Of a stretch of DNA of 64,000 nt, positions 1-64,000 are shown piece after piece. The DNA comes from Chytriomyces cf. hyalinus JEL632 (lineage: Eukaryota > Chytridiomycota > Chytridiomycetes > Chytridiales > Chytriomycetaceae). Where the stretch lies: assembly GCA_025435555.1 (NCBI GenBank), contig JAIWWG010000001.1, forward strand, positions 496,001 through 560,000, read 5' to 3'. The position numbers and the translations under genes were made by a program. Under the pieces are notes generated by a model. The model was not told the DNA's origin, did no database searches, and saw only the letters and a list, made by a program, of their open reading frames with translations. Numbering within the stretch: the first letter of the stretch is position 1; each line of letters opens with the position of its first letter.

Positions 1-188
1 CAAATCAATGAACAAGTTGCCCTTGTTAATAGACGTGGGAATAAACCCACGATATTCGCAGTCGTTTGTTGTTTTTTCGAATAAGGAGTGGAAAAACCAT
101 TTTCCAACTTCACTTTTTTTTTTGGATCCTCTCAACGTTTAAAATGCCCTCATTGCAAAAGTGAATGCAACACTGCTTTCCTTTAGAT

Positions 189-326
189 ATGGAAGGACTC
201 GGCCTTGCATTCTTACTCCTTGGTCTTGCGCTTCTGTCGGCGGTTGGGCTGGGCTTGCTACCTGCTGCTGGAGCGGATAGTTACTCTTATCGAACGCTAT
301 GGTTCAACGTGCAACGATCCCAGTGA
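189..326 (+). CDS. Possible small hydrophobic ORF (45 codons), unsupported otherwise
   Basis: An ATG-started frame encodes a 45-residue peptide. Its first 30 residues are almost entirely Leu/Gly/Ala and would pass as a signal peptide or membrane segment. It may be a small secreted protein, a first or last exon of a gene reaching beyond the window, or chance. The frame ends in CAGTGAG, which also resembles a splice donor. No family is recognised. The flanking bases 1-188 and 327-565 show no other convincing coding frame. Confidence 0.15.
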   Translation: MEGLGLAFLLLGLALLSAVGLGLLPAAGADSYSYRTLWFNVQRSQ

Positions 327-565
327 GATGTGGAGGCGCAGTTTGGTAATGTGAATAAGCCAGCTGAAATGGGACAACTGCTTGACTTCATTTGCATCAA
401 ACATGTTGAGGGGCGATAAACCCAACATGCAGCTGCCGTTGTTTGCCTTTCTTGGAAGAGCAGTAACTTTGAGATGCAATGTATATAAACGATCCCCCTC
501 CAAAAAAAACGCCAAAAGTGCGCTTCATTACGTGTCCAGTCTCCAGATTCATAATTCTATTTTTC

Positions 566-3500
566 TCAACCGTCGCTTTCGTCACCCTCATCATCCAGGC
601 CGCTAATAAAAGCTCCAACATGTGAATTATGATGTGCTGCGCGACTTCTGCTCTTGACACGTTCGATTTCAGCTTGTAAGGCTCGGACCTGCTCCGATTT
701 CAACATTAACCGGCCCACCTCAAATGATTGGTTAAGAGATATTGAATGATTCTCACATCTTGTTGGCTTTCTGTGTCTGAAGGGGTAACACGCTCCTGAA
801 GCGCCATCCTTGGGAAGGAATGAACGGAAAGTTAGGAGCTGGTAACTAGTTCCAGCGGAGCTCACTTTGTCGCGTACCGAACTTGGCCACTCTCTCTGTT
901 TTCTTTGTAAGATCGCTCTCGTTCAAGGCGCTCTCTTTCCATGTGCATTCTGTCCAGCTGCCGCTCTGTTGATACAGGTCACGAGGTCAAGATATTGTAG
1001 GTCAAAAACAAGCAGCCATGAGTTGAGCACTCACGTAGGTGTTTCTTTTCAGAGAGAACGTCGTGCTCATTCTTCATGAGCCCCTCAATTCGTCTTGCAA
1101 GCGAATCGCACTTGTCCTCAGCAGCTCGAAGCAGCAGTTTTGCCTTTTGAGTGTTTCTTTGCTCGGCTTCGACTTCGAGGACGGCCTCCTTTCGCAGCTG
1201 GGCCACGTCGCCAATCTCCACTTCCATTTCCTTCATCTTTTCTTGGTATCGAGTGAGTTGCGCGCGTAGGTCGTTGACAACACTTTCGTAGCGAGAAACG
1301 AGGGAGGCGGATTCCGATTTCCAACGTGTGGATAGATCGTGCTGCGTTGCAATCAGATGCTGCAGTTCTTGGCATGTTTTCGAGTGTGATGCGGAGACGG
1401 CGGAGAGGCGTGATTTCAAATCTGAAGTCTGGTTTCAAGTGGGGCGGTAAGTGAGTGAGAGGGCCAGTGAGCGAGGGGAAGCACAAGCAAGAGTCGGAAT
1501 CACTTCATTTTCGTGCTTGAGAAGAAGAGACTGGAATTCCCCTTCCTTGTTCATTTGGTACTTGATTTTGGAGTCCCGCAGTTTCTCGTTGTCGTGTTCC
1601 AATGTGCTCACTTGGGACATGATTTTCACCGTGTTTTCCTGCGAATTCAAAGATGAGTTCGCTGTTCGAGTTTGGCAATGACTTTTTCAAAGTTCGTACT
1701 TTTGCATCTTCTAGATCCTTCTCGGCGCGCCGCAAGCGGCGGTAAAAGTCATCCACCTGGAACACTAATTCCTCCTTTTCTTTTTCATGGCGATTCTGAT
1801 CGCGAGACAGCTTCTGCTGCAGCCTGCATTTCGAAAGCATGCCATTTAAAAAAGAAGGGGAAAAATAAACACATGAAAAGAAGGCAGGAACAGAAACAGG
1901 AAAGACTTACGAACTCAGTGTCTCCATGTTTTCAGCCTTTTCTCGCTCAGCGGACCGAAGACGCGCAGCCACTTCTTCAATGATCCCATTCAGCCGCTCA
2001 ACCTCATCTGGAATGTGATGTGACATCTTTTCAAGCTCGCTTTCGGCAGCACGTTTTTCGCGAATGGCGCGGTCTGTTTGGGCCTTTTTGCCCATTTGTT
2101 TTGAAATAGTTTGAAGAGTTTAAGTTGAACGAGCTGGTTGCTAGAGCATCCGGAAGGATACCTGCGCGTGCGCAACCGACGCTTCAAGTTTCGAAATGTC
2201 TTCGCCCAACTTTCGCCGGTCTTGCAGATGCTGGCTTCTCAAACTACATATTCGCTTGTTTTAAAAAAGAGGCGAGGGGGCAGTCAACAAGTCTTCTCAC
2301 CTCGCAACTTCGTTTTCTGCCTTCAGTTTATACTTTTGCGCCGTTTCTGAGTACTTTTCATTCAAACGCTTAATCTCCTCCAACGATTGCTGTTCGCGAA
2401 GCAAGGCCTTGTCTCTCTCCAAGAACGCTTCTTCCGACCGTTGTACGGCAAGTTGCAGTCGCTGCGCAGCGTCTATCTCGGAAATTTGAGCATCTTGAAT
2501 CTTGGATTCGAGTGTCTTGGACAGTGATATCATGCTTTCGAGGTTTTCTGTGACGGTCTGGCATTCGGCCTTGAGCTCTGAGACATCACCCGCAAGGCCT
2601 TGGTTCGTGCATGTGATGAAAAAGGTAAGTTGGACAGCCGACTCCATAATCCACAGAAAGTAAACAGACCCTCGTTCTCAGCTTCCAGACTCTTCAAGAT
2701 GGAAATCAACTGCTTCTCTCTCACGGCCAAGTGCTCAGTCTCCGAAACATGCTCTCGATACCTATCCGTGACAGCGTCCAGCGCCTCGCGGACGCTCTCG
2801 CAGCGGCCCTTTTCAGTCTGAACCATCTCCAGCGCATGCGCTAATTCCTGCTCGAGACGAGTTGATTCGGCATTCGACGTCGAAAGTGTCGAAAGCAGGC
2901 TGTTGATTTTGGCGGTCGTCGATGACAGTTGGGCTTCGACGTGCCGGATTTTTTCCTCGCGGGAAGCAATTTGAGAAGTCAATGACGACTCAGTTTGGCG
3001 CAGATGTGACACTGCGGTTTATGTTTAAGCGAGATTCTACTTCAGACACAAAGACAAACAATACCTTCTTCCGCTTGACTCGAAATGATTTCTTGCAGTT
3101 GCTCAATGCCGTTAGATCGCGTCTTGTTTTCCTCAACAAGAATGTCGTTTTCTCGAATCAGTACTTCGATTTTCTGGTTCAGCTGGGACCTGCCATGAAA
3201 GGAGTCAGTTTATGACAAGAAGGCCAGGACTCATGCCACTGCTACCATTCCTCAGGCGTTGCTTTCACATATCTGTCTGCTTCCTGTTCGTCCATCTCAA
3301 TCTTGTATGTCAGTTCATCCTTTTCGCGCTGCAAGCGGCCCACCAAAAAGTCTCCATCTCGCTTCAAAATGTTCATTGTTGTATTTTTTGCTTGTATTTC
3401 AAGCTGGAGGGTGTCATTGCGTTCGTGTAGGAATTTGGTTTCATCTTGGAGAGACTTGTTTTTGAGCTGCGCAGAAATCCAAACTTAGGTCGCGTTGAAA

Positions 3501-4035
3501 AGCGCGGTATAGACAATAAAAAAACATGTACCTCCAACTGGCGGATCCTTTCTTCCAGTTCAAAGGACTGATTGAAAGTTTGCGGCAGGAATGACGGTGA
3601 CGGTGGCACAAGTGGTGATTGTTCCAGGTGGATTTTTGGAGCTGCCTGCATCATGGGGGATGAAGGAATTTGCGGCGGTAAAATATCTCGCGGATGGAGG
3701 GACGTCATCGATCGGCTTGGCGAATGCAACACCCGTTTTGCTGAAAGCGTGAAACAACAGATATGAGCCTAAACCCAAAATTTGTTGGCATGACATTTAC
3801 CTCCCAGATCAAACCCCGCACCAGATCCACCTCCTGAACTCGCGTTTTCCAGTGCTCGAAGCAAATTTTGGGCTGATGCGCGGTTATTTGGAATTTTCAA
3901 GTCAGCGTGAGATTCGCCGCTTGCGCTGTACGATTGCTTCGGGCCGGAGTGGTTTGACTGCGAGAGATCATAGTCTGGAGCAATGGATAGGGACGCGATG
4001 GAGCCTTTTGGAGTTGGTTTTGGAGATGCTTTCAT
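566..4035 (-). CDS. Large coiled-coil protein, probably cytoskeletal or centrosomal
   Basis: A multi-exon minus-strand gene. The first exon is Ser/Pro-rich (4035 down to about 3804, starting MKASPKPTPK). It joins a second disordered exon that enters the coiled coil at SFELEERIRQLE near 3540. Then come many exons of heptad-rich, Glu/Lys/Gln/Leu sequence (for example the segments at 3430-3200, 3010-2690, 2600-2300 and 2090-1920), ending at ...GLDDEGDESDG with a stop at 566-568. Introns are short with GT-AG ends. The composition fits a long rod of the centriole/basal-body or flagellar-rootlet type, as expected in a flagellated fungus, but no signature motif fixes the family. The upstream limit is uncertain because the open frame continues to about 4065 without an ATG. 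Confidence 0.7.
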
Positions 4036-4384
4036 GTACTTTTGGTTTGTTTTGATTTCGTCCAAAAAAAATTAAAAAGTACAGAAGTCACTCTAAATCT
4101 GGAATGGCTGAATGCAGAATGAGGACGTGACGATAGCATTGCCGTCTTTTTGTCCATTTTTTGAAGAAAAGACGACCCAGTTTTGGGTCATAGGAAGTGC
4201 GTGAGAAGTAAATTGCCAGCATGGGAAGTGCGGGGAAATGCGCATGCGTCGTTTCGACAAGTTCGGTTGTCTTCTTTGACTTGTCGAGATCTGGAGAAGG
4301 AATAAAGTGCACTTCCCCGCTCGAAGCAAGGGAGGAAGGTGGAAATAATATGCATCGAAAAGAGTGGGTAGTTGTATGATTCAT

Positions 4385-5008
4385 TCATGAGATAGATGAG
4401 ACGGGAAGATTTCCGCTCATGTGCAAGTCAATGGGCATGCATAGCGAGTCATATTTATCAATGCGGATTCGGGCGATATGAACATAGCCACAGAGTACTA
4501 GAGGTCCGTGGAGAAAAGTGCGACATAGGGGGTTAGGAAGTGCAAACATGGCGCTGCACACATCAACCGGCAGCGCCAGATAGAGGGTGTCGTAAAATGA
4601 TAATGGAGGATGGATGCAAATACAAATTTTTTCTTCAAAGAAACAGTTCAGTGCCTTCAAGACCGAACGAGACATGTGCCGCGGTAACTCACACAGGACG
4701 CCGACAAGTTGAGCCGCAATCGGCAGAGAGACAAGCGCCCTTCCTTCGCGAAAGCTGGCAGCCAGCGGGATCTCGGCGTTAGTGGCAGCTGCTTCGCACG
4801 GGTCCACCCTCGCAACTCCAGCCAAGGATCTTTTGACGGATGGAACATCAGCAAGCACGCGCACTGGAATTCCGTGTTCGATGCCGAGGGAGCTGTGGCG
4901 TGGAACCTTGTTGCAGCTGTACTTACGTTACTCATGGAGCTGTGGAAAAACACTTGCCAACAACAAGGGACTTGACAAATGCTTCAGGTAACTGTCGGCA
5001 GATTTCAT
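4385..5008 (-). CDS. Hypothetical protein, two-exon model
   Basis: A model of about 194 residues. Exon 1 (5008-4932) starts MKSADSYLKH. A 39-nt GT-AG intron joins it in frame to exon 2 (4892-4385), which is open for 169 codons. The composition is protein-like (for example RVLADVPSVKRSLAGVAR and REGRALVSLPIAAQL). The order of these segments faintly recalls a GINS Psf3 subunit, but the diagnostic Trp/Gly positions are absent, so no function is assigned. It lies between the coiled-coil gene and the EPL1 start at 5397, transcribed away from EPL1. Another open frame (4384-4088) ending ...RQCYRHVLILHSAIPDLE could be a further exon. Confidence 0.3.
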
Positions 5009-5396
5009 CGTGATATAGGTGTGAATGTGCGGATGGAATGTGTGTATGTTTGGCAGCGCTGGGGGGGATGCAGCAATGCATGGTATCGAATGATGGGGTT
5101 GGGGGTGCGCAGAAATGGCGTGGACTGGCTCGCAAAATGATTGCGAGAAAGACGCATGAAGGCAAGGAGGGTGCAGAAGAAACAGTTGTTGGGGTCGCGT
5201 TGGGGCAAGAAAGAAAAAGTCAATTGTCACGTGACTTTCTCGAGCGACAAAGGCAACAACAACAACCACACAGCCACCCTCAGAGACACCCACTTTGGGA
5301 TACCCACACCCACCTGGAGACAGCCGCTGATAGAAACCACTCAGACAGAGACACTCACTGGCACAGCTCCCTCCCTCTCCCTGTCCCATCCCTTAA

Positions 5397-8300
5397 ATGT
5401 CCCTCCGCTCAAGAAAAGTCGACTTCAAGCGCGCCTTCCATGTCCTCCGCCATGCAGACTGCGGCGAGCTGGACGATACCGTCGGTCTCGGCAGGGGCGT
5501 GCCCGCCATCAGGACCGGTGTTGACAAGGAGGAGGAGTCGGTATGACTCATTCTTACTCACTTCGTTTTTTCACATCCACTGTATATATTTACTTTTTCA
5601 CTTTCACACCCGCCTCCTCAACCACGACAGGAACACCATCTGCAAGCGGCTCTGAATGCAAATCAGGCCGGTGTAGAGAAACAGTCTGTCTTCATCCCCA
5701 CCCCGGACGCCAACCGGAAGTTTGCCGAATTTGAGAAATATTATACCCGTGACTTTGTCCTTGCAAAGACCTATGTGCAATTTTCGGCGAACATGGATGG
5801 CTACCTTGGTGCTCGGTACTGCCTCGACGATGTCGATGATTCATTCCTGAAACGGTGGCGGAACGCCTGTGAAGAAAAGGAAAAGAAAGAAAACATGAAG
5901 TTAGAAGGGGTCTCTACCGAAAGCGCCGGCGTTGAGACGGACCCCGGACAAGAAAATGCTACCGTGGGCACTTTAGCCGATATTCCCGATGAACACACGT
6001 TTGAAAAGTTTATGGATGGATTTGAACTGTTTGGAGACAAATGGGTAAATCACTTTGCTTCCACCAAAAAAAAGAAAAAAAAAAAGAACGACAGACTAAT
6101 CCATGTTCTCCCAAACAGCTCAAAGTGAATGAAATCCCGACTGTTGACCATGCAAAACCTTTTTTTTCAAAATACGTCACTGAGCTGGTTATACATGAAC
6201 CAACATTCACCCACCTTTTCAACCACTGGACCCACCGTCGTTTCCAAGCACCTCGTATCCCCGTCACCTCCACCACACCAGGACGGCCCATTGCTCCGCC
6301 ACTTCGTATTGATGATGTTACTGGCAACGCCAAACAAGATGACTCGGACCCTTACATTTGCTTCCGCAAGCGTGAACTCAAAACACAACCCAAACGGACA
6401 CGGAAATCCACTGCCGGAGCTACCAATAGTTCCCATCATGGTGGGCACTCCCATTCTTCTTCCGGTGCTGGTTCACATGAGCTGGGAAGTCTTGACAAGC
6501 TCAAGAGACTGCTACAAGATTTAATGGACGCACGGACCCTCTGTGAGCATCTTAGTGTGCGTGAAACTCAGCGAAGGCACGTGCTTGCCATGGACACTGC
6601 CTTTTTTGAAAAGCGCATGCTTGTTAGAAAGCTGAAGAGGGCGTTTGGCGTAGCAGATGGTGATGAGAATAAGAAGAAAAAGCGGAAAGGGGTATCCGCT
6701 GCCTTGGCAAGTGGATCTGGTGCCCCTGCCTCGGCAGTGGAAGACAGCAGGTTTGTACTTGTCAACCCATTCTTTTTATAAAAGTTCACTTGATTGATCC
6801 TCTCTGCAATTAGACCGTCATCCATCAAAATCAAGCTGCGGACTTCAAGCACAGATATTTCAGAACTCAAGTCACCACTGGAACAGCTGCAACAGTCAGA
6901 GGATGCCAAAATACTCGAGCTCGTTCGACGCCGACGAATGGATGACGAGAATGGAGGATGGATTGACCTGACTGAGGTAAAAAAAAAAAGTCTTTTGCTT
7001 GGACACTTTTAACTTGCATAATGATCTAATCATTTGGTTCCTTGGCTTTCCTCAACTCAGAACCCTCCACCCTCACTCTCCTCCATGCCTGGTTCAGCGT
7101 TCTGGCAATCTCCCTTCTCAGTGTCCACGTATACTCCACTCAGCGTTGTAACGCCAGCAACACCTCCTGCCCTATCTCCGCTGGAACCCCTCACGCCGCC
7201 ATCATCTGCCAATCGGAAGAATGAGCGCATTCCGTGTGGACGTGCGCGGATTGGCCGTGGAGGCAGGTTGTGCTTCGACCGTCGCATGAGTATCCTTCAA
7301 GCAAAGCAAACTCTAAACAAGCTTGACAACATTGCTGATGCGTATCAGAAGGCAAACCATTTTATGGACTATGATGATGGTGTTGTTTTTCAAATGCATG
7401 ACGATGTTCGGTGAGGACAAACTGACTTTTGACTTGAGGTTGTGGACTGTCGTCTGAAAGCTGAAACATTCAATTTGTGCAGAAATATGGCTTTCCGTGC
7501 ATTCTATTTGTCCCCAACCAGCGATGATGTGAATTTATTCCTCACAAAACCGAGCCACCCTGACCAAATCAACCCCAAACCGTCGTCCGATCCCCTCGCA
7601 AACAAACTACCTCTTCCAGCCTACGACATTGTGCGGACTCCCAGCATTCCTGCGTCAAGCGATGCTGCAGCAGCCGCTCCTGGAGAAAAACAAACTGGTA
7701 GGAAAAAGGGTGCAACGGCTGCATCCACCACGGCAGCCGCAGCCGCAGCAGCTGCAAACAAGCCACCCAAGAGACCCCCGCCCGTTCTCAACGAACGTGA
7801 TGCAAAAGTCAAAAGTATGCTTGACTTGAGCAAAATGAATGCGAGTCTGATGAAGCAGCAAGATGCCGCCGCTGCGACTACGGGTGTTGTAGGAAACATG
7901 AATGGACTTGGCACAGCGGGTTCAACACCCATGGGCCCTGGCGGTGGTCTGAATGGCGTTTCTGCAGCGATGAGTCCTGGTGGAGAAGTGCCGATGCAAA
8001 TGAATGGAAGCCCGAACCCGGCCATGATTCTTGCGCAGCAGCAGTTGGTGCAGCAGGCGTTCTTGCGGCAGCAGCAGCAACAACAACAGCAACAGCAGCA
8101 GCAACAGCAAGGCTTAGTTGGAGCAGGAAACATGCCACAAATGCAACAGCAGCAGCAACAGCAACAGCAGTTTACGCTGCAGCAGCGACTTATGCTTGTT
8201 GCCACGCAAATTCGGAACTTGTCCGCGAACGGAACGCCTGTGCCGCCGAGCTTGATTCAAGTGTACCAGCAGATGCAGGTACAGTTGCAGCAGCAACAAC

Positions 8301-8704
8301 GCATGATTATGGCGCTGATGGGAGCAGCGAACGGGGTTTCCGGTGCTGGCGGCGGTGCGGGTGGTGCGGTTGGCATGCAACAGCAGTTACAGCAACAGCA
8401 ACAACAATTGCAGTTGCAGCAACAGCAGCAGCAAGGTGGCGGCGGAGCGCTTGGAAACGGCGTCATGCTTTCTCAGGCGCAGATGATGCAGTACCAAGCG
8501 TACTTTAACCGGCAAAGGCAGTTGCAGCAGCAGCAACAACAGCAACAACAGCACTTACATCAACAGCAGCAGCAAATGCAGTTACAGCAACAAAATCAAG
8601 GTGTGACGGGTCAAGAACTTGGAGGCGTGCCTGCTGCTGGCGCGCCTGGGGGAGACTTAGCAGGCGGTGGGGCTGGCGCAGAACTTGGGGCCATGAATAT
8701 TTGA
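5397..8704 (+). CDS. EPL1: Enhancer of polycomb-like protein EPL1 (NuA4 subunit)
   Basis: EPL1 is the scaffold of the NuA4/Piccolo histone acetyltransferase in the nucleus. Six exons: 5397-5540, 5631-6044, 6119-6750, 6814-6976, 7061-7410 and 7483-8704, all phase-consistent, giving about 974 residues. The N terminus (MSLRSRKVDFKRAFHV, then RTGVDKEEES joined to EHHLQAAL and FIPTPD) is the classic EPcA start. Later exons carry the conserved FMDGFELFGDKW, the HEPTF/HWTHRR segment, and a C-terminal RNMAFRAFYLSP motif. The last exon ends in about 250 residues of Gln runs mixed with Gly/Ala/Met, unlike the conserved domain. The start is fixed by the family N terminus. It is convergent with the downstream eIF5 gene. 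Confidence 0.95.
8038..8612 (+). repeat. CAG/CAA repeat tracts encoding polyglutamine in EPL1
   Basis: Several (CAG/CAA)n tracts of about 6-16 codons occur within the last EPL1 exon, interrupted by Met, Leu and Gly codons. The mixing of CAA with CAG suggests selection or ageing of the repeat rather than recent pure expansion. The opposite strand shows long spurious poly-Cys and poly-Leu frames because of it. Confidence 0.85.
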
Positions 8705-8994
8705 GCTGATTGATTGTGATAAATACAGTAACTCAGCCAATAATTTTCAGCTTCTTGGCCGACTTTCTTTTGTTTCTTCTCTTTCGTTTTTCTTTTTTTT
8801 TTTGGCGGTTTAGTGTCTTGCATTTTTTCTTTGTTGTCGCGGTCCTGTGTTGGATGACCATAATCGGGGAGGTGTCTTGTGTAAATTATAAAATGAGCTT
8901 CGAAAGGGCGATATTTTTATGGACGAGACCGGCACCCAAAACAAATGGACAGACATGTTTGAATTCATACAATTCTCAAAAAACATCAAAAAAT

Positions 8995-10540
8995 TCAGTC
9001 ATCTTCTTCCTCCGCGGCGACGTCTGCCGTCCTCAACCAATGCAAAAACGGCTCTGCCTTTTCCCGAATGCCCTTTGCAACTTTCTTGTCGACATACTTT
9101 TTCGACACTTTCTCTCCCCACGCCAGGCAAACGTCCTCATCCAACAACTCCTCATCGTAAAACGCCTTCAGCACAAGCGCCACCTTGTCAAACAAGGCAG
9201 CCCTCATTTTGTCCGCCTCCGCTTCATCAGCAGCACCACCACCACTCACGAGTCGCTCAATTCCACCCAAAAGCGCCTTCTGCGCCTTCTCATTGTTGAC
9301 GAAATGATGCAACAGAACGCCATGATGCGTGACTTGGTTCTGCAGCAACATGTCGGCCGTGAAAATCACCTGCACGAGTACGAGGCAGGCTTTAGCATGC
9401 TTGAGGCCAAGCTCTTCGGCCTTGTCAATGATGGCAATGTCTGCTTCGGGGTCGCCAGTGGCGAGGAGGTCCGTGACAAAGGTGGCAAATTCTTCGAGGG
9501 CAGCGTCTTGTTGGGCTTCGTTACCTTCGTCGTCATTATCATTGGCGGTCGCCGAATTAAGGTTGTGACGGTTGGTACTTTCGTTCGCGGCTTTCACGGC
9601 TCTGTTTTTCAAAGTAGAGTGGAGGAGTGAGTTTAGTGGAGGAGTAAGTTTCGGATAATATTGTGGTCGGGTGGTGAGAGATGCGAGCGATAATAGATCG
9701 ATGAAGACGGGATGATTCCTTCTTGAAGGAAAGCACGCGCGGGCGGGAGTTTGTTTTTTTTTTTCTTTTTGGTGGTCAACTCACTTTGCAGTTGCTTGAG
9801 AAATCGCAGGTGGGTTCTTGATGATGAAGACACAGAGCTTGTGGCGCATGTCAACGGGCAAGTTTGCTCCACAAGCTTGACAGTTTCGCGTGATTGTTTC
9901 GTCCTTTTGGATAATCTGAAGCGGCGGCAAAGAAGGGTGGGAAGAAGAACAAAAAATAAATGAATCAACATGAAAGCAACGCTGGACAAGCTTCTCCGCT
10001 GAATGGTGAGAGCCAAGGGTAAACCAAAAGATGATAGATAATCGTTACCAAGTCGGTTTCCGGGTTCAAGCAGGATGGACACAAGACAAACTTTTTGATG
10101 AAACTGTCCAAAAGATTTTGCAGCTTTGCGGCATCGTGAGCACCGTTGATGATGTATCTGTCGAGCTTTTCGTCCACTTTCGTTTGGGCTCCCAGTTCCG
10201 ATCCGAAGACTTGAGGGCGTCATTTTTGCCATTTTTTTTTTCGGTCAGTATGGCGGCGGGGCACAAGAGCCAATAATACTCACATTTGGTTGGGTAAGAA
10301 GGAGGTCTACTGAGAGCCTTTGCAATGTCGGACATGTTTGGAATGACAGTTTTGATTCCGTTTCCCTTTCCCTCAATCTTGGAGATGAGCTGTGAAATCA
10401 ACAAGGTGAGTTCATTTTGTTGGGGGCTGAGACATGCGACGAGTGTCATAATGAGGCTAGGAAGGAGAGCGCACCTTGGGCATCTTGTAACGGTAGAACT
10501 TGTCCTGCACATCGGACCGCACGTTGATCATGTTGGACAT
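8995..10540 (-). CDS. TIF5: Translation initiation factor eIF5
   Basis: eIF5 is the GTPase-activating protein for eIF2 in the 43S pre-initiation complex. Five exons on the minus strand: 10540-10475, 10389-10284, 10209-10049, 9915-9785 and 9601-8995, giving 356 residues. The N-terminal domain reads [22 protein letters not shown], then [13 protein letters not shown] and RPPSYPTK, then ELGAQTK and [13 protein letters not shown]. The zinc finger has CPSC and CQAC pairs. The C-terminal HEAT/W2 domain spans the last exon and ends in acidic AAEEEDD. At 356 residues it is shorter than the usual roughly 400-430 because the central linker is short. The start is set by the conserved N terminus. Confidence 0.95.
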
Positions 10541-10862
10541 GGTGGGGGGATGGGTTCTTTTTTTTGGGTTTTATTCAACCTCCAGCATTCTAAATATTGC
10601 TTAAAATGTGGAAACGAGCAGTGACATCACACCCAACCAAAGTCGATTCTGACCTGAAAACTGTATGCATCCCGCTGGGGATAGTGCGACAACTATCGTG
10701 AGGTCACGTAAACCAGGCGGAACAAAAGGGTGGTCGCGGTATCTCTGGTAGTGTTGCGGATGGAAGTAGCAAGGACTGGTATCTCATTTGATTGGCGCAC
10801 ATGCAGGCAATGCCACTGGTGGCAATTCATATAGCGCTGGTTATATTCCGTTATTTTTATTT

Positions 10863-12582
10863 TTACCTCTGTTTTTGAAAGGGAACTGACGTACTTAAGT
10901 CAAGTGAATGCGAGCCTGGAACTGAAGTTACCAAAAAGTCCTCCGGCGTTGAGCTCTGGAGTACATAACCGTTCGGGGATAACATAGCAGGGCCACTCGA
11001 CATGCTTGGACATGTAACCATCAATTCCAACTCCTCAACTGAAGAGATTGCTTCGTCCTTTGGTAGACTGAGGCTTGGCTGCTTTTCCTGCCGCCACCTC
11101 CACAGGATAATTCCCGCGGCTGTAGCTGCCATCACAATCACTATACCGGACAGCCCAAACACGCTCTTGATTGCCACTGAGACTTCATTTGAAGATTCAT
11201 TTGAAGATGCATTTGGAGATGCAGGTCTGGGTCTTTGTACTTCAAAAGATCCAGAAGCAGTGTACGTAACAGTTGAACCGCCGTTCATTGTACCAACTGC
11301 GTGTCCTCTTCGTTTCATACTCATGTTCAGATTACCGACAAACGTTATTGTGATTGAGTACACACCAGGTTCCAGCGCAGCCAAAGCCGTATCAGTTACT
11401 TCACAGTTTGAATCTGCAGGCAAAGAATCCGACAGATCCAAAGTGAGAACCGCCGAATCAATACGCGCACACGAGTTGCGGACCACCACGCGCTTTCCGG
11501 CGCCTTCAATAACGAGTTGCGAAATATCGACTTCATTCCCGAGCGCTTGAGGGAATTTAAACTTCAAAGCTCCACCAACTGGAACTGTCACAAATTGGCC
11601 CAATGCCAAGGCACCTTGCACACCAACACTTGCACCAGTTTTCCCCACAGCACAGACCGAGAGCGTCCCCATATATCCGTCCGTGCATGTAGGACTGCCG
11701 GGCATCCCGTCGCTTCCCGCATCGCAGGAGTACACGGCAAACTCCATTGCTGGTGTTGCACTTGAGTTCATACTACTGGATGCACAACGTCCCCCCTCAA
11801 CGTCAACACGGTATATACCTGCTGTGTCTGCGAATACGGTAACATGATTCACGTGCACGTGGTACACACGTGCATTGCTATTCACGGACACGTTTGTCGA
11901 CAACGTTTGATTGGGAAGCATGTCCGCTATCTGGAACGCGACTTGGAAACTGGTGGTGTTGGGGTATGCATGCACAGCTATCACGAGTGGGAACGCGTGC
12001 TCTCTCTCAGCTTCAAGTTGGCTTGTAGTGTTTGTTGTGGCTTGGATATCGATGTTGTTTTGGTTGCTTGTAGCTGGGGAGCTACCTGACATGACCCCGG
12101 CACTGCTGCTGCTGCCGCTGTTGCCGCTGTTGCCAAGGATTGGGTATACGTGCACATCCGAAGCAATGGCAGTGTTGAATTCGTCCAAATTCATGGCGTA
12201 CGAGGACTGAATGGACATTCTGTTGTCGTTGTGAGTTTCTCAAGAATTTAAATTCCAATAGTCGTTCTTACGAAGCACCAGGGCACGCATTCACGTCAAG
12301 CACAAACAAGCACGCACCGTCCTCCATATACCCCGGTGTCAAAACACTCCCACACGAGGCCGTGAGCGAGAGGCTCGGAAGCAGGCCCTCCGCGGGGATT
12401 TCGAACGTATTTTTGCTGGACGAGGAGATGATGGAGAGTTGTGGTGGAATGAACGTTCGGTTTGTCTGCTCTGGGACTGCGGATGTGCATGCCTGTATAA
12501 GGATACGGGTCTCGGCAAATGCAGACGCAGGTCCAGCGAAAAGTGTTACTCCTGTCACGAGTGAGGCAAGGGGGCGTCTCAT
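10863..12582 (-). CDS. Secreted or type I single-pass membrane protein of unknown function
   Basis: Two exons (12582-12272 and 12219-10863, joined in phase 2) encode 555 residues. The N terminus, MRRPLASLVTGVTLFAGPASAFAE, is a clear signal peptide. A long Ser/Thr/Asn-rich ectodomain with many N-glycosylation sequons follows and looks beta-rich. One TM segment lies near residues 475-495 (GIVIVMAATAAGIILW), capped by RWRQEK, with a cytoplasmic tail of about 65 residues. The architecture suggests a cell-surface receptor, adhesin or wall-sensor type protein, but no domain is recognised. Confidence 0.75.
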
Positions 12583-12858
12583 TGCCTCAGAGAGTTGGAC
12601 AGTTCAGAGAAATTTTTTTCGCAGCCTTTGAACAGGGAAAATTGTTCCATCCATTTATCGATACTGGTATCCGAGTTTGAACGACAAGAGGCAGCGAAGG
12701 AGGGAATAGACAACCGTGAAATTCACCCGTTGGGGAAGAAGGGATAAAAAAGAGAACTAGGAAGCGGGCGTGTCACAAAAAAGAGAAAGAAAATATAAGA
12801 AATAAGAAAAATAATCGCGTATGTCAACCCAAACCCCGTCATCGACACATGTCAACAG

Positions 12859-14227
<1,369 letters not shown>

Positions 14228-14407
14228 TGTTGACCTTTTTTTGGTTAAATTTAAGCGTGATGCATCAAAGATACCCTCGTGCAACAGCATCCGTGCTCCA
14301 ACGAATGACAGTTGCAAAGTAAGAGACATCGGAGCTGTTTCCCAATAGATGGATGATACAGCATCCGCCACCGAAGAATTCTTTCCCTGCGAGCAGCAGC
14401 GAAAAAG

Positions 14408-14489
14408 CGTCCTGCACAGTATTCGAACCTGCGCGTCCAGAGGACAATGCCTTAGCAGGGCACCGCGTTAACCACTCCGCCAACAGGAC
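14408..14489 (-). tRNA. tRNA-Ser (GCT)
   Basis: Reads on the minus strand as a class II tRNA of 82 nt: acceptor GTCCTGT with GCAGGAC, D arm GCG/CGC, anticodon loop CTGCTAA (GCT, decoding AGC/AGU), a long variable arm, and a TTCGAAT loop. A T run follows the 3' end, as for RNA polymerase III. The closing T-stem pair is G-A rather than the near-universal G-C. Confidence 0.85.
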
Positions 14490-14649
14490 TTGTCTTCTCA
14501 CCAAAACTCTCGGCTTATATTGCAAGTAAATTTTCCAAAATTCACTGATAAGGAAGACTTGAGTGAGCAAAAGAAGGTACGAGCATCTTTCGCGAAGTCG
14601 TTTTATTTTTCAAATAGCCCATCACAACGTTCAGCCATTGAATAACAGA

Positions 14650-15875
14650 CTACTTTTTGTTCGCTTTCCATCTGGGGGTGACAATGAACCATCTCTTTCT
14701 GCGTACGGTTTTCCAGCCCTTCGTGAGCCAACCCCACGGAGTTCTGTTGTGCTTGTTACCCTTTGAGTTGCTTCCACCACCGTGTGGATGGTCGCATGGA
14801 TTCATATGGATACCTCTTACTGACGGGCGAATACCTTTTCTTCTTCGCGCACCAGCTTTTCCCCAGTTTCTCAGACGATGGTCCTTGTTGCCAACAACAC
14901 CGATAGTTGCAACGCAGTCAACAGAGACGATACGCACTTCTTTCGAAGCGAGGCGGATTTGCGCGTGACCCGTTTCAATGTCGGTGGCAATTAGCTGAGC
15001 GCTTGTGCCTGCACTACGACAAATCTGGGCAGGCCCATCTGGACGCAAAGCAATGCAGTGAATCAAAGTTCCGACAGGGATATCGCGGAGTCGCAAGCAG
15101 TTCCCCTGCTGCACAAGCTGACTACGTGGGATGGGGTCCTCTCCCTCTCTCGGAGAGGGAATACCCTGTCTGTAGCTGTGCAGAATTGAACCGACTTGGA
15201 CACCCTCACACTGCACAATGTAGCTGAACTCGTTGGTACTCAGACAGCGGAGAAGACAAAGTGATGCGCTTCGGTTTGGATCGTACTCCATACGAACAAC
15301 TTGCTGTCCAGCCATCGAGGTACGCATAAAGTCGACTGAACGGACACGACGTTTGTGACCACCTCCTTTGTGCCGCATTGTGATTCGTCCACTGTTGTTA
15401 CGACCTCCGGTACTACGTTTACCATAACTGAGTCTTCGGATGCAAGAGCCCTTGATATAACAAGAAATTAAGTGATAAAACCAACATAAAATATTCGAAA
15501 ACACGATGAAAGCACCTTGTGCAAGTGAAATCGAGTCGCATGCCGTCTATTTCTACTTCCAGGCGACACGGGCTTGTACACTTTCATGCCATTGCTCACT
15601 TTCCAAAACTTGTTCTCAATCACGTTGACAGGAGTCTTGGGTACGGGCAGTCCTTGAGCCTTCAATCCATCAGCGTACCTGAAGTATCGTCGCTGTGGCT
15701 TCGACACCTTCTTACGGAAAGTCTTGCCGCGGGCTTGCGAGTGGTTGACCAGCGAAGGGAAAGCCGAACATGTTGGTGCTGCGACGGGGGTCGGTGTGAA
15801 AAGTCTTGGGATGCGTGGCCCAAGGGATCCTCCGAGCGCGGCGAGGCTGAGACTGCCACGGAGTAGAGTCCCCAT
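14650..15875 (-). CDS. RML2: Mitochondrial large-subunit ribosomal protein uL2m
   Basis: A component of the mitochondrial large ribosomal subunit near the peptidyl-transferase centre. Two exons (15875-15516, 15450-14650), 386 residues. The first about 60 residues are Arg/Ser/Ala-rich, as in a mitochondrial presequence. Exon 2 has the bacterial-type L2 body: GRNNSGRITMRHKGGGHKRR, NKDHRLRNWGKAGARRRKG, VRGIHMNPCDHPHGGG with the conserved His, and WGWLTKGWKTVRRKRW near the C terminus. The start is taken at MGTLLRG because the upstream in-frame codon is TTG. Its ATG lies only 54 bp downstream of the stop of the preceding GTPase gene on the same strand. Confidence 0.95.
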
Positions 15876-15929
15876 ATGCAAGGATTTTGTGAAAAATGGA
15901 AGATTTTAAACTTTTCCTTTTTTTTTTAT

Positions 15930-16918
15930 TTACTGTATGGTGGCAAGGACTTTCTGGAAGAGGGCTGTAAACATTTCCGCGACACCCTCCCCGGTCAGCG
16001 CGCTTGTCTCAAAGTACCTGGCGTATGAGTAAGTTTGAGACCACCGTGAGAAATCTTAGACTCACGCAAAATCCATCTTTTCAGCGTAGTTCATGCCTTC
16101 TTTCGTGCTTATCATTCGAGGGCTCGAGTCGACCTTCATCACGAAAAAAAAGAACCTTCAGCGCTTGCGAGGTATAATATGCCTTGGGTACGCATATTAC
16201 TTTGTTGGCCACGAGAAATATAGTGACTTCTTGCGTGTAATATGCCATTAGTTCTTCGACCCATTTCTCCAGCGATTCAAAGGATTTTCGAGACGTTGTG
16301 TCATATAGAAGGATGGCTCCGTGTGTGTCTTTGTAGAACTCGTTCCGAATTTCAAAGTAAACGGGGTCGCCGGCTTGCGTTGAACAAATCGGTGTTACCG
16401 TCTTGCCACTGCGTGTGTATGGGGGCAGCGCTTACCCACATCCCAGAAATTCACCTTGACTGTTTTATTTTCAAGGACAAACAGTTGGGTCAGTTCTTCA
16501 TGGCTCGGAATGCACTCGTCAGTTCGTACTTTCGATTTCTTCGTCTTCGCCCATCAAGATTGTTTTAACGCCGTAGTCGATCCCAATCGTGCTTATGTAC
16601 TCTGGCACAAACTGGTGGTGATACGTCAGAAGAAATTGTCACAACACGCGTTTCTTTTGTTGGTCCGCACCCGTCCTTCGCAGTACCGTTTGATGAGACA
16701 ACTTTTGCCGGTATAGGGTTCGCCCTGTCCGGGAATAAAACTTCAGCGACTGGGACAGGCAGATACAACTGGCCAAGACATGGTACCATGCTTAGTATTT
16801 TGATGCGGACAGCACTGGACACGGTCTGAACCTCACGCCCGAGCTGGTTGAATGGCTTAGCGCATTGCATCTTACGCGAGCACAATTCAGTATTTACGTG
16901 GCCAGGCTCTCTGTTCAT
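15930..16918 (-). CDS. RJL-type small GTPase (DNAJC27/Rbj-like, no J domain)
   Basis: A Rab-like Ras-superfamily GTPase. Eight exons: 16918-16787, 16724-16671, 16611-16530, 16459-16436, 16373-16201, 16133-16066 and 16017-15930, plus phase-consistent joins, giving 206 residues. (Seven exon spans are listed; all sum to a multiple of three.) The G1 loop is GEPYTGKS, switch I region FVPEYISTIGIDYGVKT, G3 WDVAGDP followed by YFEIRNEFYKDTHGAILLYD, G4 NKVD, and G5-region ETSALTGEG. IDYGVKT and RNEFYKDT are RJL hallmarks. In animals this GTPase carries a C-terminal DnaJ domain; here it stops at ...KVLATIQ, with no J domain and no prenyl cysteines. One exon is only 24 nt. Confidence 0.85.
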
Positions 16919-16977
16919 CCAGATTTCACACGTAGCAAATTGCTGTAAATAAATAAATCTGAAATAAATAAATCCAA
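16919..16977. promoter_or_regulatory. Short bidirectional promoter interval between RJL and HRD1
   Basis: Only 59 bp separate the divergent start codons of the RJL GTPase (minus) and HRD1 (plus). The interval is A/T-rich with repeated AAATAAAT motifs. It must contain the core promoters of both genes unless transcription begins inside the coding regions or upstream exons were missed. Confidence 0.5.
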
Positions 16978-19137
16978 ATGTCCCGGCTGTTCACGTACGG
17001 CGGCATCTCGACGGTGCTCGCATTCCAGGCGATCTCCTCCGCCTGGACCGTGCGAACCAATTTCTACTCTACCTGTATCCATCTGACTCGCTCTTCCACC
17101 TCTCTTCTGGTATTTTCATGCGATTCACTCTCTTCTGGCCTTTTCTCACCACTTCTCACCTAGGTGCTGCTCAACTTTGCAGTATTTGGCGCAATTATGG
17201 TGGGACGTACAATGCAGCGTATCTTTTTCGGACAATTGCGAGCCATCGAAGTGGAGGTGCTCCTTTCTAGCCTCTCCCCTTCGAAAACAACTGACACGAT
17301 TCGAATCGAAACAGCACTTATATGAACGATCATGGTACGCAGTTACTGAAACATGTCTCGCCATGACGCTTTTCCGGGACCAGTTTGACGCAATGTATCT
17401 GGTGCTATTCGGCTTTTTGCTGCTTGTCAAGATCTTTCATTGGCTGGTCATGGATCGAGTTGATTTTGTTAGTCAATCTTTCAATGTCGGTTTCTATATC
17501 AAGGGAAACTGAGGTTGGATTTTTCTTGTTTTTCAGATGGAGCAAGCACCCACCCCGCCAACTCGAATGTTTCACGTTAAAATGTGCGGCATAATTTTCA
17601 TTCTGCTCTCAATCGATGCGGCAGTACTCGCGTATTCGATCGACTACACGACGCGCAAAGGGCCCAGCATGATGCTCATTTTCGGATTCGAGGTGTGCGC
17701 AACCTTTTTTTTAAATGCACGCCGAGTCCCTGAATACATCAACGAAAAATTGCCAGAACTTGATCATGATGTCCAGTGTTGTTCTGGCAGGGTTAAAGTA
17801 TATTTTCCATACTATCGACTTGCGAAGCGAACACCCATGGGAGCGCAAGTCCATGTACATATTCTACTCAGAACTTGTGATTGGTGATAAGTCTTTTGGT
17901 TCTTCTCGAAAGTCTCTGCATGACGCCGTCCCGCTAACTAACAGAAAAACTTTCAGACCTCTTCAAACTGTGCACATATCTCGCCTTCTTTGGCATTATT
18001 ATGCACTACTATGGCTTCCCCCTTCACATTCTCCGGGACTTGTACATGATCCTTCGAAGCTTTGTTCAGCGGTGCAAAGACCTCGTTCAATACCACCGAG
18101 CAACGCGAAACATGAACGAACGATACCCGAACGCCACGGAAGCTGAACTCAACGCGACCGATCGTGTATGCATCATCTGTCGCGAGGAAATGGTCGCAGC
18201 ACCGGTTGTGCCCGTGGCAGGAACACCCGCAGGAAATGTGGCCAAGAAACTGGGCTGCGGCCACTTCTTCCACTTGAACTGTCTTCGCAGTTGGCTCGAA
18301 CGTCAACAAAGCTGTCCTACATGTCGCAGGAGCGTGCTTGTTCCCGTCCCTGCTCCAGTCGTGCCTGCTGGGCCACCACCAGGTGCACCCGCTGGGGAAG
18401 CTGCAAACTTGGCGCCTGCACCGGGGACAACACCTGCACCTCCGCCTGCAACACCTGCATTACCGCCAACGACGGCCTCCGATCGGCAAAATCGGTTTGC
18501 GGCTTTAGAGCCATGGCAAGCGCTGATGCGAACACAGCATGAGGAGCGCATACACCTTGAGATGGCCGAGCGACAGCGTGAGATTGCCGAGCGACAGCAG
18601 AGGACCCTTGAAAATGTGGGAAGTGCGCCTGCTATTTTAGTCGGTGGCGGCCCGAGTCGCGTGTTCGAGAGCACTATGCCTGTGGCACAGGTTCGATTTC
18701 AGAATTATTCTCGATCCAGTTTTTTTTATGCATTTAGTGACCCCTGTTGTAGAATTTGGGTAGCATGCCACATGTCGTGTATCCATTCACTCTGACACCA
18801 CTCACAAATGCATCAGGTTTAAGCCCTTTCAATACCCCGAGATTTTTGTTTGTGACCAGAACTGAACCGACTTCCATTTCATGCAATTTCTGTTACAGTT
18901 TCAGTTCGCGACGCCCCTTTGGGATCTCTGACTGATGCACAGCTTCGAGCACTCGAGGGAAGGTCGCGGGAGCAAATAATTGCACGGCTGCACGACGTCC
19001 GCGCAATTCAGGATCAGCTGGCTGGATTGAGTGTCAGGCTTGCGCAACTGGTGGATCTGATGCCTGCTGAAGATGCGGACGGTGCAGCAAGCGGGGATGG
19101 GTTAGATGTGAAGGGAAAGGGAAAGGAGAAGTTATAG
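16978..19137 (+). CDS. HRD1: E3 ubiquitin ligase HRD1/synoviolin
   Basis: The membrane ubiquitin ligase of ER-associated degradation. Eight exons: 16978-17109, 17164-17256, 17315-17467, 17537-17692, 17757-17883, 17957-18690, 18753-18816 and 18899-19137, giving 565 residues. Family blocks are in order: STLLVLLNFAVFG, GQLRAIEVEHLYERSWYAVTETCLAMTLFRD, KIFHWLVMDRVDF, LIFGFE, HTIDLRSEHPWERKSMYIFYSEL. Then comes the RING-H2 finger CIICREEM...CGHFFHLNCLRSWLERQQSCPTC. About six TM helices precede the RING. A Pro/Ala-rich linker and a C-terminal helical segment (EQIIARLHDVRAIQDQL) follow, likely for Hrd3/Der1-type partners. Confidence 0.95.
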
Positions 19138-19318
19138 TCCACTTGCAGAAATGATTTGTGTGGATTCTTCAGGCTCAAAAAAAAAAAAAAGAAAGATTCG
19201 CGTTTTATGTTCCAGCTCCATTTTAGAAAAAAGTTGTGAAAATAAATGACAAGAAATAAGCAACCAAAAAACCACGGCGTTTCGTTACTGTGTTGAAGGA
19301 TATTGTTGTTCGTTCGTC

Positions 19319-20778
19319 TCAGTCGCTGGCCACAGATTTCTTGCGTCCCTTTTTGTCTCCTTTGCCCTTCTCCTTTTTCTTTGAGGACATCTGTCCCATG
19401 CCTTTGGGTCCGCTTGTGTACACGCTCGTGATGGCAACCTCAATGGCCCGCGCTTTTCCGGCCTCTTCAGGACTCTTGATGCCGCGAGCCTCCCTCGGTA
19501 TGTCGATGATGACCTCAATGCCCGGCAGATTGTGCTTCAGGATTTTTTTTGCTGTTGAGGTGATTTGTGGACAGCCGCTAAAGTCGACGAGCCGCAGCCG
19601 TGTTGCGTTCTAACATGTCAAAATGTTACCACTTATGTCCGAAAAACATCAAAAAGAAAGTGGACATCAGGGAAAAAAAAGGAAAGATACCTTTGCCAAA
19701 TAGCTTGCAATGCCGTCCGTGATCTTTCGACACCTTCGCAAGGCAAGCACCTTCAAATGCCTGATGGTCTCCGAGAAGAAGACGATGGCAGCATCTGTAA
19801 TCTGCTGGCAGTGACTCAGGTCCAAATGCTCAAGGGCATGCCCGCCGAGCGACAGATCGTACAGCCCAGCATTTGTAATGCGTGTGCAGAATGAGAGTCG
19901 GACGTCCAGCAGTTTTGATGGTGACGATGCAATCCACTTGAGGCATTTGTCTGACACATGGTCGCAGTCGGAGAGATCCAGATGTGTGATTTTGCTGGGT
20001 TTGAATCGTATTGCGTGAGAACAGTGATGGCATAGAGAGGGGGGACTCACCGGCAGTGCCGAATCACAAGAAACACACCAAAGTCCGTCAGACGCACACA
20101 TCGCCGCATCTTAATCACCTCAATCTCGGTCGCTTGGCACAAAATCTTCTCCAACTGCTCATCTCCCAGCTGCTTGCAGTGCGTTATGTTGAGAGTCTTG
20201 AGCTGCGACCACTTGTGATCAATGAACCCGAACCCTTTCAACTGGCCGCAGTAGCTGACGTCAAGCGAACGTAACCGCGTGAGTCCATATGCCAGGTACG
20301 AGAGCCCTCGGTCGGTAATCTTCCAGCAGTTTGAAAGGCAGATGCTTTGAATGTTGGGACACGCGTTTGTCATGATTCCGAGCTCGTCGTCCAAAACTTG
20401 CCAACAGCTTTTCAGGTTCACGTGGGTCAACTGATCGGTGGCCCGTTCACACAGGCCCGAGAAAATGTCGGGATCTAAGTTGGTGAAAATGGCTCCGCAG
20501 TTCAAATGCGTCCAACAGCGAGGGTCGCTCACGATTGCATTGAACTTTTGGCTGAGTCTGCGCAATTTAGAACGCTCTTTGGGGTCGAGATACTGCAGAG
20601 ACGTGGCAATTATTCCGGCGGGAACATCGTAGATGTGATTGATGCGTTTTACACAGGAATTTTCGCGGGAAAATTTGGTGGAGCTTGAAATGGAAACAAC
20701 AGTTGTGGTGGCCATGGGCGCAATTTTGCCAGGTTTTTCTTCCTTTTTAACAAACGAGCTTTTGATGGAGCTGAACAT
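19319..20778 (-). CDS. F-box and leucine-rich repeat protein (AMN1/FBXL-like)
   Basis: A probable SCF ubiquitin-ligase substrate receptor. Three exons (to 20051, 19994-19691, 19609-19319) give 440 residues from MFSSIKSSF. An F-box-like region sits near residues 45-100 (DVPAGIIATSLQYLDPKERSKLRRLSQKF ... CWTHLN). About ten cysteine-containing LRRs follow, with the SYCGQLKG, ITHCKQLGDEQ, LSHCQQITDAAI and RRCRKITDGI pattern. The C-terminal tail is lysine-rich. The first ATG is 60 bp from the stop of the upstream four-CNB gene on the same strand. A phase-0 GT-AG intron (20865-20797) would join that gene to VNKLGK-MFSS in frame, so this may be the C-terminal half of one larger protein. Confidence 0.8.
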
Positions 20779-20838
20779 TTTCCCGAGCTTATTGACCTGT
20801 TTAGGGGGATCATTTTTTCAGAAGGAGTCGAAGTCGGA

Positions 20839-23378
20839 TCAGGTCAGCTTTTCCGACAACCATACCTTCTCTTCCTTTTTTAACGGCTCGTCAATAATTG
20901 TATCACGGCTTCCAGTGGACGATATGCTCGATTTAATCTCGGTGCTCCGTTCCTTTCTTCCAACTCTGAATATGAGGTTCATATTCGCTTTTTTGTCGGA
21001 CGCTGGAACAGGTTCTGCACTCTTGGATTTAGTCGTCTTCGAAAAACCAGTCATGAATTTTTTCAAAATATCTGGTCCAGTGTTGGTGTGGTCCATTTGA
21101 TGCAAGGCATTCTCTGCAGCAGTCTTACGGGTCTGAACCTGCTGCAACCGCTTGTCAGCCTCCAATGCAATCGACTGGAAACTGTCCGGAAACTCATTCA
21201 GCACGTTCTCAAGCGCCGTCTTGTTGAGTATGATCACATCGCACGCGTCGGTGGCAATGCGCACAGACGCCGTTCTTGCAATCCCGCGAAGCAGGCCCAC
21301 TTCGCCAAAGTACCCTCCGTCTTGCACCGTGTCAAACACTTTGAGGCCGTCGTCCGAAACAACTTCAACTTTTCCGGACACAATAAAGTACATTTCATTG
21401 GCCATGTCGCCCTTTTTGCAAATCATTTCGCCTCTTTTGTAGCGGTGAACGGATGTGTATTGGGCCATTGTTCGAATGAAGTTCTGACTTGCTTTGCGGA
21501 AAGTGGGTACCTTTGTGTGATGAGTGAGTGAGTGAATGAGTGAGCATGGATCAATTATCATGTTCTGCAAACATGAACAATATTATAAGGGTTACCTTGT
21601 TCAACCTATCGATGGTATCCTCGAGAGTAAACTTGTGCGTATCACCATCACTTTGCAGCCTCTTGACAGCCTTCTGCCGTTCGATTGCAAACTTGTAATT
21701 CTCCTCCGCCTTCGCCAGCATGGTTCTTGCAAGAGACTCGTGCTGGGCCAGGATTGCTCTCAGGGAGTCTTTGTGCAGCTCAAGAGTTGTGCAAACGGTC
21801 TTTGCGCGGATCGTGGCCGTGCGGTTGATGACATAGAACAGAGCCACCTCGCCAAAGAAGGAAGAAGGACGGAACTCGGCGTACACGGTTTTGCCGTCTT
21901 TACTCACGACATCGGCTGTTCCATCGGCTACGAAGAACATACTTGAGCCCGGTTCGTCCTGCACGATAATGTTCTCGTTGGGTTGGAAGATTCGTAACTT
22001 AAGTGCCATCGCTAGTTCATGGTAGAAGGAGATGGAGCCGCCTTTGAAAAGAGGAATCTGCGCATTGAAGAAAGTTCGGTGGGATTAAGTTACGCCTTCT
22101 GTGCCACAGTAGTAAAATAGAATTGCACGAAACTGTTTTCAAAGTCTCACGCAGCACGTCAACTTCAGTTACGGCCTCCTGTGTGGTGGTCAGCTTTGAC
22201 TTTTCACGAATTTGATTCATTTCGTATCTCTGCTTGGCCTCCGCCTTGATCTTTGCGCTTATTTCTGGGTACGCCAGTAGGACCTCGTCCAGATCCGCCT
22301 TTGTCAGCTTGAACACGGTAATCACGCTCGACTGCGCACGCACCGACGCAATGCGCTTAATCTCGAGAAACAGTCCAACCTCACCAAAAAAGGTGCCAGG
22401 ATGGAACTCGGCAAATACGGCTCCGTTCTCTTCACTGAATACTTCTGCAGTGCCGCCTACAACGAAAAACATTTCGTTTGCAATTTCGCCCTTCGTCACG
22501 ACTTGTTCGCCTTGTCGGTATTGTACTGGGTTCAGTTTGAGGGCCAGAGAGTGCAGGAATTTCGCATCACATTCTCGGAATAGAGGGATCTGTTTGTTTT
22601 TTATGTTTTAGTTGGGCGTACGGTGAGCATTCTTCCACATGGTGTTTAAGGCCAGGAAAATACCTTTTTAAGGTCATCGCTTGTGACTGACAAGTTGATT
22701 TCATCTTCAAAATCAACCGTCATTGCGGCCTGCTTCTGTTTCATGTGCGCTGCATATCTTTCCTCGGCGAGAATTGAGATTGCCTCGGCCACTTTTGGGT
22801 ACAACTGCAACACCTTTTGAAGTCGTTCTTTCGTCAAGGCAAGAATCATGCATCGCCCGTACGCGCGACAGGACGCAGTTCTGTTTGTTTCCGTTTTGTT
22901 AACTCGCGTGTTGGGTTCAAATAGATGTGGCGATGATACCTTGGCACTGAGAAAAGAACTCCGATTTCACCGAAGAAGGACTGTTCTTTCATCACATTGA
23001 GGATCGTTTCACCTGGGTAAATGATTTTGAAAAAAAAAGGAGGAGGAAGAAAGCAGAGGTGGTTAGAAATTACGCGAAGGAACAACGAAACGCGTATCAG
23101 GTGTTGCACTGCTTACCATCCTCAGAAATAACCTCCACCTCTCCTTTCAACACAAAAAACATGGCCTTTCCAATCTCGCCCTTCCGCACAACGAACTCTC
23201 CAGGACTGTAAATACGACTCTGCATAGCGTTGCTCAGCGTGTTTAGAAACTTCTCATCGAGTCCTTTAAACAGAATGTGTTCTTGAAGAAACTTTTGAAC
23301 ATCGGGAGCCCTGGATAGCTGTGGCTGGGGTTGCTGCGTTGCTGACGCGACTTCTCGCGATGCCGTTCCGTCGGACAT
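20839..23378 (-). CDS. Protein with four tandem cyclic-nucleotide-binding domains
   Basis: Exons approximately 23378-23117, 23012-22940, 22880-22664, 22589-22158, 22057-21596 and 21510 onward, all phase-consistent. Four CNB-fold units repeat about every 145 residues. Each starts with a helix and an IPLF/VPTF-type entry, then a G-(E/D)-x-(I/V)-(I/V) strand, an E-M-F/Y-F-V beta strand, and the phosphate-binding-cassette region: SFFGEIGVLFSVPRTASCRA, TFFGEVGLFLEIKRIASVRA, SFFGEVALFYVINRTATIRA and GYFGEVGLLRGIARTASVRI. No kinase, GEF or TM domain is seen. The C-terminal tail is Lys/Ser-rich. The donor of the fourth exon is ambiguous. If the last intron (20865-20797) is used, the gene reads on into the F-box/LRR protein. 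Confidence 0.85.
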
Positions 23379-24424
23379 TTGGTCAATGGTGGGGGGACAA
23401 GGTTTTGTTTCGACGACGCGAGGCAAGCTTGTTTTCTTGCTAGTCTGACGCGGTCGATGAGTTTACGTTTTGGAAGAGACTTGCGCAGACTTCTACGATT
23501 GTTCTCTTTGTCCTTCCAAAAGAAATTGTTTCAAAAAAAAAAGGTAGCTTCTTCAATCTTGGAGAACTTGCATATTCGATGGGTGAGGATTCGCATTTTA
23601 TGTTTAGACTGCCCAACCGTCCTCTTTATTAACGTTTTTATTCGCTGAAATCCCCCCCACTTTTCTGGCAAAAGCGGCAAAGGCTGTCTCAGAATCAACT
23701 TACACGCATTTGTTCACTCTGTAGTCTGATTCCGCTGAGTGATGACCCTGTGCTTGATGGCATTCATTGCTTACCGACTGACTAACACAAATTTTGGATA
23801 AAATGGCGTTGGCTTGGGTACTTCCATGCAGTCAGTTTATGGTAGCGAAGCGAGTCAACGTGAGTAGGTCGCATTAGTTTCGGGATTACCGGGCAGCGTG
23901 TGAGCGCGCGTGACCACACAGGACAGTCAGAATTATTGTTACAGAAACTGGCATAAACCTTGGTGTGTACCGCTTTTTAAAAGCAAGGGTTTGTGATTTG
24001 ATTTTTATGGAAAAGAGCCAGACTTTTTGGCGTTCTAGTTTTGGTCCTGTTGAACTGCTCAGAATATTCCCCACTTGAATTTCGCGGATTTGTGTTGCAA
24101 AGCGCTCGTATGTGTCAGCAATGATGTGACTCAACAAAGACCTGCCATCAGTTTTTCACAGCTGGAGCGATGGATCGAAAGCGTTTGAAGTGAATTGGCG
24201 ATTGACAAGAGAATGGGAGGGAAATTTGAGGTCTTAGCAAATTCAACATATAAAAAAGACGAAAAACAAAAAGGAGAGTTTAGAGGCTTTTTGGTTGTGC
24301 ATTCTCAAAAAAGACTCCTGCGATGGCAAGTTGGCACCAAGTCCGTTTGGAATATATTCTGAATTTATGCTCAGAATTATTTACGAACAATATTCAATAT
24401 TTATTTAACACAAATAGCACACAC
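23379..24424. other. Intergenic region, no supported gene
   Basis: About 1 kb between the divergent four-CNB and CAF-1 p60 genes. Only short unrecognised frames are present. One minus-strand frame (24137-23886, non-ATG start) has somewhat protein-like sequence near SHIIADTYERFATQIREIQVG but no splice partners that could be found. Promoters of both flanking genes should lie here. Confidence 0.5.
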
Positions 24425-26340
24425 ATGAAAGCCAAAACGCTTCAGATCAACTGGCACGACAAAATGCCGCTGTTTTCGGTCGCATTCAACTCGGAACCTG
24501 TGCTCGAAACCTCTCCTTCAGCGCTGGATGGAGACCAAGGCGAGCCCTCACAAATCAACAAACTCGCAACAGCAGGCGGAGATCACAATATTCGGGTATC
24601 TTTTTCGCTGCATGGCTTCCATTCCCCCGCATGTTTTTGGCACTCTTATCGATTGCATACTTTTTTTTACTCCTCGTCTGGCTGGCCCTTGTTGACTCTC
24701 ATTTCGAAGCTCTGGAACGTGACGCTTGACGATGTGTCCAACACGTCAAAGGTTGATTATGTCGCGACCCTGAATCGCCACTCTTCCGTTGTCAATTGTA
24801 TTCGCTGGTCAAACTCGGGTACTTGATTTTCTGTTGCTGTGAACAACATCTGCCATTTCTGGACATCGCCCCTCACATCACTTTTTTTTCTTCAAAATTT
24901 CAACACAGGCAGCATCCTAGCATCTGGAGGCGACGGTCAAATCTATACTCTAGATGATGCGCGCAAAGAGTTTCTAACAAGACTCACATTCCAGATGGGA
25001 CGCTTATTCTTTGGCAACAAGCAGATAAAAAGTCGCAAGACTTGAATTCCCTCGAAAGCGCCGAAGATTTAGAAAGCAAAGAATACTGGAAAGTTTTGAG
25101 TTTTTTGCGCGGCTGCTCATCTGACATCTACGATATCGTTTGGTCCCCTGACTCCAATTTTGTGCTTGCTGGATGCCTTGATAACTCGGCTCGAATCTGG
25201 AACGTGCGAGAAAGTAACGTGCCGTACAGTTGGAAACATGATTACGCCGACAAATCATAACCTTACGCTCATTTTTCTTAGATCGGTGTATCCAGGTGCT
25301 GACAGATCATGAAAACTTTGTGCAAGGAGTGTCATGGGATCCTCTGAATCATTTTATTGCAACGCAAAGCTCGGATCGTACCATGCATGTGTATTCGCTA
25401 GAGCGTTTAGCTGATGTTGGGCACGAAAGCATCAATGTTCAATGCATAGCAAAGCAAGCCAGAGTAAAAACTATCCGCACGGTTGTTGACGAGTTTGCCA
25501 GCCTTGGATTAGTGGAGCCTATTGTTGGGGCGGCGGTCTCAAACGGAACTGCAAATGATGATATGGATGTGGACGGCTTACCAACAAAAGACGGCTCAGA
25601 AAACCATTGTCAATCGGAAGCATCAGCCCAGGATTTCGAGGTGGCGAAATACGAAACTTCTATTGCCAAGAAATTGAAGCTGGAAGCCACGTCTGCGGAG
25701 GAAACGTCAAGCAATCATAATTCAGGAGAACTGTCGAGCGTGGAGCCCAATGTTTCGGATATGCCTGCTTCAACTGTACCACTAATTGCAACAATATCAA
25801 CTGCAAATATGTTTCACGACGATACACTGTCCTCCTTTTTCCGAAGACTTACATTCTCGCCTGATGGATCACTATTGGTAGTCCCGGCTGGATTACATCG
25901 CGAAACCACAAAAGATGCTCCAAAAAATGTTGTGTATCTTTTCACTAGAGAGAACCTACGCGGGTATGTATCGCTTTTGCCTCTCTGGTTTTTACCGAAT
26001 TCTTAATGTTTCTCTTGTCCCGCAGTGACCCAATCGCACGGTTAGGAGGGTTTAAGAAACCCGTGATTGCTGCGCGCTTCAGCCCCGTTTTATACGAGCA
26101 CAGGAACAAAAGTGAATCCAATCCATCAACAACAAAATTAATATTGCCGTACCGAATGATGTTTGCTGTTGCGAGCCAAGATTCAGTGGTAGTGTATGAC
26201 ACATCGCGTCTTGAAAAGCCTGTTGCGATTGTTTCTAATTTGCATTATGGGACACTAACGGATGTTGCATGGTGAGTCGTCAATTTTTTGTTCGCAGTTT
26301 TCTTTTTTTAAAAAAATTTCGTTTGAAAAATGATAATTCC

Positions 26341-26371
<31 letters not shown>

Positions 26372-26763
26372 AACGCGTCTCAAGGTCTCAAAATGGACGA
26401 GTGCTTGTTCTGGCATCGACTGACGGTTACTGCTCCATCATCAATTTCACGAAATCGGAACTTGGACAAGTGCATGCTGCGGCTGCGCCACTTGTCGAAA
26501 ATCAAAATCTGTTTACAACAACTGGGACAGATTTGCAAAAGGCGTTGAAAGAGAAGAATGGGCAAACTTTAGGCAGCTCTGTCAATCTGCTGCATTCTGG
26601 ACTCATCAAGAAGAAGAAAGCTGCAGTAGTGGTGGTGGTGGCACCTTCTGAAGCAGTCACGGGTCCAGATGAAGCGCGTGGAGATTGCGGGGAAGAAAAC
26701 AGGAAAGCTAATTGCACGGACGGTGGGGTTGTGGTGGGTGTGTGTGGAATGAATGAGGCGTGA
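24425..26763 (+). CDS. CAC2: Chromatin assembly factor 1 subunit p60 (CAC2/CHAF1B)
   Basis: A WD40 subunit of CAF-1, which deposits H3-H4 on newly replicated DNA. Seven exons: 24425-24595, 24710-24818, 24909-24935 (27 nt), 24995-25213, 25282-25963, 26026-26271 and 26385-26763, giving 610 residues. The N terminus MKAKTLQINWHDKMPLFSVAF matches the family start, so this ATG is preferred over one at 24323. WD blocks include LATAGGDHNIRLWNV, ILASGGDGTLILW, DIYDIVWSPDSNFVLAGCLDNSARIWNV, VQGVSWDP and NGRVLVLASTDGYCSII. An acidic Ser-rich insert lies between the fourth and fifth blades (about residues 215-325). Confidence 0.92.
26341..26369 (+). repeat. A29 homopolymer inside a CAF-1 p60 intron
   Basis: An uninterrupted run of 29 A lies in the last intron of CAC2, 15 bp from the 3' splice site, where a pyrimidine tract would be expected. 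The length is prone to sequencing error. Confidence 0.9.
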
Positions 26764-26989
26764 CTGAAATAACAACAACGAGACAAGTGGAATTTCGTGA
26801 TGAAAAAAAAAGGTGTAATGAAAAAAGAAGCGCTGTTTCCTTTGACACTTTTTGCAGTCACGTGGATAAGGACACATAAATTTTATTCAATTTTATTCAT
26901 TTGGGAGTGGCACGTGAGACAAACAAATGAAACCGTTTCTTTTTTACCCTTTTATCACTTCCTTTTCACGTTTCTAAACTCTCCTGAAA

Positions 26990-28246
26990 ATGACCACCGC
27001 TCTCGCCACTCGCTCTGAGCCTCCAACTCCACCTCTTCAGCAGCACGCAGACCAGTCCCCTGACTTGCCCAGCGCCAGGAGTGACGACGATGCCCCACCC
27101 CACACCCTGGATGCGAGCGACAAAGCTGCCATGGATCTCCTCCTGCTCCGCTCTTCCAACCCAAAAACGGAACCTGCGCACGTCTCACTCCCACCTCTGC
27201 ACTCTCTGTTGAAGCAGACTCAGCCAGCAGTTCAGTTTCAAAGGGTTCAGCACTACTCCACCTACCCCACACAAGTATATCTGCAACACCGCCGAATGAG
27301 CGCCACCAACAGCCCTGCTACTTCTCCATCATCGACCCCACTGGCTGTCCCTCCAATGGTCTTACCCTCCAACTCGAATTTGAATGTGAATGTGGGTCTT
27401 GGGCTTTCCGCAGCAGCAGCAGCAGCAACCGCAAACCGACGAATGTCAGTTTCATCTATCCACACATTCAACCACTTGGATGCGAGAAGAGGTTCCATGC
27501 CAAACCCGCAAATTCAGATGCGCGTTCCTTTTGTCCCATCTCAACCTCAGGTCCAGAAACGACCCCTTGAAAATCCCACCGTCTCGGCTGCGCAGCTACC
27601 CCCAGCCAAAAGAAGGTATTCAGTCGCGGCTTTCTATGGAAACAACTCTGCTGCGCCAGTTGACCAAAGACACCCATCGGTGGTTGTGAGTAAATTGCCG
27701 CGACAGCAGGGGCAACAACAAGTGATTGCTACGCCTCCTCCGATGCGGTTACCCATGTTTCACAACATGAGTCGGGCGTTGCCCGCAATGAATTCGCAGT
27801 ATCATCAGAAACTTGTTGTTCCATCGCAACCTGTGCCACCCCAAACTCAAGCGCGTCAAAATGTCGAAGCTCACCTTAAACTGCAACAACAGCACCAACA
27901 ACAGCAACAGCAACAACAGCAGCAACAACAACAACAGTTGGATTTGCAAGGAAAACAGTCACGCAGCAACTCCATTACCTCACTAATATCAAATGACTCG
28001 GACTGTGAAGACGACGAGCACAGTGGCGAGACCAAAGCCAACAGCAAAGTTTCTCATAAACTTGCTGAGCGTGTGCGACGGACCAAAATGAATGAAATGT
28101 TTGATGAGTTAAAGTCGCTGTTGCCAACAGAGACCTTTTCGGACGTGAAGACATCCAAACTGGACGTTTTAGCCAAGGCCATCGAATACCTCAGATCTAA
28201 GGACCAGAAACCGCAACAGCAGCAGCAATCTCCGGTGGAAAATTGA
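26990..28246 (+). CDS. Basic helix-loop-helix transcription factor
   Basis: A single exon of 418 residues from MTTALATRSEPPTPP. The N-terminal 330 residues are disordered and Pro/Gln/Ser-rich with one polyQ tract (near 27885-27937). The bHLH is near residues 350-402: SHKLAERVRRTKMNEMFDELKSLLP, a loop, then KTSKLDVLAKAIEYLRS. The basic region has the H/K-x3-E-R-x-R-R arrangement of E-box binders. No leucine zipper follows; the protein ends 15 residues later in a second Gln run. It is a nuclear regulator by family; its targets cannot be inferred. Confidence 0.88.
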   Translation: MTTALATRSEPPTPPLQQHADQSPDLPSARSDDDAPPHTLDASDKAAMDLLLLRSSNPKTEPAHVSLPPLHSLLKQTQPAVQFQRVQHYSTYPTQVYLQHRRMSATNSPATSPSSTPLAVPPMVLPSNSNLNVNVGLGLSAAAAAATANRRMSVSSIHTFNHLDARRGSMPNPQIQMRVPFVPSQPQVQKRPLENPTVSAAQLPPAKRRYSVAAFYGNNSAAPVDQRHPSVVVSKLPRQQGQQQVIATPPPMRLPMFHNMSRALPAMNSQYHQKLVVPSQPVPPQTQARQNVEAHLKLQQQHQQQQQQQQQQQQQQLDLQGKQSRSNSITSLISNDSDCEDDEHSGETKANSKVSHKLAERVRRTKMNEMFDELKSLLPTETFSDVKTSKLDVLAKAIEYLRSKDQKPQQQQQSPVEN

Positions 28247-28412
28247 GCATAATCGCCCTTGCTTTACTTTTTTGGGATATGCTTTTATTTTTTTATTTGC
28301 CAAGTCGTTGAAGTGTACAATAAAAACACATGTTGCATTCATTCTCTTCACGTGTTTTACGAATTGAGGCAATTGATCGCATGTGTTGATAGATTACAGT
28401 TCAGAAAATAAG

Positions 28413-29631
28413 TTAAACACTGTTACTCCGCACGCAAATGGCAGAGGTGGTCGAAAACGACTTATCCGTCCTTGCACCCTGAATCCAACCCGTGATTCCA
28501 CCGCCGCCTGGTCTCTCCACTGTATATGAGACTGTCGCTTTCACATAATGACTGCGCGTCACGAGTGAGTCGCCCAAGTACCAATCAGGTCCACACGTGT
28601 CCGACTTGAGTGCAAGCACACTTGAAATTTTGCATTCGGGATTTGGACGAGCTGGGTCGACTTTGAAGTTGAGTTTGACGGTTGTTTTGGCGACGGCTTC
28701 TTCGATGGTGATTCGTTTAAGATGCTGTTGTTTGGGGTATGCTGGGGATGGGGTACTGGAAGGGTTAGAAGATTCTGGGTTATCGAGGACGTCTGCCTGT
28801 TTTTTTGTTGAGCAACAACGAGGGAGTGAGGAGGTTGGAATGAATCCTGCGACAAAAATCCCAAAACTCACCACTGTCACTTTTGACACAGTTGGGGTCA
28901 TTCGAAGACTGCAAAAGACGAAACACAAAAGTCAACATCGCGCAGTATGTTCATTTTGGTGGGGGGCCTCGTACTCACTTGTATTCCGTCACCTCCTTCA
29001 GCAGGAATGTAACCGAGTCAATCCGATTCACACCCGCCCGAGGCCACAGCACCAACTGTAGGGGTAGTTTGTCCGCATTTGCACAGCTCGACGGAATCAA
29101 CATCTCATACTGCAACAGGTCATCGGGGCAAGTTCCTGGTGACACATTGAACTTGATACTCCTGGTTGGGTCTGTTTGGAGACGTACAACAGTGAAAGGG
29201 ATGGAATCGCTCGCGGCGGTGGAACCATCTTTGAATGTGAGGTGTGCAGATGCAGAATGGGACACTGAAAAGAGTGCCGATGCGGATGAAAGAGGGATAT
29301 CGGCTGGAATCAACAGTTCATAGATGGCGTCTGCGGGACCTGGGGAGAAGGTCGCTGAGCCTGAATGGATGCATTCGTGGATTGGGGCCGGCTTCTTTGC
29401 ACGAGAGCCAGGGATGGAACCCTTTGCCATTAACACCTTGTCTGCATCGACGTGCAGGATGGAACGCCAAGCGAGCATGACCGCAGTGACAGTGCCAGCA
29501 CCAGGAATACTCCTCACGACAGCACTTGGATTGGTGACAATCTCAATCCGTGCGTACAGTGCCGCGCCCGTGTCCGCAACGACGACGATGCTGTTGCTGT
29601 TGCTTTGTACGAGATGCAGCCGCACTTGCAT
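28413..29631 (-). CDS. Arrestin-like beta-sandwich protein (tentative)
   Basis: Two exons (29631-28979 and 28908-28413) give 382 residues. An optional 75-nt in-frame intron in the second exon (GTGAGT...AACAG, about 28862-28788) would reduce this to 357. The sequence is rich in alternating hydrophobic strands, has no TM or signal peptide, and follows an arrestin-like course: an N-terminal strand MQVRLHLVQ, a middle LLIPADIPLSSASALFSVSHSASAHLTF, then a second-domain start LPLQLVLWPRAGVNRIDSVTFLLKEVTEYK. The arrestin assignment rests on pattern only. Fungal arrestin-related proteins usually act in ubiquitin-linked endocytosis, but no PPxY motif is seen here. Confidence 0.5.
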
Positions 29632-29810
29632 GTTTGATTAATTTGTAAAATATCGAAATCACGCGGGCACACACAGGATTTTATGCCCGTTCTGAAGCAA
29701 GTGTTCGAATACGTTTGCGTGTTGCGTGTTTCTACGGTCGGTACGACGGGCATCGGTTTCACTGTTCTTTCTGTCCAGTACTTTCTGTTAATGTTGAGAG
29801 AGACCCTGGT

Positions 29811-29859
29811 GCAGCAGCAGCAGCAGCAGCAAGAGGAATGGATGGATGGATGGATGGAT
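29811..29859 (+). repeat. Adjacent GCA and ATGG microsatellites
   Basis: (GCA)n over about 29811-29830, then (ATGG)n over about 29838-29859. They lie in the roughly 560-bp intergenic interval between the arrestin-like gene and the debranching enzyme, in which no gene is supported. Confidence 0.85.
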
Positions 29860-30192
29860 CATGCTGAATGAATGAATGCGTAGTTTGCCTCTCTTTTCCC
29901 CGGCGTCATTATTGACAAGCCGTTTCTCTCAAGCAACATCAGTGAATGCTGTTTGGGAATCATCATTTTGAGTCTACCACGTTAATTGTCAGAGGCATCC
30001 CATCCCCCAAGGAAATACGCAGGCGTTGGCTCCAAACAAATCGTCGAGCAGGAATTTGCGACACTATTTGGTATTTCACAGTATTATTATTCTGCCCAGC
30101 CAGTGGGCAAACTTGTTGCGCAGTGAGTCATGAAATGATAGGAAGAATATCATGCATTTGCAATGCGTAAAGTAAAATAATATCACAGAATA

Positions 30193-33100
30193 ATGATTGT
30201 CTTTCAAGTACGGCTCGGGAGCGACGGCAGCCCAAGTGGCCAGAAGAAGGTGCATTAACAAAGAAAATGACACGCAGAACACTAATTCGAAACATCGGGA
30301 CAACAGTTTGTCCGGCTTCCGCCGCCGCGTGATTCAAGTCCGTTTTCCCTGAGATTTGTGCTCACGGCGGGCACGGCGGCGGCGACTGAAGACGCCGTCC
30401 TTTTAACAAACCATACCGACAACGCAAACGGGTTTTGACACCTTTTTTTTGGAGCGTGTTTTTTTTGTTTTATCTCGCGCCTTATGCAACCCTTGCAACT
30501 AGATTCGACCGTACGGTATTCAGAAAAGTTCCATTCGAATTCGGTCCCGACGGTCTCGGTGATGGGATTGTCACTCTTCGAATTACTTGTCCGGGCGTGT
30601 TTGAGTATCGTGTGGGTAGCGGCGAGGGAGGTGCTGTGGTGGTCGACCCTCGATTATCGGTCATGAATCGCCTGGTGGAAGATTCGCTGTCACCCCAAGT
30701 CGAGAAAGTGAGCAAAAGCGAGACGTTACTGCCACTCGATGCCATTTGTGTCTTGACTGTCATTCCAAAATGGATGCCAACTCTCGATAAATGGCCGCCA
30801 TTCTTCAAGTCTTTTGCCGATGCGGGATACAATATGATCCACTTTGCCCCCCTCAATACGCGCGGCGCGTCAAACAGTCCATATTCTATATACGACCAGC
30901 TGTCTTTTTCACATGATCTCTTTGACTCCGCGTATGATGAACCTGTCAAGGAATCGCTGTTGAAATCAATGCTGCTGCGAGCGCGTAACGAATTTGGAAT
31001 TCTGAGTTGCACAGACGTTGTTTGGAATCATACGGCTCACAATAGCCAGTGGCTGGAAGAGCATCCCGAGGCTGGATACAATTTACAAACTGCTCCTCAC
31101 CTGAGAGCTGCATTTGAGCTGGACGAAGCCATCTGCAACATGCACGCTGACTTGGAGTCGGCGGGAGTTTCAGCTTCTCTGAAAACGGAGGATCATTTGA
31201 CTCAAATCATGAATGTTTTCAAAGACACTGTTCTTCCCCGACTGAAATTGTGGGAATTTTACGTTATCGATGTTACGGCCTCCGTTGCATCATTTAAGCA
31301 CGAGTTTGTCGCTGGAGAAGAAGGCAGCTACGATCATGGATTTGTGTCTTCGGGGCTGCGCGTTTGGGCAGACACTTTGAAAAATGCAGCCGTATCAAGT
31401 TCCAACGTGGGCACCCGTTTCAACAAAACCGTCACCGTTTCTGCTGCTATTCCAATTGTTCAGCGTTTGACCCAAAAATCCGACTCGATGGAAACCGTCT
31501 TGAGAGTGTACACGAACATCTTAAACGAAATCAATGCGCCGTTTTACGCCGAGGCTGACGAAGATGTCAGTTACATCATCAAAAATGTCTGGTCACGAGC
31601 CCGATACATGCGCGTTGATCCACACGGTCCGCAGTTGGGACTGATTTCGAACAGGTACGATTTTTTTTTTTTTTTTTTTGCGTCAATGTGATGGTGGTGT
31701 GCTCATGCTTGCTCTTACAACAAAAAATAATAGAGACCCACTTGTGGACACGTACTTTACGCGCCTGCCTCTAAATACAGTCACAAGCAAATACCACGAT
31801 GACACCATGTGTCTGGCAAACAATGGCTGGATTTGGAACGGTGACCCACTTCAAAATTTTGCAGGCCCTGACAGCAAAGCTTACTTGAGGCGTGAGGTCA
31901 TTGCTTGGGGAGACTGCGTCAAACTGCGTTATGGAACCGGACCGGTACTTTTTTGTCTCTTCAACTTGTTTGTGATCTAATCAACCATTTTTTTTTCACC
32001 AGTCGGACAACCCATGGTTATGGGCTCATCAAAAAGCGTATACCGAAAAAATGGCGCGTCTATTTCATGGATTCCGAATTGACAATTGCCATAGCACGCC
32101 GATTCATGTGGCTGCGTACCTGCTTGATGCAGCACGTAAAATCAATCCCGACTTGTATGTGTTTGCTGAACTTTTCACGGGCTCGGAAGAAACCGATACA
32201 AAGTTTGTCAGTAAATTGGGAATCAATTCCTTAATTCGCGAAGCAATGAGTGCATGGGACCCTAAGGAGATGAGTCGCCTGGTTCATCGTTATGGAGGAA
32301 CGCCGATTGGTAAGAGGGGTTTTCCATTTTCTGTATAGCCAGGATTTATAATTGAACTTTTGCTGTTTTTTTTATTGAACACAGGCTCATTGACATCCAA
32401 GGAAGAATATTTCCCGCTGGATATGATGGGTCATCCGCTTGACTCCAAATTTTTCCAAACAGTTGAGGACTCGGAAGAAATTGTGGTGGATGTAAAGGGA
32501 TCAGCTCCACATGCGCTGTTTATGGATTGTACGTTGAAAAAAACTTGCTCGTTTGCCTTTGAAATGTGTCTTTCATTAATTTTCGTCTCATTCACAAAAC
32601 AAAAAAAAGGCACGCACGACAATGAGACGCCACACCAAAAAAGGACGGCTGAAGATACACTACCCACCGCTGCGCTAGTAGCCATGACAGCATGTGCAGT
32701 TGGAAGCGTCAAAGGGTTCGATGAGGTTGTTCCTGAACTGCTGAACGTGGTAACGGAGACGCGAAAGTACCGATTGGCAGAAGAATATGAAGGAATTATT
32801 CCAGCAAAGTCCATCCTTTTGGATCTTCATGCCAAAATGGCGCGGGAAGGATATACCGAGATTCACGTAAACCAGGAGAATGACGTGAGTGAAGCCATAA
32901 CTGCTTCGATGCATCGCCTAACGTGATTGTGGTTAACATCTATGCTACAGTTCATCTCTGTTCACCGTATCCATCCCATAACCCATGATGGTTATTTGCT
33001 TGTTGCTCGTTGCGCATTTTCCATGAACCATGGAGACAGTGTCCATAGCCCAATCGTCCTCCGTAACCAAAGTGTTCATGTGGTGGAAAGTGCGGGTCTG

Positions 33101-36100
33101 CGTGTGCAAGCCCACTTGAAAGATTCACATCATGAGCCGCCTTTCACCAGCCATGCCGACGATTTGTCTTCTGGGCCGTATGGACCTCACGATGCTCGTG
33201 CAATTGCAAATGCACGCGACGAGCGCGCTCGACTTCGAGGCCGAAAAACAATCGGTGCCATTGCTGGGCTTCCTTGTTTTCTAGATTTCAGTGCAGTCTT
33301 GACCACTCTTATAAAAACTCAAGAAACTTCCTTTGACGATGGGAACATGGAAACGCAGCTGACCATTAACGGTGGCGCGTTTTTACCGGGCAGTATCGTT
33401 CTCTTTCGTACTTGGATGAATGGGAGTGGATTGGACATGACGAACCCGGATTTCACTGCGAGTCCACTTCCATCTGCTCTTCGCACCGCTGTAAACTTGA
33501 CCACGCCCTCTGCAAATGGATTTGGTCAGAAACTGCGTTCTCCTATTCTTCTCAAGAGACTGGCACATCGCGGTTTGAACGAAACATCAGAAGAAGGACA
33601 ACTGGAAATGTTGTGGCGACTGATGGGCGTGAAAAATAAGAATCGCGGAGCCGAGATTATGCTTCAAATGGGAAGAGACTCTTTGGATGCCGGAAAGCTG
33701 TGGCTTACCAATGATCAGGGTAAATGGCCGCCTGGTCTTTGGGAGGCTGTTGATTGTTTAACGGATGCCGATATCAATATCGTTCTTTACCGTTGCGGAA
33801 ATGAAGAGGCTGATTCAATTGGTATGTCCTGACAGTTTCTCGTGCGAGCAGAACCGTTAATTTGATTTTGATGCGTAACAGGTGATGGAGCATACAATAT
33901 TCCTGGACATGGAGAGTTGCCATACTGTGGGCTTGAGGGCTTCATGTCGGTGATTGAAACGGTGGCAAGAGAGAATGATTTGGGCCATGCCATTTGCGCC
34001 AACTTGCGAGCCGGTCCTTGGATGATGGAATATGTAGTTTCTCGTCTCAAAAAGTGAGTCGACAACAAGAGCTTTTCCTTTCTTTTTGAAAGAAGTCTCA
34101 ACTAGTTTGGCCAGGTATTCTTCCCAGTCGCCAAATGTTGCAATGCTTGCAAAATGGTTTGAAGAGCGCTTTGAGATTATCAAATCATTCTCTCCATCGT
34201 ACATTCCCAAATACTTTTTGCAAGTCATCTTCCTCGCATCAAACGCAGTGCGCTACAAAGCCGTGTCAGCAATTATTGGAAAGCGTTCGAAATTCATTTG
34301 CCCAGATTTGGCAAAGGCCAGCAACGCATCGTCGCTTCAAGTTCTGTCGCAATCGCTTCTCTTGACAACCTATCAACTCTACGGACGGATTCCCACTACA
34401 GGTTTATTTCCACCAGGAAGATATCCAGATGCTCCATATAATAGCCCATCGGGTGCACCGAGTCTTGCCGCCGGTCTGCCTCATTTTGCGTCTCGTCACA
34501 TGCGCTGCTGGGGTCGAGATATTTTTATTGCTCTTCGTGGGCTGTTTCTGATTCCAGGCCACTACGATGCCGCCAAAAGTCATCTGATTTCATTCGGCAG
34601 CACCCTTCGCCACGGTTTAATTCCCAACTTACTTGACCAAGGAAACTATCCTCGCTACAATGCTCGTGACGCATCGTGGTGGTGGCTTTGGGGCGTCCAG
34701 CAGTATTGCAAACACGCGCCTGAGGGGTTACAATTTCTAAAAGTGGTTGTCCGCCGTAGGTTCCCGCCTGTCCGCAGATATCGTGCAGGAACCGCGGATT
34801 ACCTTGTGGTTGAAGAGTCGGAGGACGTCTCAGGAGACGAAGGGGACGTGTTTGTTGACACGAATGACGAGCGAATGTACAAGTATTCGAGCACGATTGG
34901 ACAACTGTGTCATGAGATTTTGGAGCGCCATGCACGTGGAATAGATTTCCGTGAGTGGAATGCAGGTCCACAGTTGGACCATGCAATGCAAGATGATGGG
35001 TTCCGTGTTTCTTGTCACGCGCGGTTTGACGATCAGAGTGGCATCGTTTTTGGGGGAAATCGCTTCAACTGCGGGACTTGGATGGACAAGATGGGTGATA
35101 GTGAGAAAGCTGGAACAAAAGGATTACCCGCGACGCCGAGAGATGGTGGGTCAGTTGAGATTGTAGGACTGTTGAAGGCGAGTTTGCGGTGGATTTCAGA
35201 AGATGTTTTGGTTTCGAAGGATTGGGAAGATTTTTTCCCTGCAAACGGAGTTGTTCTGAAAGGTATGTGTTCCGGAGGTTTGCTCTTATTTTGTTGGCAT
35301 AGGCTGAATCAAGGTCGGGTTCTCTAAATCAGGCACAGACAAGAAGAAGATTCTGTATTCGGATTGGAACCTCATGTTGAAAGATTCGTTCGAAAAATGG
35401 TATTTTATACCGGAAGGTAAGCTGTCTCTGAAGTTTGACATCAAATCGCCATTAACACGTTCATGTAAGACCCAGCAACTGATGATCAGTACGAATTAAG
35501 CTCTGTATCCGCGTTCATCAGTAAACGCGGAATTTACAAAGATACCCTCGAATCCTCTCAACCATACACGGACGTTCAATTCAGACCCAACTTCTGTGTC
35601 GCATTGGCGGTGGTATGCATTTTCCTCCGTTGCTACATGAATGGAAACGTTCTCATATTTCCATTCAGGCTCCAGAGTTATTCAATCCGGATCACGCCCG
35701 TATTGCACTGGAACAAATGAAGAAGGATATGCTCGGACCTCTAGGTACATAGGGGCATTTGACTGCTCATAGCCCAGCAAACTAAAATTCATTTAGGAAT
35801 GAAAACTCTGCATCCGTCGGATTGGGCCTACCGAGGCAACTACGATAACGCCAATGATTCCACAGATGGTACAGTTGCACACGGCTTCAACTACCACAAT
35901 GGGCCGGTATGTCAGAAACTTTTTTTGATTGCTTATAAGGAATAGCCTAAAATTATGTGTCCAGGAATGGGGATGGCTTGTTGGCTTCTTTTTGACAGCA
36001 TATTTGCAATTCAACGCGCATAGTTCAGGCTGCGAAAAGGTGACTTTAAATACTGATGCGAGGCCCAAAGAGATGCTAACTCAGAAATTGCAGGACAAAC

Positions 36101-36297
36101 TGATCCATTGGGTGCAAGGAAGGATGCTGAACCAAAAGCAGCACATCCGCAATCTTGTCGCGAATCCGTTTGCGGGTCTCCCAGAACTCACGAACGCCAA
36201 CGGAGAATACTGCCACCACTCATGCCCAACGCAGGCGTGGAGCTCAGCAACGCTGCTTGAGGCCGTTTCGGACGTGTGCGATCTGACTGGCAACTGA
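30193..36297 (+). CDS. GDB1: Glycogen debranching enzyme (glucanotransferase plus 1,6-glucosidase)
   Basis: A bifunctional enzyme that removes branches from glycogen in the cytosol. Sixteen exons: 30193-30249, 30307-30431, 30503-31654, 31734-31944, 32003-32309, 32385-32528, 32610-32884, 32951-33821, 33882-34053, 34115-35262, 35333-35416, 35470-35612, 35669-35744, 35797-35906, 35965-36039 and 36094-36297, about 1717 residues. The start [16 protein letters not shown] joins [16 protein letters not shown]. Transferase blocks include [38 protein letters not shown] (catalytic Asp) and [11 protein letters not shown]. The glucosidase half has [33 protein letters not shown] and [11 protein letters not shown]. 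The penultimate intron holds a TGCTAAC branch point. The total is longer than the usual about 1530, so some linkers are extended. Confidence 0.95.
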
Positions 36298-36404
36298 TGG
36301 ACTGTCAAAGTTCAAGACACTTGTCAAATTTATGGTTCACGTGATTTGGTGCCCTGGGAATAAAAATTTGCTTTCAGTCTGTCTCCCATCTCCACACGTT
36401 CATT

Positions 36405-37703
36405 CATGGCATCCCGAGCTGCAACAGCATTCAGCGTCGGGCGTCAGTCTTCGGGAAAGCGCTCCATAGCAGTACTACCGTTAGTTTGATGCAACGGTGC
36501 CGGTGTCTGAGAATGCAGAAACTTACCGACCCACTCCCACAGGCAAGCCACTGAGGACATCACCGTGAAGTGGGCCCTGCGGACGCTTACAATCATCACA
36601 GCGCTTTCCATCATCTGCATTGGTTGCCAAGCCTGGATAATGGCCAACCAGGTTGCCGTGAGACAGGACTTGACTACTGGCGCAGACTCTGACTCTGATC
36701 TCGACAGCATCCGGACGAACTTCAACATTGAGATAACGTATGAATCTCTCTTATTGCTCCGGTTTGGATTAGATCTGTGACACGTCATGATTCCAGGTTC
36801 CATTCCGTCTTTCTCGCTGCTGTCGGTTTCTGGTGGTTCATTACATGGAATGGCTTGATGCGGCAAAACACCATTCAGATAATCTCTGTCAACTTCTATA
36901 ACGTCGGCCTCTTTATCTACAGCATCACGCAAATATTTCAGCTACGCAATGACCTGGAGCAGATTCGACCTCTTCTTGCTGATCCCAAACTTGCTAATGG
37001 AAAGCCACTCTTCCTTGCCGCACAAATACTGCTACCGGTTATGATTGGCATCTTCATTCCCATCTACATTTATTTGACGATTCGTTTGTCAGCCGAATTT
37101 GGTTGGCGCATTTATCGAATCTCCGGTGGGGACATTGCAGTGGAGCGATTGCTGTTGGATTATCATATCTTTTTACTTCTCATGAAGTATGGGATCGTTT
37201 TTATGGTCGGCTTTACTGTGCTTGATTTGGTAAGACGTTTTGATTTGAACGGTCAGTGGCATCTTAATAACGGAAGTTGTTTTTTTCTTTTCAAACCTTA
37301 TCAGGCGCTAGCAAGTGTGTCATTCAATGGTTTGATTCTCATTCCAGTCCTTGGCGGCTTGCTGGGCATTGCGATATCAAGCGCAGGTTTCCTTGGCGTC
37401 CGACGTGAAAACGCGATTGTTCTGAGCGTATTTATTGCTGGAAGTGTTCTCGAATTCGTGTACATTACGTTCAGAGTGTACCTGGCTTATGCGCGGTCAA
37501 CTGATTTCGCAAACAACATCCAGCGTGCCGAGCTACCGTTTCTCATGTTTGCAGAAGTTTCGCTGGTGATTCTTGCGGTTTCTATTCTGTATGGGGTGGT
37601 GTGTTATCGTAATTTCGGGATGGGGCTGAAGGAAGTGCTTGACGCTGAGAGTAAGCTGCGCAACGGCGAGCAAGAGATGCGTGAGATTGACTTGGACGCA
37701 TGA
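36405..37703 (+). CDS. Multi-pass membrane protein, UPF0658 Golgi type (copy 1)
   Basis: Core exons are about 36532-36737, 36797-37229 and 37305-37703. The first coding exon is probably near the ATG at 36405, but no clean donor matches the required phase. About seven hydrophobic helices include FLAAVGFWWFITWNGLMRQNTIQIISVNFYN, LPVMIGIFIPIYIYL and FVMVGFTVLDL-type segments, ending MGLKEVLDAESKLRNGEQ...EIDLDA. The W(D/N)G(L/V)M-x2-N-x-(I/M)-Q block and helix pattern resemble the fungal UPF0658 Golgi membrane family, whose function is unknown. The next gene is a clear paralogue with the same intron positions. Confidence 0.65.
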
Positions 37704-37869
37704 GATGCAGGCGCGTGTGTTGGAGGCAGTCGTTTATAGGGAAGCAGCAGAAGCGGGGTGCATAGAATGACTTTTGGGTAACAACTAATTTTAGCATGTT
37801 TGAAGAAAAACGATCTTTGATTCCAAAGTCACAATTTTTGTTGCAATCACTCTCTTCAAAGTGGACAGA

Positions 37870-39314
37870 ATGGCCGCTAAAGACACGGCACCACCACCAC
37901 CACCACCGCATGGCTTCGAAGCTGCGGACCATGTCAAGAGCTTCAAAGACCGCATCATCCCGTGAGTCCCTCGCCTCGAATGCGCATGCCGCACCGGTGA
38001 CTCACACCCTACCATTTACAGCAAACAGACCGACGATGTCACCGTCTACTGGTCCAGAGCAACCATCCTGGCCATCTTCATCGCAGGAGTTTTGGCGGTA
38101 ATAGTCGCTGTCTGCTGGTGATGCGATTCCATTCGGAGGCTGAATCATCCATTCAATAACAGATCGTTTGCGAATCCTGGATCATGATCAACGAAAACTG
38201 GCTCATCAATAACGTCAAAGCTGCGAGCCCCGATGGTTACAATGATTTGGAGGAGAACTTTCTTGTTGGGCAAACGTGAGTCCGCCCCTTTCGTTGCAGT
38301 CACCAAACCCCTAACGAATATCACAACCACATTTCTTTAGATACCATGGCATCTTTCTTGCTGCATTCCTTTTCTGGATGATCGTCACTTGGGATGGTGT
38401 CATGCACAAAAACCTGATGCAAGTTCTGTCCGTCAACATTTACAACTTTGGCCTGCTCGTATACTCGTTTCTGCAAATCATTCAAACGAAAACGGATCTC
38501 GAATTTGTTCGACCGCAGCTCGAAAACCCGGACGATCCAACTGCAAGTAATACGGGACTATTTCTCTTTGCGCAAGTCATGCTTCCCGCCATCATAGGAT
38601 TCGTCATACCTTCATTTGCCTATCTGACGTACAGACTTCATGGTGAATTTGGATGGAGGCAGTATCGTATCACTGGTGGATCAAAGCAGCTCGAAAATGG
38701 TGTGTCTCAACGCCAACACGTGCCCAGTTGCCTTATTTGACTAATTATACTTCTCTCCCCAAAACCGCTCAGTATTCTTCACCTACCACATTCTGCTTCT
38801 GCTGCTCAAATTCTCCGTGTTTTTTGTCATTGGATTCACCATCTTTGACCTGGTTTGTTTAACGAATGAAATTTTCCACTTCGTTCCTAACGAGCTTCTC
38901 ACCGCCCAGGTCTTAACTGCCGTTTCAGATAAGGGAAAAGTCATTATTGGAATCAGTGCTGCAATTGTGGGAATTCTTGTGCCCGCATGCGGGTATTACG
39001 GCGCTCGGAATGAGCGAAAACACTTGATTTTCCTCTACATGTTTGGCTGCCTCTGCGTTCTCGCCTACATTGTGCAACGTGTTTGGCAAGCCTACTACAA
39101 GGAATACGAAACACCAGAAAGCAGTTATTTTGATCGCTCAAAACTGCCCTTCATGCTGTACGCATGCCTCTCGTTCCTTCTTGTGCTTGTGGCGTTCGTG
39201 TATGGATTCATTTGTCTTGGGAACTTTAATCGGGGTTTGAAGGAGGTTTTGGATCAAGAAGAGAAGCGGAGGAAAGGGGAGCTTGAGGCGCCCGTTGTTG
39301 ATTTGGACGCTTGA
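37870..39314 (+). CDS. Multi-pass membrane protein, UPF0658 Golgi type (copy 2)
   Basis: Exon 1 (37870-37961) encodes MAAKDTA followed by six prolines. Exon 2 (38022-38097) carries DDVTVYWSRATILAIFIAG. Exon 3 starts IVCESWIMINENW. Then comes FHGIFLAAFLFWMIVTWDGVMHKNLMQVLSVNIYN and so on, ending RGLKEVLDQEEKRRKGELEAPVVDLDA. It aligns with the upstream gene through all helices and shares the intron after FDL/LDL; here the 66-nt intron is in frame, so it could be mistaken for coding. The tail (GLKEVLD...VDLDA) is conserved between the copies. The two copies are a tandem duplication, old enough to have diverged over most positions. Confidence 0.68.
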
Positions 39315-39380
39315 AGAACGGTTTCTTTTTTTCATGACTTTTTTGATGTTTATGTTTGAAGCCTTTTATAGCGTTTACTC

Positions 39381-39404
39381 ACACACACACACACACACAC
39401 ACAC
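39381..39404 (+). repeat. (AC)12 microsatellite
   Basis: A dinucleotide repeat 67 bp after the stop of the second UPF0658-type gene. Confidence 0.95.
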
Positions 39405-39704
39405 ATTGAAATAGAGAGAGTTGGTCTCTTATGAAGTCCTCTTATGAAGTTTTATCACCCCTTTTTTCTCTTTCTGATTTCTCAAGAAAAAAAATAAAAA
39501 AACCCACAGCCCTCTTGATGAACTGAGTGTCGCAGTGCGCGGCCGAGAGCGGCGAATGCCCAGTACCCCTTACAATCCATGTAAAGTCATGGCAATGTCC
39601 AGCATTCAACAAGTGTCACGTGCGAAGGAACATGTCCGAATACGCAGTTCACTTTTCAGCAAATGTGGGATGAGGTTGTTTTATTATATGATGAAGCAGT
39701 TGCG

Positions 39705-40213
39705 TCAAAACGCGAGATGTCCCCGCTGACTCTCAAAGACGCGCCGTGCAGTTAATGCCTTGTCAAAGAGAGCCACATCCAACCCGTCCATAACCCTTGC
39801 AATGCGGGCATTCAGAAACACAGGCAAAGCGACGGATGATCTGAGACCAGCTGCGGGTAAATCGTCCCATTGTTCAATGTCTCCAACAAACTGTTTGGTT
39901 TTTCGCAGTGAGCATGAATTTCGGCGACTGTCCATGAACCCCACTGGGAAACAGACCTGGAACAGCGTTTTCGAAGAATGCCGCGGGAGCGCGCCAATCA
40001 GGCGTGTGTCCATAAGCAGTGCGGGCGATTGCGCAAATGCGATTGTGACAAGCGTCGATTTCGGATCTGTCTCCACGATGCTGGGAACCTGCGTCAACAC
40101 GGATGAACCAGCCATCGGCATTAACAGACTAACCGCCCAAGCACGCGCACCGAATCGCCGGCCATGTGGCTGATGTGGCTGTGGATCTCGCTGATGTGAA
40201 CGATGCTGGACAT
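39705..40213 (-). CDS. TEN1: CST complex subunit TEN1 (OB-fold telomere protein)
   Basis: TEN1 pairs with STN1 in the CST complex, which protects telomere ends and helps fill-in synthesis. Three small exons (40213-40130, 40088-39957, 39890-39705), separated by introns of 41 and 66 nt, give 133 residues, close to the human size. Family blocks line up: HMAGDSVRVLGRL (the G-x-S-V-R-x-x-G-R-L strand), STLVTIAFAQSPALLMDTRLIG, LFQFVGDIEQW (equivalent to xYQFIGEL), and the C-terminal ARIARVMDGLDVALFDKALTARRVF helix. The individual blocks are weak; their order and spacing carry the call. Residue identities were compared from memory only. Confidence 0.75.
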
Positions 40214-40487
40214 ATGTGCAGTAAATATTTAAGATAAATATTCATATTTTTTATTTCTTATTTTTATTCCCACTCCCTTCCGCAATCCCGCAAAATAAAG
40301 CAACCATTTTGTTCAAGAGTGCAAATTGGGCGAATCGCACTCTCGTGTCACCATGAGTTGCTCCTCGCTTTTAATCCACCCCGCCTGGTTTTTAATCTCA
40401 ATCGTCAGACGCGACGGGAACTGCATCAAACAATAAAATCAAAGAAAGAGAAAGAAATCAATCTATTATAAAGCTCAATCCCGCCAC

Positions 40488-40673
40488 TCAGAAATGATGA
40501 ACGTAGTGCCCATTGTGGCTGAGTTTGATGCGGCTACTATTTGTGGAGCTGCGACTGCGGCTGCTTCTCCGGCTGCCTTTTCGACTGCGTCTTCGAGTGC
40601 TTTTTCGACTGGCCCTTCGGCTGCTTCCATATCTCAATGACTTGGAGATGTAGCGAGATAGATCATGCGCCAT
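40488..40673 (-). CDS. Small Ser/Arg-rich basic protein (61 residues)
   Basis: An ATG-started frame of 61 residues. A short N-terminal stretch (MAHDLSRYISKSLRYG) leads into about 28 residues of almost only Ser, Arg and Lys (SRRASRKSTRRRSRKGSRRS), then SRIKLSHNGHYVHHF. It could be a protamine-like or RS-domain DNA/RNA-binding peptide, or an exon of a larger SR protein. Alternatively, it could be a chance product of a short imperfect repeat (the opposite strand repeats GACTGCG/TTCGAGTG-like units). It lies 198 bp from the transposon's left TA. Confidence 0.35.
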   Translation of the reverse strand: MAHDLSRYISKSLRYGSSRRASRKSTRRRSRKGSRRSSRSRSSTNSSRIKLSHNGHYVHHF

Positions 40674-40871
40674 GTGGGCTTTGTGGAGCTGTTTGTGAAG
40701 ATCTGGGTTCCCAGAGAGAGAGTGATGGATAAGATCAATTTACATCTTGGGTGCCGTTGGAGTGTTTGGTGGCCTGCAGGCTTCGGAAGTTACTGGAGGA
40801 TTCGTCATTACCGTGATTGACCGCGACTCGTTTTCATTCAAGAAACGTGTATTACACCCATCGCAGAAATA

Positions 40872-40882
40872 ATGGAACACCA
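40872..40882 (+). repeat. Left terminal inverted repeat
   Basis: ATGGAACACCA immediately inside the left TA. It is the exact reverse complement of the right end. The match extends outward through TA and a further AAA on each flank, so 16 bp are palindromic overall. Confidence 0.85.
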
Positions 40883-40927
40883 GCTAAAAAATAAATATTA
40901 TTATACTTATTATACTTATAATTATAA

Positions 40928-41869
40928 ATGACCAAATCTGTTGACTTTAGAAATGCCGCGGTTCAATGTTACAATCTTTTGCACAGCTTCCGCAAGGTGT
41001 CCAAAATATTCAAAGTGTCGCCCAGTTCCATTTTCAGATGGTCCAAGTCGGATCTGAACGCGCTTCAAATGAAACCGGGTCCGAAGCCCAAACTCACTTC
41101 TCAGATTGTCGCGTTTGTCCGACATACCCTTAAGAATCACCCGTTCAACACTGGTCGGGACCTGCGCAGGAAGATTCACCGTGTCTTTGGAACAACAGTG
41201 TCGCTGACTTTATGTTACTGCGCCATTCGGGTCGCAGGAATGTCGCGTGTCAAACTGAAAACACATTACCGATCCCGTCTTCATGTTGAAAAGATGGTTC
41301 AATTCAAATCTGAAATCCAACGAGCGCAAGAGTTGGGTGCCCATCTTGTTTTTATCGACGAGACAGGCTTTCGCTGCGACTCTTTGCCGCTCTACGGATA
41401 CGCGGTAAAAGGTACTCACCTGATGCGGTACATTGGAAGCAAGACGAACAGAAGAAACATATCCACTTGCGTGGCAACGGACCAAACTGGGATCCGGCAC
41501 ATTGTCCATCGCAAGAATGCGTTTGACGGAGACTCCTTTTTGGGGTTCCTCGCTGGACTTCAAGCACCCGCTGGGACCCATCTGATCATGGACAATGCAA
41601 GCATTCACAAGACAAAGCGCATCAGGGACTTTGCCGCCTCCAAGGCCTGGACCCTTCTGTTTCTGCCTCCTGGAATGCCGGATTTCAACCCTGTTGAAAA
41701 TTTGTTTGGAAATGCCAAGCACCATTTTCGCAAAATTACGGCGACTCTAAATCCAACAGAGCAGCCAGTGGGCTACTGCCGGCTGATCGAGCATGCCTTC
41801 CGACAGGTGGTTCCAGCCACATTCCCGTCCCTCTTTACGCGAGCCCAGGCCCTGTGGTCCGTGCTTTGA
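40928..41869 (+). CDS. IS630/Tc1-mariner family DD34E transposase
   Basis: A cut-and-paste transposase, 313 residues, intronless. The N-terminal helix-turn-helix (residues 1-60, including YNLLHSFRKVSKIFKVSPSSIFRWSK) binds the ends, and a second helical module follows. The DDE_3 catalytic core has D144 in FIDETGF, D222 in IMDNASIH and E257 in PDFNPVENLFG, a DD34E spacing that fits Tc1/IS630. No stop or frameshift is seen. The ATG lies 45 bp inside the left inverted repeat, in a very A/T-rich leader that probably serves as promoter. The Fanzor gene starts 126 bp downstream on the same strand. Confidence 0.93.
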   Translation: MTKSVDFRNAAVQCYNLLHSFRKVSKIFKVSPSSIFRWSKSDLNALQMKPGPKPKLTSQIVAFVRHTLKNHPFNTGRDLRRKIHRVFGTTVSLTLCYCAIRVAGMSRVKLKTHYRSRLHVEKMVQFKSEIQRAQELGAHLVFIDETGFRCDSLPLYGYAVKGTHLMRYIGSKTNRRNISTCVATDQTGIRHIVHRKNAFDGDSFLGFLAGLQAPAGTHLIMDNASIHKTKRIRDFAASKAWTLLFLPPGMPDFNPVENLFGNAKHHFRKITATLNPTEQPVGYCRLIEHAFRQVVPATFPSLFTRAQALWSVL

Positions 41870-41995
41870 GCCGCGTCCTGGTGGCACAGTCTCCAAATTA
41901 CAAAAAAAAAAAGAAAAGAAAAAAAAAATAATGAAATGAGTAATTAGCAGGAACAGCTATAAAAAGAAGCCTCATTCCCTCTTGCTATTTTATTC

Positions 41996-44272
41996 ATGGC
42001 AGCAAAGGTTGAAAAAACGGAGCGAGTTCTTCTGACCCGCTTTCAACTCCTCTTCCGACCGCGCTTCCAGGACCGTATCCAGGATGCCGTCCTCAGAGCC
42101 AGCAAATGCTTTGAAGTTGCTCTGTTCCTGGCCAAACTTGTCATCCTGGACCGATTTGACAATGTCATGCAACTGGCCGGTGGTGGTGCCAGTAACCCCA
42201 TAGACCACTTCAACCACGACACTGCCTCTCGGGTTTCCTCTGATCTAGCAATTGACGAGACTTTCTTTAGACACATGTTGTCCACCGTGACAACTTCATC
42301 ACTGGAGAAGAAACAGGGACCTCCTTTCAAGGAGGAAACAAGAATCAAAATGACACGATACATGGACCTCTACAGCCAATACATTGATCTTGGTACGCTT
42401 GAAGACCTGCGGGGAAATGGCAGTAACCTCAGTCACGTTTTCGGTGGAATGGCAGTGCAAATGGAAACGGCGTACCGGAACAACGTCGCACTCCATTTCC
42501 CGCAGTATTTGAAGCGTTTCATTCGGCTGTCAGTAGAGCTTCACTGGCTTCCCATCTTTAACCAGACAACTGTGGCCGATTTGACAAAGGAGCAACGCAA
42601 AACTGTCAAGGCTGATGGGTCTAAAGTAATTCAGAGACTGATGTTCGCGTACGTGAAGGAACCGGAACCATTGGACCCATGGGCCGAGGATATTCTGGAG
42701 AAAACAAAGTCGCTAATTCCACCGTGTACCCAGCATGACAAGTTGTTTCTGCATCTCAAGTCATCGTCGATGAAGCCTGCCGTGTTTCTCCCTTACATGA
42801 TTGCCATCAACCGGCTCCTCGAACACCACAGCAGAAAGACCATGAACCCTACCCCACTTCGTACGACTCACGTACCAGGCTCCATCACGCTCAACACTGG
42901 AGCAATGGTAGACCTTGTGTTTCAGGACAAGACCGACTTTGATGCGTTGCGGGTGTGGATGGCAAGACAGGGGTACGACTTGTCCAAGTTCAAGGGAAAG
43001 GGTGATTTGTTCTCGTCCGTCAACAAATTTCTTCCAGATGTCAACCCGTCGCTTTTCAACACAAGTCTCTGGCAGTATGTGTGTAGGTTCCATGGTCGCA
43101 GGCGGAGCAAGAAAAAGAAACGCAAGAAAAACCGTGAATTTGGGTTTCTGAAATATGGAGCCATGATGTTCAAGAACACGGTGACGACGGACGGTCACAA
43201 GGCTGGTATCCACTATGTCAACGAGGAAGCTTATCTTGCCGGCCACGCGGACTGCAAATCTGTCAACAATCGGAAAGACTTCAACACTGAATTCCCGTAT
43301 GTCACAAAGTTACCCGAGCAAGACAGAATGGATCTTATGGATTCCCAGAAGTACCGCTTACTCTTTGTCGACCCGGGCAAGAAGAACATTTTGACGATTG
43401 GAACTGGGTGCAAAGGTGGGGGTGTCATCAAGTATACGATGGTTCAGCGTCGACGCGAAGCTTACTTGAAGCGGAACCAGGATGAGTACAATGGGTCTAT
43501 TTCGAGAGTGGTGCGAGACAATAACGGAAACGCCTTGACGTTTGTTCAAAACACCGACTTTGGAGATGTGAACCGAGTGGTAACGCTCGAAACGCTCGTC
43601 AGCATGGGATATGCACAAGACTACACGGGTTCGCATTCTTCATCCAACCTTGAGCGGTTCCGCGCGTACTTGGTTGAGCGACATCGTTGGAAACATGTCT
43701 TGTCGGATTTCTTCCAGAATCAACAACACCGGCGCCGCAAATACCGAGCCCAGCTTGGGGTCCGAAGTTCCGAAAGCAAATTGGCCAACAACATCCGGTC
43801 CAAGTTCAAAGACGGCGACCGGGAGCTGGTACTTTGCTGGGGAAACTGGGGGAGGACCCCGAACATCAAAAATCAAGCACCAACCCCGGGAGTTGGAATC
43901 CGTCGAATCATGGCCCGGCACTTCAAGACGGTCACTGTGGACGAGCGGTATACGTCCAGTGTATGTCCACACTGTGATTCGGAGGTGAGACATCCGCTTA
44001 GTCGACAGACACCAGATGGCGGGACTCGCGACATTCATCACTTGCTACGTTGCAAAAACGAAACATGCGGCAGGTGGTGGCAGCGGGACGTGATGGCTCT
44101 GGCCAACTTCCAGCGACAAGTTTTGCATGGGTTAGAGCATGGGAAAAATCATCCCGTGTTTGCTCCCAGGACCAAGAAACAAGCTGCAGGAGGGAGGAAG
44201 AGAAAAAACAATGATGAAACGGTGGTTCCGGAACAAACTACCAAGCGCAGGGTGGCGCGATTTACCAGCTAG
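41996..44272 (+). CDS. Fanzor, eukaryotic TnpB-like RNA-guided endonuclease
   Basis: Fanzors are RuvC nucleases that use a guide RNA encoded at the end of their transposon to cut DNA next to a short adjacent motif. This intact 758-residue ORF has no introns. RuvC motifs visible: D459 in LLFVDPGKKNILTIG (RuvC-I); the Fanzor-type D649-E650 in VDERYTSSVCPHC; and D698 in WWQRDVMALANF (RuvC-III). The inserted zinc ribbon uses C657, C660, C686 and C691. The N-terminal half is helical (wedge/recognition-like). Two basic clusters, GRRRSKKKKRKKNR in the middle and GRKRK...KRR near the end, look like nuclear-localisation signals. Association with a mariner transposase suggests Fanzor1. Confidence 0.9.
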   Translation: MAAKVEKTERVLLTRFQLLFRPRFQDRIQDAVLRASKCFEVALFLAKLVILDRFDNVMQLAGGGASNPIDHFNHDTASRVSSDLAIDETFFRHMLSTVTTSSLEKKQGPPFKEETRIKMTRYMDLYSQYIDLGTLEDLRGNGSNLSHVFGGMAVQMETAYRNNVALHFPQYLKRFIRLSVELHWLPIFNQTTVADLTKEQRKTVKADGSKVIQRLMFAYVKEPEPLDPWAEDILEKTKSLIPPCTQHDKLFLHLKSSSMKPAVFLPYMIAINRLLEHHSRKTMNPTPLRTTHVPGSITLNTGAMVDLVFQDKTDFDALRVWMARQGYDLSKFKGKGDLFSSVNKFLPDVNPSLFNTSLWQYVCRFHGRRRSKKKKRKKNREFGFLKYGAMMFKNTVTTDGHKAGIHYVNEEAYLAGHADCKSVNNRKDFNTEFPYVTKLPEQDRMDLMDSQKYRLLFVDPGKKNILTIGTGCKGGGVIKYTMVQRRREAYLKRNQDEYNGSISRVVRDNNGNALTFVQNTDFGDVNRVVTLETLVSMGYAQDYTGSHSSSNLERFRAYLVERHRWKHVLSDFFQNQQHRRRKYRAQLGVRSSESKLANNIRSKFKDGDRELVLCWGNWGRTPNIKNQAPTPGVGIRRIMARHFKTVTVDERYTSSVCPHCDSEVRHPLSRQTPDGGTRDIHHLLRCKNETCGRWWQRDVMALANFQRQVLHGLEHGKNHPVFAPRTKKQAAGGRKRKNNDETVVPEQTTKRRVARFTS

Positions 44273-44276
44273 GAAT

Positions 44277-44299
44277 TAACGGGCGAACGTTATTTTTTT
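44277..44299 (+). other. Hairpin plus T7 run between Fanzor stop and right end
   Basis: Five bases after the Fanzor stop, TAACG-GGCGAA-CGTTA forms a 5-bp perfect hairpin, followed by seven T. This is the interval (44273-44352) in which a guide RNA scaffold reaching the right end would be expected in a Fanzor element. It could be part of that RNA, a transcription end signal, or chance. Confidence 0.35.
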
Positions 44300-44341
44300 A
44301 GTAGTTTTCCCATTTATTTTGGTTCATCTTAGTTGTTTCTT

Positions 44342-44352
44342 TGGTGTTCCAT
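44342..44352 (-). repeat. Right terminal inverted repeat
   Basis: TGGTGTTCCAT followed directly by TA. It is the reverse complement of the left terminus. Bases just outside (TATTTTTGTGTTGAAT...) would supply the native guide segment if the element follows the TnpB/Fanzor rule. Confidence 0.85.
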
Positions 44353-44453
44353 TATTTTTGTGTTGAATGTAAGATAAAGCTGAACTTGACAAAGATAATT
44401 GACATGGTTTTCCATCCAGAGATTTGCAGAAACACGAAGTAACAAAAATAGAC

Positions 44454-47400
44454 ATGCCTCGATACTGCGCAACTCCATCTTGCGTCGAGTTCAACCGGAT
44501 AGTCCTGGCGGACGTGATGAGTTTGAGGACCGAAGTGTACAACGCGCTTCAGAAAGCTGACCATCTTATTGAACAACTGGGCGGTCGACCTCCAGTATCG
44601 CAGGGAAACGCCAGACAACACCGATCAGATCCTAACGAAGAGGATGAGGAAATGATGGACGCGGGGAATTACTTGGACTTGGGGTTACGTCTGAAGTAAG
44701 CTTCATTATTTCCTTTTGTTCCAGAGGCGGGAATTGACCGGAGCGTGACATATTCCAGCGCTGTCGATTACGCTGCATCAGCGGGCGCGGCCAGCAGCGG
44801 CGACAAGCATGGTGGCTTGTTTTCAAAAATGGGAAGGAAGGATGCAAATATTGCTGGAACAACTACTTCAAAAGATTTTGACATTGACACAGTCCTCAGC
44901 GGCGAAACGACACAGGCGCAACCTCCAAATCAAATGAAAACGGGAGTTGCGCGAAGGGCCTCGCTGATCTTTGCACCCACTGCGCCTGTCCCAGAGCCCG
45001 AAACTGCCATTGACATTGATAACTTGCTGGGAATGGACATTGATGATATCCTGGGTGTGGCTCCACCAGCTTTCTCTGCACCCCAAGTCACTGCACCAGT
45101 AGCTTCAAATTCAACCTCTTCGAAAGAAACCACGTCCTCCTCAATATATTCAAAAAAGGGCGAGCCACCTTCCAGCAGTGTCCGAACATTTGGGCCAAAG
45201 CAATTTCAGCTGTCAAGCAACAAATCGACTTCATTAAACCCAGCCCAGAAAAACCATGAACCGGACCGAAGCAAATCGTCAGCCCCGAAAGAACCCGTCT
45301 CTGCAATGCTCCGACCACTGCAGGTTCTAGTCGAATCAACTGATTCATACATGGAACTTTCCGAAGGCGGCACAGACTTGTTTTCACCCGCCAATATGCT
45401 GAAGAAGAAAGTGGAGGACCAGGTTGCGGAATACCATATTGAGTCTTCAGACTTGGAGACAACAGCTTCAAAGGAATCACACGAAGACCTATCCTCGACG
45501 CCAAACTCAAATACCAGCGCAGTTTTAAATGTACCGTCAAATCAGGATAACGAGAAAAGGCGACGATCGTTGGCAGATGGGGTTTCCAACGTGTCCGACA
45601 GTGGTCACACAAGCGCCGAAAAGATAAAACACAGCGAGGTTGAGCCAGTGGCAGACGAATTGAAGACTCCTGAAATATCGCACTTGCATCGCTCTCAAAG
45701 TTCCACGACTAGTTTCCAACGCAAACCACTGCATACTGACGGCAACGAGTCCAAAAGCGCGTCCGTGTCGTCCAGACTGGTTTCAAGCAAAGCCACCATA
45801 TCCAAATCAATATCCTTCAATAATCCAATGCCCGTCACGCAAGACAGTAGCCCACACATGCGGCTCTCCAAAGCAAAATCGAAACCGATTGTTTCTGCAA
45901 TGAAACCAGACAGGGACAAAGCCGCAAACACTAACAAGAGCAGCGCTCTCACCCCTCAGCAATCAAAAAAGGTGATTTCCACTGAAAAGTTATCACCCAA
46001 CCAGGTCCGTTCGCAACTCAAAATGGCTTCAAAAAGTGGCGAGGCGCTTCCAGCATCCAAAGAAGGAGGTTCTGCCTTCAGTTTCTCTGCCGAAGAGACT
46101 GGCCACCTCAGTCAAGTCAAGTCCGAGCTGTCTGAGTTGTCAGATCGATCCAACGAATCCGAAGACTCCAACTCTCCGCAAATACTGGAGGAATCGAGGA
46201 AGCATGGTTTAGGACGCACAAAACAAGACGGTAGCAACTGGTCCATTGCGTCCACACATATTCCACGATACACATTTGCGTCTCTTAGATCAGACGCTCA
46301 GCCTGGGGTTCCTCACCACCCAAAAGAAAAAGGAGGGGAAAAGGGAACCCAACTAACAGTCACGCTTGCTCGAAGTGTAACAAATACTTCAGTTCATTCC
46401 ATTTTGAAGCAAGGCCGGGCATCCGTTTCCCCTGCACAGCGACCAAGCATGGGCTACAGCGTTGCTTCTGCAGCCCCGAGACTAAGCGTCGACCAAAGCC
46501 GGATGAGTTTGGCGAGGAGTTTCCGCCGCCCGAGTGAAGCTTTCACGGCAAGCGAATCATTTCCCCTTGCAAAGAGCCGAAGACCCAGCATACTTAGATC
46601 ATACGTTATGCCCAGCCTTGCGGCAGAAATGGAGACCAATTCCCAGGCGCCTTCATCCATCCCAAACATTGTGTTTCGCAAAACAGACACAAATCTTACG
46701 CTGTCACAAAGATACTTGTGTTTAGTTCTTCTGCCCGCATACGATAACAAGGGCCGGTCTCTAAACCTGGACCAATTCGACGACGCTGACTTTGAGGCAA
46801 TCAGCTTTCAAATCAACGGGCTGCATCCGAAATCGTACATTCTGTCCATGTGGGACTTTGCAATTTCCGGTTGGTTTTTTTTTATTTATGGTTCGGACAA
46901 GTATCAGTAGTATGTGTCGCTGACCATATATTCTGCAGTGATTTACGTCCTGTGGATTTTCTTCTTGCCGTTGGTTATAAGCTTCAGACACACGTTCTCG
47001 GCGTTTTCAATGAACTCTCTGTCTTTGTGGTATGCAATCACCTGCCCTTTGTATTCACCGATTTGACCGGGTTTCTGCGCGCCTACAGCACCACGACTCT
47101 ATTTGCCATCGATACTCTGACAAATATGCTGACGCCGCAACCCAAGAACGTGAACCCAATGGGTAATTTCAGAGAATATGAGCTCGAACGTCCCGCACTC
47201 AATCAATGGATGCACGCGTGGGTACGCAAGTGTATGATTCTTGAGATTGTCTCACTGGTATAAATTCTCCGAGACTTTTCTTTTTGCTACTGGGCTTACT
47301 TCCAGTAAACAACCACAGGTTCCATTCGAATTCATGTTCCGGCATGTTGAATATAGCGAGTTCCTTCTTCTTCTGGGTATTCTTCGAATCTACCGCATCC

Positions 47401-48829
47401 CCACAAAAATCAGCAGGAACGCGTTGTTTGCGAAAGTGCGTCTGTTCTTGGAACGGATGATGGGGATGGGGTTTTTCAAAGTGTTGCCGATTGCGTTTGG
47501 AATCTTTTTCTTGGCCCATCTGGACGCGTGTGTCATGTACTTGATTGGACGTCAGTCTGGTTTCACTGGCTGGGCCGCAATATGGCCGCAATTTAAGGAG
47601 TCGAGCATGTATCAGATTTATACGTGGACGCTGTTCCAGGTGATGGATCCTGTGTTTCCCTGTGTTTTCTTTTTTCTTTTTTTGACGAGTCAAAACACGT
47701 TCCTCTCCAACTTCTTATATCAACGCACACAAAGAACGAACTCTTTAAATTAATTCGAAACTTTTTTGCGCTTTTCTTTTTCGGTGTGTTTGCAGGCGCT
47801 TGGTAATATTTTCCCAATGTCGTTCAAGTAAGTCGATTTTGTTCAACACCTTATTTAACTTTCGTTCGTCACTCAATGTGCGATTTGATCCAAATAAACA
47901 GGCCCCAAACCGCGCCCGAGCAAGCGATTGCCATCATCTTTATTGTGGTTGGAGCCGTTTTGGTGAGTACTAAACAATCATCAAACAACAAGGGAAATGA
48001 GGAGCACTGACTCTTAAAACAACGAAGTACGCAGCATTTGTCGGATACGTTTCGTCAGCAGCCATGTCCATCAACCCGTCAGGCCGCTTGTATAATCAAA
48101 AAATCGAAGAGTTGATTGATTATGTGAAGTGGAAAAACTTGGGCGAGGAAACCAAGGAGAAGCTGATTAGTTACTATGAAACAAAATACCGTGGCAAATT
48201 CTTTGAAGAGGACACGCTATTGACAGATATGAATGAATCCTTGAGAGAGGTAAAGAACAAAAGAAAAAACACTCATGTTCATCGCTTTAAAAAGAACGGG
48301 CCATTTAGGAAATTGCGCTCCACAACACGCAACGGCTCATTGAAAAGGTACCCTTCTTGCAGCGGTACGAGGCTGACGGACGAGACGAGATTTTTTACCA
48401 CCGGATCGCGTCAGTTCTTCACGCACGGTACTTTATCCCGGGCGACTTTATCATCAAACAGGGCGACTCGGGAAACGAAATGTATTTTATTCTGTCTGGA
48501 AAAGTGAATGTGTTTGTGAATGGAACCAAGGTTGTGAGTTTGTATGATGGCGCATACATAGGAGGTGAGTTGTTAATCTGTTCCGGAGGGTGTTGGTCCG
48601 CGTATTCTTATCAAGTCACTCAATAACACCCAACGATTCAGAGGTATCGCTAATAACGCGGCATTTGCGAACAGCAACCGTTATGGCTGTTCTGCCCAGC
48701 GTTTTGTATAAACTGACGCGACATGACTTTCAAGCAGTCATTGACGAGTTCCCAGATATGAAGAGCCGAATAGATAAACTTGCTCGAGATGCAGAACGGA
48801 TGGTGAGACAGGCTGAAGAGCGGTCTTGA
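44454..48829 (+). CDS. HCN/CNG-family channel with CNB domain and unusual pore
   Basis: A six-TM, cyclic-nucleotide-regulated cation channel. A first exon (MPRYCATPSCVEF, to about 44695) probably joins a long exon to 46869 encoding about 700 disordered Ser-rich residues; this join is not phase-clean. Channel exons: 46939-47029 (S1), 47089-47257 (S2-S3), 47319-47639 (S4-S5), 47796-47827, 47902-47962, 48028-48249, 48309-48564 and 48642-48829. S4 is ILRIYRIPTKISR. The C-linker has LISYYETKYRGKFFEEDTLLTDMNESLREEI. The CNB domain has GDFIIKQGDSGNEMYFILSGKVNVF and GEVSLITRHLRTATV. The pore reads LFQALGNIFPMSFKPQT, so the family GYG filter is replaced by SFK. It ends ...MVRQAEERS. Confidence 0.88.
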
Positions 48830-48934
48830 GAAAGGACGATTTTAGTTCTCATTTTTTCACAGATTTTGTAGAATATACATGTTGGGAGAAGAGGAAGTTA
48901 ATTTTATTGCAGATGATGAGTTATTTGAATGAGA

Positions 48935-50344
48935 TTACTCCAGCAGGTCATACAAGCCAAACGTGTTTACCAGGTAATCCACAATGTGGGTTTGTTGCGC
49001 CCGAGAGGCCCATCTTACAGCAACGGGAAGTGCCTGAAACGAAATGCGAGAATCATGTGCAAGTAGTTTGATCACAGGCATGTTTCCCTTTTCAGCCGCC
49101 CACCGGATTGGGTAATTGAAGTCGGCGGTGGGATCGACCCGAGGATCGCCGAGTAATAGCCGGACAACTTGTTCATGTCCATTCCTGCAGGCCCATTTGA
49201 TTGCATAGTCCATGTCTGCGGACGGATCGACTGCACCAGTTTGCAGCAAGAATTCCGCGACATGCACATGCCCATACTCGCACGCAGCTCGAAACGCTGC
49301 GTCGTCATCTGCGCTGACATTTACGCTGTTTGCATCAATAAGGATGCGCACAGTGTCGCAGTGGCCTTTTCTCGACGCCCAAACAAGCGCGTACGAGTTG
49401 AGTGCGCGTGCGTCGCAGCGCGTGTCGCGAAGCAGAATTTGTACAACGCGCGCGTGCCCGGAACGCGCCGCGAATCGAACCGCTGCGTTGTCGACAGCGT
49501 TTGGGTCTGCGCGTGCGTCTTGAACCAGCAATGCAACAACTTGTTCGTGGCCATTCTCGCTCGCCATTCGAAGACAATATGACTCGTTCTGACTCGGATC
49601 CACCTCGGCTTGTTTCAGAAGATGCTGAACGAGCGACGTGTGTCCCTGCTCACTGCATAGCCCAAGCCCAGCACTGTAGTCCAGTGGATAAGGAACCTCA
49701 CTCTTGCCCCTGTCTGCCAGAGGGTCTTCCACTGCACTCTCACTCACCATCGCATTCTCAACATTGGTATTTGCTGCTTGCATCAGGTAAAGAACGGCAT
49801 CCGCATGTCCAACCTCGCACAGAATCAGAAACAGCGCTGGCGCAGTCTCGTTGAAATGCAGAAAGTCAAAGTAAGTATGCACCTCACGAACAACTGCAAG
49901 AGATTCCGCAGCAGAGAGCGTGATAGCGCTGGGCGCCGGATCGAGGATAATTCTGAGTGTGCAGTGCATCGAAACCAACACCGTCTGTTTGACATGTTCC
50001 CCATTTAAGCGTCACACAGCGGTTCGTATTTGCGTCGGAGTCAATGTGATGGTAGGCATGAGTGTGTGTATGATTACAAATGTGTTCAACCGCACCTTGT
50101 AACTTATAGGCAGTGCCGCCCAGTTCGACGTTAGCGCCGTCGATGCATCGGGAGCACCATCGTTTGTCCGATTCAGGCAGAGGAGACCCATCTGGTGGAC
50201 AACATGTGCATGCGCAAACCGCGCCTGTGCAAACACGAGTGCCGCATAGAACCGGCTAACGAGGCCGACCTGCTTGAGCGACTCAGCATCCACGGCAGTT
50301 TGGACGAGGATTTTCTGCGCGAGTTCGACTGGGAGGTTGCGCAT
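48935..50344 (-). CDS. F-box-like and ankyrin-repeat protein
   Basis: Two exons (50344-50096, 49984-48935, phase 0), 432 residues. The N terminus MRNLPVELAQKILVQTAVDAESLKQVGLVSRFY is F-box-like (LP-x-E-L-x2-I-L). After a linker there are about eight ankyrin repeats of roughly 34 residues with the variant core (A/V)A-x-x-GH-x2-VV-x-LL-x-D-x-R-x-D-P, for example ENGHEQVVALLVQDARADP, RSGHARVVQILLRDTRCDA and KGNMPVIKLLAHDSRI. The last ends YLVNTFGLYDLLE. It is probably a substrate adaptor of an SCF ligase by architecture; the target is unknown. It is convergent with the channel gene (about 100 bp between stops). Confidence 0.88.
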
Positions 50345-50635
50345 GATGTGTTGGTTGGATGGTTATCATTTTATTTGTCATCGATCGAGAAGCACTTGAC
50401 ACATCTCCCCTCCCCAACGCCAACACAGACTACACGGACTGCACGCGAGCATGCTCTGCGCAAAGAAAACGAAAGTAACGATTAAGCATTTTATTCAGCT
50501 GAAACAAGCAATGAGCGACCCAAAAAGTGAAATTAGAAGGGACAAAGAAGGGAAAAAGAGAAGGAAAATAATGATACTTTTTGGCAAGCACCTCTCAGCA
50601 GCACCCGACATTCTCCATTTGACAAAACATGCGTC

Positions 50636-51535
50636 TCAGTAAACGCGATGCTTGCCCGTCGAAGCACCGGCAACGGTCTCGACGCTGGCTGGGTCCACTC
50701 TCTCCGCCGCGGCATTCTTTCCACCAGCTCCTACAGCCTCAAATCCAGTGAATTCGGCCAAACTCTTTTTTCTAGCAACCCCCGTCACCTCAGGATTCAA
50801 CATTTTCACACCAGTTCTGTTGAACTTCTTGGGACTGAAGTCGGGCGCCCGCGGAGAGTCATCTCCAAACTTGAACGTGCTTTGCATCTGGTTCGCAGCA
50901 ACAACTGATTTCAAGTGCCGTCCAGACGGCAAACGGCTGCCGACGGACTTGGACGGGCCTTCAAGAGCGAGATCAACAGAGCTTTGGTTTCTGTTGCCGT
51001 TGTTGGATTGACGTAACCCTGGAACAAACTTTTCGTCTGATGTCAAAGACGATTCTTGTTGCGCATTGGCGGCGGTTTTGAGGATGCGTTTTCCCGGTGT
51101 AAATGGCTTGACTTCGGATTCGACTGGGATCGCGGAGGATTGTGTACGGTTTGGTGCTGGAGCTGCTACAGATTGAGGCTGAGCCGGCGCTGCATCATAG
51201 TCATCCCCAAAGACCCTGCTCTTGGTTGGTTTTGCGGCTGGAATGGTCACCAGATCAAGTCAGATCAATTTCTTCCCATATTGAAGCACGGGGTACTCAC
51301 AGTGAGAACGACGCATCACAGGTGCAGCCATAGCCTCCATCTCCCCAGACGCAGTTCCCAGCGGCACATTGGAACGCAGCGAAGCCCCGTAAGAAGGCTT
51401 GCGCACAGGCTGTCTTTCGCCATCGGCACCACCGCCGAGCAGTGGATTCGTACGCTGCTCGGATCTGGTGGCGGGCGCAGGTGCGTCGTATCCGAAACTG
51501 AGTGTGGAGTGGCCTCCAGGCGGAACTCGACTCAT
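50636..51535 (-). CDS. Jupiter/SPR1-motif small protein, likely microtubule-associated
   Basis: Two exons (51535-51301, 51237-50636), 278 residues, disordered and Pro/Ala/Ser-rich. It starts MSRVPPGGHSTLSFGYDAPAPA, very like the (S/R)RVLRPPGG-x-S-x2-x-FG block of Jupiter/HN1 proteins and the related GGG-S-S-x3-FG block of plant SPIRAL1. Two further FG motifs follow: KSRVFGDDYDAAP and STFKFGDDSPRAPDF, plus basic FSPKKFNRTGVKML. These families bind microtubules. The assignment is motif-based, with no globular domain to confirm it. A gene 0.8 kb away carries similar FGGD motifs. Confidence 0.55.
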
Positions 51536-51747
51536 CAGTTGGTTTTTTGCGGTGTTTATAAAAGCTGCTGCTCCAAATTGACCTTGACTTTTAATCTCGA
51601 CTGAAACGTTGTTTCGTCCCAGACGGAATCACGGCAAGGACTGCTCGTATGTATGCATCTTCCTGTCTGCTCGATGGTTTCTCTCCATTTCAACAGCAAA
51701 GAGAAGTCAACTCATTCGGCCACCTTGGTAAAGAAGTAAAAAAGGAT

Positions 51748-51819
51748 CGAAGGATGTGGGGGTTGAACCCACGACCCTCAGGTTCGAAGCCTGATGCGCT
51801 GCCACTGCGCTAACCCTCC
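51748..51819 (-). tRNA. tRNA-Arg (TCG)
   Basis: A 72-nt cloverleaf on the minus strand: acceptor GGAGGGT with ATCCTTC (two G-U pairs), D stem GCGC/GCGC, anticodon stem TCAGG/CCTGA with loop CTTCGAA (TCG, decoding CGA), T stem GTGGG/CCCAC, discriminator G. All stems pair. No intron. Confidence 0.93.
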
Positions 51820-51911
51820 GATGAAGATTATGTTTGTTTTAAATATATAGATTCTATAATGTGCTGGGTGACGCTTCGTTCCGTCGGTTCTGTGTTGGTG
51901 GTCAAGCTGAG

Positions 51912-52329
51912 TCAGGAACTGCATCCGCTTTCTTGTACCTTGCTGACTCCATACCACTTTGAGATGAAGGTGACTTCTCTGCTGTCAGACGATCGTCGCG
52001 TCTGCTCATCAAGGTAAAGGAAATCTATCACTGCTTCCCTGCATTCATCAGTTCTCCCCTGTACCATAGCCAACAGATACAATCTATTATATGTACCACT
52101 CACGCATCCACACCGTTTCCATACCGCGCCAAACAGATTTCTTGCTACAGACGTTGTCTCGGGCAATTGCGGCAAACCATGTAACCAGCACTATTTCTTC
52201 CGCACGCAACAAGCAGATGGACTTGGCTGCGCGTTTCAAGGCAGAGCCGGGTGCAAAGACTATGAGGTGTTCATGTTGTAACAGATTACTATGAAGGTGT
52301 CTGAGACTTGCTTGTGTTTTTGACCGCAT
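51912..52329 (-). CDS. Hypothetical small protein, two-exon model
   Basis: A frame starting MRSKTQASLRHLHS (52329) reads for about 75 codons to a GTGAGT donor. A 45-nt intron then joins it in phase to RTDECREAVIDFLYLDEQTRRSS...SKWYGVSKVQESGCSS, for about 122 residues. The composition is protein-like, but no family is recognised. Its start would be only 16 bp from the start of the divergent gene at 52346, which is unusually tight and lowers confidence. Confidence 0.3.
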
Positions 52330-52345
52330 TGCAAATTGACATTTG

Positions 52346-52975
52346 ATGGTACGAATCACTGGATCTGCGACCCGCTCCTCCGTCATGTTTGGAGGAGACA
52401 ACCCACCATCCCCAACACCGACCTCTCCCTCAAGCACGAGACCCAACAGCGCGCAAGGGTCGTACGCAAACAGGGCGCATGCTCAGAGTTCATCCATCCA
52501 CTTTGGAGGTGACTCACCTCCAATCCCTCCACAGACTTCCAGCCAGCAGCATTACCAGAACCAGTCGGGTTCCTTGTACGGAAGAAGCCGCCCGTCCTCT
52601 CGACAAGGCGCCAGCGACCAGCAAATCCCACCAACGAGCCCCTTAATGGCGGCACACAATATCCCGCAAATCCCTACCCCCTCACACTCCAACCGCAACA
52701 ATCGCGATGGACAGTACCCGGTGCATGATCCTGTTCCTGCATCCAGCTCCTCTTATACCTCTGGCACTGGAGCCGACATCCCTTCGGGTCAGGCAACTAC
52801 AATTGCGCAGCTGGACGCCAAGTTTGAAAGCCACCTGCAAAAGCTCCACGCGAAATTGGATGCTCAGAATGAGTTGCTCGTGTCCATGTTTGCGTACGTC
52901 AAGCGTATCGACGGAGAGGCAAAGTACCAAGGTGATGAAATATCAGCGCTGAGACAGCGCTTTGAACGCATGTAA
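52346..52975 (+). CDS. FGGD-motif protein with C-terminal coiled coil
   Basis: A single exon of 210 residues or slightly fewer, from MVRITGSATRSSVMFGG. Two motifs repeat early: SSVMFGGDNPPSP and SSIHFGGDSPPIP, in a Pro/Ser/Gln-rich disordered region. The C-terminal about 60 residues (IAQLDAKFESHLQKLHAKLDAQNELLVSMF...ALRQRFERM) form a helical coiled coil suited to dimerisation. The repeated S-S-x2-FGGD-x-PP units resemble the SPR1/Jupiter-like units in the gene at 50636-51535, so a microtubule-related role is possible. No database family was recognised. Confidence 0.6.
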   Translation: MVRITGSATRSSVMFGGDNPPSPTPTSPSSTRPNSAQGSYANRAHAQSSSIHFGGDSPPIPPQTSSQQHYQNQSGSLYGRSRPSSRQGASDQQIPPTSPLMAAHNIPQIPTPSHSNRNNRDGQYPVHDPVPASSSSYTSGTGADIPSGQATTIAQLDAKFESHLQKLHAKLDAQNELLVSMFAYVKRIDGEAKYQGDEISALRQRFERM

Positions 52976-53109
52976 TGGGAAAGCAGTAGTAGTAGTAGAA
53001 AGACTTTGTTTCTGTGATAGATGTGATGAAATAAATGGGATTCGTTCTTTGATGTTATTTCGTCTCTTTCTTTCTTTTTTTTTTATATAACTGGCAACGC
53101 ACCTTTCCA

Positions 53110-54933
53110 ATGACCATCAGCAGCATCGTCTGGGTGCCCAAGGGCGCTGCGAAGGAAACGCCCACGCGGTTTCAGCTGAGCGAGACGGAGTACGAATCCA
53201 TCCAGTCCAAGATCGCTACTCACATTAAGGACATCAAGGATGAGCAACCTGCCGCCGCATCCACCATCACCAGCACCAAAGCTGCCAGCAACGCCACCCC
53301 AACTGCTGCTCTCACCGAAGAGGAAGCTGTGATTAAAGAGTTTGATCTGGACAACTACGACAACGAGGACGACAATGTCGACTTTATGGGTGATGGCGAG
53401 GGCGGCGACGATGACGACAGCGATGACGACAACGGAAATATGTCTGCCGAAGAGGGCGAAGAAGAGACGGGAAATGGTGTGTTTCTTCTTTGTGCGTGTT
53501 TCTTTCTTTGCCCGAGTCTTGATTAGGCTTTTTTCAGATTCCACCAACATGTTTGCCTCTGTCAAGGGACTCACTTACCATGACGGAGACTCTGCAGACC
53601 CTTACGTGACTCTGGATGACTCCGTGAATGAAGCAGAGGAGTTGGAGGAAATGATGGTGGCTCCTTCAGACAACTTGATCTTGGCTGCTCGAACGGAAGA
53701 CGACATCTCCCACATCGAAGTGTACTTATATGAAGGCGAGGAAGACAACCTATTTGTGCACCATGATATCATGCTGCCCAGTTTCCCACTGTGTCTGGAA
53801 TGGATGAATTACGATATCGAAGGAAAAGGGCAAGGAAAGCGGAGTTTTGTTGCTGTTGGAACGTTCGACCCAGAGGTAAGAGAATCCTTCGAGCCTTGTT
53901 TTTGTTTTTGTTTTCGCATTTTTGGATTCTCGTTCCAACAACCGTTATATTTTTTTTTTTGCAGATTGAAATTTGGGATCTGGACGTTATCGATGCTTCT
54001 TACCCAACTCTGATTCTCGGCGGCTCCACAAACCCGACTGAAGCGCTCGGCACCGGCAAAAAGAAGCGCCGCTCCAAAAAGCCAAGTGACCAATACCACG
54101 TGGACGCTGTCATGTGTCTTGCATGGAACAAAATGCACCCCTCTCTACTTGCATCCGGAAGCGCAGATACCACCATTAAACTGTGGGATCTGAGCTCATC
54201 TACTCCTGAAGTCGCCATCCGCTCTTTCACCAACCATAAAGCAAAAGTGCAAGGCTTGGGTAAGTTTGGACGCTTTTTTTTCTGTCCACCAAATGAAGGG
54301 CATATGAAATTCTAAGCATTTACTTCATCTACAGCATGGAACCCATCTCAAGGACAAGTTCTTTTGTCTGGTGGATACGACAAACAATCCCACATCTTTG
54401 ACACACGTACACCTGCCTCCGTGCTGAGCTTCAAACTCACTGCAGACGTCGAATGCCTGAAATGGGACCCGCTTCACCCTGAACGCTTCCTTGTTAGCAC
54501 TGAAGACGGAATCGTGAAATGTTTTGACGGTCGGTCCCCAAAAACCCCCGTCTTCACAATCCACGCGCACGATGGCGCCGTCAGCGCTCTGGACGTGAGC
54601 TCAAGAGTCGATGGACTTGTTGTTACTGGAAGTACGGACAAAGCCACCAAAGTATGGTCCACAAAGGATGCAACGGCCATCAAGTGTCTTGCCAGTCGCG
54701 ATTTGCAAGTCGGCAAAGTGTATTCAGCTGCTTTCAGTCCGGATGATGATATGGTTGTCGGTGTTGCTGGTGGTGCCGGCAAAATGATGGTCTGGAATTT
54801 GGAAGGAAACGCTAGTGTGCGGAGGGTTGTCAGAGGCGTGGACGACACTTCAGACGTGAAGCGGAAAGAGTTTACTGGAGTCGAAGATGACAAAGAAGGC
54901 GATAGCGAGGATGAGATGGATGAGGACGATTAA
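53110..54933 (+). CDS. PWP1: PWP1, periodic tryptophan WD40 protein
   Basis: PWP1 is a nucleolar WD40 protein involved in rRNA synthesis and 60S assembly. Four exons: 53110-53476, 53538-53875, 53965-54259 and 54335-54933, 532 residues. The N terminus ISSIVWVPKGAAKETPTRF is the PWP1 hallmark. It is followed by a strongly acidic segment, the DPYVTL block, EVYLYEGEEDNLFVHHDIMLPSFPLCLEW, and VGTFDPEIEIWDLDVID. Later WD units include VDAVMCLAWNKMHPSLLASGSADTTIKLWDL, AWNPSQGQVLLSGGYD and VECLKWDP. The tail is acidic (EDEMDEDD). Confidence 0.95.
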
Positions 54934-55291
54934 GTTCTCTGTTCTTTTTTGAATGGAGCTCATGTTGAGCTTTGGTTCTTTTCCAAATACAAGGTTTTAT
55001 AGTATCTCCTGTTCCTACCCATGCTCAGTTAGTCTTCTTTTTGACCGTTTGGGAAGATGCACAGGAGCGACCGCACACAACTGTGGCAGGCACTGACAGC
55101 ATTTCTCTCTCTTTTTTATTTCCAGGCAATGGCACGCACTCTGATGGACCACGCCAAGCGCAACAGCAGTGACCTTGGAAAAGCAGGCGAAAAGTGCCTG
55201 ATCAGGCACTGGTGGTAAACTTGGGTGAATAATGAAGAAGGAAAAGAAGCCAACAATTTTTAAAAGTTAAGAAAGTTGTGAAATTGTTAAA

Positions 55292-56777
<1,486 letters not shown>

Positions 56778-57632
56778 CTCTCTCGTGTGTGCAATTGCAC
56801 CGTTCAAGGGAGCTTATTTGTATGTAGATAGACTGGATTGCTTGCTTGGGTGGGATTCTGGTTTTGGGTTCTTTATTTTTTTGGTGACTTTCGGAATTCA
56901 TCAGTTAACATCTTAATAGTGGGCTTTATGCTGGTTTCCCGTGTTGTAGTCGCCCGCTGTCTTTTTTTTTGCGTTTGCTTTGAGTGAAGGGATTGTCGGA
57001 CTGACATCCCATCCTGAGCCTTTATGCATTTGTTTTTTCTCTTGACTTCACCTCTCTGTTTGGATACTTCTCTTGTTTTAGTATGGCCGTTCACGTGGTT
57101 TATAAGTTTTGTTTGCGTTTATTAGCAGGAATATAACGAAGATCTCACTTTTGCGGTCAAGATAAATACCTCAGGTGTGGTGGAACCCAATCATTGAAAA
57201 AACGCGTGCAGAATCCACATGCAGAACTTGTCCGGAAATCGCATCAATCAACGATGGTTTCAAAGCAAATTCAGTGGGATGCACTTGCTTGCCATGGCGA
57301 TTCGTTTCGAGTTTCGCAATCTTTGGAAGCAACAACTCAAATTTTCTTTATGCTGTATGCAGTATACTGCGCTGGTCATGGACACCATTTGCTTCAAGAG
57401 TGCGATGTCAGCTGGACTTGATGGAATTGTGCAAATGCTGAAGTCAGAGATACGCGCGTCGATACAAGGGGGTGTTAACAACACCATTCTGCAGACCGTG
57501 GCGGGCAGCTACCAACCTGTGAAAAAAGGAGTCCTGTTTGTTGGGAGAAATAGGCGCAAGAACATAAAACAATTATTTTTTAAGAGCGGCTGTTCTATTT
57601 CTATGAGCGTTTTTCTGCATTTCAGTTTCAGC
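56778..57632. other. Intergenic region, ambiguous frames only
   Basis: About 850 bp between PP1 and the TIR-like gene. The first 350 bp are T-rich and look like 3' flank. From 57175 to 57600 both strands carry frames of 70-90 codons with protein-like stretches (plus: GLDGIVQMLKSEIRASIQGG; minus: DIALLKQMVSMTSAVYCIQ). These exclude each other and neither can be tied to a start or splice partner. Confidence 0.4.
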
Positions 57633-58679
57633 TCAATCTTCTTTTCTCGCGCAAATTACGAATCTCTTTTTCCAACTCTGCCAGCGCTGTTTACGCACTA
57701 TCTTGCTCAGTCTGACTGTCTTTTGCTCGATGGACTCCTCCCTGGTCATGCCGTAACTTCCAAACCTCAGCAGATGCGGGTTCCTAGTGCCAAACAACTT
57801 CGTCGCACGTCGCACCGCGTCGTCAAACGCGTTCTCTACCTCCCTGAACTCTTTATAAACTTGCAGCCAGCCCCTGCTGACAGATGGCTCATTCTTGATT
57901 TTACGTTGAATTTGAATCCGGACCCATTCTCGGACAGTGTTCAAGACCAGCAGATCCAGTTTCACGAATCCAATGCCAGACTTGATCACTGCAAAGATGG
58001 CCTTCCGATCGGACGCTTTCGTGGCTTGGCTCTGAGCACAGCCCACCTGTTGAAGCTCCAGAAAGAAGGACTCCACGTGCCAAAACAGCCAGTCCATGAA
58101 CGCGGCTTTCTCCGCACGCGTGACAGCAAACTCAAAACGGCTTCTTGACAAGTGGCATGCATACAACTCGTACACGCACCACGCACGCTTCAGGGGCACC
58201 GGGTCCCGCCACGGCATCAGGATCATGACCACGCGTCCGATTGCTTCCACGGCTTGTAAAAACGTTGTCTTCCACCAATCAAACGGCTTGGATCCAGTAT
58301 CATGCTGCCCGTTTGAAAACAAGTCAAACCAAACCATCGTTTTGTCCAAGTCCAACCCTTTGTCGGTGAAAAAGTCGTCCAGCGCGTTCACCGTGTCCAA
58401 GAATGGTGATCCCCAAGAGTGCGAAACAAACCAGTCTGCCTTGCCCAAGAGACCCTGTCGTTGAATGTTGCAACCCTCTGCGTATGTTGCGCACAGGGAT
58501 TTTCCCCCATCACGCGTCATTGGCTTGATGAACGTTTCGCACACTTTTGCCGTACTCATTCCTGCGACCGCTTCTTTCCCGCCCCATTCGTTTATAAGCA
58601 CGTGAAAGTGCGAGAATGGGAGACCTTGGATGGACAGCGGATCGACGGAGGGTGACGGCGCAACTTGGGATTTTCGCAT
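57633..58679 (-). CDS. TIR-like 'SHSWG' domain protein
   Basis: A single exon of about 348 residues from MRKSQVAPSPSVD; the open frame runs upstream to 58739 without an ATG. The core has WFVSHSWGSPFLDTVNALDDFF, MVWFDLFSNGQHD, FDWWKTTFLQAVEAIGRVVMILMPWRDPVPLKRAWCVYELY. This set (F-V-S-H-x-W-G, W-x-D-x-F-x2-x-QH, PW-x2-P-x2-L-x-R-x-W-C-x-Y-E) recurs at the N terminus of TPR or kinase proteins of chytrids and protists and looks like a divergent TIR-type fold. Here no TPRs follow; a helical basic region (REVENAFDDAVRRATKLFG, IVRKQRWQSWKKRF) ends the protein. Function unknown. Confidence 0.65.
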   Translation of the reverse strand: MRKSQVAPSPSVDPLSIQGLPFSHFHVLINEWGGKEAVAGMSTAKVCETFIKPMTRDGGKSLCATYAEGCNIQRQGLLGKADWFVSHSWGSPFLDTVNALDDFFTDKGLDLDKTMVWFDLFSNGQHDTGSKPFDWWKTTFLQAVEAIGRVVMILMPWRDPVPLKRAWCVYELYACHLSRSRFEFAVTRAEKAAFMDWLFWHVESFFLELQQVGCAQSQATKASDRKAIFAVIKSGIGFVKLDLLVLNTVREWVRIQIQRKIKNEPSVSRGWLQVYKEFREVENAFDDAVRRATKLFGTRNPHLLRFGSYGMTREESIEQKTVRLSKIVRKQRWQSWKKRFVICARKED

Positions 58680-58844
58680 CCTTTTGCAATTGCCGATCCA
58701 CAAGTCATCTTCAGAATCCAAATAGAGAAAATAAGTCACTTCCCAACGAGGTCATCTATATTGTCTGTCAGTGGTGTTATAAAACGCGTCAGTTACTGAA
58801 TTGGCAATAACTTTCTATAAAGTCTACTTTTACATTTTCGCAAT

Positions 58845-58916
58845 TCCTCAGTAGCGTAGCGGTAGCGCGTCTCCCTCGTAAGGAGAAGGTCGTCGGTTCA
58901 ATCCCGGCCTGAGGCA
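58845..58916 (+). tRNA. tRNA-Thr (CGT)
   Basis: A 72-nt cloverleaf: acceptor TCCTCAG with CTGAGGC, D stem GCGT/GCGC, anticodon stem TCTCC/GGAGA with loop CTCGTAA (CGT, decoding ACG), T stem GTCGG/CCGGC with loop TTCAATC, discriminator A. A T run follows. Six acceptor pairs are sound, but position 1 is T opposite C72. Confidence 0.88.
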
Positions 58917-59287
58917 CTTTTTCATTCGGTTTGTTTTTTTTCTTTCTACTCATATTCCACCATCACTGTGCAAAAGTTGATGATTCTGATTCCGGTTGAC
59001 GTTGCTTTTGTTGGAGCTCACAAATGGAAGGACGCGAATCCAAAAGGCTCTGTGTGAATGCGTTCGTAACAATGTCCGCAGGTTATATGACGGATGCCTT
59101 GTGTTTTGGAAAGGTTGTTGTCATTCCCCCCTGGGCCACCAGATATGTGTGGGGGAAATCTTTTTTCGTGGAACCTTTTGATCACTCTGGCAAGTGCCAC
59201 GTTGTCAGAAATGAAAGGGCAGCTTCATAAAAGCAGGGGGCATCAGCATGGGGAATTCCACACAAATAACACAACTTAACTTGAAAA

Positions 59288-59887
59288 ATGGGACTCTTCT
59301 CCTTCCTTTGGAACTCGGCTCTGCTAATCGTTATTTCGAAACTCACCATCAAATGGATGAAGCGGTGAGAGACGCCCCTTCGACACTTGTGCCACAAACT
59401 TACACCTTGATGTCGTAGTAAATACGGCGCAGACGCATTGAAGTCCACGCTCTCGACAGTGTTCCATGGGGTCGTGATTGATCTTCCATTCTTCCAATAC
59501 AACACGCTCAGATCTCGTTCCGCCACACACGCACGTGGTACCAGTCTCTTCAACAACCCGCAACAACAGCAAACCGTTTTAGAGCCAGTCGCTACTCCAG
59601 ACGGAGGCTACATGTTTGAACTGGACGTTCCTGGGTTCACAAGAAATGAGCTGACCTTGGTCCACTTGGACTCTACCCAAGTCCTCTGGATCACTGGCAA
59701 GAAAGGCGGCGAAGACGCTACTTCGAGCAGCTGGAAACGCGCCAGAAGCGTTGATGTGAAACTCTGCGTGCCTGTGGATGCTGATGTTTCCACTGTCCAA
59801 GCCAAGATGGAGAACGGAGTTTTGGCTGTGGAGTTGCGCAAACTCGACACAGCGAGCGGGAAAGGACGAAGCATCCGCATTGACTGA
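59288..59887 (+). CDS. Small heat-shock protein (HSP20/alpha-crystallin domain)
   Basis: An ATP-independent holdase chaperone. The alpha-crystallin domain (59560-59887) is clear: GGYMFELDVPGFTRNELTLVHLD, LWITGKKGG, RSVDVKLCVPVDADVSTVQAKMENGVLAVELRKL, then a C-terminal RSIRID, an I-x-I-like tail. The 5' end is less certain. The preferred model takes MGLFSFLWNSALLIV from 59288, with a donor at 59369 (GTGAGA) and an acceptor before TCTCTTCAACAACC, phase-consistent, giving a hydrophobic N terminus. The frame is also open upstream from 59438 but without an ATG. Confidence 0.8.
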
Positions 59888-61184
59888 GCGCGTATTCTTG
59901 CTCAATTCTTCAAGGTGGAGATCCAGGAACGGAAGAAAAAAAATTTTGTTCTGCTTCTTGGATTGTTTCTTCGAATTGAGTCCCTGAACCGGAAAAATCG
60001 TCAATAAAATGCCCCATACCACTGAAAGAGCGGAGCTGCTCGTACCTGAGGGAAGAAATGGACATAAGGACATTGCGGCGACTAGCAAGACAGGCTCACG
60101 GCAATGACGATGAAGATGAAGATGCACTGGATGACCGCATGCAGCAGATCCGTGGCGCGTTAGAGAACACCAGGTACCTTCAAGTGCCCCAAGTGCTACT
60201 AGAACTTACTCTCAACCATGACTGATGCGAACTTCAAGCTAAGCTACCGGCTCTCGAAGAAATGAAAAGACTTTTATCCAATTTGCCGTGATCGAATTAT
60301 ATCGCTGAGGCCATTTTCAAAGTGCGTACAGACTAATCTATTCTTACCTTGTTAAGTTTGATGCAGAATTCAAGTAGCAAAGGCGGAAGGAGTGATGGCA
60401 ATGGATAGATGAACTAGAGCGCCGTGGTAGTTTAGGAAAGGTACTGGAGAAGATGGGACGAGGCAAACTACTCTGACAAGTTTGTTGCAACTTGATATTT
60501 TTGATTGAAAAGGAATAAAGTGACAGGTGAGCATTGGAGCTTGTATTGCTGCTATAAAACCAAGCTAACGTGCATACAAATGAAGCCAAGAATGGTTGGA
60601 TGTTCGTTGGTTGGCAGTGCCAGTAGCGCATGACTGAATAGGTCACTGACTCAAATGTGTGTATTAAGCACGGTGGGCTTCTGCTAGATACCAGAAAGAT
60701 GGTTATCGCCGTGTTTTCGGCGAAAATTGCTGAAAATAAAGAGGAACTGCTGAGAGGATGCCTGGACACTAAGGTCCCGAATAGTTGACTGCTGGATCGA
60801 CTGGTCACAGTGAAAGATGGCAGAAAATTCGCCAGGAGCAGGTGAGATTCTCTGCTAGAATGCAATCAAATTATGTGGTAGCCCCTTCAAGTAATGAACG
60901 GGAGGCCATTTGTGTGCTGTTCAAGGCGTTGCCTCACATCAATCACGCAGCAATGTGTAGTTGAGTTTTGACAATGGAAGCATTGCCCCGAGAATACCTG
61001 CGGAACTGAAGTCTCTGCCGCATTTCAAACTACCGCATAGCAAAAAAAGAAAAGTCATGATTTCCACCGCCTGATGCGCTCGTCAGCAGAAAATGCAATG
61101 ACAACAGCAGAGGAGACCGGGTCCAAGCGGAAGAAGTCTGGCGGCAAGCTTCTTTTTGTTCCACTTGAATAAATCAGTTGAAAA
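59888..61184. other. Region without a confident gene
   Basis: A possible short exon at 60058-60173 (MDIRTLRRLARQAHG, an acidic run, DDRMQQIRGALENT) ends at a GTACCT donor. About 70 bp later a frame LPALEEMKRLLSNLP ends in a stop, but the phases do not match. From 60300 to 61150 the sequence is dense in stops on the plus strand. A minus-strand frame (60865-60344, 173 codons, Ser-rich) is present but has no recognisable features. Overall it reads as decayed or non-coding. Confidence 0.35.
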
Positions 61185-64000
61185 ATGTCCCATGAATCCC
61201 TGGCGCGGCGTCGAACAACGAGCTTCACAACGCTTGAAAGCGACCCTTTCGACGACGGAGACATCAGCGGCGGAATTACGGCACACACGCGGGCGGGGAA
61301 CAGTCTACAGCAGATAGTCGCATTCGCAGTTCGTGAGAGAAACTATTTGCGCGTGCAGAATGCAAAGCTGTGGACAGTGATTGAGAGACAGAAAACACTG
61401 ATTGAGAGCTTGAAGACTGATGTTGGTGGTGGCGGCGGCAGTGTTGATGTGTCAGATAACGATGCTGGAGGTGGCGTTGCGCCGGACACTGGGGATGAGC
61501 TGACCCACTACATCAGACCCTCGGCGTCAGTTGCTGCAATGCCCCATCCATCGAGATCATCGTCCATCCTTGCTCCAGCCGAGTTTGACAAGTTGCGGAG
61601 GGGTGGCGGCGATACTCCCCCGCGTTCATCATCCCCCTCTGCAGACACGCATCAGAGCACACACTCTCCCTACAGTAGTCTGTCGCGCAGAACGATTCGG
61701 CATGTTCCTGCCACACTGGCATCCGCAACACATTCAGAAGTCGTCGAATCTACTCAGCATACCCCGAACGTTGCAAACATATCTTTAAGCCCCGGCGACG
61801 AATACCACGTCCGAATTGCGGGAAGTTCGTTTCAAGGGAGCGGCACAGATGGGACGCTATTCTTTTTCATGGTGCGAAAGGACAAATCTGGAGACGAATG
61901 GAAAATTGAGAAAAGATATTCGGATTTCTTGCATCTCGATACCAAGGTTTGTGCTTTCCACTTGAGCAGCATGGTATAGTTGATCATGGGCTGATATCTT
62001 GTCCATGTTCGATGTCTCCTCTTCGGTCTGTTTAGCTCAAATCAAAACTTACGCGACCTGTTGTGACGGCGATTGGGAAATTACCCGACAAGCAGCTATT
62101 TACCTCAGTGAATCCGCTGAAAAGTGACCAGCGGAAGGTGAATGATTCCTTTTCGTCGTTTTTCTTTGCGAAATCGATCTGATGCTTCGTTTTATTTTAT
62201 TTTGGCCACAGATTGGACTCGAAATGTACCTGCAACGCATAATGCACGCCGCTCCTGATTCCGGAGATTTACTGGATTTTCTTACAAACAGCGTCAGTTT
62301 TGCATCAGGTTCAATACCGAATCTGGCATCTGGCGGAAATGGTGGTAGCTCAGAAGCAGGAGATATTGATGGATTGCTTGGATCTTCCATTGATGTCAGC
62401 GTGCTGAAGGAAGGGTATCTGATGAAGCGCGGAAGTACATTTGGAGGCTGGAAGCCAAAGTACTTTAAATGCAAACCCTTCTTTTTGGACTTTGCAGATG
62501 CGGTAACGAAAACGCGTCTTTTCTTGAGTTCATGGCTCCCCCCAATAACCCATTTTTCCTGAATGCAACAGCCACAACGAGACATTCTTTCAACAATTTC
62601 TTTGAAGCATTGCCACGTCAGCCCGATTCGAAACACACCAAATGACGCCAAATCAGCCCACGGCTTCGTTCTTACTGAATTCTACAGAGAATTTTATCCT
62701 GTCCCGTTGGATGTAACCCCAGAGGATAAGAAGATCTCCCATCGCCACGTTCTCGCAGCGGATGATGATGCGGAACGCGACGAATGGGTCGCCGTCCTAT
62801 CGAAGCAAATCATTGATGCGCGCAATTTACAAGGAATTCCAGAAAAATCAATGAGCAGCCTTTTGCCAATGTCATCAGGGCCTGTGGACATTCATCGAGT
62901 GTTGACAGCCAGCAGTCCGCGCACGTCGAAATCACATTCAACTCTTGTGGGTAATCCAACTCCCATTGCAGTGAGTGGAGGATCTCTTAGTAATGGCGGT
63001 GGAAGTGGTACTTCAGGGTTGGGAATGAATTCTGGATCGCATCCTGGGTTGGGTGCGCACCACTTTGCAACCACAACTGTAGCCGCAGGCGCCGTGAAGA
63101 ACTCTGTGGATGACAATGCACGAGCGATGCAGCAAAACCCTCGCCCGCTGCCAAAACTGTTTGCGAGTGTGGCCGCTCCCTTGGGAAAAGAAAACTCGCA
63201 GATCTCGGTCGGTGGCAACAGTCTCATGATGGGTGGTTCAAATTCTGCAGTAAAAGGATTGATGAATATGAGGAACGCGTTCGCAAAAAAGAAGATTGGC
63301 AATGGTTTGTAAAAAGTGCTGCCAAGTTTGTAGGTTTTTTAAAGGGTGTTCTTTCTTCCCAGAAAATGCCCCGCGTGCATCAGATCCGAGTCGGATCATA
63401 TTTGGTGCGACGCTCGATCATGCAATTGCGGTGTCTCGCATTAGTGATGACTTGGAACTGCCAGCAATTATATATCGGTGTCTAGAATATCTCGACCATG
63501 TTAAAGGTACGTCTTCAACCAGTGGTTTGAAAACCTCCCTGATCATTGACTTCATCTGTTTTTCTCCTTTTTAGCATCTCAAGAAGAAGGAATTTATCGG
63601 CTGTCCGGGTCTACGAACGCAATTCAGCAGCTCAAAATGCTTTTTAATTCGGAAGGGGACGTTGACTTGGTCAATTTAACGACGGAAACGTTTGACGCGC
63701 ACACAGTGTCTGGATTGCTAAAATTATACCTCAGAGAGCTCCCTTCTCCAGTCCTAACTGCGCATCTGCAGAAAGAGTTCTTTGGAATTACTGGTGAGTT
63801 GAAAATTAAGCTCAAAGTGGTCCTTTCCTCATCACCGTCGCTTTTGCTTTTTTTTTTTGTTTCCTCTTGATAGACTTTGATGATCGCAACGACCGCGTTC
63901 TTGAACTATCTCGCTTAGTGTCCCTGCTGCCGAAATCAAACTATACGCTTCTCGAAGTCCTAATATCACACCTCGTCTCCATCGTTCAAGCGTCAGAAAC
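61185..64000 (+). CDS. BEM3: PX-PH-RhoGAP protein (Bem3-like), cut by window end
   Basis: A GTPase-activating protein for Cdc42/Rho in polarity. It starts MSHESLARRRTTSF (61185). A short coiled coil (VQNAKLWTVIERQKTLIESLK) and a Ser-rich stretch lead to the PX domain (EYHVRIAGSSF...WKIEKRYSDFLHLDTK, next exon LKSKLTRP...LPDKQLFTSVNP, QRKIGLEMYLQRI). The PH domain follows: VLKEGYLMKRGSTFGGWKPKYFK ... HRHVLAADDDAERDEWVAVL. The RhoGAP domain has FGATLDHAIAVS, PAIIYRCLEYLD, and the arginine finger in EEGIYRLSGSTNAIQQLK. It continues through LLKLYLRELPSPVL and is still open (LPKSNYTLLEVLISHLVSIV) at 64000. The PX-PH-GAP order is that of Bem3. Confidence 0.93.

Follow-up and report, generated by a model that had tools for sequence, protein, structure and literature searches.

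A mariner-type transposon with an intact Fanzor1 gene in a chytrid fungus and signs of right-end-anchored insertion

The window, by which we mean the whole 64-kb stretch analysed from Chytriomyces cf. hyalinus JEL632 (contig JAIWWG010000001.1, positions 496,001 to 560,000), contains a transposable element in which a transposase gene and a Fanzor1 gene lie one behind the other between terminal inverted repeats (TIRs). The element is preceded by a block of sequence that recurs elsewhere in the genome, and a short direct repeat encloses both. The features are as follows.

40230..40238, + strand: left-hand copy of the direct repeat TAAGATAAA (9 bp), read as target-site duplication of the last insertion; the repeat occurs twice in the window
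40239..40854, + strand: 616-bp flank of the former site, common to C42:29627-30242, which is element-free, with 1 mismatch in 616
40853..40854, + strand: TA at the left end, read from the C42 and window junctions as target dinucleotide of a two-ended insertion at the former site
40855..40882, + strand: left TIR, 28 bp, 23/28 matching the right TIR, its first 12 bases also at C53
40928..41869, + strand: DD34E transposase, 313 aa, open reading frame (ORF), Pfam DDE_3
41996..44272, + strand: Fanzor1 RNA-guided nuclease (by homology), 758 aa, open ORF with PF07282, Fanzor1 matches and a predicted model
44250..44371, + strand: putative scaffold part of the omega RNA, proposed from homologous Fanzor1 reRNAs; a consensus hairpin (about 44268-44302) spans the stop codon
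44342..44369, + strand: right TIR, 28 bp, from the right ends of the copies and the TIR comparison
44370..44378, + strand: right copy of TAAGATAAA, directly after the right TIR
44372..44387, + strand: predicted guide segment of the omega RNA, its length assumed to be about 15 nt after the TA from other Fanzor1 reRNAs described in the available part of PMC10711439

The original prediction had bounded the element at 40872..44352, by perfect 11-bp inverted repeats with a flanking TA duplication. These repeats (40872-40882 and 44342-44352) do exist, but they are not the ends, as each true end lies 17 bp further out, and the TA beside them is no target duplication, being internal to the longest perfect inverted repeat (16 bp, against a maximum of 14 in 200 shuffles). 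The narrower boundaries are ruled out by the right ends of other copies, which differ from them, and by the C42 junction. In the genome searched (37.8 Mb, 242 contigs), right-side conservation extends 17 bp past the earlier end. The terminal motif TTGAATG is in place at 9 of the 18 loci with right flanks compared, where it is followed by TA in seven, TTAA in one and AAAA in one; at the other nine it is shifted (L051), has diverged or is missing. On the left side, the C42 block diverges from the window exactly after 40854: GTGTATTA is followed by AGTGC at C42, which passes the junction without an element, and by CACCC in the window. The left-end sequence TTACACCCATCGCAG has exact matches only in the window and at C53, where it lies ahead of a right-end fragment, the two making up a short relative that has both ends and is flanked by TA. 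When as many as 2 mismatches are allowed, TTACACCCATCGCAG gives 97 matches and its reversed control 37. Right-end conservation, the C42 departure point and the recurrence of TTACACCCATCGCAG thus set the limits of the element at 40855 and 44369; its TIRs are 28 bp long and imperfect (23/28 matching), and a TA stands at both ends.

Within these relocated ends, both genes are undamaged, as first proposed. The 313-aa transposase ORF matches DDE_3 (E 5.4e-24), and its D144, D222 and E257 are invariant across seven aligned transposases, with 34 residues, counted by hand, separating D222 and E257. The HTH_Tnp_IS630 domain scores just under its cut-off (19.9 vs 21.3 bits). The D-34-E spacing and the TIRs are features of the Tc1/mariner (IS630-Tc1-mariner) group. 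TA flanks the window element and C53 and fits the C42 site, but the duplication is 9 bp for the unit inserted in the window and 11 bp for the copy at C60. No HUH Rep-helicase ORF of Helitron type is among the element's listed ORFs. The search for viral relatives gave 5 distant loci among 51 candidates in the transposase alignment and none among 50 in the Fanzor alignment.

The 758-residue ORF, open from 41996 to 44272, matches PF07282 just over the cut-off (TNB, E 6.6e-6), and all three solved sequences that it matches are Fanzor1s: GtFz1 (2.2e-38), SpuFz1 (8.1e-15) and PpFz1 (1.4e-13). The predicted structure model likewise lies closest to solved Fanzor1s (VIA-align) and has the Fanzor1 fold. 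The sequence comparison and structure prediction that had been suggested as checks therefore agree with the original prediction, in which absence of Fanzor/TnpB homology would have counted against the assignment. D459, E650, D698 and the zinc ribbon C657/C660/C686/C691 are all at the positions first given, and together with R697 they make up the Fanzor1 hallmark residues. Of the residues first given, all but D698 are invariant among nine aligned Fanzors; D698 is aspartate in eight, and GtFz1 of Guillardia theta (PDB 9cer) has asparagine in its place. In Fanzor1 the RuvC glutamate is repositioned beside the zinc ribbon, according to the available part of PMC10711439, and we read E650 as this residue. 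Substitutions between the window Fanzor and four copies, by first, second and third codon position, number 12/6/32, 70/49/166, 87/62/239 and 72/50/193; the third-position excess in all four comparisons indicates that the protein has been under selection.

An omega RNA at the right end is likely by homology, and conservation and folding lend it modest support. In three diverged copies the 3' noncoding part is 89.8-93.5% identical, against 79.5-89.6% for Fanzor coding segments. In C60 its identity is no higher than that of the coding part, and a transposase piece of C134 is equally high (93.0%). The consensus fold of 10 sequences has 97.9% of cells paired, which 5 of 500 shuffles did as well; its covariation score was reached by none of the 500, and its single pair changed on both sides was matched by 374. 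The right-end sequence of the window alone folds like its shuffles, and Rfam gave one match, far below the cut-off.

The copies of the element are strongly biased towards the right end. BLAST with 40239-44371 returned 35 rows, in which 16 loci reach the right end (within 11 bases) and one, the window, reaches the left end; one further row is the C42 block and 18 in all are inner pieces, partly of copies already counted. Two left ends that BLAST missed, of C53 and of a diverged copy at C182, were added by eye; the left leader is AT-rich. A control mariner family without Fanzor in the same genome, reached through its transposase gene and hence not a random sample, gave 12 left and 11 right ends among 32 rows. 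Seven full control copies share the TA-flanked ends of L020, and L023 and L025 have identical flanks. The one-ended copies are 13 right-only and no left-only, against 2 and 3 in the control (p 0.012), the 13 including three (L049, L051 and L052) with related flanks. Most copies are old and broken. The window copy is the only full-length one found, and of 38 Fanzor matches in the genome only that in the window spans the protein.

How the window copy arrived can be read from its flanks. The C42 copy of the left flank was found by searching with the window flanks joined, and the 616-bp block occurs at these two places only in a genome search. In this assembly C42 no longer holds the element. The single mismatch between the two blocks bears out the earlier suggestion that the element was recently mobile. 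On both strands of the window, TAAGATAAA has two occurrences only, just before the block and just after the right end, which suggests that block and element arrived together and left a 9-bp duplication. At the left junction the target and C42 have AAATATTT and GATAAA in common, so the left edge of the block is uncertain by about 16 bp, and this microhomology may have been used in the insertion. Among 156 cross-flank tests, 7 gave a chance match of 9 bp or more within some 1.5 kb, and the window repeat therefore rests on its place at the edge of the block. When the flanks are rejoined with a single copy of the repeat, a 239-aa ORF on the minus strand runs across the junction. No Pfam domains were found in two ORFs downstream.

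A second young copy, at C60, is 98% identical, 5'-truncated and begins inside the transposase gene. It has an 11-bp repeat, TAACAGCAAGT, at both junctions, and this score of 11 was equalled by none of 132 cross-pairs. Only in the window and at C60, among 13 copies, does a copy's own right flank match its upstream sequence better than the flanks of other copies do, and both targets read T/TAA. The 11 other copies tested have no significant duplication: C2 and C213 score 7 (a value reached by 11 of 132 cross-pairs), the repeat seen by eye at C134, which also stops abruptly within the transposase gene, scores 5 (58 of 132), and C123 scores 11 (p 0.002) in a looser test, 13 bases off the junction, and 5 in the positioned test. 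Clear duplications are thus those of the two young copies only.

Based on these junctions, the element is probably a Tc1/mariner-type transposon (DD34E, 28-bp inverted repeats) with a Fanzor1 gene that moves in two ways. In mode A it would insert by both ends at TA in the ordinary manner, as at C53, where both ends are present between TA dinucleotides, and in the diverged copy at C182 identified by eye. In mode B the right end would be joined precisely ahead of TAA in a TTAA target, copying or joining of sequence would proceed leftward for a varying distance, and the left side would be sealed at an arbitrary point, leaving a duplication of 9-11 bp. Mode B could have made both young copies, the window copy with 616 bp of its former flank attached and the C60 copy with truncation in the transposase gene. 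The insert-free window site would then be expected to read ATTTAAGATAAAGCTG. The proteins, the ends, the shared block, the direct repeats and the right-end bias are read from sequence, and the two modes from the junctions; from these we infer the mechanism. The transposase would make the single right-end joining, a role suggested by the shared TTAA, and DNA repair would finish the left side. Mariner transposases are not known to make 9-11-bp duplications, and a jump anchored at the right end only is not a normal movement for mariner-type elements. Fanzor would use the omega RNA ending at the right end together with a TTAA-like TAM, as suggested by the TAM of GtFz1 (PMC10432273, available part), and cutting of vacated sites would favour keeping the element. 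TTAA is taken here as the GtFz1 TAM; in the part of PMC11423790 available, the order in which one sentence gives the GtFz1 and SpuFz1 TAMs is contradicted by its later text and by PMC10432273.

The main rival of joining by the transposase is reverse transcription of LINE type, which is possible, if clearly short of probable. Here mode B would be templated by RNA, a transcript that starts in the former flank and crosses the element up to its right end, with target-primed reverse transcription supplied in trans by a LINE enzyme. A constant 3' end, a variable 5' end, duplications of 9-11 bp and microhomology at the 5' junction are classic signs of such a process, and the genome holds many reverse-transcriptase ORFs of more than 1,200 aa. 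The copies also fall within the LINE-type pattern of 5' truncation, constant 3' end and 7-20 bp duplications, these being clear in two copies. No poly(A) or repeat tail was seen at the right ends, however, and the one LINE-like stretch compared (L073) is without GAATGTAA and CCATTATTTT and has TTGAATG once, on the other strand only. In addition, the targets share TTAA, which contains the TA target of mode A.

Alternatively, it could be Fanzor or its omega RNA, whatever the transposase, that drives right-end-anchored copying at a TAM-like TTAA, with DNA made leftward. We hold this to be unlikely; it would explain why three unrelated Fanzor elements, a Helitron-type one in Chlamydomonas, an unclassified one in Mucor and the mariner-type one described here, share a signature. 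Two more direct roles were considered and rejected. Target choice guided by the former right flank does not fit, as C42 continues with TTAAGTGCAAAAAC and the window target with TTAAGATAAAGCTG, only TTAAG being common. Nor does Fanzor cutting as the direct source of the duplications, which end 6 and 8 bases past TTAA, against the 14-17 bases past its TAM at which GtFz1 cuts (PMC10432273, available part).

It is improbable that the C42 block reached the site first, by a separate event, and that the element then inserted there at TA by both ends in the ordinary way. TA does occur at both element ends in the window and two-ended relatives exist, but the block would have to end at the exact base of the later insertion, it is not a repeat and is not flanked by a duplication at C42, and C60 is independently one-ended. 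That the missing left ends reflect decay and patchy detection is very hard to credit: the copies are mostly degraded and BLAST overlooked AT-rich left ends, but C60 and C134 end abruptly inside the transposase gene, the former despite its youth, and the control family is balanced.

The pairing of the two genes seems to extend beyond this element. P0002, the top hit among 94 transposase relatives (49%), and P0096, which ranks second among eight Fanzor relatives (45%), are each found on a 3,374-bp contig from the same source, presumably one and the same, which would place transposase and Fanzor together in a distant relative. No other transposase was recognised by eye in six-frame pieces upstream of the C183 and C216 copies. 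At the start of P0098, both ends of a transposase are apparently fused to Fanzor, as judged by eye.

Fanzor1 in Mariner elements is known already, since PGv-1, PUl-1 and PUl-4, and SPu-1 of Spizellomyces, were printed in 2013 (PMC3627910). The first two carry Fanzor1 with a Mariner transposase, and PUl-4 and SPu-1 carry Fanzor1 alone; they have inverted repeats, as does the window element, and TA duplications, and no right-end-anchored copies or carried flanks are reported for them in the available part of that paper. Also known from the same part are the right-end bias and the 7-19-bp duplications of the Chlamydomonas Helitron-type Fanzor1 elements CRe-1, -2 and -3. These resemble the present element in their intact right ends, in having 5'-truncated copies with duplications of about 7-19 bp, and in the use of one target motif by truncated and full-length copies, but they have Helitron ends and a TTTT target in place of a DD34E transposase, 28-bp TIRs, TTAA and 616 bp of carried flank. 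The Mucor MCi-2 Fanzor1 family, described there too, keeps one Fanzor-bearing 3' part while its 5' parts vary, and has 11-12-bp duplications starting with a fixed motif; unlike the window element it lacks recognisable TIRs, has a partial Crypton-like transposase in one subfamily and is unclassified (PMC3627910). No report of mode B in a mariner-type Fanzor element was found in the literature searched, which covered few subscription papers. New here are the right-end signature in a mariner-type Fanzor element, the carried donor flank, the element-free counterpart of the former site and the intact two-gene copy.

A young insertion with an element-free counterpart of its former site, a readable duplication and a carried flank points to a route not known for a mariner transposase alone. 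As two further types of Fanzor element have this signature in print, the question whether Fanzor contributes to such movement becomes testable, and on an intact gene pair. The finding thus bears on the role that Fanzor plays for its host element.

When the insert, that is, the Fanzor-carrying mariner element together with its carried flank, is removed from the window and the flanking sequences are joined, an open reading frame of 239 aa on the minus strand runs across the resulting junction (40238/44379). Because this frame crosses the insert-free junction, a host gene may have been disrupted when the unit inserted. Another copy of the element in the fungus's own assembly, on contig C183 (L039, around 1496), starts only a few bases from the Fanzor start codon; it adjoins an apparent zinc-cluster protein gene, judged by eye.

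Two older Fanzor copies, L045 on C57 and L044 on C221, have a common right end that is unlike that of the window element, and possibly represent a second subfamily. Three further loci (L049, L051 and L052) share one right-end fragment, and their flanks are related among all three; at L051 other sequence sits within the right end. These loci look like copies of one fossil that were spread by another repeat.

Other repeats were also seen in the assembly. On contigs C66, C78 and C238 (stretch L073 was the one read), ORFs for reverse transcriptase, 1221 and 1278 aa long, recur every ~5.5-5.9 kb on a single strand, as if LINE-like elements were arrayed head to tail; that they are LINE-like is our own reading. 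A mariner family distinct from the Fanzor element (L020-L027, ORF of 364 aa) is present in eight full-length copies with ~99% identity and looks to have been active recently.
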